A stretch of DNA of 64,000 bases from Roseivirga seohaensis (lineage in GTDB: Bacteria; Bacteroidota; Bacteroidia; Cytophagales; Cyclobacteriaceae): positions 62,001 through 126,000 of the forward strand of contig NZ_LRPB01000012.1 of NCBI RefSeq assembly GCF_001592945.1. The letters run 5' to 3'. The position numbers were made by a program, and so were the translations under genes. How positions within the stretch are numbered: the first letter of the stretch is position 1; the number at the start of each line of letters is the position of its first letter. Of this stretch, positions 1 to 64,000 are shown one piece after another. A model generated the notes under the pieces. The model was not told the DNA's origin. It made no database searches and saw only the letters and a program-made list of their open reading frames with translations.

Positions 1-150
1 GCTTTGAATGAGGGTTTTCTTGAGTTTAAGTAATTCGGTACGGAATGCTTTTAAAGAACTTTATTGGGTATTTTTAAAGTGGCTTATAGCTGCTGAAAGA
101 AACAAGGTAAATTAAACCAATTCATTATCAATCGCGTTGTCAAGGCATTC

Positions 151-1248
151 ATGAAAGGATATCGATTTTCAAAATACATTCCGCAAAAAACGGCTGGGCA
201 ATCTGCCTTTGACAACCTACTGAATATCTTCTTACAGTTGATTAGTATTACTGGAGGTGATGCTGGTGAGGCACTCAGTTGGTTGACTAATTTGGATAAG
301 CAATACAACATCACCAATGGTAATTATGGCATCGGTGATTTTATTGAAGACTTGAAAGATAAAGGCTATCTGACCGAGCAAAACGGAGATGGTAAGTTTC
401 AGGTGACCGATAAAACGGGGCAGGAAATTAGAAAATCTTCTTTGGAAGAGATTTTCGGAAAGCTGAAAAAATCCGGGAAAGGGCAGCACAAAACTTCCTT
501 TTCAGGAATTGGAGATGAAACGGGCACCGACAGACGCCCTTTCGAATTTGGTGATGCGCTTCAGCAAATTTCCATGACGGATTCTATTCGCAACGCACAA
601 ATCAACAACGGTTTCGGAGAGTTTAAGCTGACCGAAAATGATTTGGAGGTCATTGAGACAGAATACAAAACTCAGACCTCAACAGTGCTGATGATTGATA
701 TTTCCCATTCCATGATTTTGTATGGGGAAGACAGAATTACTCCGGCTAAAAAAGTGGCCATGGCCTTGGCCGAACTTATCAAAACCAAATACCCAAAAGA
801 CACACTTGATGTGATTGTATTTGGGAACGATGCTTGGCAGATTGAAATCAAGGATTTGCCTTACCTGCAAGTTGGGCCTTACCATACCAATACCATTGCT
901 GGGCTAGAACTGGCCATGGATATTTTAAGAAGAAGGAAAAACGCCAACAAACAAATTTTTATGATTACAGACGGGAAACCCACCTGTATAAAAGTTGGAA
1001 TTAAATATTACAAAAACGCTTTTGGGCTCGATCCAAAGATTTTTAATAAAACACTGAACTTGGCGAGTCAGTGCAAGAGATTACAAATTCCTATTACCAC
1101 TTTTATGATTGCGTCAGATCCATATCTGAAGGAGTTTGTGAAGGAATTTACCGCAGCCAATAACGGCAATGCCTATTATAGTAGCCTTAAGGGCTTGGGG
1201 CACGTTATTTTTGAAGACTTTAAACGCAATCGAAGAAAACGATTTTAA
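151..1248 (+). CDS. VWA-domain protein, partner of the next AAA ATPase
   Basis: A 365-residue protein with a von Willebrand factor A domain in its C-terminal half. The metal-ion-dependent adhesion site is visible: DISHS (residues 183-187), a Thr in the HTNT stretch near 247, and ITDGKP near 272-277. There is no signal peptide or membrane segment, so it is probably cytoplasmic. The N-terminal 160 residues are not recognised. The stop codon is one base before the ATG of the AAA ATPase, a MoxR/VWA-type arrangement in which the ATPase is thought to remodel or insert cofactors into a client and the VWA protein acts as adaptor. The client is not identifiable here. The ATG at 151 is the first one after an AT-rich leader. 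Confidence 0.85.
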   Translation: MKGYRFSKYIPQKTAGQSAFDNLLNIFLQLISITGGDAGEALSWLTNLDKQYNITNGNYGIGDFIEDLKDKGYLTEQNGDGKFQVTDKTGQEIRKSSLEEIFGKLKKSGKGQHKTSFSGIGDETGTDRRPFEFGDALQQISMTDSIRNAQINNGFGEFKLTENDLEVIETEYKTQTSTVLMIDISHSMILYGEDRITPAKKVAMALAELIKTKYPKDTLDVIVFGNDAWQIEIKDLPYLQVGPYHTNTIAGLELAMDILRRRKNANKQIFMITDGKPTCIKVGIKYYKNAFGLDPKIFNKTLNLASQCKRLQIPITTFMIASDPYLKEFVKEFTAANNGNAYYSSLKGLGHVIFEDFKRNRRKRF

Positions 1249-1249
1249 C

Positions 1250-2779
1250 ATGAGCTATTACAAATTGACCTCTGATCAATTATTGAAGATAAATACCCTT
1301 GGCGCTTTGAAAAAGGCGGGCTATCAAAGTAAGTCTGTAAAGGACGAGCTTCGTGATAACCTCATTAAAAAACTGGTGAACAAAGAACCTACTTTTGAAG
1401 GCATTTGGGGTTATGAAGATACCGTAATTCCTGATGTGGAGCGCGCCATTCTTTCTAAGCATAACATGAATTTGTTGGGTTTAAGGGGGCAAGCTAAAAC
1501 TAGAATTGCCCGCCAAATGACCTTGCTTTTGGATGAGTATGTTCCGGTAATCGAAGGTTCTGAATTGAATGATGATCCGTTGAACCCCATCACTAAATTT
1601 GGGCTAGAGAAAGTGCAGGAAATGGGAGATAAAACCCCTGTGACTTGGCTCCATCGCAGCGATCGTTATTCTGAAAAACTGGCTACGCCTGATGTGTCCA
1701 TTGCGGATTTAATTGGCGATGTGGATCCGATCAAGGCTGCTTCTTTAAAGTTGCCTTATTCAGATGAGCGTGTGATCCATTACGGCATGGTGCCGAGGTC
1801 GCATAGAGGCATTTTTGTTATCAATGAATTGCCTGATTTGCAGGCTAGAATTCAGGTGGCGCTTTTCAATATTTTGCAAGAAGGCGATATCCAAATCAGA
1901 GGTTTCAAACTGAGACTCCCTTTAGATATTCAATTTGTGTTTACCGCAAACCCTGAAGATTATACGAATCGAGGTAGTATTGTAACTCCGTTGAAAGACC
2001 GTATCGATAGCCAGGTTATCACCCATTATCCAAAAACTTTGGAAATAGGAAAACAGATTACGGTGCAAGAGGCAGACATTAAGGAGGCGCAGAAAGAGAA
2101 AATTGTCTTGAATGAAATTGCGCAAGATCTTATTGAACAAGTGGCGATTGAAGCCCGAAATAGTGAGTATGTAGATGAGAAAAGTGGGGTTTCGGCACGA
2201 CTGACGATTTCTGCTTACGAGAATTTATTGAGCGCTGCGGAAAGAAGGGCTTTAATGAATGGTGAAAACCAAACCTACGTTCGTATTTCCGACTTTGTAG
2301 GGGTAATTCCTGCCATTACCGGAAAGGTAGAATTAGTATATGAAGGCGAACAAGAAGGGCCTGGAATTGTAGCGCACAACTTGGTGGGCAAGGCCATTCG
2401 GACACAGTTTTTAGAATACTTTCCAAACCCAGACGAAAAGAAGAAGGACAAAGGAGAAAAAGCGGAAAACCCTTACAAAGCCATTATTAATTGGTTTGGA
2501 GAAGGATATACGATTGACTTACTGAATGACCTTTCAAATGAGGCTTATGAAAAAGCGCTGCTGGCAGTTCCCGGTTTATCGGATTTAGTAAAGAATAAGT
2601 ACCCTAAAAAATCTAAACATGAACAACTGTTTCTTATGGAGTTTGTGCTTCACGGCTTGGCTGAATACAGCAAACTGAGCAAGGCTGCATTGGATACAGG
2701 CACCCGCTTTAAAGACTTACTCAGCAGCATGTTTTCCATTGATGATATGGAAGGCTTTGATGAAGATGAGCTGAGTTAA
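1250..2779 (+). CDS. MoxR/magnesium-chelatase-like AAA ATPase
   Basis: An AAA+ ATPase of 509 residues. The P-loop is GLRGQAKT at residues 77-84. The Walker B position reads FVINELPDL with Asn-Glu (192-193) where most AAA proteins have Asp-Glu. The sensor-1 region is FTANPEDYTNRG, followed by a PLKDRI arginine-finger region. The open frame extends upstream to 1169, but that part lies inside the VWA gene; the ATG at 1250, one base after the VWA stop, fits operon organisation. A lysine/glutamate-rich stretch (KKKDKGEK) separates the ATPase core from the helical C-terminus. It probably works with the VWA protein as a chaperone pair. A UUCG-loop terminator closes the operon. Confidence 0.87.
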   Translation: MSYYKLTSDQLLKINTLGALKKAGYQSKSVKDELRDNLIKKLVNKEPTFEGIWGYEDTVIPDVERAILSKHNMNLLGLRGQAKTRIARQMTLLLDEYVPVIEGSELNDDPLNPITKFGLEKVQEMGDKTPVTWLHRSDRYSEKLATPDVSIADLIGDVDPIKAASLKLPYSDERVIHYGMVPRSHRGIFVINELPDLQARIQVALFNILQEGDIQIRGFKLRLPLDIQFVFTANPEDYTNRGSIVTPLKDRIDSQVITHYPKTLEIGKQITVQEADIKEAQKEKIVLNEIAQDLIEQVAIEARNSEYVDEKSGVSARLTISAYENLLSAAERRALMNGENQTYVRISDFVGVIPAITGKVELVYEGEQEGPGIVAHNLVGKAIRTQFLEYFPNPDEKKKDKGEKAENPYKAIINWFGEGYTIDLLNDLSNEAYEKALLAVPGLSDLVKNKYPKKSKHEQLFLMEFVLHGLAEYSKLSKAALDTGTRFKDLLSSMFSIDDMEGFDEDELS

Positions 2780-2782
2780 GCT

Positions 2783-3019
2783 TTAAGAAAAGATCAAACT
2801 AATTATAAAGGCTCTTCGGAGCCTTTTTTGGTGTTTGCCCATTGCAATCCAGTCAATAGAAGAGGTATCCGTTGTTTTCTTGGTATCCTGAGAAGACAAA
2901 GCCGCTTGGAAGTCTAAAAAATCCAGTGCACGAATGAGTGCCTCTTCTTTTGAAAGCGGCTTTCGATTATGAGTTGGTTTCTTATCCGCAAAACTGTTGT
3001 AAGTCAGTAACTTCGGCAT
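2783..3019 (-). CDS. small hypothetical protein
   Basis: A 78-residue basic ORF not matched to any family. The first 55 residues look protein-like (LSKEEALIRALDFLDFQAAL is a plausible amphipathic helix), but the last 15 codons run through the opposite-strand terminator hairpin at 2807-2829 and give a basic, hydrophobic tail. Either the real gene ends in this overlap or the frame is extended by chance. No signal peptide. It would be transcribed convergently to the AAA operon. Confidence 0.45.
   Translation of the reverse strand: MPKLLTYNSFADKKPTHNRKPLSKEEALIRALDFLDFQAALSSQDTKKTTDTSSIDWIAMGKHQKRLRRAFIISLIFS
2807..2829 (+). terminator. Rho-independent terminator of the VWA/AAA operon
   Basis: AAAGGCTC, a TTCG tetraloop, then GAGCCTTTTTT. 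The C(UUCG)G loop is exceptionally stable and the U-run follows directly. It lies 28 bases after the AAA ATPase stop. Confidence 0.9.
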
Positions 3020-3054
3020 AAATTAAAAGTACAAAAGCTTTTTGACTTGGCTAA

Positions 3055-3336
3055 CTAAAACCTGCCTGAGTAAAAAACAATATAAGAAGCTGCCAGAGCT
3101 ATCAATATTAACTCAATTAGAATTCTCAATTTTAAGTTTTTTGTAATTAAGCGAATCAGCAACCCTAAGGTCAGCGCGATTGATCCATAGAGAATAATCC
3201 CTATCATACCAACAACTCCCCACCCTTCCGCGTACGATAGTTCCGCCCAATTTATAAACAGGTTTATTAGCGCTCCTATCATTGTTATCCAACCCATAAT
3301 TATAAGGGGTGTTAGATATTGTTTGACTTTTATCAT
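3055..3336 (-). CDS. small membrane protein, three predicted helices
   Basis: A 93-residue hydrophobic protein with three likely transmembrane helices (about residues 8-28, 40-63 and 70-89) and short loops. The start ATG overlaps the stop of the upstream pentapeptide gene as ATGA (3336-3333), so the two are probably translationally coupled. No family recognised. The same DNA has a 75-codon ORF in another frame, which lacks the hydrophobic pattern and was discarded. Confidence 0.65.
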   Translation of the reverse strand: MIKVKQYLTPLIIMGWITMIGALINLFINWAELSYAEGWGVVGMIGIILYGSIALTLGLLIRLITKNLKLRILIELILIALAASYIVFYSGRF

Positions 3337-3899
3337 TCAATCACAATATCAAAGCCATTCAACAATGCGAGCACCTCAGGATTAGAGAATTTTGCTTTTT
3401 TTAGGCGATTATCATTCGGGTTGAATTGGTAACCATAAGCTTCACGAAAATCGGTTTTGGATAAATTACAGTTCACGAAAGTGCTACCTACCAAATTTGA
3501 GCCTTTGAAAATGGCGGCAGATAAATCGGTGTCTATAAAATCACATTCTTTGATTTCACTATTTAAAAAACGGGTAGAAGGAATTTTCAACCCTTTAAAA
3601 TAGCAATAACTGATTTGGCAATTTTCGAAAGAGAAAGACAGTAGCATTTTGCTGATCGGCTCGAAATCTATCCCGCTAAGTTTACAGCCCTTGAAGCTAA
3701 TGTCATCCCATTTGGCACTCACCACTTTCACCGCAGTGAGGTTGCAGCTTTCGAAAGTACAGCCCTCAAACGAGCTACTTCTAAAATCTGCACCAGTTAA
3801 ATCACAGTTAACAAAGTGGCATTCATCATAAAATTCACCATCAAACAAATGACCTTTAAAGTCTTCGTTCTTAAATGTGATTTCGCTGTGTTCTTTCAT
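3333..3899 (-). CDS. pentapeptide-repeat protein
   Basis: A 188-residue protein built of pentapeptide repeats of the A(D/N)Lxx type, for example CDLTGADFRSSSFEGCTF and NLVGSTFVNCNLSKTDF. Such repeats fold into a right-handed quadrilateral beta-helix. The arrangement resembles the Qnr/McbG size class, but nothing here shows gyrase binding, and most small pentapeptide proteins have unknown roles. No signal peptide. It is translationally coupled to the downstream membrane protein through a 4-base overlap, so the two may work together at the inner membrane. Confidence 0.85.
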   Translation of the reverse strand: MKEHSEITFKNEDFKGHLFDGEFYDECHFVNCDLTGADFRSSSFEGCTFESCNLTAVKVVSAKWDDISFKGCKLSGIDFEPISKMLLSFSFENCQISYCYFKGLKIPSTRFLNSEIKECDFIDTDLSAAIFKGSNLVGSTFVNCNLSKTDFREAYGYQFNPNDNRLKKAKFSNPEVLALLNGFDIVIE

Positions 3900-3936
3900 G
3901 GGGATGTTTTCTTTTCTATCGACAACTCAAGTGGAT

Positions 3937-4602
3937 TTAATCGAAGAGAATTGTCTCTCTATTCAACTTGTCTTTTTGGATTAAAAGATGAGAGGCAAAA
4001 AAATCAATAAGGAAAGGATCAATCTCATCCTCGTTGTAAGTTTTTTGATCTCTTCGAACCATAACGTAGTTATCCTGCATAAACCTCTTTGAATACTCCC
4101 CAACCGTGCTAATATCAAGTACTTTTCCAGTTCTAAAGCTTATATAAAATCCGAGAATGGAAATTAGAATTCCTAATAATCCCATGTTGCCATTGAATGT
4201 CAAACTTATGCATGAGCCTATGAAAATTAATAGTAGAATTGAGGTAATAAAATGGGGAGGTCTTAAAATAGAAGTCTTTATACCCATGTAATTTTCTATT
4301 TGAATTAAGGTTTGCCTTCGGCTTTTGGTGGGGAAAATGAAATTTAAGTCTGAACTTGGGGTTATTGTATTCTCGTTTATTCCGGTGATTTTTGAAATCG
4401 CATCACGAACTTTATAAAAGGCCTGTTGTGAGGTACAACCACTGCCTTTTTCAAGTTTAATCTTATCCTTTATTGAGTCACACAGTTCTCCTAAAGTCCG
4501 AATATCTGCGAGTTCATTATCTTCAAAATGAATCTGAAATGATTGCTCGATTCGAATGATTAAATCTTCTAAATCCTCGGGGTCAATATTCATGTTCTCC
4601 AT
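3937..4602 (-). CDS. ACP-like fold protein with two membrane helices
   Basis: A 221-residue protein of unusual build. Residues 5-45 resemble the second half of an acyl carrier protein (FQIHFEDNELADIRTLGEL is like the helix III-IV region of ACPs), but the DSL phosphopantetheine site is missing. A second segment (about 62-110), starting SCTSQQAFYKVR after a GSG, resembles the first half of an ACP (ITGINENTITPSSDL) and is followed by FPTKSRRQTLIQIE. Two hydrophobic helices come next (about 119-155), then a cytoplasmic tail. It cannot be a normal carrier protein without the serine. The internal ATG at 4593 has a GGAG upstream and may be the true start. It lies downstream of the M61 peptidase. Confidence 0.65.
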   Translation of the reverse strand: MENMNIDPEDLEDLIIRIEQSFQIHFEDNELADIRTLGELCDSIKDKIKLEKGSGCTSQQAFYKVRDAISKITGINENTITPSSDLNFIFPTKSRRQTLIQIENYMGIKTSILRPPHFITSILLLIFIGSCISLTFNGNMGLLGILISILGFYISFRTGKVLDISTVGEYSKRFMQDNYVMVRRDQKTYNEDEIDPFLIDFFASHLLIQKDKLNRETILFD

Positions 4603-4659
4603 ATCCGTTCGTTTTTGCTATAAGAAGAAATTGCGTACAGCAAACAAAACCTAACCTAT

Positions 4660-6456
4660 TTACCTTTTCCTCAGCCAAGCGTCTCTTCTGGCTTTTGCCT
4701 TGGCGTCCGCGTTGGCGTCCATAGCGGTTGACCAAGCCTGGGCTTCTTCTAAAGTAAGTTTTGAAGTTTTTTCTTCGCCCCAAATTTTGCGGTACTTAAT
4801 CTCAATAGTATCGCCCGGTTTGTGAGCGGCTATAATTTCGTTGATGTTAGAGTCATCAGTTAAAGTAGTACCTGCAATGTTCAAAATCACATCCTCTGAT
4901 TCTACACCCGCTTTATAAATGGGCGAACCCACCGTGGCGTTACCCGTCAGTTGCCAGCCTCCTCTTTGCTTGCGTATGTTGCCGCCTATGCTTGTCCGAC
5001 CTTCCGCTCGGTTAGTGTAGGTCACGCCCATTTTCTTGAACAAACTGGCGTAATCTGGCATTTGACTATCCAAAATGTATTTTCCGAAAAACTCATTGGC
5101 AAAGCTTTCTCCGGCATATTCAGCCATTCGGGCCTGTAAGTCGCGAACGGTGTAAGGAATTTCCGTTTTGCCGTGCTTCTGCCAAACGTATTTCATGTAA
5201 TCATCTAAGTTTTTACCATTGTCCATAGTGCGTAAAGACATATCCAGAGCCAAGCCCAATACCGAACCATAAGTATAGTAAGAAATGAAAATATTGCTCA
5301 GGTTCGTGGGGTCAATGGAAGTGGCTGCATCAACAAATGGTGCTTGATAGCTCATTTCAATGGGGTTATGGAAACTTCTGCCCGGTGCGTTGATCACATA
5401 ACCAACACTTCCGCCCAAACCATTTACATATTGTTCGGCCGAAATGCTTCCAGAACGCGCCTGCATTAAGGCAGTGTAATAACTGGTGAATCCTTCGGCA
5501 AACCACAATTCACCCGACATGTTAGCGTCTTCAAAACTGAAAGGCTCTAAAGATTTTGGGCGAATGCGTTCCACATTCCAGTTATGGAAAAACTCATGCG
5601 ACATGGTGCCCATAGAGGTGGAGCCTAGCGGCCTTTCTACAGGCAATCCGCTCACCACATATGTTGAGTTTCGGTGCTCCATACCATCGCCACTAGCGTT
5701 GGGCATATAGCAAGAAAGGAAAGTGTACTGACCGAAATCATAAGTAGCCAATTCGCCAAAAACTGCTTTTTGCTGCATTACTATGCCCATGGTTTCTTCG
5801 AAATAAGCATCCACTTCTGCATCGGTTGTGCCGTCTTTATGCAAGGCCAAACGTATGGTTTGTCCATCTACATTTCTTTCTCTGAAATACAAATCGGCAA
5901 TTTCAGTTGGGCTGTCCATTAAGTAATAAGTGTTGGGGGCGTAGAATGTATTATTGCCTAAATCCTTCAACTGAGTAGCTACTTTCCAGTTTCTGTCTTC
6001 CCTCACATTGAATTTTACTTTTACCGGACGTTGGTCTAAACCTCTGGCCCAAGCCAAAGTAGCAGGCATGTTGAGGTGGGCGTGGCTTTCATCAATGCCA
6101 GAATAAGTACCTCCAGCGCGATTGGCATAAAGCGTATATTCAAAGTTGACAGTGCCATTATGACCCGCAACATTCCACTGATAAGGGTTTTCTCTGGTGA
6201 TAGGCAAAACCTTTCCATTGCCATCTGTAGCTTTTACGTTGTACACGTTTTTGGCAAACTCATGTATGGCATAACGGCCAGGAGAACTGCGGCTCATGCG
6301 CACTTCCAATACTTTGTTTTCTAAGTTGCTGAACTTGATTTTAATATTGGCCTCGTGGTGCACCGCATTATCAAACGAAAGTTCGTATTCGTTGTAGGTT
6401 TGGGCTTGTAGGCTGATGGCCAAGAAAGTGAAAAGTAAGATTGTTAGTTTTTTCAT
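4660..6456 (-). CDS. M61 family (glycyl aminopeptidase-like) metallopeptidase with PDZ domain
   Basis: A 598-residue exported peptidase. The signal peptide is MKKLTILLFTFLAISLQAQ. The zinc site HEFFHNW is at 287-293 with the third ligand in WFAEGFTSYY (Glu321), and the conserved GMEHR lies upstream at 258-262, all typical of M61 (gluzincin) peptidases. A C-terminal PDZ domain covers about 485-560. A short basic, Ala-rich tail ends the protein. It probably trims peptides in the periplasm. The upstream lipoprotein gene ends 8 bases before it, suggesting cotranscription. Confidence 0.93.
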   Translation of the reverse strand: MKKLTILLFTFLAISLQAQTYNEYELSFDNAVHHEANIKIKFSNLENKVLEVRMSRSSPGRYAIHEFAKNVYNVKATDGNGKVLPITRENPYQWNVAGHNGTVNFEYTLYANRAGGTYSGIDESHAHLNMPATLAWARGLDQRPVKVKFNVREDRNWKVATQLKDLGNNTFYAPNTYYLMDSPTEIADLYFRERNVDGQTIRLALHKDGTTDAEVDAYFEETMGIVMQQKAVFGELATYDFGQYTFLSCYMPNASGDGMEHRNSTYVVSGLPVERPLGSTSMGTMSHEFFHNWNVERIRPKSLEPFSFEDANMSGELWFAEGFTSYYTALMQARSGSISAEQYVNGLGGSVGYVINAPGRSFHNPIEMSYQAPFVDAATSIDPTNLSNIFISYYTYGSVLGLALDMSLRTMDNGKNLDDYMKYVWQKHGKTEIPYTVRDLQARMAEYAGESFANEFFGKYILDSQMPDYASLFKKMGVTYTNRAEGRTSIGGNIRKQRGGWQLTGNATVGSPIYKAGVESEDVILNIAGTTLTDDSNINEIIAAHKPGDTIEIKYRKIWGEEKTSKLTLEEAQAWSTAMDANADAKAKARRDAWLRKR

Positions 6457-6464
6457 TTTTGAAC

Positions 6465-7364
6465 TTAGTTTATGTTTAGCTCATAGCTAATTTTTGCATT
6501 AAAGTTTTCGCTGTATTGATAAACCGTGATTTCCCTTCTATCTTCTCCAATAATCTCTGAACGAATAAGTTTTCCCATGGGGTCAAATTCACTCTTCTCA
6601 GTATCGTAGAATTTATAAAGAAACGAACTGCTAATTAGACCATTTTTGAAGTTTTCAACGAACGAAGTGTCGCCATACTCATCTATCACAGTTGTCGCAA
6701 TAAGTATATTAGCATCGTATTTATTAATCAAATTAATTGTATCTGGTTCTTTTCCTGACTCTATTATAACGTAGTAATCTACATTACCTAATGAATCATA
6801 ATTGGTATACTGGTTGGTCTGAATCCTGCCAAAACTAGAGTCGTTGGTATAAGAAATCTGTAAATAGGGCCTCCTCTGGTCATCATAAATAATACTGTCT
6901 ACAAACAAGCTTTCCCCTTTGTCTACAAAGGATAAGTTTTCTTTCTTACTTAATTCTCTTAAGTCATTGTAGGTATAGCTTATTCTTCTATTAAGTGTAT
7001 CAAATCGATCAAAGATAGACGTGACCTTTTCCTTAGCTCCAATTTTATGAGTTACTCTTTTAATCCTTATTTGCTTTTCAGTCCCAGTATAATATGTTTC
7101 TTCTACCAAACTATCATTAGCGTCATACTCAAAATGAATTCTTCTGGCCTCTAGTGTTTCAACCACCTTGTTAGATTCGTAGAGTTGAGTCGTATAAATC
7201 TCTTCAGTTACCAATCCTTTATCGTTCCTGATAAACTCAGTTAACTCCACTTTGTATGTGCCGATTGATTTAGCCTCTTCTGGAATACTGGCTTCGTTAT
7301 TACTTGAGCAACTGAAAAGGACAAATAGAAAAAGAAGGCCTAAATTTCTTAAAAGATTCATCAA
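6465..7364 (-). CDS. lipoprotein with YD-like repeats
   Basis: A 299-residue lipoprotein: a hydrophobic N-terminus ending in the lipobox LFSC. The rest is beta-rich with a loose repeating pattern of the type YDxxxxLxxExxY, reminiscent of RHS/YD-type beta-hairpin repeats but much degenerated. No catalytic motif seen. It precedes the M61 peptidase by 8 bases in the same orientation. Probably in the outer or inner membrane, facing the periplasm. Confidence 0.7.
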   Translation of the reverse strand: MMNLLRNLGLLFLFVLFSCSSNNEASIPEEAKSIGTYKVELTEFIRNDKGLVTEEIYTTQLYESNKVVETLEARRIHFEYDANDSLVEETYYTGTEKQIRIKRVTHKIGAKEKVTSIFDRFDTLNRRISYTYNDLRELSKKENLSFVDKGESLFVDSIIYDDQRRPYLQISYTNDSSFGRIQTNQYTNYDSLGNVDYYVIIESGKEPDTINLINKYDANILIATTVIDEYGDTSFVENFKNGLISSSFLYKFYDTEKSEFDPMGKLIRSEIIGEDRREITVYQYSENFNAKISYELNIN

Positions 7365-7370
7365 TGGTAA

Positions 7371-7499
7371 TTATTCTGGACAAACCGCCCGAACATAAAT
7401 TTCAATAAACTTATTGGTATTTACCAAGGTAAATACTCCAATGGTAGAGCAGGCAATAAGAAAAGAGGAAAATGAGTTTTGAGCCTTTGCACATCTCAT
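7371..7499 (-). pseudogene. remnant of a RidA-like gene (C-terminal fragment)
   Basis: A 42-codon open stretch ends in CSTIGVFTLVNTNKFIEI then YVRAV. This aligns residue by residue with the C-terminus of the intact neighbour at 7574-8101 (RSTIGVYTLVNPNMFIEVEV, then RAV). The similarity is visible in DNA too, over about 75 bp. The rest of the RidA fold is absent. The key Arg of the intact copy is Cys here. It is a decayed tandem duplicate lying directly downstream of the intact gene. Confidence 0.75.
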
Positions 7500-7573
7500 A
7501 AAAAAACGCCCTACTTCTTAGAAAGCCTTATCATCGATAGTATCAAATGATACTATCACAAAATGCCAAACGA

Positions 7574-8101
7574 TTACTTATAAACCGCCCTTACCTCCAC
7601 CTCAATAAACATATTTGGGTTGACCAAAGTATAAACGCCAATAGTGGATCGGGCTACTTTGTTGGGGTTTTCTTGGGTTCCGAAGAACTCAGCATAAGCT
7701 TTAAACCAGCCATCGAAATCAGGTTTGTTGTCGTTTTCCGGGTCGGGCGCTACGTATACTTTCATGGCTACTACATCTTCTAAACCCAAACCTTCTTCGC
7801 CCAAATAATCCGCAATTCGCTTAAGGGTGCTCACGCTTTGTTCATAGGTGTTTCCAAATCGCTCGCGGTCGCCTTCGGGCTTGGTTTCGTCTTTTGGGTT
7901 GGCTACAATGCCACTGGCAAAATAGATGCTTTTTCCCGCAGGTACTTTTACTCCTTTTAGAATAGAAGAGCCTTCTCTTTCGAAGCGAACAACCTCCTCT
8001 GTGGAGTGCTCATTATCATCATCGTTGTCTTCGGTTTCACAAGAAGGAAGGACAGCTAGAATAATAAAGAGAAGTAAAAGGTGTTTAGCTTTTAGTGTCA
8101 T
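7574..8101 (-). CDS. RidA (YjgF/UK114) family protein with lipoprotein signal
   Basis: A 175-residue protein: a lipoprotein signal (ILAVLPSC), an acidic linker (ETEDNDDDNE), then a RidA domain with GIVANPKD-like early strand, the helix SVSTLKRIADYLGEEGLGLE, and the family signature RSTIGVYTLVNPNMFIEVEV near the end. The Arg in ARST is the residue that binds the carboxylate in enamine/imine deaminases. Classical RidA is cytosolic, so an exported, lipid-anchored version is odd and its substrate is unknown. A tandem remnant follows downstream. Confidence 0.85.
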   Translation of the reverse strand: MTLKAKHLLLLFIILAVLPSCETEDNDDDNEHSTEEVVRFEREGSSILKGVKVPAGKSIYFASGIVANPKDETKPEGDRERFGNTYEQSVSTLKRIADYLGEEGLGLEDVVAMKVYVAPDPENDNKPDFDGWFKAYAEFFGTQENPNKVARSTIGVYTLVNPNMFIEVEVRAVYK

Positions 8102-8383
8102 TGGTTTAGATTTTAAGTTGAAGATACAAAAGTTAATATATGGTTCGAATTGGAGCCGCCTTAATTCCTATAATCTGACCTTAGGTAAAAAAACACCAGC
8201 CAGATCAGGCTTTCTGTATTATCTTAGAAAAAAATATTTATTCTAGAAGAAGGGAGAATGCGAAAGCAGTGAAGCATTGGATAGATATTTGCAGAGCCAA
8301 AAAGAGTTTTGATAAGGTGTTGGCTTGGTATTAATTGATCAACGGGAGCGCAAATATTGCTTCTTCCCAAAAAGAAGAGATAA

Positions 8384-8863
8384 TTGGAAAGGAACATAAT
8401 TGAAGAATTGGGCAGTTTAGCTTTGGCTACTCGCCTGAAAAACTTAAGCGAACGGTTGGCCAAAGATGTGGCCGCTATTTATAAAGAATCCGACTTCGAT
8501 TTTGAACCCCGTTGGTTTGCTGTGGTGTATGCCCTAAAGAATGGGGAAGAGCTGGCAGTAACAGAGCTGGCAGCCAGTTTACAACAAACCCATCCTGCCG
8601 TAAATCAAGTCGCAAATATTTTAGTAAAGAAGAAGTTGGTGATAGAATCGAAAGATGATGCCGACCAAAGAAAGCGCCTTTTAAAGCTGAGTGATTCTGG
8701 AATGGAATTGGTAGGTAAAATGGAAGGCCTTTGGCTCAAAATTAAAAAGGCCAACGATCAGCTTTTAATCGATAGCAAGCAAAACTTCCTAGACGATATA
8801 AAGACCATAGAATCTGCATTAGATGAAAAATCCATGTATGACAGGGTGAAGTCGCTATTGTAA
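8384..8863 (+). CDS. MarR-family transcriptional regulator
   Basis: A 159-residue winged-helix protein. The recognition region is LAASLQQTHPAVNQVANILV followed by a wing with ESKDDADQRKRLLKLSDSG, the usual MarR pattern (DxRxxxLxLT). No ATG is available: the in-frame stop TAA directly precedes the TTG at 8384, so TTG is the likely start, with purine-rich AGAAGAGA upstream. It stands alone; its target may be the divergent RidA-like gene, but no clear operator was seen in between. Confidence 0.85.
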   Translation: MERNIIEELGSLALATRLKNLSERLAKDVAAIYKESDFDFEPRWFAVVYALKNGEELAVTELAASLQQTHPAVNQVANILVKKKLVIESKDDADQRKRLLKLSDSGMELVGKMEGLWLKIKKANDQLLIDSKQNFLDDIKTIESALDEKSMYDRVKSLL

Positions 8864-8866
8864 TTC

Positions 8867-10024
8867 TTACCATATCAATTCGAACCGCTTAAAGCTCATA
8901 AAATCTTCTTTATTCTCGGAGTTTTCTGGATGGTTAATGGAAATGTAAAGACCATCTTTTCCAACAAATGAATTGTAGGGAGCCAGCTTTGCGTTTTTCC
9001 CGAAGTACGTTTCTCCAACTGGATTCAAGTCCTTATCCAATATTAGAATTGAAAAAGTTTTAGGGAATGACAAAAGCTGAGAGATATTGTCTCCCTCTTG
9101 TATTTCAACCGCTGGAAAGCAAAACCTGTAATATACCTCTCGGTATTGATCATAAATAATGTTTCCATAATGAGGTGTCACAATCGGATACATCCCTCTA
9201 TCCTCTGGCGAACCATCTGTAGGGTAGCGGTCGATGCTTTTCTTAAAATATTTACTTTCTGCTAGTACAGGCGTGAGTTTTGAGTTTGGCGAATCTGAAT
9301 AATAAACATTATGATCTCCAAAAAATGAATAAACAAACTTAGAGCCAGCGCTCATACTGAAACGGAAATAAGTCTTTTTGTCTCCCCAATATCCCTTCGG
9401 GAAAAAATGTGGAAGGGGAGTGGTTTGGCCAGAAGTAAGATCAATAGAATATGCTAAATGTGTAGAGGCCATTTGATCGTCTGAGAGTAAGTATGGATTC
9501 CCCATAAAACTAGTTTTCACTATTAGATTGCCGTTTGTTAATGCCGAGTTCGAGGGGAAAGCACTAGGTCTAAACGAGGCTTTGGTATAGCCCAATGGAG
9601 GTTCATATTTTAATCCTTCCACTGAACCTTTTAAAATGTTGGAAGTGTAAACTGAATTTTTGTTAGCAGGGAAAATAATGATACTGTCGAATCGAACAAT
9701 ATGAAAGGCTGAGATTTCTCCTACTCCCTTTGGTCCATCAATATCATAAGAGTGTTGGTAAACCAGTTTCTGCTCATTAAGGGAGTAAGCCTGAATTTCA
9801 TTGGTTTGCTGATTTAGGGAAAACAACAAACCGTCCTCAGAATTATCGTGGTAGGCTAAGAAGCTACTGACATTTGAGGTACTATTATCTATGGGGAAGT
9901 TAATAGTTTCACTGGGGACTAAGCTTGCCTCAGGCTTGTCTTTTAGCTTGGAGTTTCCACAGCCGAAGATCAAAAAACTAAAGGCTATAATAGCGAGAGT
10001 GTAAAGGCTTTGTTTCGTTTTCAT
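8867..10024 (-). CDS. DUF4221-type lipoprotein
   Basis: A 385-residue lipoprotein with lipobox LIFGC at the end of the signal peptide. The remaining protein is rich in beta-strands and aromatic residues with no catalytic motif, and reads like the DUF4221/six-bladed beta-propeller proteins abundant in Bacteroidota (for example KGVGEISAFHIVRFDSIIIF). Function unknown. It is convergent with the MarR gene, with only 3 bases between the stop codons. Confidence 0.65.
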   Translation of the reverse strand: MKTKQSLYTLAIIAFSFLIFGCGNSKLKDKPEASLVPSETINFPIDNSTSNVSSFLAYHDNSEDGLLFSLNQQTNEIQAYSLNEQKLVYQHSYDIDGPKGVGEISAFHIVRFDSIIIFPANKNSVYTSNILKGSVEGLKYEPPLGYTKASFRPSAFPSNSALTNGNLIVKTSFMGNPYLLSDDQMASTHLAYSIDLTSGQTTPLPHFFPKGYWGDKKTYFRFSMSAGSKFVYSFFGDHNVYYSDSPNSKLTPVLAESKYFKKSIDRYPTDGSPEDRGMYPIVTPHYGNIIYDQYREVYYRFCFPAVEIQEGDNISQLLSFPKTFSILILDKDLNPVGETYFGKNAKLAPYNSFVGKDGLYISINHPENSENKEDFMSFKRFELIW

Positions 10025-10238
10025 AAGGTGAATCTAATGTAAACTAAATTTGTAGTTTTATGTAAGGTTGAACAAACATTTCTGCTCTAGTATCGTGCAG
10101 CCTACTGTTCGTGAACGTTCATTTTTCAATGCTACTCTATCTGAATAATTTTTTAAGGTGTTGTTTAACAGTGGATTATATTGATGAATCGAATTAGGTA
10201 TGTTTTTTGGTAAGCAGTTACGTATTAACTTAATAAAC

Positions 10239-11174
10239 ATGCCAAGAATCGTCATTTCTCTTCTTATAACTTTTTGTTCGGTTTGTTTACAAGCTCAATC
10301 ATTTAACCGAACGGAAGTGGTTACTCAGCTTGCTCAAATCATGGATCGCAATTATGTATTTCCAGAGAAGGGAAAGGCCATGAGCGACCTGATTTTATCA
10401 AAACTGAAAAACGGAGAATACAAAGCCATTGAGTCCCCTGACGATTTAGCCAAACAGCTTGATGCCGATTTAAAGTCGGTGGCCAATGACAAGCATATTC
10501 GGGTAAGTTATAACCCTACACGTTTTGAGGCCATTCAGCAAGGTAGCCCGACAGGCGGCAGGCCAGCCCAAGGAAATTACGGCTTTGAAGAGGTAGATAT
10601 TCTTGAGGGAAACATCGGTTATTTGGACCTAAGAGGTTTTTCTGACATCCGCTTTGCGGAAGAAGTAGCAAAGGCAGCAATGGATAAACTGATTCAGTCC
10701 GATGCTATAATCTTCGACCTAAGAAAAAACGGTGGAGGTTCTCCGTCCATGATCAGGTTTATTTCTAGCTACCTTTTTGGTGATAAACCTGTTCACTTAA
10801 ATACTTTTTATTGGCGGCCGAGCGACAGGTATTCAGAAACCTGGACATCCCCAGACTTAGCGTCTGTTTATAAACCGAATGTGCCGGTTTATGTGCTCAC
10901 CAGTAGTTACACTTTTTCGGCTGCAGAAGAGTTTACCTACAACTTAAAAAATTTAAAACGTGCCACCATTATTGGGGAAACCACTGGCGGAGGGGCGCAT
11001 CCAGGTGGACCAATGCTGCTAACAGATGGTTTTATTGTCAATGTGCCTCAAGGCAGAGCCATTAATCCAATTACCAAAACCAACTGGGAAGGAGTGGGGG
11101 TGAAACCCAATATTGAAATCAAAGCTGATGCCGCTTTGGATAAGGCATTGGAGCTTATTAAAGCAAAGAATTAG
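10239..11174 (+). CDS. S41-family peptidase, exported
   Basis: 311 residues from the ATG at 10239, which starts a clear signal peptide (MPRIVISLLITFCSVCLQAQ); the open frame begins 13 codons earlier without a signal-like sequence. The peptidase core contains DLRKNGGGSPSMI and TSSYTFSAAEEFTYNL, the latter holding the catalytic Ser of tail-specific (S41) proteases, followed by GETTGGGAHPGG. The family's PDZ domain is missing, so this is a short tricorn-core/C-terminal-protease relative, often a peptide hydrolase of Bacteroidota. It is followed 18 bases later by a large ABC permease. Confidence 0.88.
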   Translation: MPRIVISLLITFCSVCLQAQSFNRTEVVTQLAQIMDRNYVFPEKGKAMSDLILSKLKNGEYKAIESPDDLAKQLDADLKSVANDKHIRVSYNPTRFEAIQQGSPTGGRPAQGNYGFEEVDILEGNIGYLDLRGFSDIRFAEEVAKAAMDKLIQSDAIIFDLRKNGGGSPSMIRFISSYLFGDKPVHLNTFYWRPSDRYSETWTSPDLASVYKPNVPVYVLTSSYTFSAAEEFTYNLKNLKRATIIGETTGGGAHPGGPMLLTDGFIVNVPQGRAINPITKTNWEGVGVKPNIEIKADAALDKALELIKAKN

Positions 11175-11192
11175 GAAGTCAAGTTTTTAAGT

Positions 11193-13574
11193 ATGATCAA
11201 GAACTACATCAAAATCGCATTCAGAAGTCTATTGAAAAGTAAGGCTACTTCTGTTATTAATGTACTAGGCCTTTCAATTGGTATGGCCTGTTGCATTGTT
11301 ATTTTCTTATTCGTTCAGAATGAAATGTCTTATGACAGATTTCATTCTAAATCAGACAAAATATTTAGGGTGCTCACTATCGACAAGGCACTAGGGGTAA
11401 GTAATAGCTTGGTAGGTATTACACTTCCTGTTTTAGGTGCTTCTATGGAAGATAATTTTCCGGAGGTGGTGAATAGAGTAAGAATGCTGCCGCAAGGAAG
11501 GCAACTGATTACCTACGAGCAGCAAGGCTTCTATACCGATCATTTTGCTTATGCCGAGCCCTCTATCTTTGAAATGTTTGATTTTAAACTGGTAGACGGA
11601 GATGTAGAGAATGCTTTGAAAAACCCCAATACTGTGGTGGTAACTCAGAGTATGGCTCAGAAGACTTTTGGCTCAGATAATCCCATTGGAAAGCGAATTG
11701 ATATTGGAGGTCAGCCGGGTTTGGAAGTGGTTGCGGTAATGAAAGATGTAACCGAAAACAGCCACCTTAATTTCGATGTGATTGTTTCTATGCAGCAGGC
11801 AGATACTACATCGGGCTTTGCGCAATTTCTCAATTCTTGGCGAAGCATCAGTATGGTTACTTATGTGGAGCTGGCCAATCCGGCCAGTGAAGAAAGTGTG
11901 GAGGAGAAAATGGAAACCTTGATTAGAGCGAATAATGTAGGAGAAAACTTCAGTGTTACACTACAACCACTAAAGGATGTCCATTTAAAATCGAGCGGAA
12001 TTCTTTTCGAGAACTACAACTTGAATAAAACTGATGAAGGTTATGTATATACACTAGCAGCAGTTGGGCTTTTTGTAATGTTGATCGCGTCTTTCAACTT
12101 TATGAATTTATCTACGGCCAGATCGGCCAATAGGGCGATGGAAGTGGGGGTACGAAAAGTGTTTGGGGCAGTGAAAAAACAGCTCATCAATCAATTTATG
12201 GTAGAATCAGTTTTCCTTTGCCTTTTCTCCCTGTTCGTAGCCATAGGTTTAGTCGCAGCTTTAGGCTCTTTTGTCAATCTTCCGTTTAGTAATAACTTGG
12301 CCATTCACTTTATTTCTAACCCAGTCTGGGTTGTTGGGGCATTGGTTTTTACTGTAATTCTAGGCTTGTTTTCTGGGAGTTACCCAGCCTTTATGCTGTC
12401 TAGTTTCAGTCCAATTAGTATTCTTCGCGGTTCATTTAAAACCAGCGGAAAAGGAGTTTTACTAAGAAAATCCTTGGTGGTTTTTCAGTTTATGGTGTCC
12501 ATAGTGATGATTATTGGAACTGCCATTGTTTATGACCAACTGCAACTTTTACGCAATGCCGACAAAGGTTTTGATACGGAGCAAATTCTCACTTTAGATG
12601 TAAGTCATCCAAGCCTGCAACCTTCCATTCAAGTGCTTAAAAATAAGCTAGAGCAAAACCCTTCCATTTTGGCCACGGCCGGAACCGCCTCTATGCCGGG
12701 AAGAACCTTTGGCCGAAGAGGTGTGCGGCCTGAGGGTGCTGCGCCAGATGATACCTGGATTGTTAGTGTGCTTAATTTCGATGAACATTTTGTGGACTTA
12801 ATGGGAATGGAAATTGCCCAAGGAAGACTTTTCAATCGAGAAATAACTACAGATCAGCAACAGGCAGTAATGATTAATGAGGCCATGGCAAAGCAGCTGG
12901 GTTGGGAGAATCCTATTGGTAAAAAACTAACTTTTGGTCAAAACGAGTCTACCATTATTGGCGTAGTGAAGGATTTTCATTTCGCTTCACTTCGCTATCA
13001 AATAGAACCGCTGGCTATGTTTTACAGTCCTGATGGAGGAGGTAGTTTAGCCGTTAAATTGAATGCCGCGGATATAAGCAAAACAATGGCTTTTGTGCAA
13101 TCTACTTGGGACGAAGTGTTTCCAAATAGCCCTTTGGAATATCGTTTTTTTGATGAAGAATTTGGTCAGCAATATCAGTCCGATGAAAAGTTCGGCACCT
13201 TAGTTTTTAGCTTTACTTGGCTCGCCATTTTTATTGCTTGCTTGGGTTTGTTTGGCCTTTCGGCTTTTACTGCACAACAAAAAATCAAGGAAATAGGAGT
13301 AAGAAAAGTGTTAGGAGCTTCTGTTTTGGGTATTGTTGTATTGCTTTCGAACCAGTTTACTAAGCTTATCATTCTTGCTGTGGTTTTGGCCAGCCCCTTG
13401 GCCTACTATATGATGGAATACTGGTTGAGTGATTTCGCCTATCGTGTAGAAATTAACTGGCTTTGGTTTTTAGCATCTGCCATCGTGGCATTGCTTATCG
13501 CTTTAGCTACGGTCACCTATCAATCCGTAAAAGCGGCAATGGTTAATCCTGCCAAATCATTGAGGTATGAATGA
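11193..13574 (+). CDS. ABC transporter permease, MacB/FtsX type (large)
   Basis: A 793-residue membrane protein with the usual double layout: N-terminal helix, periplasmic MacB core domain, FtsX domain (helices around 285-430), a second helix and periplasmic domain, and a C-terminal FtsX domain. EVGVRKVFGA and EIGVRKVLGA mark the two coupling-helix regions. No ATPase is encoded next to it. Members act in mechanotransmission, lipoprotein or peptide export, but the substrate cannot be told. It is probably cotranscribed with the S41 peptidase. Confidence 0.9.
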   Translation: MIKNYIKIAFRSLLKSKATSVINVLGLSIGMACCIVIFLFVQNEMSYDRFHSKSDKIFRVLTIDKALGVSNSLVGITLPVLGASMEDNFPEVVNRVRMLPQGRQLITYEQQGFYTDHFAYAEPSIFEMFDFKLVDGDVENALKNPNTVVVTQSMAQKTFGSDNPIGKRIDIGGQPGLEVVAVMKDVTENSHLNFDVIVSMQQADTTSGFAQFLNSWRSISMVTYVELANPASEESVEEKMETLIRANNVGENFSVTLQPLKDVHLKSSGILFENYNLNKTDEGYVYTLAAVGLFVMLIASFNFMNLSTARSANRAMEVGVRKVFGAVKKQLINQFMVESVFLCLFSLFVAIGLVAALGSFVNLPFSNNLAIHFISNPVWVVGALVFTVILGLFSGSYPAFMLSSFSPISILRGSFKTSGKGVLLRKSLVVFQFMVSIVMIIGTAIVYDQLQLLRNADKGFDTEQILTLDVSHPSLQPSIQVLKNKLEQNPSILATAGTASMPGRTFGRRGVRPEGAAPDDTWIVSVLNFDEHFVDLMGMEIAQGRLFNREITTDQQQAVMINEAMAKQLGWENPIGKKLTFGQNESTIIGVVKDFHFASLRYQIEPLAMFYSPDGGGSLAVKLNAADISKTMAFVQSTWDEVFPNSPLEYRFFDEEFGQQYQSDEKFGTLVFSFTWLAIFIACLGLFGLSAFTAQQKIKEIGVRKVLGASVLGIVVLLSNQFTKLIILAVVLASPLAYYMMEYWLSDFAYRVEINWLWFLASAIVALLIALATVTYQSVKAAMVNPAKSLRYE

Positions 13575-13758
13575 GTAGAATTTAGCAAACTTTAACATAA
13601 CGGAGAGTAAGGGTCGTAACCTAAATGCTTAGAATTGGTTTAATTGTTGTTACCCAAAGAATGTGACCATCGGTAAAGACGAAAAGCGCTTATTTTCGTT
13701 AGATTTATATCCTTACCTCTATTTGGGTTTTTTGAGTTTGAAAAGCTTACTACGTATT

Positions 13759-15822
13759 ATGAAATTGTTTAAAAAGTTGATTATCATACCTGCTCTCATA
13801 CTATTGGGCAGCACCAATATTTACGCTTCCGATGCGGCTGATACTACAAAATATTTGCAGCCGAAAGCTGAGCACATCAAGGAAGCCATTATGGTTACGC
13901 AAATCCTTGATTATTTCCACTACCGAGATGTTGATTTAAATGACTCATTGTCATCTGTCATCCTTGATAATTTCATTGAATCACTAGATGCGAGTAAAAA
14001 TTACTTTTTGGCTTCAGATATCAAGTCATTTCAAAAATACCGATTTGCCTTTGATGATGATTTGAAACGAGGAAATTTAGTGCCAGCATTCTACATTTTT
14101 AATATTTATAAGAAGCGTGTTGAAGAACGCTTAAAATATGCGTTGGCAGAGTCAAAAAAGAAATTTGATTTTACGAAAAACGAAGAGTTTGTTTTTGATA
14201 GAGAGAAGGCTCCGTACCCACAGTCACTTCAAGAGCAAGATGAGCTTTGGAGAAAAGTTGTAAAACATCAGGCTTTAAGTTTAAAGCTTAGCGGTTCTGA
14301 TGATAAAAAGATTTCTGAAACGCTTGTTACGCGTTATGAGCGTTTCAAAAGCAATGTAGATAAATACAATAGCACAGATGTCTTCGAGATTTTAATGAAC
14401 TCTGTAACCGAAGCCTTCGATCCACATACCAATTATTTTGGACCAAGAAGTGCCGAAGATTTTCAGCGTGAAAGCTCTAAAGCCATGGAAGGAATTGGAG
14501 CAACTTTGCAGCAAGATGATGATTTCACCAAGATTGTTGAGTTGCGCCCTGGTGGTCCGGCTTTCTTAAGTGGCCAAATCGATATTGACGATAGAGTAGT
14601 AGGTATAGCTCAAGGAGCCGATGGTGAAATGGTTGATGTTGTAGGCTGGAGGTCTGATGAAGTGGCAGGTCAAATTAGAGGGCCCAAAGGAACCTTGGTT
14701 AGAATTGAATTTTTACCTGCCGGTAGACCAATTGGTAGCCAAACCAAAATAGTAAATATTGTTCGAGATAAAATCAAGTACGATGAAGCCAAGGCGAAAA
14801 GCCAAGTGGTGCAGTATGAAGAAGGTGGTAAAACATACAACTTAGGTATAATTACCCTTCCCGATTTTTATTTGGATTCAGAAGGTCTTGAAGAAGGTGA
14901 AAAGGATTTTAGTAGTGCCACCAGTGACGTTAAAAAGTTAATCACTCAACTGCAAGAAGATGGGGTTGATGGCGTGATGCTTGACCTTAGAAATAATGGT
15001 GGAGGCTCTCTGCTTGAGGCCATAAGTTTATCAGGGCTGTTCTTGCCAGGTGGGCCAGTGGTTCAAATCAAATACGCCAACGGGCAAATTGCCAAAGAAG
15101 ACGATAAAGAGAAAATGTTTTATTCGGGGCCATTGAGCGTAATGACCAACCGTTTTTCAGCTTCGGCTTCTGAGATTTTTGCTGGAGCATTGCAGGATTA
15201 CAAAAGAGCGGTGATTGTTGGTGAGCAAACTTACGGAAAGGGTACAGTTCAAAACGTAAGAGGTTTGAATGATTTCTTAAGAGAACCGACTACCGATGAA
15301 TTAGGCTTGATTAAATACACAATTGCCAAGTTCTATAGAGTATCGGGAAGTAGCACTCAACATTTAGGGGTTTCGCCAGATATTAGTCTACCGTCTGCTT
15401 TTAGTGCCGAAGAATTTGGCGAAAGTTCTAAGCCAAGTGCCCTACCTTGGGATAAAATTCCAGCAGCAAAGTTTACTCCTCTTGATTATGTAGACAATGA
15501 TTTGATTGCTCAGCTGAGAAAATCGCATGAGAAAAGGTTAAAGACGGATCAGAGCTTAATTGATTACCAATATGATATTAATGAACTGAACAAAGCAAGA
15601 GCGAAAACTACAGTTTCATTAAACTATGAAGTGCGTAAGAAAGAAGCTGCAGACTTTGAAGCTAAAAGAGATGCTAGAGTGAAAATCGGAGACTCATTAA
15701 AAGAGCTAGGTTCAAGCAAAGGTGTGAAAAACCATGCTTTAGACGAATTGAAAGATCCTTTCTTAAAAGAGAGTATTATACTTCTGGCAGAACAGATTGC
15801 CGCCAAGAGAAGTAAAGGATAA
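13759..15822 (+). CDS. prc: tail-specific protease, S41A (Prc-like)
   Basis: 687 residues from the ATG at 13759, which begins a signal peptide (MKLFKKLIIIPALILLGSTN); the frame is open back to 13663 with no signal-like sequence. The order is helical N-domain, PDZ (about 245-330; GIGATLQQDD, ELRPGGPA), then the S41 core with NRFSASASEIFAGAL (Ser nucleophile) and TYGKGTVQ (general-base Lys). The C-terminal coiled, charged domain resembles DUF3340. The length matches E. coli Prc/Tsp. It probably degrades proteins by their C-termini in the periplasm. Monocistronic, ended by a strong hairpin. Confidence 0.93.
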   Translation: MKLFKKLIIIPALILLGSTNIYASDAADTTKYLQPKAEHIKEAIMVTQILDYFHYRDVDLNDSLSSVILDNFIESLDASKNYFLASDIKSFQKYRFAFDDDLKRGNLVPAFYIFNIYKKRVEERLKYALAESKKKFDFTKNEEFVFDREKAPYPQSLQEQDELWRKVVKHQALSLKLSGSDDKKISETLVTRYERFKSNVDKYNSTDVFEILMNSVTEAFDPHTNYFGPRSAEDFQRESSKAMEGIGATLQQDDDFTKIVELRPGGPAFLSGQIDIDDRVVGIAQGADGEMVDVVGWRSDEVAGQIRGPKGTLVRIEFLPAGRPIGSQTKIVNIVRDKIKYDEAKAKSQVVQYEEGGKTYNLGIITLPDFYLDSEGLEEGEKDFSSATSDVKKLITQLQEDGVDGVMLDLRNNGGGSLLEAISLSGLFLPGGPVVQIKYANGQIAKEDDKEKMFYSGPLSVMTNRFSASASEIFAGALQDYKRAVIVGEQTYGKGTVQNVRGLNDFLREPTTDELGLIKYTIAKFYRVSGSSTQHLGVSPDISLPSAFSAEEFGESSKPSALPWDKIPAAKFTPLDYVDNDLIAQLRKSHEKRLKTDQSLIDYQYDINELNKARAKTTVSLNYEVRKKEAADFEAKRDARVKIGDSLKELGSSKGVKNHALDELKDPFLKESIILLAEQIAAKRSKG

Positions 15823-15844
15823 GTAGAATAAACGATTTAAAATA

Positions 15845-15880
15845 AAAATGGCTGGACTTCAGAAGAGGTCCAGCCATTTT
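15845..15880. terminator. bidirectional terminator between prc and rny
   Basis: The arms AAAATGGCTGGAC and GTCCAGCCATTTT pair perfectly (13 bp) around a 10-base loop. A-rich and T-rich flanks on both sides allow termination of both convergent genes. Confidence 0.9.
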
Positions 15881-15931
15881 ATTTTTCCCCAGATCAAAAC
15901 CTAATTAGAGATTCGCGATCTGGATATAATT

Positions 15932-17497
15932 TTATTTAGCGTAGTTAACCGCTCTCATTTCGCGAATCACCGTCACCTTAATTTGTCCTGGGTATTGCAT
16001 GTCTTTTTCGATTTTCTGCGAAATATCAAACGAAAGCTGACCAGCAGTAGTATCAGAAACCGAATCGGCATCTACTAAAACTCTAAGTTCTCTACCTGCT
16101 TGAATTGCGTAACATTTGTTTACACCATCAAAGTCTAGGGCGAGCGCCTCAAGGTCTTTTAATCGTTTGATGTACGATTCCATCACTTCTCTTCTAGCAC
16201 CTGGGCGAGCTCCTGAAATGGCGTCACAAGCTTGAATAAGTGGAGAGATCATTGAAGTCATTTCGATTTCATCGTGGTGTGCTCCAATTGCATTACAAAT
16301 TTCAGGATGCTCCTTATATTTTTGAGCCAATTCCATTCCTAATAATGCGTGAGGAATTTCTGGCTCTTCTGGCCATACTTTCCCAATATCATGAAGTAAC
16401 CCTGCTCTTTTTGCACGCTTGGCGTTTAAGCCTAGCTCTGAAGCCATTGTGGCGCAAAGTCTGGCTACTTCTCTTGAATGTTGAAGTAGGTTTTGGCCAT
16501 AAGAAGATCTGAATCTCATTCTACCAACTAATTTGATGAGCTCAGGGTGGAGGCCATGAATACCTAAGTCAATCACGGTTCTTTCGCCAATTTCTACAAT
16601 TTCCTCCTCAATATTTTGTGTGGTTTTGGTAACGACTTCTTCAATCCTCGCTGGGTGAATTCTACCATCGGTAACTAGCCTATGTAATGAAAGTCGAGCG
16701 ACTTCTCTTCTTACTGGATCGAAGCCAGAAATGATGATGGCTTCAGGCGTATCGTCAACAATGATTTCTACTCCAGTTGCCGCCTCTAGTGCGCGAATGT
16801 TCCTTCCTTCCCTACCAATGATTTTACCTTTAACATCATCGCTTTCTATATTGAAAATAGATACACAGTTTTCTACTGCGTGTTCTGTAGCTGTTCTTTG
16901 AATAGATTCAATGACAATCTTTTTTGCCTCTTTTGCGCCCGTAAGCTTGGCTTCATCAATAATATCTTTGATGAGTACTGATGCTTTCGATTCTGCTTCA
17001 ACCTTTAAGGTTTCCATCAATTGTTCGCGGGCTTCGTCAGCTGAAAGTTGGGCTACTTTTTCAAGTGCTTTTACTTTTTCATCTACCTTCTTTTCAAGGT
17101 CTTCTTTTCGCTTTCTAACAATTTCTAGCTGTGCTTCTACATTCTCTTTGGTACTATCAACTTCAGCTTCTTTTCGCTTTAATTTTTCTAGTTGCGCATT
17201 GAGAGTAGCTTCTTTTTGTTTCAGCTTGTTTTCATTGCTAATGATTTGGTTTTTCTTACGATTAACCTCGTCTTCAAATTCAGATTTTAGCTGTAGGTAC
17301 TTTTCTTTGGCCTCAAGAATTCTGTCTTTTTTGAGGGTTTCGGCTGTAAGTTCAGCCTCTTTCATTATTAATTTGCCTTTTTCTTCAAGTTCTTGGGCGG
17401 CCTTCTTGTTAACTTTTTGTAACAGAAGTCTCCCTATGAACACCCCTATAGCCAACGCTCCGATGGCCGTAATGAGGATTGTAACTGTTTCTCCCAT
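15932..17497 (-). CDS. rny: ribonuclease Y
   Basis: 521 residues, the usual length. An N-terminal membrane helix (about 6-25) is followed by a long charged coiled coil to about 190, a KH domain with [17 protein letters not shown], and an HD domain with [12 protein letters not shown] and a HHDEIE motif. RNase Y is a membrane-anchored endoribonuclease that starts mRNA decay. The gene follows zapA with a 63-base gap. The order pheT, coiled-coil gene, zapA, rny is a familiar arrangement in Bacteroidota. Confidence 0.96.
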
Positions 17498-17560
17498 ATG
17501 TGAATCTATAGGTAGAATTGGAAGTGTATTGAAACGTATTCTAAAGCGATATTTAAGGAA

Positions 17561-17851
17561 TTAGGAGAGGGCGGTTTTAATTATGTTTTCAAGTTGATCT
17601 AATTGGTCAGAGGTGGTAGAATCTATTGATGCTACTTCGCTTTCCACTTTCATCTTTGCGATTAAACTATCAAATGCAACCATTGCCAATAGATCTTCTT
17701 TATCATCTATGCCAAATTGGTCTCTGTAAGATCGTAATTTCTCATTTATAATCTTGCCTGCATTACGTACCCTTTGCTCCTCTTCAGGTTTAACTTTCAT
17801 GGGGTACTCTCGGTCCCCAATTTTGATTTTTATTGATAGAATGTCTACCAT
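17561..17851 (-). CDS. zapA: cell division protein ZapA
   Basis: A 96-residue protein: N-terminal strands with IKIGDREYPMKVKPEEEQRV, then two helices with DQFGIDDKEDLLAMVAFDSL. This is the ZapA layout, a small dimer/tetramer that bundles FtsZ filaments at the Z-ring. It lies 9 bases after the preceding coiled-coil gene, in the pheT operon. The identification rests on fold pattern and neighbours. Confidence 0.88.
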   Translation of the reverse strand: MVDILSIKIKIGDREYPMKVKPEEEQRVRNAGKIINEKLRSYRDQFGIDDKEDLLAMVAFDSLIAKMKVESEVASIDSTTSDQLDQLENIIKTALS

Positions 17852-17860
17852 ATGATAATA

Positions 17861-18157
17861 CTACTCACTTAAATGAGCAATACATTTATCTATTTCCTTA
17901 ATGTACTCGTTTAACTTATGTTTCAACGCTGTAGACTCTTCCTTTTCTACGGTTGTGTTTGATACAATTTTAGTGATTTTATCCTGATTTTGAAAATCAG
18001 CAATTTGAGATCGAAGACTAACAATTTGTCCTTTTAGCTCAGTGTTTTGGTTTGCTAACGCTTTGTTCTCTTGCTTCAATGCTTCATGTTTATTCACCAG
18101 TTGCTTCAACTGTTGTTGTACATGATCTAAACGTTGAAAAAGCGATAATTCTGCCAT
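17861..18157 (-). CDS. coiled-coil protein next to zapA
   Basis: A 98-residue all-helical protein. From residue 5 to about 60 there is a clear heptad pattern (LDHVQQQLKQLVNKHEALKQ, then ENKALANQNTEL), followed by a second helix. It resembles small divisome coiled coils such as ZapB, though sequence identity cannot be claimed. It starts one base after the stop of pheT and ends 9 bases before zapA, so it is cotranscribed with both. A ZapA partner role is an inference. Confidence 0.75.
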   Translation of the reverse strand: MAELSLFQRLDHVQQQLKQLVNKHEALKQENKALANQNTELKGQIVSLRSQIADFQNQDKITKIVSNTTVEKEESTALKHKLNEYIKEIDKCIAHLSE

Positions 18158-18158
18158 T

Positions 18159-20573
18159 TTATTTTCTTATTACTGCCCCAAGCTCGCGCTCAAAACCTTG
18201 CATTAATCGGCTCATACATTTGTCAATCACCTTGTCGGTCAATGTCTTTTCTTGGTCTTGAAGATAGAAACTGATGGCGTAGGCTTTTTTGCCTGCGTCA
18301 ATTTTATCGCCTTCATAAACATCAAAAACACTAATACGATTGACCAGTGATCGCTCAAGCTTTTCTGCTAACTTCCGAATGTCATCAAAATTTACGGCTT
18401 TATCAACAACTAATGATAAGTCTCTTTTTACCTCTGGGTATTTAGAGATGGGCTGGAAGGTAAATTCAGAAGATGATAGCTTTTGAATATAGTCCCAATC
18501 GAAATCAGCAAAGAAAACTTCGGTAGATACATCGGCTAACTTGGCAACTTCTGCATTTACCTTTCCAAGCTGCACGATTGGTTTTTTATTGGTAGAAATG
18601 CTTAGCCCATAACCGAATAAATCACTGTCAGTTTCTTGGCTTTCGATTTTATGTATACCAAACTTGGCCAATAACTTAAGCACAATGGCCGATAAATCAT
18701 GGAAGTTAACCTTTCTGCTTGGCGCCAGCCAACTTTCAGGCGCGGAATTTCCTGTTATAAACAATGAAAGCCTAGAACGCTCTACATATTTTTCTTTGAT
18801 GAAATGATAGGTGGTTCCGAACTCGAAAAGTTTTAGGTCACCGTTCTTACGTTTCACATTTCTATCAATAACCTCAAGGCCATGGAATAAAAGTGTTTGG
18901 CGCATTACGTTTAAATCTTCACTTAAATAGTTGAGAATTTTAACGTTTTCATTTTCGTCAATTGCTGCTGTTCCAGTTGAATAGCCATCTTTAGTAAGCG
19001 AGTTAGTGACTATTTCATGAAAACCAGCCCCTGCCAATAAACGAGAGGTTTCTTTTTTAATTCCGTCTGCATCTGTAGAAGGAAATTCCGATAGGAAAGT
19101 GCTGCTTAAATGGTCATCGATTTCAATATTGTTGTAACCATAAATTCTCAATACTTCTTCCACAATATCAGCTTCGCGCTGAACATCTACACGGTAGGGA
19201 GGAACAATGGCGGTAAATCCAGTTTCAGTTTCGTTCTGAATTTGAATATCTAGGCTTTCTAATATTGACTTGATTTTGTCATTACCTATTGCTTTTCCAA
19301 TCAGTCGGTCAATGTTCGCAAACTTTACGTCTACTTTAAAATTCTCGATAAGTGTTGGGTAGAAGTCGGCAAGAGGTGATGAAATTTCGCCTCCGGCAAG
19401 CTCTTTAACAAGCAATGCAGCATATTTCAAAGCGTAAACGGTAATGTTAGGGTCAGTTCCACGCTCATAGCGGAAAGAAGCATCCGTTTTTAATTGATGC
19501 TTCTGAGCGCTTTTTCGAATGTAATCGGGAGAGAAATAAGCGCTCTCTAAAAATACATTTTTCGTAGTTTTTTTAACACCTGACTTGATGCCCCCAAATA
19601 CCCCGGCAATACACATTCCGCCAGCTTCATTACAAATCATCAGGTCTGTATCGGCTAGTTTCCTTTCTTTCTCATCAAGGGTTGTGAATGATGTTCCTTC
19701 AGGAAGCGTTTTTACGGTTACTTTGTCGCCAACAATTTCATCTGCATCAAAGGCATGCATTGGCTGACCAAGGCTATGGAGTACAAAGTTGGTAATGTCA
19801 ACCACGTTGTTCGTAGGCTTAATTCCAATGGCATTTAGTCTAGCCTTTAACCAATCAGGGGAATCAGTTACAGTAACTCCAGTAATGGTAAGGGAAGAAT
19901 ACCTTGGGCATGCTTCGGTATTTTCAACGGTTACCGGAACAACTCTTTTCTCATTATCTACTTTGAAGCTTTCAACTGATGGGAATGTAGCAGGTCTATT
20001 TAGTAGAGCTTTTAGGTCTCTGGCCACACCAATGTGTGAAGCACCATCGGCCCGGTTTGGTGTTAAACCAATTTCAAAAACGAAATCAGATTCTAAATTG
20101 AAATAATCAGCTGCGGGAGCTCCGTTTGGCAAATCTGTATCGAGTACTAAAATACCATCATGAGATTGGCCAAGGCCTATTTCATCTTCGGCACAAATCA
20201 TCCCTTCAGAAACTTCTCCTCTAATTTTGGCCTTTTTTATTTGGAATGAATCGCCAGAACTTGGATAAAGAGTAGCGCCAACAGTTGCAACAATTACTTT
20301 TTGACCTGCTTTCACATTTGGAGCGCCACAGACAATAGGAGAAAGTTGCTCTTCACCAATGTCAACGGTAGTTACACTTAATTTATCTGCGTTGGGGTGT
20401 TTTGCACAAGTGATTACTTCACCTATTACCAAGCCTTTAAGGCCTCCTTTTACAGATTCTACTTCCTCCCAAGTTTCTACTTCTAATCCTGAGCCAGTTA
20501 AAAGTGCTGCAATTTCTTCTGCAGATTCAGTGATTTGAATATATTCTTTAAGCCAGTTAAGGGAAATCTTCAT
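18159..20573 (-). CDS. pheT: phenylalanyl-tRNA synthetase beta subunit
   Basis: 804 residues. The start MKISLNWLKEYIQI is the standard N-terminus. An EMAP-like tRNA-binding domain (about 40-150), B3/B4 and B5 domains, and a C-terminal ferredoxin-like anticodon-binding domain (SKYPEVKRDLSLVVD and the final 90 residues) are all present. It makes Phe-tRNA as an alpha2-beta2 enzyme; pheS is not in this window. It is the first gene of the leftward run pheT, coiled coil, zapA, rny. Confidence 0.97.
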   Translation of the reverse strand: MKISLNWLKEYIQITESAEEIAALLTGSGLEVETWEEVESVKGGLKGLVIGEVITCAKHPNADKLSVTTVDIGEEQLSPIVCGAPNVKAGQKVIVATVGATLYPSSGDSFQIKKAKIRGEVSEGMICAEDEIGLGQSHDGILVLDTDLPNGAPAADYFNLESDFVFEIGLTPNRADGASHIGVARDLKALLNRPATFPSVESFKVDNEKRVVPVTVENTEACPRYSSLTITGVTVTDSPDWLKARLNAIGIKPTNNVVDITNFVLHSLGQPMHAFDADEIVGDKVTVKTLPEGTSFTTLDEKERKLADTDLMICNEAGGMCIAGVFGGIKSGVKKTTKNVFLESAYFSPDYIRKSAQKHQLKTDASFRYERGTDPNITVYALKYAALLVKELAGGEISSPLADFYPTLIENFKVDVKFANIDRLIGKAIGNDKIKSILESLDIQIQNETETGFTAIVPPYRVDVQREADIVEEVLRIYGYNNIEIDDHLSSTFLSEFPSTDADGIKKETSRLLAGAGFHEIVTNSLTKDGYSTGTAAIDENENVKILNYLSEDLNVMRQTLLFHGLEVIDRNVKRKNGDLKLFEFGTTYHFIKEKYVERSRLSLFITGNSAPESWLAPSRKVNFHDLSAIVLKLLAKFGIHKIESQETDSDLFGYGLSISTNKKPIVQLGKVNAEVAKLADVSTEVFFADFDWDYIQKLSSSEFTFQPISKYPEVKRDLSLVVDKAVNFDDIRKLAEKLERSLVNRISVFDVYEGDKIDAGKKAYAISFYLQDQEKTLTDKVIDKCMSRLMQGFERELGAVIRK

Positions 20574-20647
20574 GCCGTTATTTTACTTGTTCCACCCAAT
20601 TTAGGTGAAAGAGCAAAATTAATGATTTAAGCTTTCCAACAATGTGC

Positions 20648-21265
20648 TTAGTCGTTTTTGTAGAGCTTTTCGCCTGCTTTAATCGGAACTTTCAGCAAGT
20701 TTTCGGCAGGAGGGATGGGGCAGCTATATTCTGGGTTGAAATGGCAATAAGGATTATAGGCGGTATTGAAGTCTAAAACCACAGAATTTGTGCCGTTTTC
20801 CATCAAATCAATATATCTGCCACCTCCATAAGTTTCATCACCGCTGGTGTCATCTGCAAACATTAAAAACAGCCGGTTTGGGTTAATATCGTCCCAATCT
20901 TTGTAGAGCAATAGTCTTTGTGGTTTTCCTTCTAACTCAAACTCGGCATGAGCAAATGGAATGTATTTTTCTTGTTCGCCAGTAGTGGTAGTGATAAAGA
21001 TTGGTACCTTCTTTTCGATTTCAACTAGTCGTGCCAAGATTTTATAATCTTCGTTTACTGGGTAGTAGTTCAACTTGGTGAAAGTTCTCTTGTCTTCTTC
21101 AAGTAAAGGAGAGCTAGAAGCCAGCATACGCTTGTCTTTGTCCTTTCTTTCTGTTTCAATACGTGCGATGTATTCTTTCGAACTTTCCCCGACAGTGAGA
21201 AAGTTAAATACGGTTACACCTAAAAGCAAAACGATCAAAATAACGAAAATAGTGCTCCTTTTCAT
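20648..21265 (-). CDS. DUF1684 family protein
   Basis: A 205-residue protein with an N-terminal hydrophobic anchor (residues 4-24). The DUF1684 hallmarks are present: GGGRYIDLMENG, VLDFNTAYNPYCHFNPEY and SCPIPPAENLL. This family is widespread and has no experimentally settled function. Probably anchored in the inner membrane with its domain outside, or exported. Confidence 0.88.
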   Translation of the reverse strand: MKRSTIFVILIVLLLGVTVFNFLTVGESSKEYIARIETERKDKDKRMLASSSPLLEEDKRTFTKLNYYPVNEDYKILARLVEIEKKVPIFITTTTGEQEKYIPFAHAEFELEGKPQRLLLYKDWDDINPNRLFLMFADDTSGDETYGGGRYIDLMENGTNSVVLDFNTAYNPYCHFNPEYSCPIPPAENLLKVPIKAGEKLYKND

Positions 21266-21323
21266 GCTGTAAAGTAAGGTTGAAAAGGCTGAAACTCAAA
21301 TGGAAAATTGATTTAAGTATGGG

Positions 21324-22013
21324 TTAAATTAAACTTTCGTCAGCGAAACTGAAATATCCATCATCTGTAAAAATGATATGGTCTAGAACAGGAATTTCTA
21401 GCAGATTTCCCGCGTTTTTCAATTTTTCAGTGAGTCGAATATCTGCTTGGCTAGGTTTTAGGTTGCCCGATGGGTGGTTGTGAACCAAGATGATTCCACT
21501 GGCCAAATCTTCCAATGCCTTTTTAAAAATTACTTTGGGGTCGGCTACTGTGCCTGAAACTCCGCCTAGGCTAATTACTCTTTTTTGAATTACCTCATTG
21601 TTTCTTTTGAGCATAACTACCCAAAACTGTTCAACCGGTTGGTCCATCAGCTCGGGTTTCATCAGCTCGTATACATCTCTTGAATTGGTAATCTTTAATT
21701 TCTTATCCGACTCAAATGATTTCCTCCTTCTACCTAATTCTAAGGCGCTCACAATAGAAATGGCTTTTGCTTCACCAATACCTTTGAATTGTTGAAGTTC
21801 AGTTACCGACTGTTTGGCTAATGTGTTGAGGTCGTGATTGGAGTGGGCGAGAATTTTTTTAGAGAGGTCTACAGCGCTTAATTCACGTGAGCCAGAGCCG
21901 ATAAGAATGGCTATTAACTCAGCATCGGACAGGGCTGCCTTGCCTTTTAATAGTAGCTTTTCGCGTGGCCGGTCTTCTTCAGCCCATTTAAGAATATTCA
22001 GTCCTTTTTCCAT
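21324..22013 (-). CDS. radC: RadC-family JAB-domain protein
   Basis: 229 residues with an N-terminal helix-hairpin-helix part (LQQFKGIGEAKAISIVSALE) and a C-terminal JAB/MPN domain holding the zinc site LVHNHPSGNLKPSQADI. Once named after a DNA repair mutant, RadC's role remains unproven. A stand-alone gene, 115 bases downstream of rpsT and beyond its terminator. Confidence 0.94.
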   Translation of the reverse strand: MEKGLNILKWAEEDRPREKLLLKGKAALSDAELIAILIGSGSRELSAVDLSKKILAHSNHDLNTLAKQSVTELQQFKGIGEAKAISIVSALELGRRRKSFESDKKLKITNSRDVYELMKPELMDQPVEQFWVVMLKRNNEVIQKRVISLGGVSGTVADPKVIFKKALEDLASGIILVHNHPSGNLKPSQADIRLTEKLKNAGNLLEIPVLDHIIFTDDGYFSFADESLI

Positions 22014-22079
22014 TTATATTAGAATGGGAAGACTGAATATAATAAAAGTTGATGGATATTAAATATTGGACAACAAAAA

Positions 22080-22105
22080 AAACCGAACCCTGAAGAGTTC
22101 GGTTT
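22080..22105 (-). terminator. terminator after rpsT
   Basis: AAACCGAAC and GTTCGGTTT pair around an 8-base loop. On the minus strand the hairpin is followed by a T-run (the A-run at 22075-22080 on the plus strand). Confidence 0.85.
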
Positions 22106-22128
22106 CAAGTATCGTTAGCAATTAACTC

Positions 22129-22380
22129 TTAAAGGCTGTTTACCAGCTTGGTTAATTTTGATTTGTTATTGGCAGCTTTGTTCTTGTGGATGATATTGTT
22201 CTTTGCTAGTTTATCAACCATTGAAATAACTTTTTTCAATAACTCTTGAGCCTCAGACTTATCTGAAGTATCTCTCAATCTCTTGATGTAAGTACGAGTG
22301 GTTTTGTGCTGATAACGGTTTCTCAATCGTTTAGCCTCGTTCGAACGTATTCTTTTTAATGCAGACTTATGATTTGCCAT
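22129..22380 (-). CDS. rpsT: ribosomal protein S20
   Basis: 83 residues, highly basic: MANHKSALKRIRSNEAKRLR at the start, then NRYQHKTTRTYIKRL and a C-terminal NIIHKNKAANNKSKL, all standard for S20. It binds 16S rRNA early in 30S assembly. Monocistronic, with its own promoter and terminator. Confidence 0.97.
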   Translation of the reverse strand: MANHKSALKRIRSNEAKRLRNRYQHKTTRTYIKRLRDTSDKSEAQELLKKVISMVDKLAKNNIIHKNKAANNKSKLTKLVNSL

Positions 22381-22415
22381 GTATTTATTACTTACAATTT
22401 CTCAAATTCGGGACG

Positions 22416-22446
22416 CAAAGATAGGTCTTAAAATAATATTAACAAA
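22416..22446 (-). promoter_or_regulatory. rpsT promoter, Bacteroidota type
   Basis: On the minus strand TTTG (22446-22443), a 19-base spacer, then TATCTTTG (22423-22416): a full match to the Bacteroidota TTTG / TAnnTTTG consensus. It ends 36 bases before the start codon. Confidence 0.8.
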
Positions 22447-22494
22447 TACATGCTGTTAAAATTATTCTGAATAAATAGCTTTGCTTTCACCATT

Positions 22495-23712
22495 CTATTT
22501 ACTTGAGGTTTTTTTGAGTTTGAATGTTTCAGTTCCAGATTTGCTGATAAAGCCCTTAGGTCTATCTGCTTCGGGGTCATCAGATAAAAGCATCATGATT
22601 TCATTTTTGCCGCTAAACTCGAAAATGCCCTTTATTCGAGAGAACTCTACATTGAACATGGTGAAAACAATGTCGATTTGGTGAGGAACAACATCCATGT
22701 TTAATTCATAACTAAGTCCAGCTGGAATATCTTCGATTTCAAAATTTTCACCTCCCATTACTTCATCACCCGAAATTATGGTGATAACATTGTTGTCTTC
22801 AAATGTTATCTCTACATCTTCAGCATCCCCCAAACTTGTTCCATTCCAAACACCTGTTATTCTAGGGTTTGTTGAGTTTTCAGGAGCACTATATGGTTTT
22901 GTCGTTTCAGTTGTTGGCTCTGGTTCTGCTATTTCTGGCTCTATTTCTGGCTCTATTTCTTGACGCCCTACACTTGTGATGTAATAGTCAGATTCCCAGT
23001 GTTTTCTGATTTCCTCCTTAGGAAAGCTCTCTGAGGTTATAAGTTGTTGGGATCTATTGTCGGTGTATTTTGAAAGAACTAATACCCATCGATCGTTTAG
23101 GTATTCTAGTTGAGTAATAGAGTAACCCAAGGCTAAGTTTTCTTCAATTTCTTCTGTTGGGAATGTTTCAGAAGTACGCCATCTCTGCAAGGTGATATCA
23201 TCGGTTTTTGAGCCTACTAGCGCCCACTTTCCTTGACCATAAGCCAATTTAATAATGCTTCTTCCCTCATCCCAATACTCTTTAATTTTATCTTTTGGAA
23301 ATTCAGTGGTTGTAGACCATTTTTGACCAGAGTGACTGCTGCCCTTAGACATAACCAAGGCCCAAACATCATTACCATAGGTTAACTCCGTAATAGCATA
23401 TCCAGCATCCCATAATTCTGTTATTTCATCTTTTGGGAAATCTACGCGCGTTCTCCATGACTGTAAACTATAATCTGAGGTTTTGGATGATATAACAGTC
23501 CATAAATTGTTATTATAGCTTAGGCTAGATAAATAATAATCGTTGTCCCAATCATCGCTTATTTCTTCTTTAGGAAATTCAGTCCTTGTTTTCCATTTCT
23601 GAGCTGTAATGTTGCTACCATAGGTCATTACTAAATGATACTGGCCAAAACTTATGTTCGCAGTCAATACCAATATGGTTACAATGAGTATTAGAGATGA
23701 ATTCTTACGCAT
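22495..23712 (-). CDS. secreted protein with five DUF7477-like repeats
   Basis: 405 residues. Signal peptide at 1-23 (ends ISFGQ). Five tandem repeats of about 46 residues follow, each with the pattern WxTxxxFPKEEIxxxWDxGYxIxxLxYxxxxW then LVxSK. The fourth is the most divergent (its W is lost in the WD position). An acidic Pro/Glu linker (EPEIEPEIAEPEP) leads to a C-terminal beta-rich domain of about 120 residues. The repeat resembles the DUF7477 repeats found in plant MUT9-like kinases and some bacterial kinases. Function unknown; probably a periplasmic or surface propeller. Confidence 0.8.
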   Translation of the reverse strand: MRKNSSLILIVTILVLTANISFGQYHLVMTYGSNITAQKWKTRTEFPKEEISDDWDNDYYLSSLSYNNNLWTVISSKTSDYSLQSWRTRVDFPKDEITELWDAGYAITELTYGNDVWALVMSKGSSHSGQKWSTTTEFPKDKIKEYWDEGRSIIKLAYGQGKWALVGSKTDDITLQRWRTSETFPTEEIEENLALGYSITQLEYLNDRWVLVLSKYTDNRSQQLITSESFPKEEIRKHWESDYYITSVGRQEIEPEIEPEIAEPEPTTETTKPYSAPENSTNPRITGVWNGTSLGDAEDVEITFEDNNVITIISGDEVMGGENFEIEDIPAGLSYELNMDVVPHQIDIVFTMFNVEFSRIKGIFEFSGKNEIMMLLSDDPEADRPKGFISKSGTETFKLKKTSSK

Positions 23713-23981
23713 TTCTTTTTATTGGGGAAGCCTAAATTTATTTATTCAAAACTGAAATTCCATATTTTATTGTCTGCAATGAATGCTGAATTAGGTTTAA
23801 TTCTGAAAATCTGTATTAGAATCAGCCTTGATGAGTCTAGAAGTAATGTTCAGTTTACTGAAGAAAGCCTATTAGCTTAGCTCCTTTTGTAGGTATAAAA
23901 CTTTGGCATGGAAATGGGAAGAGAGCTATAAATGCATTAATAAAATGGTCGACCCTTGTTGAAAATTTAAATATCAAGGTT

Positions 23982-24512
23982 ATGAAAAGAGTAATACTGT
24001 TTGTAGGAATAATGGTGGTTGGGCTTTTTGCCGAAGGAGAGATACAGGCTCAGAGGCGAAGTAATGAAAGCCGTAACAACCGAGATAAGGGTAGAGTTGA
24101 AAAGCGTGATGACAATCGTGGCAGAAACGATAACCGCAAAAAAGTATACAGTTCTAGAGCAAAAAAGAATGGAAGAACTGAAACCGTTGTAAAGAAAGTG
24201 GTAGTCAGAAATAATGGTTATCGTTATTCAGATAATAGAAGAGATAATAGATGGAGAAGAGTCGATAATTCATATTATGACTATGACTTTAAAAACGGAA
24301 GGCGAAATGTGGTTTACAGAAATGCCGCACCTAGCAGCAGACATATATGGGTAAATGGTTATTGGGAATACAACAGAAGGCTCAGAAGAGATGTTTGGGT
24401 GCCAGGCCATTGGGCAGTTAGACGCGACTATCATAGATGGCAAGAAGGCCGCTACAGTGTTATAGGTGGTGTTCGAGTTTGGGTGCCTGGTGTGTGGATC
24501 AGGGTTTTCTAA
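23982..24512 (+). CDS. basic secreted protein with YXWGXW-like repeats
   Basis: 176 residues: signal peptide (ends IQAQ), then a low-complexity Arg/Asn/Asp-rich region (about 24-110), then a Trp/Tyr-rich domain with repeats HIWVNGYWEYN, DVWVPGHWAV and VRVWVPGVWI. The repeat unit is the W-x-x-G-x-W type common in small Bacteroidota envelope proteins. Very basic overall; perhaps nucleic-acid or polysaccharide binding, but no evidence settles this. Shares a bidirectional terminator with lipA. Confidence 0.75.
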   Translation: MKRVILFVGIMVVGLFAEGEIQAQRRSNESRNNRDKGRVEKRDDNRGRNDNRKKVYSSRAKKNGRTETVVKKVVVRNNGYRYSDNRRDNRWRRVDNSYYDYDFKNGRRNVVYRNAAPSSRHIWVNGYWEYNRRLRRDVWVPGHWAVRRDYHRWQEGRYSVIGGVRVWVPGVWIRVF

Positions 24513-24533
24513 AATTAGACATTGATAAATGAA

Positions 24534-24556
24534 AAGAGGCGCCATTGGCGCCTCTT
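24534..24556. terminator. bidirectional terminator between the YXWGXW gene and lipA
   Basis: AAGAGGCGCC and GGCGCCTCTT pair perfectly with a 3-base loop (the GGCGCC is itself palindromic). The T-run is short, so its efficiency is uncertain. Confidence 0.65.
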
Positions 24557-24559
24557 ACA

Positions 24560-25441
24560 TTATACGTGAACATGTCTTTCTGCGTGATACGATGATCTGA
24601 CCAATGCGCCAGATTCTACATATTTAATTCCCCGTTTTAAGCCTTCTTCTTTAAAGAACTCGAATTTATCAGGGTGAACGTATTCAATTACTTCGTGATG
24701 CATTTTGGTAGGCTGCAAGTACTGGCCTAAAGTCAAGATGTCTAGCTTTACTTCAGCCAAATCGTCCATTAGTCTGAAAACCTGTTCGTCAGTTTCGCCT
24801 AAACCTAACATAGCCCCTGACTTTGAGCGTTTTCCGTATTCCTTAATGCGTTTTAATTCTTCTAAGCTTCTAGCGTATTTGGCCTGTGGACGAACTCTTC
24901 TATAAAGTTCTTCAACAGTTTCCATGTTATGCGAAACTACTTCTTGACCTGCATCAATCATTCTATATAATGCATCCCAGTTTCCTTTTACATCAGGAAT
25001 TAGCGTTTCTATGGTGGTTTCTGGGCTTAGTTTTTTCGTTTCTACTACCGTTTGGTACCAGATTTCAGCACCTCTGTCTTTAAGCTCATCTCGGTTTACC
25101 GAAGTAAGGACTGCATGCTTAACTCCCATCAGCTTAATAGCTTCAGCTACTCTTTTAGGCTCCTCGGTGTCATACTCTGGTGGGCGGCCCGTGGCTACTG
25201 CACAAAAAGAGCAACTTCTGGTACATACATTACCCAATATCATAAAGGTGGCCGTGCCGGCTCCCCAACATTCACCCATGTTTGGGCAATTGCCACTTTC
25301 GCAAATGGTATGAAGTTTATATTGATCAACCAGCTTGCGGACTTTAGCATACTCTTCTCCAATCGGGAGTTTTACACGCAACCAATCCGGTTTTTTTCTT
25401 CTGGTTTCTTTTTCTTTGGAAATTACTGGTAGTTCAATCAT
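24560..25441 (-). CDS. lipA: lipoyl synthase
   Basis: 293 residues. Radical-SAM cluster CTRSCSFC (Cys 73, 77, 80) and the auxiliary [4Fe-4S] cluster cysteines in [12 protein letters not shown] (47, 52, 58). RSSYHAE near the C-terminus carries the conserved serine ligand. It inserts two sulfurs into octanoyl groups of the lipoyl domains of 2-oxoacid dehydrogenases. Stand-alone here; no lipB nearby. Confidence 0.97.
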
Positions 25442-25468
25442 CCTTTTGTCCTCTGACTAACAATACCA

Positions 25469-25476
25469 CAAAGGTA
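25469..25476 (-). promoter_or_regulatory. lipA promoter -7 element
   Basis: TACCTTTG on the minus strand, an exact TAnnTTTG match, 27 bases before the lipA ATG. No convincing TTTG was found at the usual upstream distance. Confidence 0.5.
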
Positions 25477-25508
25477 AGTCAAAGGTTCCAAAATGATATG
25501 AAAGTAGC

Positions 25509-26237
25509 TTATCTTCTTTTGCCAAAATAAACTGCAATAAATGCAGCAGAGTAAATACTCTTTCCTTCGGCCTCAGGAAGAATGTCGATTTTACGAGTAA
25601 AGGCCTCTATCACAAAACCTGCCTGAATACCAAAAACCCTATTTTTTGTGGAATTGGTCTCAAAGGTCATTGATGTTTTAAGATGAAGCCCTGGAACAAT
25701 ATTCGATTCAAAAAGCCCTTTTAATGGACTAGAGGTTCCGTTAATGTTATTTACCGAATGTATGTTTGGGTCATACTGTTCTTTTCTACCTCTATAATTT
25801 ACATAGTACGGGGTTTCTAAGCCAATTGTAGGGCCTGCGGAAGCCATAGCAGAAACTCTTACGCCCTGTTGTGGTGATTTTTGGAAGAGCACTTTTTCTC
25901 TTCCGTAATAAGGACGAATAGAAATGAGATAATTAGATTTTCCAATAACGAAACTACTTCCTGTAATTGTGGTTTGTCGCGATTCTCTAGGGTGGCGAGT
26001 ATTGGCCAACTCAATGCCATAGTGCGCTAAATTTTTCTTGTCAAATGAGTTTGAGTGCCTCCAAAACAAAGAGCTTATGAGGCCACTGTTAGAGGCATGT
26101 GAGCCACCAAAAACATTTTCAATTTCATAATTCTCGTCTTCGATCCTCGTGTCAAAGCCAAAGCCCGACTGACTAAAACCAGTGTTACAGATAAATAATA
26201 ACAAGACGACTGTAAAAACTTTGACACTAATTTGCAT
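25509..26237 (-). CDS. putative outer-membrane or secreted beta-rich protein
   Basis: 242 residues with a signal peptide (ends NTGFSQ). The mature part alternates aromatic and polar residues with a C-terminal strand (YSAAFIAVYFGKR), like a small outer-membrane beta-barrel. No family recognised. Lies between lipA and a divergently transcribed OsmC gene. Confidence 0.6.
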   Translation of the reverse strand: MQISVKVFTVVLLLFICNTGFSQSGFGFDTRIEDENYEIENVFGGSHASNSGLISSLFWRHSNSFDKKNLAHYGIELANTRHPRESRQTTITGSSFVIGKSNYLISIRPYYGREKVLFQKSPQQGVRVSAMASAGPTIGLETPYYVNYRGRKEQYDPNIHSVNNINGTSSPLKGLFESNIVPGLHLKTSMTFETNSTKNRVFGIQAGFVIEAFTRKIDILPEAEGKSIYSAAFIAVYFGKRR

Positions 26238-26298
26238 ACTTGGCGTTGTAGCTCTGTTTGAGATTGCTAAATTAACGAAAAAAAATACTGCTTAGTTT

Positions 26299-26703
26299 AT
26301 GATTACTGTGAAATCAAAATATACGGGAAACCTAAGTACCGAAGCCGTTCATGTTAAATCTGGAAACGGTATTGTTACTGATGCACCTGTAGATAATAAT
26401 GGAAAAGGAGAAGCATTTTCGCCTACTGACCTTGTGGCGGCTGCATTGGGTAGTTGTATGATGACCGTTATGGCCATTGCTGGAGAGCAAAAGGGTTTAA
26501 ATATGGAAGGAATGAATGTGGAATCGACAAAAATAATGAGCGCGAACCCTCGTAGAATTTCTGAAATTAAAATGGATTTCTTTTGGGAGAATTGTACGTT
26601 GTCTGACAAAGACAGGGAGTGGATAAAGAACATTGGTTTGACATGCCCTGTTGCGCTAAGCTTGCGTGAAGACCTAAAACAATCTATCGAGTTTCATTTC
26701 TAA
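26299..26703 (+). CDS. OsmC/Ohr family protein
   Basis: 134 residues. AFSPTDLVAAALGSCMMTVM holds the first peroxidatic Cys and GLTCPVALSL the second, as in OsmC-like thiol peroxidases that reduce organic hydroperoxides. The Arg/Glu residues of the active site cannot be placed confidently by eye. Monocistronic with its own terminator. Confidence 0.92.
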   Translation: MITVKSKYTGNLSTEAVHVKSGNGIVTDAPVDNNGKGEAFSPTDLVAAALGSCMMTVMAIAGEQKGLNMEGMNVESTKIMSANPRRISEIKMDFFWENCTLSDKDREWIKNIGLTCPVALSLREDLKQSIEFHF

Positions 26704-26726
26704 GTGGATACTGCATGCTTAGAAAT

Positions 26727-26763
26727 AAAAATGCCTCATTGATTATCAGTGAGGCATTTTTTA
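26727..26763. terminator. bidirectional terminator between osmC-like gene and ettA
   Basis: AAAATGCCTCA and TGAGGCATTTT pair around a 12-base loop, with T-run on the plus strand and A-rich flank serving ettA. Confidence 0.88.
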
Positions 26764-26778
26764 TGAATTGAAAACCGA

Positions 26779-28458
26779 TTAACTCAGTTTCTTATATTTA
26801 ATTCTGGTTGGTCCAGTATCTCCCAATCGTTTCTTACGGTTTTCTTCATATTCTGAATATCCACCTTCGAACCAATACACTTGAGAGTTACCTTCGAAAG
26901 CTAGAATGTGCGTACAGATTCTATCTAAGAACCACCTATCGTGAGAGATAATTACAGCGCAACCACCAAAGTTATCCAAACCTTCTTCCAATGCTCTTAG
27001 TGTATTTACATCAAGGTCGTTGGTAGGTTCATCGAGTAATAAGAGGTTAGCGCCTTGCTTAAGGGTTAGTGCCAAGTGCACTCGGTTTCTCTCTCCACCA
27101 GAAAGCTGGCCCACCTTTTTGTTTTGGTCTGTTCCGTTAAAATTGAATTTACTTACGTAGGCCCTAGAGTTCATTTCTTTTCCTCCGAGCGTAATCAATT
27201 CATTTCCTCCAGTAATTACTTCCCAAACCGATTTGTTAGGGTCAAGATTGTCGTGCTCTTGGTCAACATAGGCGATGTCTACCGTTGGTCCAACAATAAA
27301 TTCCCCTTGGTCTGGCGTTTCTTTTCCAGTAATCATGTTGAATAGGGTGGTTTTACCAGCACCATTTGGTCCTATAATTCCAACAATACCGCCTTGAGGA
27401 AGTGAGAATTCCAGGTTCTCATATAGAAGCTTATCTCCGAAAGCCTTGGCTACATTATGTGCTTCAATCACTTTCGATCCTAACCTTTCTCCTGGCGGAA
27501 TGTAAAGCTCCAACTTAGCTTCTTTTTCCTTACCCTCCTGACCTAGTAGTTTGTCATAAGCGCTCAAACGTGCCTTGGCTTTGGCCTGTCTTCCTTTAGG
27601 CGACATTCTTACCCACTCCAACTCGCGCTGTAAGGTTTTCTGTCTTTTCGATTCAGTTTTTTCTTCACCAGCTAAACGGGTTTGTTTTTGGTCTAGCCAC
27701 GAAGAATAATTTCCTTTCCATGGAATGCCTTCGCCTCGGTCGAGTTCAAGAATCCATCCGGCTACGTTATCAAGGAAATAACGGTCGTGAGTAACGGCAA
27801 TTACGGTTCCTTTATAGCGCTGTAAATATTGCTCAAGCCAATGCACAGATTCAGCATCCAAATGGTTGGTAGGCTCATCGAGTAATAATACATCAGGTTC
27901 TTGAATCAATAAGCGGCACAAGGCAACTCTTCTTTTTTCTCCCCCAGAAAGGTTTTTAATTGAAGCATCTGATGGAGGTGTTCTTAATGCATCCATTGCT
28001 CTTTCAAGTCTGCTGTCTAAATCCCAAGCGTTGATGTGATCTAGTTTCTCCTGAACTTTTCCTTGCTCTTCAATCAGCTTGTTCATTTTATCTGGATCAT
28101 CGAGAATTTCAGGGTCAGCGAATTTGGCGTTGATCTCTTCAAACTTGTTCAGTAAATCAACAGTTTCTTTAGCGCCTTCTTCAACTACCTGCTTTACCGT
28201 TTTGTTGGGGTCGAGCTGAGGCTCTTGCTCTAGCATTCCCACACTATAACCTGGTGAGAAAACCACTTCGCCTTGGTATTCTGTGTCTACACCAGCAATA
28301 ATGCGAAGTAGAGAGGATTTACCCGAACCGTTGAGTCCGAGCACACCAATCTTTGCTCCGTAGAAAAACGAGAGGTAGATATTTTTTAAGACTTGCTTTT
28401 GTGGGGGGTAAATCTTGTTGACCCCAGCCATTGAAAAAATAATTTTTTCGTCACTCAT
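26779..28458 (-). CDS. ettA: energy-dependent translational throttle protein EttA (ABC-F ATPase)
   Basis: 559 residues from the ATG MSDEK at 28458 (the open frame starts 9 codons further upstream). Two ABC domains: GLNGSGKSS and LSGGEKRRVALCR in the first, GPNGAGKTT and LSGGERNRVHLAL in the second, with catalytic DEPTNHLD and DEPTNDLD. The inter-domain linker with the PtIM helices (KTLQRELEWVRMSPKGRQ) is present. EttA senses ATP/ADP on the ribosomal E site. Divergent from the DUF349 gene. Confidence 0.95.
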   Translation of the reverse strand: MSDEKIIFSMAGVNKIYPPQKQVLKNIYLSFFYGAKIGVLGLNGSGKSSLLRIIAGVDTEYQGEVVFSPGYSVGMLEQEPQLDPNKTVKQVVEEGAKETVDLLNKFEEINAKFADPEILDDPDKMNKLIEEQGKVQEKLDHINAWDLDSRLERAMDALRTPPSDASIKNLSGGEKRRVALCRLLIQEPDVLLLDEPTNHLDAESVHWLEQYLQRYKGTVIAVTHDRYFLDNVAGWILELDRGEGIPWKGNYSSWLDQKQTRLAGEEKTESKRQKTLQRELEWVRMSPKGRQAKAKARLSAYDKLLGQEGKEKEAKLELYIPPGERLGSKVIEAHNVAKAFGDKLLYENLEFSLPQGGIVGIIGPNGAGKTTLFNMITGKETPDQGEFIVGPTVDIAYVDQEHDNLDPNKSVWEVITGGNELITLGGKEMNSRAYVSKFNFNGTDQNKKVGQLSGGERNRVHLALTLKQGANLLLLDEPTNDLDVNTLRALEEGLDNFGGCAVIISHDRWFLDRICTHILAFEGNSQVYWFEGGYSEYEENRKKRLGDTGPTRIKYKKLS

Positions 28459-28562
28459 AGTCTGTATCGTTCTATTTTGGAGCAAATATGCTAAAAATTC
28501 TGCTTGGGAATTTCTCTCTTGGGTTATTTAGCTAATTTCGGGCAAAATTCAATCTTAGCGTT

Positions 28563-29801
28563 TTGGAAGAAAAAGAATACGGGTTTATCAAAGAAGGCAA
28601 GGTTTTCAGAAAAGCATTTCTCGATTATACAGATAAAGTGATTGGGGAAGTGAAAGAAACCGAAGAGGCCGCTATGCTTTATTATACGGAGCGATTTGCT
28701 TTAGCGCAGGCCAAAGTTAATGAGGTAGAGGGAAAAATTAATTCAACCGAAAACAAGGGTTCCTACCTAATGAAGGTACTTCACCTTAAAGAAACCTTGC
28801 ATGACTTTGATGCCATTGGCGACTTTGAATCCCTTTATCAAAAATTGAATTTGTTGGAAGAGCAGCTAAATAGCTTTATTCAGCAAAACCGATTAAAGAA
28901 TCTGGAAATAAAAACGGCACTGTTGGCTGAACTGGAAGAAGCAGTAAAAAGCAGCGAATGGAAATCGGCAACAGCGGAAGTAAAAGAGGTACAGCGCAGA
29001 TGGATAAAAACTGGCGCAGTTGACGATGCTGAGAAGGAAAGAATAGAAGGGACATTTAAGGCATTACTTGATGGTTTTTTTGAGAGAAGGACTGCTTTTT
29101 ATGCCGACCTCGAAAAAATGATGAAAGAAAAAGAAGCCAATTATCAGGATTTCTTAGAAGAAGCAAAAAAGATAAAAGAGATTGAAAGCTATTCTGTTTT
29201 GGTTGAAAAAATCAGAACGCTTAAAGAAGAATGGAAAGACTTAGGTAGAATCAAAGCTGATGTCCGCACCGATTTTTGGAATCAATTTCAAACGATAATC
29301 AAGGGAGCTTTAGCAAAAGCTAAAAAGGAGGGGAAGGCAAAAGGGAACACAGGCAATAAAAAAGAGAATCTAGAGAGTCGTTCTGCATTTTTGAAAGAGT
29401 TGGCTGTTTTGAATGAGAGTATTAGCCCAAAAGCCAATGTTAAATCACTTCGAGAGCAATGGAAAAGCTTTGGGCCAGTTGGAAAGGTAGAAATGGAAAA
29501 ACTTCAGGCTGAGTTTCTGTTTTTGACAGACCAAATTGCTGAAAAGCAGTTCATAGAAAGCTTACTTCATAAGAAAATTAAGGGTAAGCAAAACGAAGCT
29601 GATAAAGAAAGACTTAGGCTAAAAATCATTTACGATTTACTCAACCGAGATAAAAATGAACTTTCCACATTTCAAGAGAATTTGGATAAGTTCAACACGA
29701 GTTCGGGGCTTGATAGGCTGATTGGCGGCAAGCTTGAACTCCAAGAAAGAAAGGTGAAAGTAAAAGAAGAGATTTTACGACAGGTTAAAGCTGGCGCATA
29801 G
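28563..29801 (+). CDS. DUF349 repeat protein
   Basis: 412 residues, entirely alpha-helical and charged, with several DUF349 repeats (for example LKEEWKDLGRIKADVRTDFW and LREQWKSFGPVGKVEMEKL). The start is a TTG at 28563; an in-frame stop lies 10 codons upstream and there is no ATG in between. No signal peptide. DUF349 proteins are widespread in Bacteroidota and their function is unknown. Confidence 0.85.
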   Translation: MEEKEYGFIKEGKVFRKAFLDYTDKVIGEVKETEEAAMLYYTERFALAQAKVNEVEGKINSTENKGSYLMKVLHLKETLHDFDAIGDFESLYQKLNLLEEQLNSFIQQNRLKNLEIKTALLAELEEAVKSSEWKSATAEVKEVQRRWIKTGAVDDAEKERIEGTFKALLDGFFERRTAFYADLEKMMKEKEANYQDFLEEAKKIKEIESYSVLVEKIRTLKEEWKDLGRIKADVRTDFWNQFQTIIKGALAKAKKEGKAKGNTGNKKENLESRSAFLKELAVLNESISPKANVKSLREQWKSFGPVGKVEMEKLQAEFLFLTDQIAEKQFIESLLHKKIKGKQNEADKERLRLKIIYDLLNRDKNELSTFQENLDKFNTSSGLDRLIGGKLELQERKVKVKEEILRQVKAGA

Positions 29802-29871
29802 CTTTAAAAGTCAGGAGGTTGCGATTCTGAAACGACCTTTTTGTTAATAATAAAATAATTAGGCACATAGG

Positions 29872-29902
29872 TTTGATTTTTAGAGTTTAATTCATTCTTT
29901 TG
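29872..29902 (+). promoter_or_regulatory. promoter for the DUF2795 gene
   Basis: TTTG (29872-29875), 19-base spacer, then TTCTTTTG (29895-29902), a 7-of-8 match to TAnnTTTG. It ends 24 bases upstream of the start codon. Confidence 0.55.
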
Positions 29903-29925
29903 CACGCCATTAAAAAAGATAAGAA

Positions 29926-30147
29926 ATGTATTGGACACTTGAACTAGCTTCTTACTTGGAAGACGCCCCTTGGCCTGCGACTAAAGATGAATTGATTGAC
30001 TTTTCAATCAGGTCTGGAGCCCCACTTGAGGTGGTTGAAAACCTCCAAGAATTAGAAGACGATGGTCAGCCTTATGAAAGTATCGAAGAGATATGGCCTG
30101 ACTATCCAACAAAAGACGATTTCTTTTTTAACGAAGATGAATATTGA
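29926..30147 (+). CDS. DUF2795 small acidic protein
   Basis: 73 residues, acidic: MYWTLELASYLEDAPWPATK then DELIDFSIRSGAPLEVVENL, then a disordered acidic tail. This matches the DUF2795 family, short proteins conserved across Bacteroidota and Actinobacteria with no known function. Flanked by a promoter and a strong terminator, so expressed as a single gene. Confidence 0.88.
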   Translation: MYWTLELASYLEDAPWPATKDELIDFSIRSGAPLEVVENLQELEDDGQPYESIEEIWPDYPTKDDFFFNEDEY

Positions 30148-30152
30148 AAATC

Positions 30153-30178
30153 AACCCCGGTAATTCGGGGTTTTTTTT
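30153..30178 (+). terminator. terminator of the DUF2795 gene
   Basis: AACCCCG and CGGGGTT pair around a 6-base loop and are followed by a run of T. Confidence 0.9.
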
Positions 30179-30273
30179 GCTTCATACTTTTTAGCCACTT
30201 GAAAAATTAGGTAGGCTTTTCCTTCTAGATGATAATCGCTGAGATTACGATTGATAATTCTTATATTTCTAGT

Positions 30274-30303
30274 CGGTCAGTAAAACCCACATGGGTTCGA
30301 CCG
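30274..30303. promoter_or_regulatory. inverted repeat in front of the GMC oxidoreductase gene
   Basis: Nested dyad: CGGTC, AACCC, loop ACAT, GGGTT, then GACCG, with small asymmetric gaps (AGTAA and C). It lies 30 bases before the start codon, so it could be an operator or a 5' UTR hairpin. Confidence 0.5.
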
Positions 30304-30332
30304 CACTATTTTTTGAAATAAAAAGAAATTGA

Positions 30333-32087
30333 ATGAATCTAAACCTAAAGTCTAAGGAACAACGAACTTATGATGCCATAGTGGTTGGGTCTGGTGTAAG
30401 TGGAGGTTGGGCTGCAAAAGAACTCAGTGAAAAAGGCCTTAAAACTGTTGTAATAGAACGTGGCCGAAAAATTGAACACATTAAGGACTATCACACTGCC
30501 AATATGGATACTTGGGATCTTCCCAACCGCGGTAGAACCAATCCAGAAATTATTGAGAAGGATTACCCTAAACAAGATAGGACAGGTTATACTACCAATG
30601 TAGCCCATCGTCATTTTTTTGTCAAAGATTCAGAACACCCATACCAAGAAGAAAACACGCGTTTCGACTGGATGAGAGGCTACCACTTGGGTGGGCGGTC
30701 TATTACTTGGGGGCGCCAAAGTTACCGCTTGAGCGATATAGATTTTGAAGCCAATATTAAAGATGGCTTTGGGGTAGATTGGCCAGTTCGGTACAAAGAC
30801 ATTAAGCCTTGGTATGATTATGTAGAACGTTATATTGGTGTGAGTGGTGAGAAACGTGGGTTTAAGCAATTGCCTGATGGAGAGTTTCTTCCCCCAATGG
30901 AAATGAACTGTGTGGAAAAAGATTTCCAGAAAGCGGTAGAAAGCAAATGGAACAACCGCTGGGTTACAGTAGGCCGAACAGCACATCTTACTGAAGCGCT
31001 AAACGTTAATCAGCCCGACCATAAGAACCCAGGAGCTAGGAGCCAATGTTTGATGCGAAACCGCTGTATGCGCGGTTGTCCGTATGGAGGTTATTTTTCT
31101 AGCCTTTCGTCTACTTTGCCTGCTGGTGTGGCTTCAGGAAACCTCACTGTAATTACCGATCAAATTGTGAGCGAGGTGATTTATGATGATAAAACCGGAA
31201 AAGCCACTGGAGTTAGGGTTATTGACCAAAACACTAAGGAGCAAACAGAATTTTATGCGAAAGTCATTTTTTTATGTGCTTCGGCCATTGCTTCGGCTGC
31301 TATTTTAATGCAATCTAAAAGTGAGCGTTTCCCGAACGGGCTGGGTAACGATAGTGGCGAATTAGGGCATAATATTATGGACCACCACCTTGGAGTTGGT
31401 GCAAGTGCAACGGTAGAAGGATACGAAGATAAATATTACAAAGGCAGAAGGCCGAATGGGCTTTATATTCCTCGGTTTAGAAATTTGGGAGGAAGTTCTG
31501 ATGTTAAAAACTTCGTTAGGGGCTATGGGTATCAAGGCAGTGCTTCTCGCCAAGGTTGGGGCAGAAACATTGCTGAAATGAACAATAAAAGAGTTGGAGG
31601 AGCAGTAAAAGATGCTTGGATGACGCCAGGAGGCTGGACGATTGGCTTTATGGGTTTTGGCGAAACGCTTCCGCAGCATAAAAACCATATGAGATTAGAT
31701 TATGAAAACCTCGATGCTTGGGGTTTACCACAAGTGATTTTTGATGCTGGTAATTTTCATGAAAACGAATACGAAATGCGAAAAGACATGGCGGCCTCAG
31801 GCGCTGAAATGTTAGAAGCAGCAGGCTTTAAAAATGTAAGCACCTATGACAACGGGCCAAATATGGGCTTGGGGATTCATGAAATGGGAACAGCAAGAAT
31901 GGGGCACGACCCTAAAACTTCGGTACTGAATAAGTGGAATCAGATTCATGCGTGTAAGAACGTTTTCGTAACGGATGGCTCTTTCATGACCTCATCGGCA
32001 TGTCATAATCCATCACTAGGCTATATGGCCTTTTCGGCTAGGGCTGCCAATTACGCTGCAGATCAAATTCAAAAAGGAAATTTATAA
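30333..32087 (+). CDS. GMC-family oxidoreductase (gluconate/glucoside dehydrogenase-like)
   Basis: 584 residues. FAD-binding Rossmann motif VVGSGVSGGWAAKELSEKGL (residues 17-36) followed by VVIERG. GMC signatures continue with GGRSITWGRQSYR and the C-terminal HEMGTARMGHDP and SACHNPSLGYMAF, where the catalytic His-Asn pair lies. No Tat or Sec signal is visible, so it is probably exported, if at all, with its partner. The downstream subunit-3-like gene starts 3 bases after the stop. The pair looks like a membrane-associated sugar or polyol dehydrogenase; no cytochrome subunit is present. Confidence 0.93.
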   Translation: MNLNLKSKEQRTYDAIVVGSGVSGGWAAKELSEKGLKTVVIERGRKIEHIKDYHTANMDTWDLPNRGRTNPEIIEKDYPKQDRTGYTTNVAHRHFFVKDSEHPYQEENTRFDWMRGYHLGGRSITWGRQSYRLSDIDFEANIKDGFGVDWPVRYKDIKPWYDYVERYIGVSGEKRGFKQLPDGEFLPPMEMNCVEKDFQKAVESKWNNRWVTVGRTAHLTEALNVNQPDHKNPGARSQCLMRNRCMRGCPYGGYFSSLSSTLPAGVASGNLTVITDQIVSEVIYDDKTGKATGVRVIDQNTKEQTEFYAKVIFLCASAIASAAILMQSKSERFPNGLGNDSGELGHNIMDHHLGVGASATVEGYEDKYYKGRRPNGLYIPRFRNLGGSSDVKNFVRGYGYQGSASRQGWGRNIAEMNNKRVGGAVKDAWMTPGGWTIGFMGFGETLPQHKNHMRLDYENLDAWGLPQVIFDAGNFHENEYEMRKDMAASGAEMLEAAGFKNVSTYDNGPNMGLGIHEMGTARMGHDPKTSVLNKWNQIHACKNVFVTDGSFMTSSACHNPSLGYMAFSARAANYAADQIQKGNL

Positions 32088-32090
32088 ACC

Positions 32091-32714
32091 ATGGAAAGAA
32101 GAGAAGCATTAAAAAACTTAGGATTCGGATCGATGGCTTTGTTTACCTCTACGGTTTTCTTTGGCGCATTGCAGGGTTGTTCTTCTGCCGTTGAGCTAGA
32201 TTGGAAACCGGTGTACCTAAGCCCCGAAGAGGCAAGCCAATTGGGGAAGATTTGTGAAGGAATTATGCCCAAAACGAGTACACCAGGAGCTATTGAAGCC
32301 GGAGTGCCAAGTCATTTGGATTCAGCTTTAGCCAATATTTACAGAAACCGTGAAGCGGAATATTTCAAGAGAGGACTCAATGTTTTTGTGGCTAATTTTA
32401 ACGCAAATCAGGAGGTGAGTTTTGTTAAGGCAACCACCGAACAAATGACGGAGGCTATTAATAGCTACTTTGACAAGTATGAGGCTGACAAGGATATTCT
32501 GAGAAACTACCGCGCTGAATTCAGAAAGGAAGGAGAGAAAGACGATGTTTTTGTTGAAACCTATTTTGTGACCAACGTGGTAGATTCTACTATTTGGAGT
32601 TATTTTTCTTCAGAATTAGTAGGGAAAGAAGTGATGGCATATGACCCTATTCCTGGTAAATATGAAGGCTGTATTCCTTACGAACCCGGTCAAAAGGCTT
32701 GGTCGAATGTTTAA
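32091..32714 (+). CDS. gluconate 2-dehydrogenase subunit 3 family protein
   Basis: 207 residues. The N-terminus MERREALKNLGFGSMALF resembles a Tat signal (double Arg), followed by a hydrophobic stretch and a possible lipobox (LQGC). The mature part is the helical small subunit known as gluconate 2-dehydrogenase subunit 3. It likely chaperones the GMC subunit to the periplasm. Ends in a hairpin terminator. Confidence 0.9.
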   Translation: MERREALKNLGFGSMALFTSTVFFGALQGCSSAVELDWKPVYLSPEEASQLGKICEGIMPKTSTPGAIEAGVPSHLDSALANIYRNREAEYFKRGLNVFVANFNANQEVSFVKATTEQMTEAINSYFDKYEADKDILRNYRAEFRKEGEKDDVFVETYFVTNVVDSTIWSYFSSELVGKEVMAYDPIPGKYEGCIPYEPGQKAWSNV

Positions 32715-32720
32715 GAGTTT

Positions 32721-32749
32721 AATTCCGCTCTTTTAGGGCGGAATTTTTT
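32721..32749 (+). terminator. terminator after the GMC operon
   Basis: AATTCCGC and GCGGAATT pair around a 9-base loop and are followed by TTTT. It sits between convergent genes. Confidence 0.85.
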
Positions 32750-32755
32750 ATTCAA

Positions 32756-33403
32756 TTAAAGCTCAATCACCTCGTTTTGAATCGCCCATTTTACAAGGCC
32801 GACTGAGTTTTTAAGCTCTAACTTCAGCATAATATTTCCTCGGTGACTTTCTACGGTGTGGGTGCTGATGGATAGTTCGTCTGCAATTTCTGCAGTGGTT
32901 TTTTCTTGGCAGATCAGTTGAATAATCTGGATTTCACGCTTAGTGAGTAAGTCTTTTTTTGAAAAACTGCTCGATGATTTTTTATTATCCGCATCAAAAA
33001 AGGTAGACATCAACATAGGATCGAAGAAATTTCTTCCCTGCATTACTTCCGATATAGCTGTTAGAATATTGGCTTTACTCGAATTTTTGAGTAGAAAACC
33101 AAAGGCTCCGTTTTTGATCATTCGCTTGGCCAGCCTAGGGTTGTCGTGCATGCTCAAGGCAATTACCCTAATGTTTGGGTAGTTTTTGCTCAGGTATGCC
33201 GTGCATTCCAAACCGTCCATTTCAGGCATGTTGATGTCCATCAATATTAAATCAACAGGCTGAGATTCTACTTTAGAAATCACTTCTTTTCCGTTCGATG
33301 CCCCTCCTATAAATTCAAGGTGTTCGGTAGTGCTAATGATGGCCTCTAAGCCATCAATAATTACTTGATGATCGTCTGCTACTAAGATTTTAATTTTATC
33401 CAT
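32756..33403 (-). CDS. NarL/FixJ-family response regulator
   Basis: 215 residues. Receiver domain with VADDHQVI (acidic pocket) and phosphoacceptor Asp56 in LILMDINMPEMDG, then a LuxR-type HTH (KREIQIIQLICQEKTTAEIA, SISTHTVESHRGNIM). Its start overlaps the end of the histidine kinase gene by 8 bases, so the pair is translated together. The target genes are unknown. Confidence 0.94.
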   Translation of the reverse strand: MDKIKILVADDHQVIIDGLEAIISTTEHLEFIGGASNGKEVISKVESQPVDLILMDINMPEMDGLECTAYLSKNYPNIRVIALSMHDNPRLAKRMIKNGAFGFLLKNSSKANILTAISEVMQGRNFFDPMLMSTFFDADNKKSSSSFSKKDLLTKREIQIIQLICQEKTTAEIADELSISTHTVESHRGNIMLKLELKNSVGLVKWAIQNEVIEL

Positions 33404-35153
33404 GTTGTAACGGAATATTTATTTTGAAGCTTACCCCATTTCCTTCTGTACTATCAAATGTGAGCTTCCCTTTCAAAATGTCAATTCGAGAAGCGATGCT
33501 CTTGAGTCCAAGTCCATTCTTAATTTTGGTTTTGTCAAAGCCAACTCCATTGTCTTGGTACTCAATAATATATTCATCTTTGATTTTTTTCATTTCAATT
33601 TGAATGCTAGAAGCTTGTGCGTACTTAAGAGTGTTGTTTACTAGCTCTTGAATTACTCGATAAATGAGTACTTCACTAGACTCTTCGAAATCGCCTACTT
33701 CATAACTTAACTTTTCTTGAATTTCAATTTGAGATGAAGCCGTTACATTGTCAAAAAGATCGAGCATGGCTTCTTCTAAGCCTAATTTGCTTAAGCTGGC
33801 AGGAACCATATTGTGCGAAATTCTGCGTACTTCCGAACAGGCATTATCAATTTGACCTAGTGAATTTTGAAATGCATTTTTGTCTTCTACATTATCTTCA
33901 AAGTTACTCAAACGCATTTTTATACTTGTAAGCAGAACACCGATTCCATCATGTAAATCTTTGGCCACACGCTTTCTTTCATTTTCTTCACCCAAAACCA
34001 TTGCTCTTAAGTTTTCTAACTTTTTGCGTTGAATTGTTCTTGAAAAAAGGAGGTAACTAATAATCAGAAGCATGATTAAAGCGATGGTAATTCCTCCAAA
34101 AATTTTAGCCCTTTGTGTTGCCCAAATGGCTGTTTCTTCTGCTTCATCCAGCTGTTTATCGGTTCTGTAATCTTCAGTGATTTTGGCTACTGATTCTGTT
34201 CTTTGTTTTGCTAAAAAACCTACTACGGTGTCGTACCGTAATTTTTGATACGCCAAGGCATTTTTATAATCTTCCAGCCCTTCGTATGCTTTAGAAAGCT
34301 GTGAGTAGGCGGCCATGTATTTCTGCCAATCTCCGTTTGAAGCTAACAGCTTAATGTTATTTTCCAATAAAGGAATGGCTTCAGAAAATCGTTGCTCATT
34401 AATCATGGCTTGAGCAATGGAGTTTGCCGTGTTGATTTGAGAAACTACCTGATTGGTTTGGTCATAAATGGTTTTGGCCTTAAGAAGAAAATATATGGAG
34501 CTATCATTTTGCTTCAATATGTTATAGGCCGTGCCCATCATATAGTTTAGGTTTGCCTGAAAATTGATATCGCTTTTCTGGTTTAATAGCGCGAAACTCT
34601 TTCTGTAATTATCGACTGCTTCTCTGCTTTTTCCGGTTCTGAATAAGAAGTTTCCCAAAGAGTAGTGAGATTTATAAAGTTCAGAGGCTAGTCTGTTTTC
34701 TTCCCTAATTTTTTTAGCCCGATTGATAAAATCGAGTGATTGGTCGTTTTCTCTAAGCGTTAGGTAAACTCCACCAATATTGTCTAAAATATCGGCCTCT
34801 AACCTTATATGTTCCGGTTTTCCTTCTAGTATTCTCAATAAGCCAGTATAAATCAAAACAGCACTGTCATACTGGCTAGTAACCGTAAAAAATCTGCCTT
34901 TTACTTTTTCGAAATGAATTCTGTCTACTTCAGAAAGCGATGTTTTATCTACCTGTTGTAGAAAGTAAAGTGCAGAATCGGTATTGGTTAGTGTAAATAT
35001 TTCAGCCAATTCAATGGCTGTACTCGGCTGCTTATTTTGGGTATAATTTTCCTTTAGGCTGTCGGTTTTTTGCGATTGGCCAAAAGAAAGGAAGGGTGTA
35101 ATCACCATTAAAGCGATTACACCTATGAATATCCTATTTACAAATCTAGACAT
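33396..35153 (-). CDS. TPR-containing histidine kinase (HisKA_3 type)
   Basis: 585 residues. Signal peptide (about 1-25), periplasmic tetratricopeptide-like repeats to about 310, a single membrane helix (349-371), then a HisKA_3 domain with His401 in KDLHDGIG and an HATPase_c domain (NNTLKYAQA, ENGVGF-type EYQDNGVGFD, GLGLKSIASRI). The TPR part presumably senses an unknown envelope signal. Start overlaps the preceding stop as TAATG. Confidence 0.93.
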   Translation of the reverse strand: MSRFVNRIFIGVIALMVITPFLSFGQSQKTDSLKENYTQNKQPSTAIELAEIFTLTNTDSALYFLQQVDKTSLSEVDRIHFEKVKGRFFTVTSQYDSAVLIYTGLLRILEGKPEHIRLEADILDNIGGVYLTLRENDQSLDFINRAKKIREENRLASELYKSHYSLGNFLFRTGKSREAVDNYRKSFALLNQKSDINFQANLNYMMGTAYNILKQNDSSIYFLLKAKTIYDQTNQVVSQINTANSIAQAMINEQRFSEAIPLLENNIKLLASNGDWQKYMAAYSQLSKAYEGLEDYKNALAYQKLRYDTVVGFLAKQRTESVAKITEDYRTDKQLDEAEETAIWATQRAKIFGGITIALIMLLIISYLLFSRTIQRKKLENLRAMVLGEENERKRVAKDLHDGIGVLLTSIKMRLSNFEDNVEDKNAFQNSLGQIDNACSEVRRISHNMVPASLSKLGLEEAMLDLFDNVTASSQIEIQEKLSYEVGDFEESSEVLIYRVIQELVNNTLKYAQASSIQIEMKKIKDEYIIEYQDNGVGFDKTKIKNGLGLKSIASRIDILKGKLTFDSTEGNGVSFKINIPLQHG

Positions 35154-35644
35154 TAGGCTGTTGGTGGAGGGGGAATGTTAACATCGCACTCTTCTGTAAA
35201 GAATTCAGGCGTAAATGCCATTGAAACACCATTAGCCAAAGGTAATCGGTTATCTCTATTGGCTAAGTTGTATTTTACTTTATCCGATTCGCTAATGTTC
35301 ATCTTAAACTTAAGGGTTTCACGCCCAAGCTTTACGTTGAAGTAATAGGTTGTTCTGATTACGGAATAACCTACTTCTTCCTTAAAATTTGATTTGAAAG
35401 TTAGAGTAGAATTAGGTGGCATTTCATCAAAAACATGTCCATTCTCATAGCCATCTTGACTAAATACATCTAGATTTTTGAAGATGTATAAAAAGTGCAT
35501 TGGAACATAAACTTCACCACCAATTACAGGTCTGTTTGGGGCGAAAATAATAAAAGGCATATGGGTGATAACATCTTTGGGCAAATCCTTGAATGTTTCC
35601 ATTTCGTAGCCCATTGGAATTTTAGGTATTTTCTCAGCTTTCAT
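35153..35644 (-). CDS. hypothetical protein in the kinase/regulator operon
   Basis: 163 residues with no signal peptide and no known motif. The sequence is a mix of beta-strand-like segments (YYFNVKLGRETLKFKMNIS) and ends in a proline run (NIPPPPTA). Its stop overlaps the kinase start as TAATG, so it is translationally coupled and likely functionally linked to the two-component system. It may be a ligand or regulator of the kinase, but this is a guess. Confidence 0.7.
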   Translation of the reverse strand: MKAEKIPKIPMGYEMETFKDLPKDVITHMPFIIFAPNRPVIGGEVYVPMHFLYIFKNLDVFSQDGYENGHVFDEMPPNSTLTFKSNFKEEVGYSVIRTTYYFNVKLGRETLKFKMNISESDKVKYNLANRDNRLPLANGVSMAFTPEFFTEECDVNIPPPPTA

Positions 35645-35853
35645 GTTGTATGGTTTTGGTTGATTTTCAGTGTTTTAGAGAGTTGTTTTGCCAGAAAATA
35701 TGCCAGTATGCTTGGTATACTCACCGACTAAAAACATTCTTGAACCCAATATAAACTTCGTCTAGCGGAAAACCACTAGTTTTTTTTTCAGTCTAAAACC
35801 TTGATAGAACCGGGCGGTGGTTTGATGTACTTTGAAATACTAAATCAGAGACC

Positions 35854-36069
35854 ATGCACCACCTAGAACTACGATTGGATTTCACGGCCAGGGAATTCGA
35901 GATTATTAACCTTTTGGCTGAGGGAAATAGCGCTAAAGAAATTGCTGATGAATTATTTGTGTCGGTTGATACCGTTAAAACTCACAGGAAAAATATTCTG
36001 AGGAAATCGGAAGCAAGAAACACCACCGATTTGGTAGTGAGGTGTATTAGAAGGGGAATTATACGATAA
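35854..36069 (+). CDS. free-standing LuxR-type DNA-binding domain
   Basis: 71 residues that are almost only a GerE/LuxR HTH (TAREFEIINLLAEGNSAKEI, ELFVSVDTVKTHRKNILRKS). There is no receiver, ligand or sensor domain. Upstream, TTG about 30 bases before TGTACTTTG suggests a promoter. It faces away from the kinase operon and is followed 7 bases later by a membrane micro-protein. Confidence 0.85.
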   Translation: MHHLELRLDFTAREFEIINLLAEGNSAKEIADELFVSVDTVKTHRKNILRKSEARNTTDLVVRCIRRGIIR

Positions 36070-36076
36070 TAATATT

Positions 36077-36253
36077 ATGACTGAGTCTCAATCGATTTTT
36101 ACGGGAAAGAAAACCAATACTGCCAATGGATCGAAAGAGTTGCGAAAACAACTTGCCCCGTTCGGAAATATTATAAAGACGGTTAACGCCAATTTTGAAC
36201 TGTTTTTATTAATAACAGTGCTTGTCTCAATCTTGGTGACTTCAATTTTTTAA
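36077..36253 (+). CDS. 58-residue membrane micro-protein after the LuxR-domain gene
   Basis: A short ORF: polar, Lys/Thr/Ser/Gln-rich N-terminus (MTESQSIFTGKKTNTANGSK) and a single hydrophobic C-terminal helix (FELFLLITVLVSILVTSIF). It starts 7 bases after the LuxR-domain stop, so it is probably cotranscribed. A possible membrane tether or regulator of the DNA-binding protein, but not known. Confidence 0.6.
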   Translation: MTESQSIFTGKKTNTANGSKELRKQLAPFGNIIKTVNANFELFLLITVLVSILVTSIF

Positions 36254-36324
36254 GAAAACTATTCTTAGTAGTGTGAGAATAGGGAGCCGAGGTGTTTGAC
36301 AGGACATCCTCAACCAATCAATCA

Positions 36325-36360
36325 GAGGGCATTTTCTACCGAAGATGCCCTCACTTTTTT
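36325..36360 (+). terminator. terminator between the LuxR pair and the sugar operon
   Basis: GAGGGCAT and ATGCCCTC pair around a 12-base loop and are followed by a T-run. It probably ends the LuxR/micro-protein transcript. Confidence 0.85.
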
Positions 36361-37165
36361 ATAGCTCCCTCAGCCAAATATTTCTGAACCTTACAGGGTT
36401 TCCGTGGTCTTGCAGAATAATAGCGCCATCGCCATGGGCTGGGTTTTTAGGAAAACCAATGTATTCTGTAGTGCCCAAAAGCCTTTGGTGGTTTTGGATT
36501 ACGACTCCATTATGGATAACGGTTACATATCCGTCTGCTACTTTTATTCCGTCTTTATTAAATTGTGGGGCTTTATAAATGATGTCATAAACATTCCATT
36601 CACCTGGAGCTGCAGTAGCATTTACCAAGGGAATACTTTGCTTGTAAATAGAACCAGCCTGTCCATTCGAATAGGTTTTGCTCACATAACTATCAAGAAT
36701 TTGAACTTCGTAGCGTTCCTGTAAAAAAACACCAGAATTCCCTCTTCCTTGGCCTTCACCTACTATTTCAGTAGGGGCACTCCACTCTAGGTGTAATTGA
36801 ATATCACCAAACGTCTTTTTGGTCATAATGTCACCAGCGCCCCTTGCTACTTCCATGTAACCGTTTTCTACTTTCCATCCTGCTGGTTTATCTTCGTTGC
36901 GAGATTTCCATGCATTGAGGTTTGAGCCATCAAAAAGCACAATGGCATCGGAAGGGGCACCTCCATTTTTTGCAGGGTTCACTTTTTGAGGAACGGGTTC
37001 CCACACTTCTGTGGCTTTTGGGTCGGTGATTTGCGCAGAAGCCGACACTTGTGTCAGTAAAAAGATAATCACTGCAAGGGCATGTGTTCCTACAAATGCT
37101 TTGGTAATCCATTTTTGAGAAAAAGCCAAAATAGGATAAGGAGCGTTGGTTTGGGTTCTTTTCAT
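36359..37165 (-). CDS. DUF1080 (3-keto-disaccharide hydrolase family) protein
   Basis: 268 residues: signal-like N-terminus (hydrophobic stretch about 30-42, ends SASAQ), then the DUF1080 jelly-roll with IVLFDGSNLNAWKSRN, GNSGVFLQERYEVQILDSY and GAIILQDHGNPVRFRNIWLR. The family is concanavalin-like and named for 3-keto-glycoside hydrolysis. It is the last gene of the leftward operon, one base after the isomerase stop. Together with the oxidoreductase it suggests a keto-sugar pathway. Confidence 0.9.
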   Translation of the reverse strand: MKRTQTNAPYPILAFSQKWITKAFVGTHALAVIIFLLTQVSASAQITDPKATEVWEPVPQKVNPAKNGGAPSDAIVLFDGSNLNAWKSRNEDKPAGWKVENGYMEVARGAGDIMTKKTFGDIQLHLEWSAPTEIVGEGQGRGNSGVFLQERYEVQILDSYVSKTYSNGQAGSIYKQSIPLVNATAAPGEWNVYDIIYKAPQFNKDGIKVADGYVTVIHNGVVIQNHQRLLGTTEYIGFPKNPAHGDGAIILQDHGNPVRFRNIWLREL

Positions 37166-37166
37166 G

Positions 37167-38222
37167 TTAGTCTAGACCTAATAGTTTTTTAAATTCTTCA
37201 TTGCTAATTCCAGCATCAGCAAAATCATCAAAGTTTTTTTCTGTGGCTTCAATAATAAATTGATCAATGTATTGAGCACCTTCTCTTGCGCCCTGCTCAG
37301 GCGATTTTATGCAGCATTCCCATTCTAATACTGCCCAGCCATCATAGCCGTGTTGAGTTAGTTTTGAGAAAATGCTTTGGAAATCTACTTGTCCATCGCC
37401 AATCGAACGGAACCGTCCTGGTCGTTCTCGCCAATCTTGATAACCGCCATAAACTCCCGATTTTCCTGTTGGGTTAAACTCGGCATCTTTTACATGGAAC
37501 ATACCAATGAACTCATGGTAATGGTCGATGTAAGTCAAGTAATCTAATTGCTGAAGCACAAAATGGGAAGGGTCGTAAAGCATTTTAACACGATTGTGTT
37601 TGCCAGTAGCCTCATAAAACATTTCGAAGCTAATACCATCATGAAGGTCTTCTCCTGCATGTACTTCATAGCAAAGATCGACTCCGTTTTCATCAAAATG
37701 ATTTAAGATTGGAAGCCATCGGTTGGCTAATTCAGTAAACCCTTTTTCAATCAAACCTTCTGGGCGTTGTGGCCAATTATAAAAATAGGGCCAAAGCAAA
37801 GCGCCTGAAAACGAAGCATGAACTTTTAAGCCCAAATTTTTAGAAGCGACAGCCGCCTTTTTCACTTGATCAATCGCCCAAACATTTCGTTGTTTGGCGT
37901 TCATTCCTTTTGGGGCAAAACCCTTAAAAAGTTCTTCGTAAGCAGGGTGAACAGCCACTAATTGTCCTTGCAAGTGGGTAGAGAGTTCACTGACTTCTAA
38001 ACCATGATTCGCCAAAGTGCCTTTCAGTTCATCGCAATAGGTTTTGCTTTCGGCTGCTTTGTCAAGGTCAATTAAGCGTGCATCCCAAGTAGGAATTTGA
38101 ACGGCTTTATAACCCAAATCACTCGCCCATTTCGCAATGCTATCTAATGAATTGAAAGGGGCATTATCGTCTGCAAACTGCGCCAAAAAAATGGCGGGTC
38201 CTTTAATTGTTTTCATGCTCAT
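37167..38222 (-). CDS. xylose-isomerase-like TIM-barrel sugar isomerase/epimerase
   Basis: 351 residues with TIM-barrel features: LCYEVHAGEDLHDG, KMLYDPSHFVLQQLD, GMFHVKDAEFNPTGKSG and AVLEWECC, which carry the metal-binding Glu/Asp/His residues of AP-endonuclease-2-fold isomerases. The first five residues offer a second start (MKTIKGP at 38216). The start overlaps the end of the oxidoreductase gene by up to 20 bases. Substrate unknown. Confidence 0.9.
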   Translation of the reverse strand: MSMKTIKGPAIFLAQFADDNAPFNSLDSIAKWASDLGYKAVQIPTWDARLIDLDKAAESKTYCDELKGTLANHGLEVSELSTHLQGQLVAVHPAYEELFKGFAPKGMNAKQRNVWAIDQVKKAAVASKNLGLKVHASFSGALLWPYFYNWPQRPEGLIEKGFTELANRWLPILNHFDENGVDLCYEVHAGEDLHDGISFEMFYEATGKHNRVKMLYDPSHFVLQQLDYLTYIDHYHEFIGMFHVKDAEFNPTGKSGVYGGYQDWRERPGRFRSIGDGQVDFQSIFSKLTQHGYDGWAVLEWECCIKSPEQGAREGAQYIDQFIIEATEKNFDDFADAGISNEEFKKLLGLD

Positions 38223-39360
38223 CCACTATTTCTGTCCAAATATTTCCGTTTTGGGTAGATTCCAAAACCGCTTCTATAAACTTCATACCTCTTACGCCAT
38301 CATGAATCGTAGGGAAAGCACCTTTTTGATATGCCTCAGCTCGAATGGCTTTTGCCGCTCCGTTGTAAATATTGGCCATAGAATCGAAAATCCCTTCTGG
38401 GTGGCCAGGCGCCATTTTTGTGCTTTCTTTGGCGAAATCACTATTATAAACATGACCCGGTTTGAAAACCTGAACGGGCTTGTCTTCTTGTAAGAAATAA
38501 AGAAAGTTCGGGTTTTCTTGTTCCCATTTTAACGCTCCTTTTCTACCATAAACCGCAATTTTGAGGTTGTTTTCTTCTCCCGTAGCAATTTGACTAGCCC
38601 TTACCATTCCTCTAACGCCATTTTCAAAACGCAATAAAGCTGTTCCGTCAATATCTAAAGGGTTGTCGTTGTAGAGTGTGCTTAAGTCGGAAAGCACTTT
38701 GGTGGTTTTCAAACCTGTAGTGTACTCAATCATGTTAAAGGCATGCACGCCAATATCGCCCATACAGCAACTTTGGCCAGCTTTTTCGGGGTCTAATCGC
38801 CAAACGCTTTTGCGCTTTTCTTTATCGTGAATCACAGGGTTGATCCAGCCTTGGTAATATTGCGCATCTACTTTTTGAATGTCGCCAATCATGCCTTCAG
38901 CAATCATGGTTTTCATTTGGCGCACCATAGGGTAGCCTGTATAGGTATGCGTTAGGGCAAAAACTGCTTTGTGTTTGTTGACCAACTGCTCTAGCTCAAT
39001 GGCTTCCGCAGCAGTGTTGGTGACTGGTTTTTCGCAAATAACGTGAAAGCCCGCTTGAATTAATTGCTTGGCCATAGTATAGTGAAGGAAGTTGGGCGTG
39101 ACAATCACAACCGCTTCAATTCTGTCAGACTTTGGTAAGGCGTTTTCACCCGCAATAAAGTCGTCAATATTTGCATAGCACCTTGACAAATCAAGCCCTA
39201 AGGTTTTGGCAAAATCCAGTGACTTATGATGGTCTCTTTCGAAAGCGCCTCCAGCCAGAATGAAATTTTCACCCATAGCAGCCGCTATTCGATGCGTAAG
39301 GCCAATAAAAGAGCTACTGCCGCCCCCAATCATGCCTAGTTTGATTTTGTTTTGGTTCAT
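38203..39360 (-). CDS. Gfo/Idh/MocA-family oxidoreductase
   Basis: 385 residues from the ATG at 39360 (MNQNKIKLGMIGGGSSSFIG). The frame is open 33 codons further upstream, but that part lies inside the permease gene. The Rossmann fold has GMIGGGSSSFIG, an unusual glycine pattern, then CEKPVTNTAAEA with the conserved Lys of the EKP motif. The C-terminal domain is GFO_IDH_MocA_C-like. It overlaps the permease stop as ATGA. It probably oxidises a sugar at C3 or reduces its ketone. Confidence 0.92.
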   Translation of the reverse strand: MNQNKIKLGMIGGGSSSFIGLTHRIAAAMGENFILAGGAFERDHHKSLDFAKTLGLDLSRCYANIDDFIAGENALPKSDRIEAVVIVTPNFLHYTMAKQLIQAGFHVICEKPVTNTAAEAIELEQLVNKHKAVFALTHTYTGYPMVRQMKTMIAEGMIGDIQKVDAQYYQGWINPVIHDKEKRKSVWRLDPEKAGQSCCMGDIGVHAFNMIEYTTGLKTTKVLSDLSTLYNDNPLDIDGTALLRFENGVRGMVRASQIATGEENNLKIAVYGRKGALKWEQENPNFLYFLQEDKPVQVFKPGHVYNSDFAKESTKMAPGHPEGIFDSMANIYNGAAKAIRAEAYQKGAFPTIHDGVRGMKFIEAVLESTQNGNIWTEIVDEHENN

Positions 39361-40595
39361 TTTTCTTCGTAGTGTATTTCTTCGTTTTTGAAAGTGGCCG
39401 CAAAAATTAAGAATACCAATACGGCAAAGCCTGCTGGTAATAGCCAGATATTCTTCCACTCATGCACATCGCCAACGGTATAGAATTGAGAAATTTGGCC
39501 CGCTACCCAAAATCCGATGAGCATACCAACGCCATAAGTAGCCAAGGTAATAAGGCCTTGTGCTGAACTCTTGAATTTCTCTCCTGCTTTTGAATCGGTA
39601 TAAATTTGACCTGAAACGAAGAAGAAATCGTAGCAAATACCATGTAGTGCAATTCCAGTAATCAGCATGAAAACAAGCTCGTCTGAGTTACCAAAAGCAA
39701 ACAATACATAGCGTAGCGCCCAAGCTAACATTCCGAAAAGTAAGGTCTTTTTGATGCCGTATTTTTTAAGGAAAATCGGAAGCAAGAGCATAAATAATAC
39801 TTCTGAAATTTGGCCAATGGTCATTTTTCCAGTTGGGTTACTTACTCCAATTTCGGCCAGAAACGGATTGGCGTTTTGATAGTAGAAGGCCAGTGGAATA
39901 CAGATAAGAACAGATGAAAAGAAGAATACTGCGAAGTTCTTATTCGTTAAAAGCTTAAGGGCATCTAGCCCGAGAATTTCTTTTAGAGTTATTTTCTCAC
40001 CTTTTTCTACACGCGGAGGCGTTTTAGGTAATGTAAAACTGAATACTCCCAAAATGGCCGATGCGATTGCCGTCATCAGAAAAGTGTTTTTCAACATACC
40101 TTCAGCAATTGCTTCTTGAGAATCCCAAGAAAACACAAAGCTAATTACGAGTCCAGCTAAAACCCACCCAATTGTTCCCCAAACTCTAATTCTAGAGAAT
40201 TGCTTTGAAGGGTCGGTCATAGTTCTAAAGGCCACTGAGTTTACCAAAGCCAATGTGGGCATATATAACACCATATAACCGAGCACATAAGGATAGAATA
40301 CTTCGAATTCGGTCGTTTCTGCCATTAAATACATCAATACGGCTCCTGCTAAGTGTAATAGGCCTAGAATTTTTTCCGCATTAAAATACCGGTCTGCTAT
40401 TAAACCGATAATGAAAGGAGCTATGATTGCCCCCCAAGATTGAGTTGAAAAGGCTTGGGCAATTTGGCCATCTGTGGCATTAATATTATTGCCTAAAAAA
40501 GTGCCAAGGGTAACAAACCAGCCGCCCCAAATAAAAAATTGTAGAAACATCATAACGCTGAGGCGTGTGGTGATGCCAGAATTGCTTGTATTCAT
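39357..40595 (-). CDS. NupG-like MFS sugar/nucleoside permease
   Basis: 412 residues with about 12 membrane helices. NSVAFRTMTDPSKQFSRIRV and GTIGWVLAGLVISF are typical of the nucleoside:proton symporter (NupG) subfamily of MFS. In sugar clusters of this type it is the inner-membrane import step. Translationally coupled to the oxidoreductase (ATGA overlap), 32 bases downstream of the lipoprotein gene's stop. Confidence 0.9.
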   Translation of the reverse strand: MNTSNSGITTRLSVMMFLQFFIWGGWFVTLGTFLGNNINATDGQIAQAFSTQSWGAIIAPFIIGLIADRYFNAEKILGLLHLAGAVLMYLMAETTEFEVFYPYVLGYMVLYMPTLALVNSVAFRTMTDPSKQFSRIRVWGTIGWVLAGLVISFVFSWDSQEAIAEGMLKNTFLMTAIASAILGVFSFTLPKTPPRVEKGEKITLKEILGLDALKLLTNKNFAVFFFSSVLICIPLAFYYQNANPFLAEIGVSNPTGKMTIGQISEVLFMLLLPIFLKKYGIKKTLLFGMLAWALRYVLFAFGNSDELVFMLITGIALHGICYDFFFVSGQIYTDSKAGEKFKSSAQGLITLATYGVGMLIGFWVAGQISQFYTVGDVHEWKNIWLLPAGFAVLVFLIFAATFKNEEIHYEEK

Positions 40596-40627
40596 AGTTG
40601 GTAAATTAGATTGAGTAGTACAAGGTA

Positions 40628-41407
40628 TTAATCTTTCGATAAATCTTTAATGCTCACTTTCCTGAATTGAATAGGGTGACTTTCGCTTTGTAGCGCGATA
40701 TAACCCTTGGTCAGTGGTGTGTCATTTATTTTTGCTTCTGGTTTAAAGCCAGTTACCATTCCATCGCCTACAATGGGCTTTGAGTATTGAATGACCGTGT
40801 CGCCTTCCACAATATGCGCAATGTATTCATCCCCCATCACCAGCAAGTCAATGCTAACCCATTGGTCGCCATCAAATGTGGGGCCTTCAATGGTTTGGCA
40901 ATGTCGGGTAATCAGTTTGCCGCCCATTTCTACATGAGTACCAGGAGTGCAAAGGTTGCCGGTTGGACGAGGGCCGTTGCCTAAGCCGCCTAAAAACTGA
41001 GCTTCTAAAGAAATCGGGAAGTCCTGATTCAGGCCCATACTTTCGGCAGATTGAGAGTGCAGCATTACACCGCTGTTTCTGGTGGCCCAACCTTCTCCGC
41101 CATTGGCTTGCTCACCAATAAATCGGTATTCGATATGTAATAAATACTTTGAAAATGGCTTTTCATAGAACAGTACGCCATACCGATTATTAAAAGTATC
41201 ATATTCATCGTAGGCCACGGTAATCATTCCGTCCTCTATTCTAAAAGTATTTCCGAAATTGTCTCCAGCCTCGTAACCTCGGATTTTGGGTGTCCAGCCT
41301 GTTAAATCTTTACCGTTGAATAACTCTATCCATTCTTCTTCTTCTTTTTGGCAAGAAGATGCGATGACAATAATGGCGAGTATAAGTGTTAGTTGAAGGT
41401 GCTTCAC
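40628..41407 (-). CDS. DUF1080 lipoprotein
   Basis: 259 residues from a GTG at 41407, which begins a lipoprotein signal (KHLQLTLILAIIVIASSC, lipobox IASSC). The open frame continues to 41455, but those 16 residues are not signal-like, so GTG is preferred. The domain shows WIELFNGKDLTGWTPK, NSGVMLHSQSAESMG and GYIALQSESHPIQFRKVSI. It pairs with the second DUF1080 at the other end of the operon, and probably works on the periplasmic side. Confidence 0.87.
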   Translation of the reverse strand: MKHLQLTLILAIIVIASSCQKEEEEWIELFNGKDLTGWTPKIRGYEAGDNFGNTFRIEDGMITVAYDEYDTFNNRYGVLFYEKPFSKYLLHIEYRFIGEQANGGEGWATRNSGVMLHSQSAESMGLNQDFPISLEAQFLGGLGNGPRPTGNLCTPGTHVEMGGKLITRHCQTIEGPTFDGDQWVSIDLLVMGDEYIAHIVEGDTVIQYSKPIVGDGMVTGFKPEAKINDTPLTKGYIALQSESHPIQFRKVSIKDLSKD

Positions 41408-41462
41408 ATCGAAAAAATTAAGCCAATAAGTTAATGATTTTCTACACCAATTCAACTGAATA

Positions 41463-42128
41463 TTATGCGTTCAGAATGGCGTTTGCCATAATTAAATCTT
41501 CAGCAGTGGTGATTTTGATGTTCTTATAGTCCCCCTCAATCAAATTGATTTTTTCACCCATGTGTTCTAATACTGAGGCATCATCGGTAAATGTGTGGTT
41601 TTCTTTTACTTCGAAAGCCTTTTTAATCAGTTGAATCTGAAAAGTTTGAGGGGTTTGAATAAGCTGGAATTGGCTTCTATCGACAACCTTATTGTTTTCA
41701 CCTTCAATAAATCGAATGGAGTCTTTCAGCGGAACACTGGTTACGGCATTTCCTTTATCTGCGGCTACTTTGAAAGATTCTTTAATGATTTCAGTGGAAA
41801 CAAAAGGTCGGACACCATCATGAATCGCTACCAAGCCATTACCGTGAATGGCGTTGAGCCCATTTTTTACAGATTGAAATCGGCTATTGCCACCATTTAC
41901 AATTTGATGCTTAATAGTGAATTTATGCTTTTCGCAAAGCCCTCTCCAAAATGGTATTTGAATTTCGGGCAGAACCAAAATCAACTTTAAACTTGCAAAG
42001 GCCGCAATGTAAGCCTCAATGGTGTGCATCAGAATGGGCTTGCCACCAATATCAATAAACTGCTTAGGAATATCAGACTTCATTCGGGTACCACTACCCC
42101 CAGCTACTATGATGGCGTATTTTTGCAT
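41463..42128 (-). CDS. ispD: 2-C-methyl-D-erythritol 4-phosphate cytidylyltransferase
   Basis: 221 residues. IVAGGSGTRMKSDIPKQFID is the nucleotide-binding signature; AIHDGVRPFVS and FTDDASVLEHMG complete the IspD pattern. It makes CDP-methylerythritol in the non-mevalonate isoprenoid pathway. It heads the leftward run, 55 bases before the DUF1080 lipoprotein start, but is functionally unrelated, so a promoter may lie in between. Confidence 0.95.
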   Translation of the reverse strand: MQKYAIIVAGGSGTRMKSDIPKQFIDIGGKPILMHTIEAYIAAFASLKLILVLPEIQIPFWRGLCEKHKFTIKHQIVNGGNSRFQSVKNGLNAIHGNGLVAIHDGVRPFVSTEIIKESFKVAADKGNAVTSVPLKDSIRFIEGENNKVVDRSQFQLIQTPQTFQIQLIKKAFEVKENHTFTDDASVLEHMGEKINLIEGDYKNIKITTAEDLIMANAILNA

Positions 42129-42280
42129 GAACGAAATTTACGAAAAATCAATCATTATTGGCATTCAGTTATAATCTGAACTAGTAATCAATTTTCGATG
42201 AAATTAGTATTCTTTTTAAAGGATTGAATGTCAGTAACTTAAATCCTAATTTGAAATTTCTCGAAAAAAATATTGAGATA

Positions 42281-42320
42281 AAGGGTGATATTTGGGTGTT
42301 TAAATCATTAATAGGTGTAA
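42281..42320 (+). repeat. 40-bp element, copy 1
   Basis: Reads AAGGGTGA, two variable bases, TTT, two variable bases, GGTGTTTAAATCAT, then an AT-rich end. About 31 of 40 bases match copy 2 at 62099-62138, in the same orientation relative to the following gene. It lies 164 bases upstream of the HlyD start. Confidence 0.7.
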
Positions 42321-42366
42321 TCAATAGATGTTTTATTTTTAAAAATATCTAAAACACTTTCACCTA
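42312..42366. promoter_or_regulatory. nested 55-bp inverted repeat
   Basis: Outer arms TAGGTG (42312-42317) and CACCTA (42361-42366); inner arms TGTTTTA (42329-42335) and TAAAACA (42350-42356); between them the palindrome ATTTTTAAAAAT (42335-42346). The centres are not exactly aligned. Possible operator for the locus 118 bases downstream. Confidence 0.55.
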
Positions 42367-42483
42367 ATCCTTAATGAAGTTGCTGGATTTGTTCAGTAAG
42401 ACTATGCATAAATCGCTTTTCTGTAGGAGCAAATGTGTACTTCATTCATTTTGTCAAAAAGAACTCCCTTGTTAGAAGTTTAA

Positions 42484-43665
42484 ATGATTTTTCCGAAAGA
42501 AATATTAGAAAACACATCACAGGCCTTTAACTATAAGAACCAAGTAAGGAGTAACGTGATATTTATACTTGCTTCTTTCATCATTATAGCAGGGTTGGGA
42601 GCAACTCCTTTTTTGAAAACAGATATTTATGTCTCGGCCAATGGGATTATTAAACCGAATAAGGAAAGAAGAAATCTGGTCGCACCAGTAACTGGTTTTC
42701 TTGAAACTTATAACTTAAAGGATAACCAAGAAGTACTAGCGGGTGATACACTATTAAAGTTGGATAACTCAAGAGTAACAGAACAAATTCAGAAGATAGA
42801 AGCAGAAAAGCGAATTGTAGAGGACAATTTGGCGGATCTAAACTATTTGATTTTTGCTAAAGAAGTTGACAGGAATAAGTTACAACTTCCCACCAATAGA
42901 ACTAACTATTTGAAATTTGAGCAGAAATTAAGAGAGTTGGATTTGCGTATGGCTCAGTCGACTACAATTCTCGATCGACAGGAAAGGCTGTTTGATGAAG
43001 GAGTTATTTCGATTGCAGAGTATCAAAAAGTGACTTTTGAAAACAATCTGCTTCAAAATGAAAAGGAGTTGTTGATAAAAGACCAGAGGTACTTTTGGGA
43101 AAGTGAAAGAAAAAGTGAGACTCAAAAAATATTGGAGTTTGAAAGTTCCGCCACAGCCCTAAAGCGCAACTTGAATGAATATTTCTTATTAGCTCCCATA
43201 TCGGGCACTCTTTTTAATGTAAAAGGATTTGAAGTCAGTGGTTATATCAATGCAGGGGAAGTTGTCGCAGAAATCTCTCCCTCAACTGACCTCATTGTTG
43301 AGACTTATATATCTCCAAGTGATATAGGCTTAATTACGCTTGGGGCTGGCGCAAAGTATCAGATTGATGCCTACAACTATAACAATTGGGGTCTCGCTTC
43401 AGGCAATATCATTGAAATTAGCAATGACCTAGAAGTAATTAACAATGCACCTGTTTTTAAAGTGCGCAGCAGCCTTGATCAATCACAACTCAGTTTACGT
43501 AATGGCTTTGTAGGGGATTTAAAAAAGGGGCTAACCCTTAGGGCGAGATACCATATAACCGAGAGATCTTTATTTGATCTGCTATATGACAAAGTTGATG
43601 ACTGGTTGAATCCAGCGCAGAATAATACTCCAAATCAAAATCTTAGTAAAAATGGCCTCTATTAA
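42484..43665 (+). CDS. HlyD-family membrane-fusion protein
   Basis: 393 residues. Short cytoplasmic N-terminus, membrane helix (about 24-42), a lipoyl-like half (VAPVTGFLETYNLKDNQEVLAGDTLLKLDN), a coiled-coil hairpin (about 85-220), the second lipoyl half (APISGTLFNVKGFEVSGYI), then beta-barrel domain. This is the periplasmic adaptor of a type 1 peptide secretion system. Its stop overlaps the start of the ABC exporter by 14 bases. No TolC is encoded nearby, so a shared outer-membrane channel must be used. Confidence 0.93.
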   Translation: MIFPKEILENTSQAFNYKNQVRSNVIFILASFIIIAGLGATPFLKTDIYVSANGIIKPNKERRNLVAPVTGFLETYNLKDNQEVLAGDTLLKLDNSRVTEQIQKIEAEKRIVEDNLADLNYLIFAKEVDRNKLQLPTNRTNYLKFEQKLRELDLRMAQSTTILDRQERLFDEGVISIAEYQKVTFENNLLQNEKELLIKDQRYFWESERKSETQKILEFESSATALKRNLNEYFLLAPISGTLFNVKGFEVSGYINAGEVVAEISPSTDLIVETYISPSDIGLITLGAGAKYQIDAYNYNNWGLASGNIIEISNDLEVINNAPVFKVRSSLDQSQLSLRNGFVGDLKKGLTLRARYHITERSLFDLLYDKVDDWLNPAQNNTPNQNLSKNGLY

Positions 43666-45826
43666 AGTAAAGCAACATGACATTACGGACTGTGGGGCTG
43701 CATGTTTAGCTTCAATAGCGGCACACTATGACAAGGGTTTGCCAATTTCAAAGATTAGGCAAATGGCAGGTACCGATAAGAAAGGTACTAATGTGCTTGG
43801 AATGGTTGAGGCAGCTGAAAAGTTGGGATTTGAGGCAAAGGGAGTTAGAGGAGAATTTGATAGTTTGTTTAAAATTCCTTTGCCAACCATTGCTCATGTA
43901 ATAGTCAAAGAAGTATTGCATCATTTTGTGGTGATTTATAAGGTTGACAAATCTCATATTACCGTGATGGATCCAGGAACGGGGCAACTAGAGAAAAGAA
44001 CGCACGCTGAATTCAAAAAAGAATGGACAGGAGTATTGGTTCTTTTAATGCCTAATGAAGATACCTTTATAGCATCTAACGAAAAAGTCTCTGTTTATAA
44101 AAGAATGTGGTTCCTTTTAAAGCCACATAAATCAGTTCTTTTTCAAGCGTTTATAGGTGCCATAGTCTATACCTTATTGGGGTTATCTACTTCCATTTAC
44201 ATTCAAAAAATCACAGATTTTGTTTTAGTAGACGGTAATACAAACCTGCTCAATCTATTAAGCATTATTATGGTTGTGCTTCTGGTCGCTCAAGTTTTAT
44301 TGGGCGTTTATAAAGATCTTTTTCTCTTAAGAACAGGACAACAAATTGATGCTAGACTGATACTTGGTTATTATAAACACTTACTCAAGCTACCTCAACA
44401 GTTTTTTGATACCATGCGTGTTGGTGAAATAGTATCGAGAATTGGTGATGCGGTTAAAATCAGGGCTTTTATCAATGAAGTGTCTCTTTCGCTGACTGTT
44501 AATGTGCTCATTGTTATCTTCTCTTTCGGCCTCATGTTTTCCTATCACTGGAAGTTGGCCATGATTATGCTGGCAATTGTTCCTTTTTACTTGATCATCT
44601 ATTTTATCACCAATAGGCTGAATAAAAAGGTAGAACGAAAAGTGATGGAAAAAGCGGCTGATTTGGAAAGCCAATTGGTGGAAAGCCTAAATTCAGTGGG
44701 TACAATTAAGCGTTTTGGGCTTGAAGGCTTTGCGAATGTTAAAACAGAGACACGTTTTATTGATTTACTCAAAACAGGATATAAGTCTGCTTTGAATGGA
44801 ATGTTTACCGGGACAAGTACAAGCCTAATCTCCCGAACCTTCACTATAATTTTACTTTGGTCAGGCTCTTACTTTGTTATTGACAGAAGTATTACTCCAG
44901 GGGAACTTCTTTCTTTCTACGCCATTATAGGTTATTTCACTGGGCCAGTATCATCGCTAGTAGGGGCAAATAAAACAATACAAAATGCTTTAATAGCGGC
45001 AGATAGGCTTTTTGAAATTATGGACTTAGAACGAGAAGAAACGGAAAATAAAGTAAAATTGACTAGGGAGAATATTGGAGATATTAAGTTTTCCAATGTT
45101 AATTTCAGGTACGGAACTCGGGTTCAGGTGTTCGAGGATTTCAATTTGTTGTTAAGTAGAGGAGAAATTACTGCTATTGTAGGCGAAAGCGGTTCAGGAA
45201 AGTCTACGCTGGCCTCCTTGCTTCAAAACATATATCCATTGAACAGCGGTAGCGTTGTTATTGGACAGTTAAACCTGAAATATATTGACAACGCAAGCTT
45301 AAGGGCTTTGGTGGGGGTTGTGCCTCAGAAAATTGATCTGTTTGCTGGAAATGTAATTGAGAATATTGCGGTGGGTCAGTTTGAACCAGACATGGAGCGA
45401 ATACTTGAGATTTGCGAGTCCATTGGTATTCTTGAGTTTGTGGAGGCCTTGCCTAACGGCTTTCATACCTACTTAGGAGAAAATGGAGCTACTCTTTCTG
45501 GAGGGCAAAAACAGAGGATAGCCATTGCTAGGGCGCTTTATCAAAAACCTGAAATTCTTATTTTCGATGAAGCTACCTCCTCATTGGACACAGCTTCCGA
45601 AAGTTATATTCAAATGACTATTGAAAGGCTAAGAACAGAGAACAAGACAATTATAATCATTGCACACAGATTAAGTACTGTGGTAAATGCCGATAAGATA
45701 ATTGTTATGGAAAAAGGGCAGGTAATTGAAGAGGGTTCTCACTTTAAGCTCTTCGAAAAGAAAGGCAAGTATTATGATTTGTGGAGGCAGCAAATGCCAG
45801 AAGCTTTTAATAAAATAAGTGCATAA
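43652..45826 (+). CDS. C39-peptidase ABC exporter (PCAT) for double-glycine peptides
   Basis: 724 residues. N-terminal C39 peptidase: KQHDITDCGAACLASIAAHY with catalytic Cys14, His91 in HHFVVIYKV and Asp107 in MDPGTG. Then six membrane helices (about 160-440) and an ABC domain with Walker A GESGSGKST, LSGGQKQRIAIARAL and ILIFDEATSSLD. It cleaves after GG in leader peptides and exports the mature peptide. The substrates are very likely the two small genes downstream. Confidence 0.95.
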   Translation: MASIKVKQHDITDCGAACLASIAAHYDKGLPISKIRQMAGTDKKGTNVLGMVEAAEKLGFEAKGVRGEFDSLFKIPLPTIAHVIVKEVLHHFVVIYKVDKSHITVMDPGTGQLEKRTHAEFKKEWTGVLVLLMPNEDTFIASNEKVSVYKRMWFLLKPHKSVLFQAFIGAIVYTLLGLSTSIYIQKITDFVLVDGNTNLLNLLSIIMVVLLVAQVLLGVYKDLFLLRTGQQIDARLILGYYKHLLKLPQQFFDTMRVGEIVSRIGDAVKIRAFINEVSLSLTVNVLIVIFSFGLMFSYHWKLAMIMLAIVPFYLIIYFITNRLNKKVERKVMEKAADLESQLVESLNSVGTIKRFGLEGFANVKTETRFIDLLKTGYKSALNGMFTGTSTSLISRTFTIILLWSGSYFVIDRSITPGELLSFYAIIGYFTGPVSSLVGANKTIQNALIAADRLFEIMDLEREETENKVKLTRENIGDIKFSNVNFRYGTRVQVFEDFNLLLSRGEITAIVGESGSGKSTLASLLQNIYPLNSGSVVIGQLNLKYIDNASLRALVGVVPQKIDLFAGNVIENIAVGQFEPDMERILEICESIGILEFVEALPNGFHTYLGENGATLSGGQKQRIAIARALYQKPEILIFDEATSSLDTASESYIQMTIERLRTENKTIIIIAHRLSTVVNADKIIVMEKGQVIEEGSHFKLFEKKGKYYDLWRQQMPEAFNKISA

Positions 45827-45839
45827 AAATTAGAGTGTT

Positions 45840-46169
45840 ATGACAGGTCTGATTAAAAAATTCGAAATGGTTGAAAGGGTACATCACTTAATTAGAAAGA
45901 GGGCCACAGGTACACCGGAGGAACTTGCAGAAAAATTGGGGGTTTCTCAGGCCACCGTTTTTAGAATTATTGAAGGAATGAAATCATTAGATGCTCCAGT
46001 GGTTTACGATTTTTCTATACGAAGCTATTATTACGAATATCCAGTTGAATTCAATTATGGTTTTAAATCAGACAAGGATTGGGGTGAAATCAATGGAGGT
46101 TTAGTTGTCAGTTCAAATTTTTTTAAAAATAATTTCCGACTCTCATTTTTTGAGAGTGCTATGTTTTAA
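45840..46169 (+). CDS. HTH protein with internal double-glycine motif
   Basis: 109 residues, 13 bases after the exporter. Residues 10-45 form an HTH of DeoR/MarR-like type (GTPEELAEKLGVSQATVFRI). The next part is YYYEYPVEFNYGFKSD, followed by WGEINGGLVVSSNFF at 81-95, which looks like a double-glycine processing site, and a hydrophobic tail. Similar small HTH proteins with a C-terminal GG stretch occur by bacteriocin genes in Bacteroidota (from memory). It could be a regulator that is also cleaved or exported. A hairpin (46139-46157) lies in the end of the ORF. Confidence 0.8.
   Translation: MTGLIKKFEMVERVHHLIRKRATGTPEELAEKLGVSQATVFRIIEGMKSLDAPVVYDFSIRSYYYEYPVEFNYGFKSDKDWGEINGGLVVSSNFFKNNFRLSFFESAMF
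46139..46157 (+). terminator. hairpin at the end of the HTH gene
   Basis: ACTCTCA, loop TTTTT, TGAGAGT. A perfect 7-bp stem but no good T-run follows, so it may attenuate or process the RNA rather than end it. Confidence 0.35.
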
Positions 46170-46242
46170 TCTTATAACGGTAATGAAAACGTGCACTAAT
46201 TAGTTACTGGTAAATAAGTGTTTAACAATTAAATTTTTGAAA

Positions 46243-46455
46243 ATGAAAAATTTAGAAAGATTTGAACCTATGGAACTAGGAGTTCAAGAGATGAGCCAAA
46301 TTAATGGAGGAGGTTGGGGGTCAGTGTGGAAGGCAGTTAAGTGGTTTGCTGAAGTGTCGGGTCTGGCAGACATGGCTAATGACTTTGTTGATGGCTTGAA
46401 GGAAGGGCTGAAAGAATCAGCAGAGGATGATATACGTCCTCTAGGTAATAACTAA
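46243..46455 (+). CDS. double-glycine precursor peptide 1
   Basis: 70 residues from the ATG at 46243 (a TTG two codons upstream is unlikely). Leader of 23 residues ending MSQINGG, with the typical L/M pattern (FEPMELGVQEMSQINGG). The mature part of 47 residues begins GWGSVWKAVKWFAEVSGLAD, is amphipathic, lacks Cys, and has a more acidic end. This is a class-II bacteriocin-like or signal peptide. The dedicated exporter lies 400 bases upstream. No similar named bacteriocin recognised. Confidence 0.87.
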   Translation: MKNLERFEPMELGVQEMSQINGGGWGSVWKAVKWFAEVSGLADMANDFVDGLKEGLKESAEDDIRPLGNN

Positions 46456-46493
46456 TATTTATTTTAGTTGAAATTTTTAAAAAAAACAAAACG

Positions 46494-46661
46494 ATGAGAG
46501 ATTTAAATAAATCGGAGATGAAGTCAATAAATGGCGGGGGCATCCTCAGTTCATTTGGGAAGTTTGTAGGTAAAGTATTGGGCAATATGATGGAAGCCTA
46601 TGGAGATGCTTATAATAGACACATTGAATATGGAGGATCACATGGCTCAATGAGGGGTTAA
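46494..46661 (+). CDS. double-glycine precursor peptide 2
   Basis: 55 residues, too short for common ORF cut-offs. Leader of 15 residues MRDLNKSEMKSINGG, then a 40-residue mature peptide starting GILSSFGKFVGKVLGNMMEA, ending Gly/His-rich (EYGGSHGSMRG). No Cys. The GxxxG pattern in the helix (GKFVGKVLG) is common in two-peptide bacteriocins. It lies 38 bases after peptide 1 and before a strong terminator; the pair may be a two-component bacteriocin. Confidence 0.85.
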   Translation: MRDLNKSEMKSINGGGILSSFGKFVGKVLGNMMEAYGDAYNRHIEYGGSHGSMRG

Positions 46662-46663
46662 TA

Positions 46664-46705
46664 TTTAGGCAAGAGTTTTTTAGCTCTTGCCTAAACTGTT
46701 TTTTA
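46664..46705 (+). terminator. terminator after the precursor peptides
   Basis: TTTAGGCAAGAG and CTCTTGCCTAAA form a perfect 12-bp stem with an 8-base loop, then CTGTTTTTT. It lies 2 bases after the peptide 2 stop. Confidence 0.92.
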
Positions 46706-46882
46706 GGGTTACTTATTTAGAGGGCAAGATGCTGTAAATCAATTATTTATATTTTAATCAAATTTAGAGTTAGAGCCCATAAAAATAAGTGCAGGCTGCT
46801 TTAAAAGGGGTTCAGCTTTTTGTTCTGCGATTTAAGTAAGTAATCCTACTGTTTTTTTAAACTAGGTAATAGCATAAACAAA

Positions 46883-47380
46883 ATGATATATAAACTTCAG
46901 AAAAATTTAGAAAATAAAAGCTTGGCAAACGTAGTTTTTATCTTTTGTGCTATTCAATTAGTAGTAATTATTTTTCTTTCTGTTGTTGTTTCGAATGTTG
47001 ATCCTAGCTTAACGGAAATAGATTGGTTAAATGATCTAAGTTTGTTTGATATATTTTTGCTTAGTGTTATAGTAGTTCCGTTAGTTGAGACTTGTATTTT
47101 TCAATTCTTCATTATTGAAAGTACTTTTCTTTTTATAGAAAATAGCTCATGGGCTGAGAAAATTGCTTTGATTTTGTCATCCATATTATTTGGTCTTTCT
47201 CATTATTACAATATCTACTACATTGTAATAATGATATTCATCGGACTATTCTATTGTTGGATCTACATCTTTATTAGAAATTGGAAGTCAAGAAAAAGCG
47301 CTTTTTGGTCATTGACTCTTATCCATGCTACCAATAATCTATTCGCTTTTATTGTAGATGATGTCCTAAAACTTTCTTGA
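46883..47380 (+). CDS. degenerate CPBP-type membrane protein (immunity candidate)
   Basis: 165 residues with about five membrane helices. CPBP (CaaX/bacteriocin-processing) motifs are recognisable but worn: VETCIFQF where the family has EExxxR, FGLSHYYN for the second, and HATNNL for the third. Loss of the second Glu and the Arg argues against proteolysis. Abi/CPBP proteins are often encoded beside bacteriocins for self-protection. It is beyond the terminator, so it may have its own promoter. Confidence 0.65.
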   Translation: MIYKLQKNLENKSLANVVFIFCAIQLVVIIFLSVVVSNVDPSLTEIDWLNDLSLFDIFLLSVIVVPLVETCIFQFFIIESTFLFIENSSWAEKIALILSSILFGLSHYYNIYYIVIMIFIGLFYCWIYIFIRNWKSRKSAFWSLTLIHATNNLFAFIVDDVLKLS

Positions 47381-47436
47381 TTTTGTAGAATTTAATTTTA
47401 AAAATAGTAAAAAAATCAATTCTAAATTATATTTTA

Positions 47437-47913
47437 ATGATTATTTACAGCATAAAAAAATTAGAAAATGACCTTCAGGCTAGAACTTTATCGCAAAAAC
47501 ATGTTTTTATTTACTTTATTGTTCGAGTAGTTTTGATTGGGCTTGGGTCCTTAAATTTTTCTGGAGATGAATTGATAGACCCATGGATGACAAACTTGGC
47601 TGTTTTACTTGAGTTAATGATTACAGTTGGTTTTACTTTGCATTTGTTTAATCTCTGTAAGGAGGCCAATCAAGCAGAGAGGTTTTGGGAATATTATTTT
47701 AGCATAGGATTTGTTATTGGCGTTAGGCTGTTGGTAATTGGATTAATCTTAATAATACCAGTTTCAGTCTTTATACTGCTTTTAATTCCAGATTTTATGA
47801 ATGATTTTGGTTATATATTCGAGTTAGGTTTTACGGCAATAGTTCTTTTTGTTTATTATCTCATGTTTATTAATTCTCTTAACCGTGTTTTAGAAGATAC
47901 TCCCGTTGACTAA
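47437..47913 (+). CDS. four-helix membrane protein of the peptide locus
   Basis: 158 residues with about four membrane helices. No family recognised. Its first residues (MIIYSIKKLENDLQARTLSQ) resemble those of the CPBP-like neighbour (MIYKLQKNLENKSLANVV). No catalytic residues seen. Possibly another immunity or accessory protein. The gap to the previous gene is 56 bases. Confidence 0.6.
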   Translation: MIIYSIKKLENDLQARTLSQKHVFIYFIVRVVLIGLGSLNFSGDELIDPWMTNLAVLLELMITVGFTLHLFNLCKEANQAERFWEYYFSIGFVIGVRLLVIGLILIIPVSVFILLLIPDFMNDFGYIFELGFTAIVLFVYYLMFINSLNRVLEDTPVD

Positions 47914-47917
47914 TGAT

Positions 47918-48010
47918 ATGAAAAATAAATTAGTAGCAGAATCTGAGATTCAGTTTTTACTAGGAATGTTAATGGTTCTCGGTGCCGTTATTTTATTTAC
48001 TGGAGGTTAG
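47918..48010 (+). CDS. 30-residue transmembrane micro-peptide
   Basis: ATG at 47918, 4 bases after the previous stop: MKNKLVAESEIQFLLGMLMV then LGAVILFTGG. It has a polar N-terminus and one hydrophobic helix. Too small for ordinary annotation; the tight spacing and clean helix suggest a real gene. Its function is unknown. Confidence 0.5.
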   Translation: MKNKLVAESEIQFLLGMLMVLGAVILFTGG

Positions 48011-48210
48011 AAATTGGGTGTATTATTTATTCAAAGCCTTGGTTAGTTGGCCATGCATGCCGAATAGTCTTTTCTGTTTGGTTTGCTGGTTCAATATCAA
48101 TATCATATAGCCTTTGAGGGATTTTCATGGGTTTTATTTGACAATGGTTGTTGACTTTGGTGAGAGAACTTGTGAAGTTAGAAAACAGCAGATTAAACTA
48201 AACTCGACAT

Positions 48211-48615
48211 ATGAAGAAGAAATACTTAATGAAAGTGTTAATCCTTGTTTTGATAACACCAATAGTTTTATTAGGTCGATATTTAAACGAAGTATATCTT
48301 CCTAATTATACCGATGAATGGTTAAGTCCGTTGATGGCTGAAGCGACTTCTGAATTTATTAAAGTGATTGCCGTTATTCTGTTGATTCAGTTATTCAGAA
48401 AAAGACCAACGGTCAAATCACTCAAATTAGATATTCTTCTAGTTGGGATTTTTTATGGTATTCTTGAGCTGATAAGCTTGTTTTCTACTAGGTGGTTTGG
48501 CACGTTCGATATTATGGATATTGTAGCTTATTCACTGGCGACAGGTTTCATGTATTTGGTGGTAAGCATATTCTTTAGGAAAACGAGTAGCTCTAGCGAG
48601 GCAGTATTCCCTTAA
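48211..48615 (+). CDS. four-helix membrane protein
   Basis: 134 residues with about four membrane helices (8-24, 42-62, 75-92, 105-125) and a Lys-rich start. No family recognised. Preceded by 200 bases without clear features. It may belong to the peptide locus upstream or be independent. Confidence 0.6.
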   Translation: MKKKYLMKVLILVLITPIVLLGRYLNEVYLPNYTDEWLSPLMAEATSEFIKVIAVILLIQLFRKRPTVKSLKLDILLVGIFYGILELISLFSTRWFGTFDIMDIVAYSLATGFMYLVVSIFFRKTSSSSEAVFP

Positions 48616-48780
48616 TCCAGTGCTAGTAGTTAGGAGAATAAAGGTTGTGGTTTTGTAATTGAGGTGAAAAGAGGCAAGGTGGTTCTAACGCTTAGTGTTC
48701 TGACCGACTTGTCTCTAGGTTATTAATAAGTTTCTGTGATTCGAAGTATTGGTGCTTTGGAGTCTCTTTAAAAAATCAGT

Positions 48781-49524
48781 ATGTCATTTCTGCTAATTCT
48801 TTTATTTTTCAGTAGTGCTTTATCGGGCATTTCACCTGTTGTATTTTCTCAAAACTTTGATGACAAGATGGTTTTTGTTGAGGGCAATGATTCCATCAAC
48901 TCCTTCTACATGGACAAGTATGAGACTACCATGGCTGAATTTCAGCAATTTGTTGAAAGGACAGGGTATAAAACAGTGAGCGAAGTCTTAGACTCAGGTA
49001 AAGTTTATAACCCCTATGCTAAAATGGTACAAGGGGTTAACTGGCGTCATGATATTTATGGTAGAAGGATTCCACTAGAAAGGTATGGAGAATTACCTGT
49101 AACCAGATTGTCTTTAAAAGATGCTAAAGCCTATGCAGAATGGGCGGGGAAACGAATACCCACTAAAGAAGAATGGCTGTATGCAGCGAAAGGTGGTTCA
49201 AAAAGTGAATCATTCAAGTATCCCGGTGGTAATAACGCTCGTCAAGTAGGCTGGTTTGATGGAAATTCTCGTGAGACACTGATGCCGATAGGTCAGAAGA
49301 TACCGAATGAATTAGGGTTATATGATATGGGCGGAAATGTAACGGAAATGGCGCTCGAACCTGACGGAAGCGGGGTGAATGGACTAGGTGGGGCTTTCTT
49401 TTTAGACAAAGATTACTTTGAAATGGAGTTTATTCATAATGGATTTTATACGTCTAAAAAGTTTTTCGACAAATCGGCCTTACCTTTTGCAGGTATTCGT
49501 TTGGTTTCAAAGGAGCAGAAATGA
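48781..49524 (+). CDS. SUMF1/formylglycine-generating-enzyme-like exported protein
   Basis: 247 residues, signal peptide (ends VVFSQ). SUMF1 features: FYMDKYETTMAEFQQFVE, LPVTRLSLKDAKAYAEWAGK, RIPTKEEWLYAAKGG and NELGLYDMGGNVTEMAL. The Cys residues of the formylglycine-generating site are absent, as in most Bacteroidota relatives, so it is a structural or binding homologue (GldK/J-like fold). Overlaps the next gene by 4 bases (ATGA). Confidence 0.88.
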   Translation: MSFLLILLFFSSALSGISPVVFSQNFDDKMVFVEGNDSINSFYMDKYETTMAEFQQFVERTGYKTVSEVLDSGKVYNPYAKMVQGVNWRHDIYGRRIPLERYGELPVTRLSLKDAKAYAEWAGKRIPTKEEWLYAAKGGSKSESFKYPGGNNARQVGWFDGNSRETLMPIGQKIPNELGLYDMGGNVTEMALEPDGSGVNGLGGAFFLDKDYFEMEFIHNGFYTSKKFFDKSALPFAGIRLVSKEQK

Positions 49525-50735
49525 TTAGATTGAGGTTTGATAAAAATAATACCCTACTTGCCTTAACTACATTGTTGGCTATCATTGGGTGTTCTCCGGA
49601 AAAGAATACAGATTATTCTAACAATGCCACATTGATAGCTGTAAATAAAACTCAGTCAGAGCAAATGAGCTTGAGTACTTTGAGTGATTCAATTAGTTAC
49701 GTGCTGTTGGATACTCCTCAGGAGTTAGCCATTGGGCAGATTGATAGAGTCTTATTAACTCAAAAACGGTTTTTCGTATTAGACCGTGAGATTGCGTCTG
49801 CGTTGTTTGTGTTTGATCTGAATGGTAAGCTTATTTTTGATATTCAAGAAGGGATAGGAGGGCCAGGTGAAGTGCTGGAGTTTTCGGATTTTGATGTAAG
49901 TGCTCAAGCTCAAGAGTTATATATTTTGGATAATAATAGTAAGGATATCAAAGTGTTTGATTTTGCAGGTGAGCTAATTAACAGAATCAGATTGCCTTTT
50001 TTTGCAGCTTCTATTAACGTGCTTGGAAATGATATAGCCGTATTTCGAAACAATCAATACGTTAAAGGAGGTGATGCGAATAATAATCAAGTTGTAGTTT
50101 TCTCTAAAGAGGGAGAGATGCTGAGGGCCTTCTTGCCATTGAGCGCAGAAAATGACTACTTATCATTTCACGGTTCATTCCGACCTTTTCAATCCACAGG
50201 CAGCAGTTGGATTTTTAGCCAAGCCTTAAACGATACAATCTATGAAATTTCTGGTTCTACCGTTACCTCAAAATATGTAATGGACTTTGGTGATAAGTCC
50301 TTGGGTAACATTGAAGGCGGCTTCTTTGGTGTTAATGATTTTCTAAGGTCTGAGCAGAGAATGGAAAGCCAGTATTTGATGGGGGATACCTTCGAGAATG
50401 ACGATTATCTCATGTCGTTATTTTATGCCGGAAAGACATACAAATATGTTTTTTACGATAAGCTTACACAGAAAACTAGTGTAGTTACTAAAATTGACAA
50501 TGACTTAGATTATGTGCCTTATTTGCATACTAAGTTTGCCAATAATAGTTTGATGATTGCTGATCTTCCAGCAGAGTTATTATTGTCTCTGAATGAACAA
50601 ATAGAAGAGCTTACGAAAAAAACTAAAAAGATAAAGGAGCTAATAAGCAATCCTGTTTTTGAAAAGGAAAACCCAATACTCATGTTAGTACATCTTAAAA
50701 AATGGGGAAATACTAACGAAGCTGTCTTTAAATAA
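49521..50735 (+). CDS. six-bladed beta-propeller lipoprotein
   Basis: 404 residues. Lipoprotein signal with lipobox AIIGC, then a propeller (FVLDREIASALFVFDLNGKL, LYILDNNSKDIKVFDFAGEL) of the DUF4934-like type, then a Lys/Glu helix near the end. Translationally coupled to the SUMF1 gene by ATGA overlap, so the two proteins may form a complex at the membrane. Confidence 0.85.
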   Translation: MIRLRFDKNNTLLALTTLLAIIGCSPEKNTDYSNNATLIAVNKTQSEQMSLSTLSDSISYVLLDTPQELAIGQIDRVLLTQKRFFVLDREIASALFVFDLNGKLIFDIQEGIGGPGEVLEFSDFDVSAQAQELYILDNNSKDIKVFDFAGELINRIRLPFFAASINVLGNDIAVFRNNQYVKGGDANNNQVVVFSKEGEMLRAFLPLSAENDYLSFHGSFRPFQSTGSSWIFSQALNDTIYEISGSTVTSKYVMDFGDKSLGNIEGGFFGVNDFLRSEQRMESQYLMGDTFENDDYLMSLFYAGKTYKYVFYDKLTQKTSVVTKIDNDLDYVPYLHTKFANNSLMIADLPAELLLSLNEQIEELTKKTKKIKELISNPVFEKENPILMLVHLKKWGNTNEAVFK

Positions 50736-50744
50736 ACTTGCATT

Positions 50745-51053
50745 ATGATCTCAGATAAAAAACTTCGCCAGTTACTTTTAGAGAAAAGGCAGAAGGGCAA
50801 ATGGCCTTTGCAATTGGTAGTATTTACTCTTGTTTTTGCTTTGGTGTTTGGTGTCGTAGAATATGCTTTCTACGGTTTTACTATGGAAGGTCACACCATT
50901 GATGAGTTACTGACAACCATGGGTAAGGGAGCAGTAGTGGCTTTTCTAATGACAATTATTCGCTTTGGCAGAACCAACTACCAGCTTAATAAATATAAAG
51001 TTGAGTTGGACGCCTTTGAAAAACAGCAATCAGAAATTGATAAGCTCTTCTAA
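50745..51053 (+). CDS. small two-helix membrane protein
   Basis: 102 residues with two membrane helices (about 21-43 and 60-78), a basic N-terminus and a C-terminal helical region. Starts 9 bases after the propeller gene, so probably same operon. No family recognised. Confidence 0.65.
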   Translation: MISDKKLRQLLLEKRQKGKWPLQLVVFTLVFALVFGVVEYAFYGFTMEGHTIDELLTTMGKGAVVAFLMTIIRFGRTNYQLNKYKVELDAFEKQQSEIDKLF

Positions 51054-51057
51054 AACC

Positions 51058-51096
51058 AAAAAGCCTTCCCTAGTATAATACCAGAGAAGGCTTTTG
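51058..51096. terminator. bidirectional terminator between the SUMF1 operon and queA
   Basis: AAAAGCCTTC (51059-51068) pairs with GAAGGCTTTT (51086-51095). Inside the loop GTAT and ATAC can pair as well, giving a long hairpin. Confidence 0.88.
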
Positions 51097-51119
51097 TCTA
51101 AAACCTAAAGTCTACAAAA

Positions 51120-52166
51120 TCAGATAATCAACATGGCATCGCCATAGCTGAAGAATCTATACCCTTCTTTTTGAGCTACTTTGTAGGCGTTCATTGTTTT
51201 TTCATACCCTCCAAAAGCGGCTGCCTGCATTAGCAAAGTAGATTCTGGTAAATGGAAGTTTGTAATCAAAGCGTTACAGATTTTAAATTCATATTCAGGA
51301 AAAATGAATTTGTCTGTCCAAGCTTCGTTGGCTTTCAATCGGCCACCAGCAGAAACAGACGATTCTAAAGCACGCATAGATGTTGTTCCTACAGAACATA
51401 CCCTTTTCTTATTGTCTAAAGCCTTGTTTACCGCATCGGCTGTAGATTGAAGGATAGTATAGTTTTCAGAATCCATTTTGTGTTTGGTAAGGTCTTCAAC
51501 ATCAACCTGACGGAAAGTGCCTAAACCAATATGGAGTGTTATTGAAGCAATGTCAACACCTTTAATTTCTAAGCGCTTCATTACTTGTTTTGTAAAGTGC
51601 AAGCCTGCTACTGGAGCCGCTACCGCACCTATATTCTTAGCATATATTGTCTGAAAACGCTCTCTGTCTTCAGGTTCTGTTTCTCTCGGAATAGTTCTAG
51701 GAAGCGGTGTTTCGCCTAAAGTGTCGATGGTTTTGTAAAACTCTTCATCTGTTCCATCAAAAAGGAAACGAATTGTTCTACCTCTCGAAGTGGTGTTGTC
51801 GATTACTTCGGCCACTAATTCGCCCTCGCCAAAATAGAGTTTATTACCTACTCGTATTTTTCTAGCAGGATCTACAAGAACATCCCATAGGTGCATTTCT
51901 TGATTAAGCTCTCTAAGCAAGAAAACCTCAATTTTAGCCCCTGTTTTTTCTTTTTGGCCATAAAGACGAGCAGGAAAAACTTTGGTGTCGTTGTTCACCA
52001 GCACATCACCTTCGTCAAAATAGTCCACAATATCCTTGAACATCTTGTGCTCAATCTCTCCCGTATCGCGGTGCAAAACCATTAATTTTGATTCGTCTCT
52101 GTTTTCGGTAGGATACTTTGCAATCTTATCTTCAGAAAGATCGAATTTAAATGCTGATAACTTCAT
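51120..52166 (-). CDS. queA: S-adenosylmethionine:tRNA ribosyltransferase-isomerase
   Basis: 348 residues. [32 protein letters not shown] and [18 protein letters not shown] are hallmarks of QueA, which makes epoxyqueuosine in tRNA wobble position 34. Monocistronic. Its promoter is likely the TATCTTTG at 52209-52216. Confidence 0.96.
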
Positions 52167-52208
52167 TCTTTATATACTAGCGTTAATTGCGTTTTTTCAA
52201 ATAGCTGG

Positions 52209-52216
52209 CAAAGATA
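52209..52216 (-). promoter_or_regulatory. queA promoter -7 element
   Basis: TATCTTTG on the minus strand, an exact match to TAnnTTTG, 42 bases upstream of the queA ATG. Confidence 0.6.
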
Positions 52217-52249
52217 ATAATAAATGGCTGAGTGTCATAGGTGAGGACT

Positions 52250-52275
52250 GTATATAATTACGTAACCGTATATAC
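52250..52275. promoter_or_regulatory. inverted repeat in the queA / ABC permease intergenic region
   Basis: GTATATA and TATATAC are 12 bases apart around a TTACGTAA palindrome. A possible operator. The remaining 298 bases between the divergent genes show nothing else; a 77-codon ORF there lacks protein-like features. Confidence 0.45.
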
Positions 52276-52464
52276 GACCGAGAAGCAACTAGCTCTTTTT
52301 GCTTTTGCTCAAATAGGTCTGGCCATTCAGGCGCACAAATGTCCGATCACTAACAAGAATGATCTTTTTAACCAAAATGCGTTGATAGCTGTTTACTTTT
52401 TTCGATTCTTTGCGTTTGTTAAGAAAAACAGAAGTCACTCATTTAAAATAAGCAACACGTGGGA

Positions 52465-53709
52465 ATGTTTTTAAAGCTGCTTGGGGAAAGCATTAGGTTT
52501 GCTTGGCAAGTACTGTCGACCAACTTACTTAGAACAATGCTCTCTCTATTGGGGGTCACTATTGGTATCATGCTCATTATTGCGGTGTTTACAGTAGTAG
52601 ATTCTCTAGAGAAAAATATTAAGGACAGTTTCTCCTTTTTGGGTTCGAATGTAGTGAGTGTAGATAAAATGAGTTTTGTGGAACGTGACCCTAACGTTCC
52701 GTTCTATGTCTATTTTAGAAGACCATCAAACACTTATGATGAGTTCGAGTTTTTAAAATCAAATTTAAAGAACGCGAGCCATGTTACCTTTTATGGTACA
52801 CGAAGTAGCACCATGAAATATAAGAGTAGCAGTATCAATGGGATTAGCATCTTTGGAATTAGCAACGAATACAAGGATGTATATGAAGTTGATATTCTAA
52901 ATGGACGCTATTTTACTTCTCAGGAGATTGAAGGAGGGCGGAATGTAACTATTATCGGAGATGAAGTGGCAAAATCACTATTCCCTTATGAATCTCCAAT
53001 TGGTAAGAGCATTACCACTCGCGGTCAGAAATTGGTGGTAATTGGTGTATTGGCCAAGGAAGGGAAAAGCCTTTTGGGTACGCCTAGTAGCGATGAAAGA
53101 ATTTACATTCCTTATAAAATGTTTACTAAAATGTTTTACGTGGGTAGGTTTGGAGTGAGCCCAACAATTGCTGCGAAGGGTTATGTAGAAGATATTGGCT
53201 TAGTTGAACTTCAGAATGAAATGGAGGGAATGCTAAGAAAAGTAAGAGGTTTAAAGCCGAAAGAAGAATCTAATTTTGCGTTAAACAGGCCGGAAGCCAT
53301 TGCCGATGCTATCGGTCAAGTATTTGATATTGTGGGGTATGCCGGCTGGATTATCGGTGGTTTCTCAATTTTGGTAGGAGGCTTTGGTATTATGAATATT
53401 ATGTTTGTTTCCGTGCAAGAACGAACCAAAATAATTGGTATTCAGAAGTCATTGGGAGCAAAGAACTATTTTATCCTTTTTCAATTTCTGTTTGAAGCCA
53501 TTTTCCTCTGTCTGATTGGAGGGGTCACGGGGGTTTTAATTGTCTACCTGCTCACCTTTATTCCAACTGGCGGATTGGAAATTGCTCTAAGCTTTAAAAA
53601 CATACTGCTTGGCGTAGTGGTGTCGTCTGTTATTGGTGTGGTGTCTGGTATTGTGCCATCTGCTAAAGCAGCTAGATTAGACCCTGTAGAAGCAATGAGG
53701 GCTAGTTAA
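52465..53709 (+). CDS. ABC transporter permease, MacB type
   Basis: 414 residues from ATG 52465 (a GTG two codons upstream is possible). N-terminal helix (about 16-38), periplasmic MacB core domain (about 50-250), then three membrane helices with the FtsX domain and EAMRAS at the end. GGFGIMNIMFVSVQERTKII is typical. No ATPase gene adjacent. Ends in a strong hairpin. Confidence 0.9.
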   Translation: MFLKLLGESIRFAWQVLSTNLLRTMLSLLGVTIGIMLIIAVFTVVDSLEKNIKDSFSFLGSNVVSVDKMSFVERDPNVPFYVYFRRPSNTYDEFEFLKSNLKNASHVTFYGTRSSTMKYKSSSINGISIFGISNEYKDVYEVDILNGRYFTSQEIEGGRNVTIIGDEVAKSLFPYESPIGKSITTRGQKLVVIGVLAKEGKSLLGTPSSDERIYIPYKMFTKMFYVGRFGVSPTIAAKGYVEDIGLVELQNEMEGMLRKVRGLKPKEESNFALNRPEAIADAIGQVFDIVGYAGWIIGGFSILVGGFGIMNIMFVSVQERTKIIGIQKSLGAKNYFILFQFLFEAIFLCLIGGVTGVLIVYLLTFIPTGGLEIALSFKNILLGVVVSSVIGVVSGIVPSAKAARLDPVEAMRAS

Positions 53710-53730
53710 CTTCCTGAAAATTGAGATATA

Positions 53731-53767
53731 AAAAAGGCCGAATTGCAAGATGCAGTTCGGCCTTTTT
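53731..53767. terminator. bidirectional terminator between the permease and recA
   Basis: AAAAAGGCCGAA and TTCGGCCTTTTT pair, extended by TGCA/TGCA and a T-G wobble, around a 3-base loop. A T-run lies on both strands. Confidence 0.92.
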
Positions 53768-53785
53768 ACTTTTAGTTTTCTGATG

Positions 53786-54814
53786 TTATTTTTTTGCTGG
53801 AGCAGTTTCCTCTATATCTTCACCATTGATTCTGGCTTTAATTTTTCTTTCAAGCTCGTCCATTAACTCCGGATTATCCTCAATTAAGGCTTTAACAGAG
53901 TCACGGCCTTGGCCAAGTTTTTCTCCATTATAAGAGAACCAAGAGCCTGCCTTTTTCACAATCTCCATTTCTACGCCTATGTCGATAATCTCACCAGCCT
54001 TAGAAATTCCTTGGCCGTACATGATATCGAATTCTACTACCTTAAACGGAGGCGCTACTTTGTTCTTCACTACCTTAACCCTCGTTCTGTTTCCCAGAAT
54101 ATTATCGGCACTTTCTTTAATCTGCCCAATTCTTCTAATATCAAGTCTTACAGAAGCATAGAATTTAAGCGCGTTACCACCCGTAGTCGTTTCTGGGTTT
54201 CCAAACATTACTCCAATTTTCTCTCTTAATTGGTTAATGAAAATACAGCAACAGCCTGTTTTGTTAATTGCTCCCGTTAGCTTTCGCAATGCTTGAGACA
54301 TCAATCTGGCTTGTAGCCCCATTTTGCTATCGCCCATTTCGCCTTCAAGTTCTGCCTTAGGAACCAAAGCGGCCACAGAATCGATAACAATGATATCTAT
54401 AGCGCCAGAACGAATAAGGTGCTCAGCAATTTCTAAAGCTTGCTCTCCATTGTCTGGCTGCGAAATCAGTAGGTTTTCAGTGTCAATGCCCAGCTTTTCA
54501 GCATAAGCTTTGTCAAAGGCATGTTCCGCGTCAATAAAAGCCGCAAGTCCTCCTTTCTTTTGTGCTTCTGCAATGCAGTGCATTGAAAGTGTAGTTTTAC
54601 CAGACGATTCTGGGCCATATACTTCAACTACTCTACCACGAGGAATTCCTCCAATGCCAAGGGCTATATCTAGCCCCAACGAACCAGTTGAAATAGAAGG
54701 TAAATCAACCACTTTTTCATCACTCAGTTTCATTACAGCACCCTTCCCGTATGATTTCTCGAGTTTATCTATGGTTAACTGTAATGCTTTTAATTTTTCA
54801 GACTTATCACTCAT
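53786..54814 (-). CDS. recA: recombinase A
   Basis: 342 residues. Walker A GPESSGKT (67-74), [15 protein letters not shown] (Walker B), [19 protein letters not shown] and [20 protein letters not shown] are all classical. Catalyses strand exchange and stimulates LexA cleavage. Divergent from the PF10023 aminopeptidase gene. Confidence 0.98.
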
Positions 54815-54923
54815 TATTGATTGGGTATTTTGTTCAGAATAGTTTGTGAAGATAGTGGGAATGCTTTCAATTCACAACCCAACTTTTTAATAAATAAGGC
54901 TTATTTTCGTATGATTATTTGGT

Positions 54924-55958
54924 ATGAAGAAGTGGCTAAAAAGGATTGGTTTAGGAGTGATCGCATTGATCATCGTTTTTTGTGTATGGAATTTTCAGTT
55001 GATCAGATATGGCTTATTTCAATTGAAAGGCCAATTACATGTAGTAAATAACACTGTTCCGCTCGATGAATTTATTGAAAATCCACAAACCCCTGACTCC
55101 CTTAGGCAGAAGGCACTTTTGGTAAATCAAATTAGGTCTTTCGCTTTCGATTCCCTTGGAATCAATTACTCAGAAAACTATACTGAAATATTCGACCAGC
55201 AAGGAAAGGCGTCTATGTATGTGGTTACCGCTTGCGCCCCTTACAGTTTCACACCTAAAACATGGAAGTTCCCAATTGTAGGTAGTTTTCCCTATAAGGG
55301 CTTTTTCGACCGACAAAAAGCAGTGGACTTGGCCAATGAAATTAAAGCGAAAGATAGTTTAGATGTTGGTGTGAGAACTGCAGGAGGTTGGTCAACCTTG
55401 GGCTGGTTTAAAGATCCCATTCTTTCAAACATGTTAAATCGATCGGAAGGTGATTTGGCCAGTTTATTAATTCATGAACTTACACATGGTACTTTGTTCG
55501 TGAAAGACTCGGTTACTTTTAATGAAAACTTAGCCTCGTTTATTGGTGATAGAGGTGCAATAATGTATCTCAGCTCAAAATATGGAAAGAACTCTCCTGA
55601 GGTAAGTCAATATCAAAGTGAAATTGCAGACGAAGAACTCTTCAAAGCATATATTCTAAAGGCTGCAAAAGCGCTTGACTCTCTTTACACTTCCATGAAA
55701 GAGTTGCCGATTTCTGAGAAAAAAGTGCTTAAGAAAAATAAAATTGATCAGATTAGAACCAACTTTGATACACTGGGTTTTAAATCGGAAGTATATAAAG
55801 GCTTTTTCGAGACATATGTGCCTAATAACACCTTTTTCATGTCTTATTTAAGGTATAATTCGCAGCAACAAGTGTTGCAAGACGAATTAAATTTGAAGCA
55901 CAAGGGTGATTTAAAACGTTATCTTGAGTACCTTAAATCAAAGTATCCTTCACTGTAA
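54924..55958 (+). CDS. PF10023-type putative aminopeptidase
   Basis: 344 residues with an N-terminal membrane anchor (about 8-24). The zinc-peptidase motif HELTH is followed by NENLASFIGDRGA, where a Glu is the likely third ligand; VVTACAPYSF and FPIVGSFPYKGFF are also typical of the 'Aminop' family. Probably periplasmic-facing. The first gene of a rightward stretch. Confidence 0.87.
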   Translation: MKKWLKRIGLGVIALIIVFCVWNFQLIRYGLFQLKGQLHVVNNTVPLDEFIENPQTPDSLRQKALLVNQIRSFAFDSLGINYSENYTEIFDQQGKASMYVVTACAPYSFTPKTWKFPIVGSFPYKGFFDRQKAVDLANEIKAKDSLDVGVRTAGGWSTLGWFKDPILSNMLNRSEGDLASLLIHELTHGTLFVKDSVTFNENLASFIGDRGAIMYLSSKYGKNSPEVSQYQSEIADEELFKAYILKAAKALDSLYTSMKELPISEKKVLKKNKIDQIRTNFDTLGFKSEVYKGFFETYVPNNTFFMSYLRYNSQQQVLQDELNLKHKGDLKRYLEYLKSKYPSL

Positions 55959-56005
55959 TTAGAGTTTTTGGTATGGCCTTTGTCAAAGAGAGTATAAAAT
56001 ATATA

Positions 56006-56815
56006 ATGAAGCACTTTCTATTAATACTTTTCTTAACCACTTTTTCTTTACAGTTAGCCGCCCAGGGGTATCCCTTGGCTAAAGAAAAGCCCTTTAATTC
56101 GGGTGAAGAAATCGAATTAAAAGCAACAGTTGGCTTTATAAAAGCAGCAGAGGCGCAGCTAAAAGTGAGTGACATAATTTATACAATGAAGGGCAGGCCA
56201 ACTTTCAAAATAGATGTATTTGCGAATACATCGGGTATTTTTGATTTCTTTTCTCCCGTGCGCGATAATTGGGGCACTTACTTCGATACCGCCCGTTTCG
56301 TACCGCATCAATTCTACCGCTATATTTCTGAAGGCCGATTCCGTAAAAACGAGATTCTTTATTTCGATCAGAGTGATAAAAAAGTGACCGTTGCTAAGCT
56401 TGAGAAAGAGAGCAGGCAGCTCAAAGAAAAAATTGAGCACGATATGACCACTGATGAAATGCAAGACATGGTGAGTGGTTACTATTATTTACGGATGATT
56501 GATTTTGATAAAATCAAAGTAGGGGAAATTATTACCATAAACACGTTTTTTGATGACAAGGAAAAACCTTTTAGCATTAAATTTATGGGTAGAGAAGTGG
56601 TGAAAACCAAACTAGGAAAAGTAAATGCCTTGATCCTTGTTCCCATAATGAAAAAGGATGGACTGTTTGAAGAAGATAACACTTTGAAGGTTTGGCTGTC
56701 GGATGACTATAATAAAATCCCATTAAAGTTTCAGGCCAAAATATTCGTTGGCTATTTAGAAGTAGACGTAAAGAGTGTAAAGAACCTGCGACATCCTTTG
56801 TCAATTGTTCAGTAA
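56006..56815 (+). CDS. DUF3108 family exported protein
   Basis: 269 residues from ATG 56006, which starts a signal peptide (MKHFLLILFLTTFSLQLAAQ); the upstream codons to 55973 are not signal-like. The mature part reads GYYYLRMIDFDKIKVGEIIT and KLGKVNALILVPIMKKDGLF, as in DUF3108. Function unknown; may bind lipids or sterols at the envelope. Starts 47 bases after the aminopeptidase stop. Confidence 0.85.
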   Translation: MKHFLLILFLTTFSLQLAAQGYPLAKEKPFNSGEEIELKATVGFIKAAEAQLKVSDIIYTMKGRPTFKIDVFANTSGIFDFFSPVRDNWGTYFDTARFVPHQFYRYISEGRFRKNEILYFDQSDKKVTVAKLEKESRQLKEKIEHDMTTDEMQDMVSGYYYLRMIDFDKIKVGEIITINTFFDDKEKPFSIKFMGREVVKTKLGKVNALILVPIMKKDGLFEEDNTLKVWLSDDYNKIPLKFQAKIFVGYLEVDVKSVKNLRHPLSIVQ

Positions 56816-56825
56816 ATCTGCTTTT

Positions 56826-56860
56826 TTTGAGATTGGGCTCTTTTTTTTTAGATATATTTG
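56826..56860 (+). promoter_or_regulatory. promoter for the PhoB/PhoR-like operon
   Basis: TTTG (56826-56829), a 23-base spacer, then TATATTTG (56853-56860), a full match to TAnnTTTG. It ends 37 bases before the response-regulator ATG. Confidence 0.6.
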
Positions 56861-56897
56861 CTCATATCGAACTGAGGTAAATACTAATTTTTGAATT

Positions 56898-57584
56898 ATG
56901 GGTGCTAAGCAAAACCACCGAGTGCTTGTGGTAGACGATGATCCGGATATCCTTGAACTACTTAAATACAACCTTGTAAAAGAGGGCTACGAAGTAAAAG
57001 TAGCTGAAGATGGCAAAAAAGGAGTGCAAATAGCAAAAACATTTCAGCCAGAATTGGTTTTGTTAGACATTATGATGCCCAACCAAGATGGAGTTGAAAC
57101 TTGTCGACAAATTAGAGAGTTACCAGAAATGGTAAATGCTCATATTACTTTTTTGACAGCTAGGGCAGAGGAGTATTCTGAAGTAGCGGCATTTGATGCA
57201 GGCGCTGACGATTACATTACCAAGCCAATTAAGCCTCGTGCTTTAATGAGCCGTATTAGCGCTCATTTTAGAAAGGAGAAAAAAGGGAAGTCTATTCCAA
57301 AAGTTTCTATTGGTGATCTTACAATCGATAAAACCAGTTACACAGTAACTATATTAGACAATCAATTTACCCTTCCAAAAAAGGAATTCGAATTGCTCTA
57401 TTTCCTTGCTCAAAATCCAAACAAAGTTTTCAGTCGTGATGATTTATTGCAGAACATTTGGGGAACCGATGTTTATGTATTGGCCAGAACGGTAGATGTA
57501 CACATTAGAAAGGTGCGCGAGAAAATTGGAGATGGTTATATCACTACTGTTAAAGGGGTGGGTTATAAGTTTGAATCTAATTAA
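56898..57584 (+). CDS. OmpR/PhoB-family response regulator
   Basis: 228 residues. Receiver with VVDDDPDI and Asp57 in LLDIMMPNQDG, Lys in ITKPIKP, then a winged helix (LPKKEFELLYFLAQNPNKVF, RTVDVHIRKVREKIG). The kinase starts 2 bases after its stop. Confidence 0.95.
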   Translation: MGAKQNHRVLVVDDDPDILELLKYNLVKEGYEVKVAEDGKKGVQIAKTFQPELVLLDIMMPNQDGVETCRQIRELPEMVNAHITFLTARAEEYSEVAAFDAGADDYITKPIKPRALMSRISAHFRKEKKGKSIPKVSIGDLTIDKTSYTVTILDNQFTLPKKEFELLYFLAQNPNKVFSRDDLLQNIWGTDVYVLARTVDVHIRKVREKIGDGYITTVKGVGYKFESN

Positions 57585-57586
57585 AA

Positions 57587-58675
57587 ATGCTTTTTAACTC
57601 TAAGGCAGTTGCATTGCTTTTGGCTTTCGTTGTGGGGCTTATTACCACAGCGTTTCTGTCTTTAGTTTCCGGAACACCAGTTCAGGCGCTCATTATTGGG
57701 GGCCTGATTTCTTTTGCAGCCACCTATATTTTTGCCTACATAACTTTTGAGTTTTTGGTTTTTAGAGAAATCAGTAAAATTTATGAGGTGCTCAATAAAA
57801 TCCGTAAGAAAAACTTTTCCTTTATTGAAGACGAAGAAGAGCGCAAGTATCTTAATCCGCTAAAAAGAATAAACCAAGAGATTTATACTTATGCTGCGGG
57901 TCGTCAGCGCGAAATTGAAGAACTGAAAAAAGTTGAGGCATTTAGAAGAGAATTTTTGGCAGATGTAAGTCACGAACTGAAGACTCCAGTATTTGCTGCC
58001 CAAGGTTTTGTTCATACGCTTTTGGATGGCGCCATTGACGACAGCAAAGTAAGAATTAAGTTCTTGAAAAGGGCTGCAAAAAGCCTAGACAGCCTAGATG
58101 CGCTGATACACGACCTGCTAACACTCTCTCAAATTGAACTGGGTGAAACTAAAATGCACTTTGAGCATTTCGATATTGTTGAAATGGCCAATGAGGTTTT
58201 AGATCAGTTTGAAAACAAAGTAGAAAGGAAGGGCCTGTACATTGGTTTCGATCAAGAATACAACCATCCGATTTTCGTATATGCCGATTCTGAAAAGATT
58301 TACCGTGTACTGACCAACTTAGTGTCGAATGCCAATAAATACACAGATGAGGGCGACATAATCCTTGGTTTTACAGTTTCTTCGGGCGGTCATGTAACCG
58401 TATCGGTAAAAGATACTGGAATGGGGATTCCACCAGAAGATTTAGGCAGAGTGTTTGAGCGCTTTTTTAGGGTAGAAAAGAGTCGATCTAAAGGAAGAAA
58501 AGGCGGTACAGGGTTAGGTTTGGCCATTGTGAAACACATTATGGAAGCCCACAATTCTAAGGTATCGGTGATTAGTACCTTTGGTAAGGGTTCTACATTC
58601 AGTTTTAAATTACCTTTGTCGAAAGAAGAAGACTTAGATTCGACAGATGATGACGAATTCGAGTCTGAGGATTAA
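57587..58675 (+). CDS. PhoR-like histidine kinase
   Basis: 362 residues. Two membrane helices (about 6-27 and 33-57) with practically no periplasmic loop, a HAMP-like linker, HisKA with His129 in LADVSHELKTP, and HATPase (LVSNANKYTDEG, DTGMGIPPEDLGRVFERF, GTGLGLAIVKHI). The acidic tail (DLDSTDDDEFESED) is unusual. Signal must be read in the membrane or cytoplasm. Confidence 0.95.
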   Translation: MLFNSKAVALLLAFVVGLITTAFLSLVSGTPVQALIIGGLISFAATYIFAYITFEFLVFREISKIYEVLNKIRKKNFSFIEDEEERKYLNPLKRINQEIYTYAAGRQREIEELKKVEAFRREFLADVSHELKTPVFAAQGFVHTLLDGAIDDSKVRIKFLKRAAKSLDSLDALIHDLLTLSQIELGETKMHFEHFDIVEMANEVLDQFENKVERKGLYIGFDQEYNHPIFVYADSEKIYRVLTNLVSNANKYTDEGDIILGFTVSSGGHVTVSVKDTGMGIPPEDLGRVFERFFRVEKSRSKGRKGGTGLGLAIVKHIMEAHNSKVSVISTFGKGSTFSFKLPLSKEEDLDSTDDDEFESED

Positions 58676-58701
58676 TTCCATTATTCAGACTTTACCCATC
58701 C

Positions 58702-59409
58702 ATGAAAATTAAATTTGAAGATTTAATCTGCTACGAAAACGATCATTTTTTGGTAATTAATAAGCCAGCACATATGGCTTCACTTGATGATCGGAATGAC
58801 CCAAAGAATGTTCAAAAGCTTGCTAAGGACTATTCAGAACACCTTTCTGTTTGCCATAGACTAGATAAAGATACTTCTGGATGCTTGCTGCTGGCCAAAG
58901 GTGCAGAAGCATACCGGCATGCTTCTATTCAATTTGAGAAAAGAAACATCAATAAGATTTACCATGCTTTTGTAGATGGACTTACAGAGTTCAGGGAAGA
59001 GCGAGTAGCGTTATCTATTTTACCTTTAGATAAAGGAATTGTGGTGATTAATAAAGAAAAGGGAAAGGAAGCGGAAACCTATTTTACCACGCTTGAAAAT
59101 TTCAAATCAAATTCACTGATTGAGTGTAGGCCTATTACTGGTAGAATGCACCAAATCAGAATACATTTAGCCACCTTGAAGGCGCCAATTATTAATGACG
59201 AAATGTATGGTGGAAAGCCGTTGTACCTTTCGCAGCTCAAGAAAAAATTCAACTTAAAAAGGGAAGAGGAAGAAAGGCCAATTATACAGCGTTTCGCGCT
59301 TCATGCTTACGCACTCTCTTTCAATAATTTTTCTGAACAAATTACCGTCAAAGCAGATTATCCTAAGGATATGCAGGTGTTATACAAACAGCTGAAGAAA
59401 TACAGGTAA
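58702..59409 (+). CDS. RluA-family pseudouridine synthase
   Basis: 235 residues without an S4 domain. VINKPAHMASLDD and HRLDKDTSGCLLLAKG (catalytic Asp55), then GRMHQIRIHLATLKAPIIND. It isomerises uridine in rRNA or tRNA; the target cannot be told. Starts 26 bases after the kinase gene. Confidence 0.92.
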   Translation: MKIKFEDLICYENDHFLVINKPAHMASLDDRNDPKNVQKLAKDYSEHLSVCHRLDKDTSGCLLLAKGAEAYRHASIQFEKRNINKIYHAFVDGLTEFREERVALSILPLDKGIVVINKEKGKEAETYFTTLENFKSNSLIECRPITGRMHQIRIHLATLKAPIINDEMYGGKPLYLSQLKKKFNLKREEEERPIIQRFALHAYALSFNNFSEQITVKADYPKDMQVLYKQLKKYR

Positions 59410-59418
59410 TAGATTATT

Positions 59419-61776
59419 ATGAAATCAGGTTTTTTTGCTTTCCTTCTTTTAGGATTAAGTTTTTCTATTCAACTCCTCGGTCAAACTCAAACAACACTTC
59501 AGGGCTACGTTTATTCAGCTAAAGACCAACAGCCTTTAGTTGGGGCAACGGTGAGTTTAGCGGAAACTAGTTTGGGTGCGGTTACGGACGCCAATGGTTT
59601 TTTTAAAATAGAAAAAGTACCTACACAAACCTATAAAGTGGAGGCTCGGTTTGTGGGGTTTCAACCTCAGGTTAAATTCAATGTGATTGTCCGTTCTGCT
59701 GGTAATGCCGAATTGATTTTTCAACTCGAAGAGATTCAAGATGAATTGGGCGAAGTAGTGGTTACAGCAAGCCCGTTTCCTTCAAGAATAGAAAATCCAA
59801 ACTCGATTCAGAATTTATCTAGGGAAGAGATAGCTACATACCCTGGTGGTAATAACGATATAGCCAAAGTAGTTCAGTCTTTACCGGGTGTTTCTGGTTC
59901 GGTAGGTTTCCGGAACGATATTATTATTAGAGGAGGCGCACCTAGCGAAAACGTCTATTATTTAGATGGGGTTGAGATTCCCAATATCAATCATTTTGCT
60001 ACCCAAGGTAGTGCTGGCGGACCAGTGGGCTTGCTCAATGTGTCGTTTATAGAAGATGTAACACTGAGTACTAGCTCGTTCTCTGCCAAGTATGACAATG
60101 CTCTTTCTGGAGTCTTACAATTCAATCAGCGTAACGGAAACTCGCGAAACAGAAACCTTAATTTTAGACTTGGCGCTAGCGAAGCCGCATTAACTTTTGA
60201 AGGGCCATTGGTACTGCCAAAAGAAGATGAGCAAGCGAAAACTACCTTTATTATTTCTGCGAGAAGATCTTACCTGCAATTCCTTTTCAAATTAATAGAC
60301 CTTCCGTTTTTACCCGATTACTGGGATTACCAATACAAGGTCGATCATAAAATTGATAACAAGAATGAAATATCATTGATAGGCGTTGGTTCCATTGATG
60401 ATTTCAGCGTAAATATTCCAGATGATATTACTGAAGAACAGCGTGCTACTTTAGATCAAATTGCAATCATCAAACAATGGACTTCAACTTTGGGGTTTAG
60501 CTGGAAACACAAGATGAATAATGGTTTTTTAAGAACCACACTAAGCGCAAATGTATTGAACAATGATTTTGTGAGGTATCAAGATAATATCAACGAAACG
60601 GGCTTATTGTTCAGTAATAACTCTAGAGAAACCGAACAAAAACTAAGGGTTGAAGCCACCAAGTTTTTAGGGGATTGGTCTTTGTCTTATGGCTTGAACG
60701 TTCAAAAGTCGGCTTATGAAAACACTACTTTTGACAACGATAATGGGCTTAGTTTTAACTCTGAGATTGACTTCTTTAAGTATGGACTTTTTGTGCAAGC
60801 TGCTAAAGCATTCTTCAACAATAAGTTAGAAGCCTCATTTGGAATTAGAAATGATGCTGATTCGTTTACCGATAATGGCTTTAACAACATCGCCCATCTT
60901 TCGCCTCGACTTTCCTTAGCTTATCGTTTGTCAGAAAAAATCACATTGAACGCTGCCACTGGGCGCTATTTTAAAATCCCTCCATATACCATTTTGGGTT
61001 TCCAGAATAATGCAGGTGAGTTTGTGAATCAAGATGCTGATTACATTCAAACAGACCATTATGTATTGGGTTTGGAGTATTTACCAAGGCTATCTACCCG
61101 ATTTACCATTGAAGGGTTCTACAAGCGCTATTCGAATTATCCTGTATCCATCAGAGATGGAGTTTCTTTGGCTAATTTGGGCGGTGACTTTGAGGTGTTT
61201 GGGAGTGAAAATATTTCTAGCATCGGGAAGGGACGTGCTTATGGTGCGGAGTTTTTATATCAGCAAAAGCTGAACAAACGATTCTACGGCATTTTGGCTT
61301 ATACCCTGTTTTGGAGTGAATATACTGACTTGAATGATACGGGTTATCGGCCGGCATTATGGGATAACCGTCATTTATTGACCTTTACTGGTGGTTATAA
61401 GCTTAATAACAATTGGGAATTAGGAATCCGAAATCGTTTTTTGGGTAGAGCGCCTTTTGTGCATGTAGATATAGAAGCAACGGAAGATTCATATCCCACT
61501 ATTATAAACGATTACGATAGGCTTGGCAATGATCGTCTAAGGGCTTACAACTCTTTGGATGTAAGGATTGATAAGAAATGGAATTACAGTAAATGGTCTT
61601 TGAATTTGTTTATTGAAGTAACCAATCTGTTGGGAAGTAGATTGCCTCAATCTCCTCAATATGGTCTTGATTTAGACGATAACGGTGAAGTGATAATGCC
61701 GCGAAACCTGATTGAAATTCCCGATACCAATAATGGTTCTACAATTCCAACTTTTGGCGTGGTCATAGATTTTTAA
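59419..61776 (+). CDS. TonB-dependent receptor with carboxypeptidase-like N-domain
   Basis: 785 residues. Signal peptide (ends LLGQ), carboxypeptidase-regulatory-like domain (TLQGYVYSAKDQQPLVGATV, KVEARFVGFQPQV), plug (NSIQNLSREEIATYPGGNND, SLPGVSG) and a 22-strand barrel ending in FGVVIDF. No SusD partner next to it, so it is not a classic SusCD pair; the ligand is unknown. Starts 9 bases after the pseudouridine synthase gene. Confidence 0.93.
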   Translation: MKSGFFAFLLLGLSFSIQLLGQTQTTLQGYVYSAKDQQPLVGATVSLAETSLGAVTDANGFFKIEKVPTQTYKVEARFVGFQPQVKFNVIVRSAGNAELIFQLEEIQDELGEVVVTASPFPSRIENPNSIQNLSREEIATYPGGNNDIAKVVQSLPGVSGSVGFRNDIIIRGGAPSENVYYLDGVEIPNINHFATQGSAGGPVGLLNVSFIEDVTLSTSSFSAKYDNALSGVLQFNQRNGNSRNRNLNFRLGASEAALTFEGPLVLPKEDEQAKTTFIISARRSYLQFLFKLIDLPFLPDYWDYQYKVDHKIDNKNEISLIGVGSIDDFSVNIPDDITEEQRATLDQIAIIKQWTSTLGFSWKHKMNNGFLRTTLSANVLNNDFVRYQDNINETGLLFSNNSRETEQKLRVEATKFLGDWSLSYGLNVQKSAYENTTFDNDNGLSFNSEIDFFKYGLFVQAAKAFFNNKLEASFGIRNDADSFTDNGFNNIAHLSPRLSLAYRLSEKITLNAATGRYFKIPPYTILGFQNNAGEFVNQDADYIQTDHYVLGLEYLPRLSTRFTIEGFYKRYSNYPVSIRDGVSLANLGGDFEVFGSENISSIGKGRAYGAEFLYQQKLNKRFYGILAYTLFWSEYTDLNDTGYRPALWDNRHLLTFTGGYKLNNNWELGIRNRFLGRAPFVHVDIEATEDSYPTIINDYDRLGNDRLRAYNSLDVRIDKKWNYSKWSLNLFIEVTNLLGSRLPQSPQYGLDLDDNGEVIMPRNLIEIPDTNNGSTIPTFGVVIDF

Positions 61777-61920
61777 ACTACTTTATAGGGTTACTTAAAT
61801 CGAAGGATTAAAAGGGCTTGATTTAAAAAGCATTTCGACTCGACTTATAGCCACTTTTTTATGCTTAACTTTATTTCTGGGTTACTACCGTAAGTAATTA
61901 AAAATGGTAGAGCAATTTAC

Positions 61921-61935
61921 TAGCATAGTATGCTA
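61921..61935. promoter_or_regulatory. 15-bp perfect dyad
   Basis: TAGCATA, central G, TATGCTA. Fits a typical dimeric repressor site, but no regulator can be linked to it. Confidence 0.4.
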
Positions 61936-62098
61936 TTTGGAATACAGTACGGTTTCATTTTCACACTGCTCCTTCGCCCATCTACATTTGCTTATTTTAT
62001 TGAGGCTATTTTTTGAAATATTTCTTAGAGCCTAACTCACTGATTTATCAGGAGTAATACGTAATACGATATTTTTTTTTTTAAAATAATTCATTTTC

Positions 62099-62138
62099 AA
62101 GGGTGACTTTTCAGTGTTTAAATCATATATAAGTATAG
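62099..62138 (+). repeat. 40-bp element, copy 2
   Basis: AAGGGTGA, two variable bases, TTT, two variable bases, GTGTTTAAATCAT preceded by G, then an AT-rich end. About 31 of 40 bases equal copy 1 at 42281-42320. It is 73 bases before the start of the lipoprotein gene, in the same direction. Confidence 0.7.
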
Positions 62139-62211
62139 GGCATGGTCAATGTTCCGCTGTGATCAGGTACTTAAATCCTATTTTTTTATACTCAGAACAA
62201 CAAAAAGTCTT

Positions 62212-63696
62212 ATGAAAAAGCACCTTTATTTAACCATCTTACTAATTACAGCCATTGGCTTGGGATTACTAGGCTGTTCCGAAGAAGATATCTTCGAGAA
62301 AAACGCGCCTCAAGAAATTAACAGTATCATCTCACAGTTTTCTCCAGAAACTTTTAGCAAGGTTGTTTCAAGTGATTATAAAGTGGACTGGAATGTATCA
62401 GCTCCACTTGAATACTCCGAAGAACTTGGTTTGGACTACTATGAGTTTGAAATCAATCTTCCTGAAAATCAAGTGTTGGCAACAAATAAACTTTATGACA
62501 CAAAGCAATCATTACTTGCGGTCAAAAAAGAGAGCGGGCAATTTGATTTCTATGTGGCCAAGTATTTTATGGACCAATGGAAATCAGAAGGAAAATCGGT
62601 CAAAGATGTTTCCTTTTCCAGGATGGAGAGCTTTTCAGGGCTTCTCAATGTGTTAGACAATAACAACCAAATGGTCTATGCCAAAAGAATGGACAATGGC
62701 AGGGTACTGGGCGTCCCTGTCTGCCTCAACAGTGATTTCAACGATGTTAACATTGAAACTCGAATGGAAGTAGATTGCGAAGAAGTAGCCATTTATCATT
62801 ATATTGACCGTTACCATATTGAACAAGGGATACCTGTCCGTAAATATTCCGACTTGGTGGGCATATCTTATGAAAGGACTTGCTCTGTCAACTATTATCC
62901 AGAATTGAACTTGGAGGGAGGTGTGCCAGGCACATACTATTCCCAAAATGGTGGTGGTTCTTATGCTGGTTGTAATGACCCGCTTCGTGGGTGTTTGTTT
63001 AAAATAGAATTGGAACTGGAAGAAGAAATTATTTTAGATCCAACTTTTGTGAACACAAAGGCGGAATGTGTGTATAACAAATTGTTGAACCTTAGTGGAG
63101 GTTTCAAAAGCGCAATTCAAAAATTTGACGGGGAGTTTCCAGTTGCTCATTTGAGGTTTTCTGTAAGGAATGACTTAGGGTCGAGTGTAGCAGCAAGAAC
63201 ATACCTGCCAGTTGGAAATACAGATACCCCTGATTACGTGATAACGATTGGGTTTAATAATAATACTTCGCAAGCTGGACTAAATTTTAGGCCAACTTTG
63301 TTATCTGCTAAAACAATGGCTCACGAGATAATTCATGCTGAAATGTACCGAAAACTTTTATCTCTAATCAAAAAGGGAAATATTCAGGGCGTGACTCAAA
63401 CCGAACTTAATCAGCTTATGGCTAATGGGGATTATCCTGGGATATATGATTATTATAGAAGGTATGGAAAAGGATGGCAACATGAACAAATGGCTGCTCA
63501 TTACGTTCAAACGATAGCGGATATTACAAAAGAGTTTGATAATGCATCACAGCTGGATCAGTTTTATAATGATCTGGCTTGGGAAGGCTTGAAAGGAACT
63601 CAGGCTTGGTACAACCTTCTTCCATCAGATACAATTAGAATAACTGATACAGTAAATAATTATATTATAACAAACCACAATGATGTATGTCAATAA
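62212..63696 (+). CDS. exported HExxH metalloprotease-like lipoprotein
   Basis: 494 residues from ATG 62212 (open frame begins 21 codons upstream without signal features). Lipobox GLLGC with Cys22. The metal motif HEIIHAE is at 371-377, and WQHEQMAAHYVQT follows about 55 residues later, perhaps holding the third ligand. The middle has several Cys pairs (CNDPLRGC). It has no clear family. The next ORF overlaps its end by 17 bases. Secreted or surface-exposed enzyme, substrate unknown. Confidence 0.75.
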   Translation: MKKHLYLTILLITAIGLGLLGCSEEDIFEKNAPQEINSIISQFSPETFSKVVSSDYKVDWNVSAPLEYSEELGLDYYEFEINLPENQVLATNKLYDTKQSLLAVKKESGQFDFYVAKYFMDQWKSEGKSVKDVSFSRMESFSGLLNVLDNNNQMVYAKRMDNGRVLGVPVCLNSDFNDVNIETRMEVDCEEVAIYHYIDRYHIEQGIPVRKYSDLVGISYERTCSVNYYPELNLEGGVPGTYYSQNGGGSYAGCNDPLRGCLFKIELELEEEIILDPTFVNTKAECVYNKLLNLSGGFKSAIQKFDGEFPVAHLRFSVRNDLGSSVAARTYLPVGNTDTPDYVITIGFNNNTSQAGLNFRPTLLSAKTMAHEIIHAEMYRKLLSLIKKGNIQGVTQTELNQLMANGDYPGIYDYYRRYGKGWQHEQMAAHYVQTIADITKEFDNASQLDQFYNDLAWEGLKGTQAWYNLLPSDTIRITDTVNNYIITNHNDVCQ

Positions 63697-64000
63697 GAAG
63701 TTATGCCTATTAATTTGGCTTTGTCTTGTAAGTTTAGCGTCCATTGGGCAGACTAAGAAAGTTAACAAGGCAATAAATTTAAGTTTTAAGATCAATGACA
63801 ATTATAAAACCTCGACCCCACCTGGTTTTGTGGGAGATTCCATTGACTATTTTGAAAAAATAGACATCGGAAATAGAGAAATTACCTTTAGGATTTTTAC
63901 GGAAGAATTTAAAACGGAGCTCTCAGATAAAGGCGTGGAAACCTTAACATCAATAGATGTCCTAAAGGTTAATTTTCATTCACTCGAACAAATGTTTAAA
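63680..64000 (+). CDS. partial exported protein, runs off the right edge
   Basis: An open frame of 107 codons with no stop inside the window. Starts MMYVNKKLCLLIWLCLVSLA then SIGQ, a signal peptide, followed by KKVNKAINLSFKINDNYKTS and a beta-rich sequence. Its ATG lies within the end of the lipoprotein gene (17-base overlap), so the two are likely translationally coupled. Family unknown. Confidence 0.7.
   Translation, partial: MMYVNKKLCLLIWLCLVSLASIGQTKKVNKAINLSFKINDNYKTSTPPGFVGDSIDYFEKIDIGNREITFRIFTEEFKTELSDKGVETLTSIDVLKVNFHSLEQMFK

Follow-up and report, generated by a model that had tools for sequence, protein, structure and literature searches.

How does a bacterium match the production of an exported peptide to its capacity to export it? 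A compact locus at positions 42484–48010 of the window, the 64,000-nucleotide stretch of Roseivirga seohaensis DNA analysed here, raises this question, and our searches of the open-access PMC literature turned up no description of how expression of GG-leader peptide loci is turned on in Bacteroidota. In this marine Roseivirga species the locus is a bacteriocin-type cassette that comprises, on the forward strand, an HlyD adaptor, a PCAT1-like C39 exporter, a winged-helix regulator, two GG-leader peptides and a CPBP membrane protein. A preliminary description had listed these genes in this order, and we found every one of them where it had been placed.

The cassette encodes dedicated peptide-export machinery. 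The 724-aa exporter (43652–45826) scores 542 bits against TIGR01193, above the cut-off of 523.85, and matches PCAT1 (4ry2) at E 2.2e-161; its PF03412 match is the only one in the genome at E ≤ 0.001. Cys14, His91 and Asp107, earlier named as a complete catalytic set, align with the PCAT1 residues. The gene for the 393-aa HlyD-family adaptor (42484–43665; PF13437, E 1.2e-13) shares 14 bases with the exporter gene, and this pairing of a C39-peptidase exporter with an accessory adaptor is that of GG-leader class II systems. Pfam and NCBIfam scans revealed no modifying enzymes among the eight cassette proteins. In pAT7, the operon holds a TolC-family gene as well.

Two adjacent small precursors follow the regulator gene, as first reported. 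The pepA gene (46243–46455) encodes 70 residues, 47 of them in the mature peptide, and pepB (46494–46661) encodes 55, of which 40 are mature; both mature peptides lack Cys, another early observation that holds. When a GG-leader profile derived from other loci was run over all 558 small ORFs of the window (25–110 aa, six frames), pepA and pepB alone scored above 0. The pepA score of 7.24 was equalled by 3 of 1062 control GG windows and the pepB score of 21.34 by none. The pair thus supplies the small double-glycine-leader precursors of GG-leader class II and, being two side by side, those of class IIb. One GxxxG motif occurs in pepA (P 0.49 against chance) and four in pepB (P 0.045), and the family-wide count was 74 of 125 against 46.5 expected.

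Cassette content varies around constant machinery. The cassette occupies the ispD–queA site; 12 of 19 congeners have nothing inserted there. The nearest relative, G009, retains the machinery, with an HTH protein 88% and an exporter 91% identical, but its peptides differ, and so does the first downstream gene. Conservation of the peptides beside the exporter, proposed as a check on the locus, therefore fails in G009 at the level of sequence and holds for position, leaders and pairing.

Genes behind the peptides provide candidate immunity factors. A terminator-like hairpin with a 12-bp stem (46664–46695, from a terminator scan) lies where a terminator had been read before. Beyond it, a CPBP (Rce1-like) membrane protein with a degenerate first motif (46883–47380) bears out its earlier naming, with 41.8 bits against PF02517 and a cut-off of 22.4. 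It has a 39% homologue in another cassette (L084), and CPBP proteins account for 17 of the 61 scanned downstream ORFs of like cassettes. CPBP (Abi-type) proteins have a role in bacteriocin self-immunity, and this one is likely the immunity factor. A 158-aa membrane protein (47437–47913), whose one homologue among the collected loci (33%) is in L015, is a possible second. The 30-residue membrane peptide first described at the end of the locus is present as a hydrophobic ORF (47918–48010) and may be a chance reading frame, with no homologue at E ≤ 1e-3 among the collected loci.

A predicted operator, overlooked in the preliminary description, precedes the peptide genes. The 7-5-7 palindrome ACTCTCA-TTTTT-TGAGAGT (46139–46157) lies within codons of the regulator's tail, and its right arm starts 16 nt ahead of a putative −7 promoter element, TAATCTTAT (46167–46175). 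This element weakly matches TAnnTTTG, the consensus given in PMC9723704. The spacing recurs: a palindrome stands exactly 16 nt ahead of the −7 element, counted from the right-arm start, in 30 of 131 regions against 1.6 expected, and 101 regions fall outside this strict operator definition (2 of 133 regulators were omitted for having too short a region). Changes in the operator arms go together with changes in the recognition helix, and 26 pairs give a recognition code. Applied to new loci, the code found predicted sites in 9 of 33, compared with 0.8 for wrong classes; the predicted cores were absent in 24 of 33. An operator of the predicted class is present in pAT7. The operator code is readable and predicts, from sequence, promoters that the regulator family would bind. 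The operator core shows no genome-wide enrichment (4 palindromic places; the reversed pattern, for comparison, has 6 forward matches) and has no match with up to one mismatch ahead of the HlyD gene within the window. Downstream, the 5′ leader (46178–46210) contains GTGCACTAA, a possible stem-loop, whose predicted fold does not rise above shuffles (z 0.54) and for which RNAalifold, run on a poor alignment, predicted no consensus pair.

The regulator carries a leader-like stretch of its own. Its 109 residues (45840–46169; PF01381, E 8.9e-6) end in this stretch, an INGG motif (residues 84–87, codons 46089–46100) that leader scoring predicts as a C39 site, and a 22-residue tail. Early reading of the sequence had correctly noted an HTH protein with INGG and had not recognised the motif as a leader. 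The structural model has a pLDDT of about 90 in the HTH part and below 50 across most of residues 75–109. A fold search returned generic winged helices (NiaR, TM1602, IclR, BirA and DtxR; best E 0.033). PDB sequence matches to the regulator profile were mostly antibody chains (best E 0.0038), which we judged to be noise. Three plasmid matches were found, and no phage match at E ≤ 1e-4. The regulator family has no curated model of its own and occurs in loci of Bacteroidota and Balneolota.

The INGG motif is a family trait, which, like the operator with its predictive code, goes beyond the preliminary description. Regulator homologues adjoining HlyD–C39 exporters have a C-terminal GG/AG leader motif followed by a short tail. 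The exporter alignment served as query, and the best 80 of at least 580 relatives were taken. Among 80 exporter loci, 51 contained a regulator, 48 of these with motif and tail, and at 29 no such regulator occurred in the DNA examined. Counting from regulators instead (L085 left out as a duplicate of L017), the tail was present in 13 of 14 C39+HlyD loci vs 4 of 47 unlinked ones in a first set and in 46 of 57 C39+HlyD loci in a second; in a third, 5 of 10 unlinked regulators had it and 5 of 22 linked ones lacked it. Phylogenetically independent contrasts agree in direction and are few (5 starred) and not significant. When non-redundant leader stretches of regulators are scored with a profile built from separate peptides, 45 of 47 exceed the 95th percentile of the 1062 control GG windows. 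Regulator and peptide leaders within the same locus are no more alike than chance (P 0.16, 55 loci). A regulator carrying a C39 leader did not appear in our searches of the open-access PMC literature.

The cut tag common to regulator and peptides suggests possible feedback from the exporter to the genes. Gene content, the leader motif, the family-wide tail and the operator with its code are computationally established. In our best explanation, which we think has an even chance of being right as a whole, the locus is a mobile-type bacteriocin cassette with toxic peptides. Its regulator would act on the peptide promoter and, as a substrate of the C39 domain, would link transcription with export. 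Bound at the palindrome, where it would cover the −33 region of the pepA promoter, the regulator would control pepA and pepB, perhaps by switching them on. The C39 domain would cut both precursors after GG for export, and the CPBP protein would shield the producer. Because the regulator's leader and GG site resemble those of the peptides in kind, the exporter should also bind the regulator and remove the 22-residue tail; regulator activity would then follow exporter load, and the peptide genes would track export capacity. A bolder extension, improbable in our estimate, has the removed tail released as a short peptide signal, a message encoded within a transcription factor, with the promoter reading the export state.

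Among other readings the best placed, itself unlikely, is that the C-terminal stretch merely docks on the C39 domain, or that GG is a plain linker, with no cut and a tail that is partly a by-product of an operator overlapping the 3′ end of the gene. The operator does sit in tail codons at this and other loci; one clade has KK where the others have GG and still keeps the leader-like stretch; and the window regulator's own leader is weaker than most, with no Leu or Met at −12 and a score that 14 of the 1062 control GG windows reach. The tail also evolves fastest, with a dN/dS over 48 pairs of 0.39, compared with 0.07 for the HTH and 0.10 for the leader stretch. Yet GG is the most constrained part at 0.01, a figure biased by our selection of GG/AG rows, and tails are present and alike where the operator lies beyond the regulator stop codon (L105, L106, L110, L117 and L126).

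A shade less probable is that the HTH is mainly a folded leader, as in NHLP/Nif11 precursors, and the tail an exported third peptide or signal. As described in PMC2887384, such precursors have a folded domain at the N-terminus and a short C-terminal part, with GG near residue 70–85, and cluster with HlyD and C39 transporters. The regulator shares this anatomy, with GG near residue 85, HlyD and C39 neighbours, and linked tails (n=62) of 11–39 residues, none below 11, median 17. Unlike those precursors, its domain is DNA-binding and has an operator: the recognition code and the strong HTH constraint mark the regulator as a working DNA-binding protein. Tail-less regulators (L033, L185 and L186) have the operator too, and the linked tails are rich in Leu (14.5%) and Phe (11.7%) rather than in Cys (2.5%), Ser (9.4%) and Thr (5.3%). 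No NHLP/Nif11 model was among the NCBIfam matches of the regulator or 44 homologues at E ≤ 0.001.

Peptide signalling, which the preliminary description had left level with a bacteriocin function, we regard as quite improbable. Short exported peptides do adjoin a regulator, but the ComCDE-type pairing of histidine kinase and response regulator is absent from 42484–48010, where all ORFs were read and the eight main ones scanned against Pfam and NCBIfam; the closest ORFs that we take, by name, to be kinase- and regulator-like are at 32756–35153 and 56898–58675. The joint swap of peptides and first downstream gene in G009 under fixed machinery, the family's GxxxG enrichment and the frequent downstream CPBP proteins likewise favour the bacteriocin side. 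Least probable of all is a weak terminator or attenuator at 46139–46157 between exporter operon and peptide genes in place of an operator: the scan lists the palindrome (7 pairs, 3 of them G-C, then GCTATGTTTT), but its fixed spacing and helix co-variation, the code's out-of-sample success and the copies that precede separate Aquimarina peptide genes (4 of 4 sites in L115) all speak against it.

If the exporter cuts the regulator, as we propose, the cassette would have a compact means to match toxic-peptide production to export capacity. For genome mining, operator and regulator together could flag peptide genes too small for annotation.

Known systems resemble the cassette in parts. Class IIb two-peptide bacteriocins such as lactococcin G and enterocin 1071 share its two adjacent small GG-leader precursors, GxxxG motifs and dedicated C39 exporter, and their alpha and beta models are the closest NCBIfam models to pepA (NF038034, 27.0 bits) and pepB (NF038035, 22.8 bits), both below the cut-off of 37 bits; the cassette differs in its Gram-negative host and HlyD adaptor. 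Bacteroidetocins, by description, are class IIa-like with a Cys-containing core, in contrast to mature pepA and pepB. The exporter resembles the peptidase-containing exporters PCAT1 and ComA in its full-length match and catalytic residues, and differs in coming from Bacteroidota with an HlyD partner. An analogy in working is FlgM, an anti-sigma factor exported by the flagellar type III apparatus. There, too, a regulator is an export substrate that couples transcription to export, whereas the cassette regulator binds DNA and would lose only its tail.

The C39 domain of the cassette's exporter likely recognises a leader-like stretch in the neighbouring winged-helix regulator (P0003, with INGG at residues 84–87), as predicted from profile scores. 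We built a leader profile from 96 non-redundant neighbouring peptides and used 1062 GG windows from proteins of at least 250 aa as controls. Of 47 non-redundant regulator stretches, 45 scored above the 95th percentile of the control GG windows and 44 above that of shuffles. P0003 has one of the weaker stretches, reached in score by 14 of 1062 controls, and the stretch of L017, a locus in the same genus, is matched by 1 of 1062. Across 48 related and non-independent pairs, dN/dS was 0.07 in the HTH part, 0.10 in the leader stretch, 0.39 in the tail that follows GG or AG, and 0.01 at GG itself, a value biased because only GG/AG rows entered. The AlphaFold2 model of P0003 is a winged helix, confident as far as about residue 70, with most of residues 75–109 predicted at low confidence. 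The tails of 62 regulators linked to exporter genes are 11–39 residues long (median 17) and rich in Leu and Phe. One clade (L042, L052, L055, L059, L062, L066) has a leader-like stretch (e.g. LTEKELMSIN) and a conserved short tail, with KK or KR replacing GG; it is perhaps an uncuttable docking form. Two loci carry an extra copy of the regulator's 3′ part only (GG and tail) ahead of further peptide genes, at L031 8601–8804, where the operator is copied too, and in L069, as a 40-aa ORF with TIYGG. Both are probable traces of cassette duplication.

Surveys of homologous loci associate the tailed regulator with exporter genes. An HTH search matched 95 of 196 family genomes, and in the 70 loci taken (L015–L084) GG or AG followed residue 70 in 13 of 14 regulators with both C39 and HlyD genes (12 GG, 1 AG), the fourteenth being an N-truncated copy with GG closer to its start. 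The corresponding counts were 2/2 for HlyD-only, 2/9 for C39-only and 4/47 for unlinked regulators. An exporter search yielded 80 named loci, the best 80 of 580 relatives, with GG or AG in 46 of 57 C39+HlyD regulators (38 GG, 8 AG), 1/1 C39-only and 1/2 HlyD-only. Eleven C39+HlyD regulators are exceptions: four are first copies in Aquimarina loci whose second copy has GG, L113 and L161 are short ORFs in which GG lies closer to the start, L096 and L156 look truncated, and L118, L134 and L136 make up the rest. Among these best 80 of 580, 51 loci have a regulator, and 48 of the 51 have at least one with GG/AG, counting GG after residue 55; the regulator is absent from the DNA examined in 29 of 80, some contigs being short. 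Regulators at most 200 bp downstream of the exporter in the same best 80 of 580 (n = 31) divide into 16 with GG, 9 with AG and 6 with neither. A third set of 40 further loci gave tails in 17/22 C39+HlyD, 2/3 HlyD-only, 1/3 C39-only and 5/10 unlinked regulators, so the linkage of tail and exporter is a tendency and no rule. A naive comparison finds tails in 63 of 72 linked against 7 of 57 unlinked regulators (Fisher 8e-19). The tail requires 15 changes on the tree of 129 rows, and the five starred independent contrasts in linkage, averaged over random pairings, place it with linkage in 1.8, against in 0.0 and without difference in 3.2, which is not significant. One surveyed locus, L106 (JAAEZN010000057.1), lies in a metagenome-assembled genome titled 'Algicola sp.', Pseudomonadota by name, yet its regulator groups with Flavobacteriaceae; the title perhaps reflects an old flavobacterial usage.

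Predicted recognition of a palindrome at peptide promoters by the regulator is well supported by computation. The window's operator, ACTCTCA-N5-TGAGAGT (46139–46157), lies within the tail codons. We defined a strict operator as a 7-5-7 palindrome with at least 6 of 7 pairs, placed so that a −7-like element lies precisely 16 nt beyond the start of the right arm. Such operators occur in 30 of 131 HTH-gene-end regions against 1.6 expected, while the remaining offsets from 6 to 30 gave 0–5; an earlier count at offsets 15–17 gave 32/131 regions versus 61/2620 background segments. Related palindromes precede GG-peptide genes in other genera, and in L115 a GG-peptide gene follows each of four sites (4/4). 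In PMC9723704 the −7 box spans −12 to −5, which puts the palindrome at about −40 to −22. This is where a −33 box would lie, a position compatible with the regulator acting as either activator or repressor.

Operator arms follow the recognition helix. In 26 non-redundant pairs (one a gap row), the second residue after a conserved Ser corresponds to arm base 4 (Arg to G 11/11, Ala to C 10/10, Ser to C 4/4), and the first residue to arm base 2 (Arg/Lys to G 14/15, Glu/Gln/Pro to C 9/10), under shuffle tests that ignore kinship. The third set of 40 loci, drawn from the HTH search of the family genomes and from a search of the phylum (30 of 395 phylum genomes matched), served as an out-of-sample test. 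It yielded 42 regulators, and 38 of these shared less than 85% similarity with those already collected. The predicted core, with at most 1 mismatch in 10, lay near 9 of 33 regulators with a predicted class versus 0.8 for other classes; perfect cores numbered 4/33 versus 0.0, and the core was missing for 24/33 in the stretch searched. On the Aureibacter plasmid pAT7, the predicted class AGTGCAA occurs twice, with one arm mismatch, between the regulator and divergent peptide genes; the regulator is L029 of the first set, and these sites lay outside the training data.

Operator arrangement varies among loci. Four Aquimarina loci (L114, L115, L119, L154) are small regulons: each has a pair of regulators, of which only the second carries GG, and 3–4 operator sites. 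In L033, L185 and L186, tailless regulators have the operator directly after the gene and no exporter in the DNA examined, with a GG peptide next in L033; operator and tail are therefore separable traits. The peptide mRNA 5′ leader shares GTGCACTAA or GCGCGCAAC after the −7 element in the window (46178–46210) and in L015, L031, L105, L106, L110, L117 and L126. Folded singly, the leaders mostly hold this stretch in a loop on a stem of varying sequence; their z-scores range between 0.54 and −2.30. RNAalifold detected no consensus pair in the leader.

The cassette encodes a complete C39 exporter and two GG-leader peptides. Re-reading the window's ORFs confirmed the gene positions in the preliminary description. 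The HlyD adaptor gene (42484–43665) overlaps the exporter gene (43652–45826) by 14 bases; the exporter scores 542 bits against the TIGR01193 cut-off of 523.85, and alignment with PCAT1 (4ry2, E 2.2e-161) bears out the described Cys14, His91 and Asp107. Nothing else in the 4.15-Mb genome matches PF03412 at E <= 0.001. Among 558 small ORFs (25–110 aa, six frames) in the window, only pepA and pepB have a GG-leader profile score above 0, and with a redundancy-reduced profile 3/1062 control GG windows score as high as pepA and 0/1062 as high as pepB. Their nearest NCBIfam models are lactococcin G-beta (pepA, 27.0 bits) and G-alpha (pepB, 22.8 bits), both below the cut-off of 37. GxxxG occurs in 74 of 125 non-redundant peptides from C39+HlyD loci versus 46.5 in shuffles, with 0 of 1000 shuffles reaching 74; taken alone, the one motif of pepA (P 0.49) and the four of pepB (P 0.045) prove little. 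Two is the most frequent number of peptides per locus (22/55 entries, the window's pair entered as two singles). We also scanned 61 ORFs, namely the window's CPBP protein P0006, P0007 and 59 downstream ORFs of linked loci, a 60th candidate being excluded as a peptide. PF02517 matched 17 of these, P0006 included, and DUF3267 matched 2; P0006 has a 39% homologue within the L084 cassette.

The interval between ispD (41463–42128, left flank) and queA (51120–52166, right flank) is an integration site with differing inserts in three Roseivirga genomes. Among 19 genomes, the gap measures 8,994 bp in the window; G009 has 9,072 bp and G012 has 10,762 bp. In twelve others it is 63–79 bp, and the two closest relatives, G001 and G002, have gaps of 486 and 495 bp. 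In G003 ispD and queA fall on separate contigs, and G010 gave no gap length. From these lengths we infer that the cassette occupies an integration site. Conserved gene order in relatives was proposed as a check in the preliminary description; G009 (L015) shares the machinery (HTH 88%, exporter 91% and HlyD 78% identical), and its peptides are by reading two glycine-rich ones different from pepA and pepB. There an HExxH-motif protein, also by reading, takes the CPBP position, and the 4TM protein is 33% identical to the window's. The G012 insert holds a tailless regulator (L024). A downstream gene of the window (48781–49524) is presumably formylglycine-generating-enzyme-like, and the corresponding site of G012 carries ORFs resembling it in a tandem array (L024 10647–14768).

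Similar cassettes occur elsewhere in the genus and on plasmids. In G007 (L017), a HlyD–exporter–HTH run precedes two genes for GG peptides and a pair of CPBP-like ORFs, the second of which is a weak match. The Persicobacter plasmid CP012854.1 has, in order, an exporter, an HTH gene with INGG, two GG peptides and an EExxxR membrane protein; pAT7 (NZ_AP025312.1) has TolC, HlyD, PCAT and HTH genes with four GG peptides. The presence of exporter, tailed regulator and GG peptides on both plasmids (pAT7 15 kb, CP012854.1 49 kb) suggests that such cassettes move.

The regulator family has no NCBIfam model. At E <= 0.001, the matches of 44 members are scattered over 7 unrelated models of the regulator type, none of them hit by more than 3 members, and P0003 has no match; the most frequent Pfam match is the generic HTH_11 (23/44). 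We found no report of a regulator with a C39 leader in the open-access literature (PMC); passages of PMC10352776 include a single HTH gene, from a cluster that lacks a C39 transporter, and describe no such leader. C39 would cut the regulator after Gly87 and its tail would be exported, and competition between precursors and regulator for C39 could provide feedback. FlgM offers an analogy for a regulator tied to export. The closest anatomical precedent for a regulator with a leader is the NHLP and Nif11 leaders, as described in PMC2887384.
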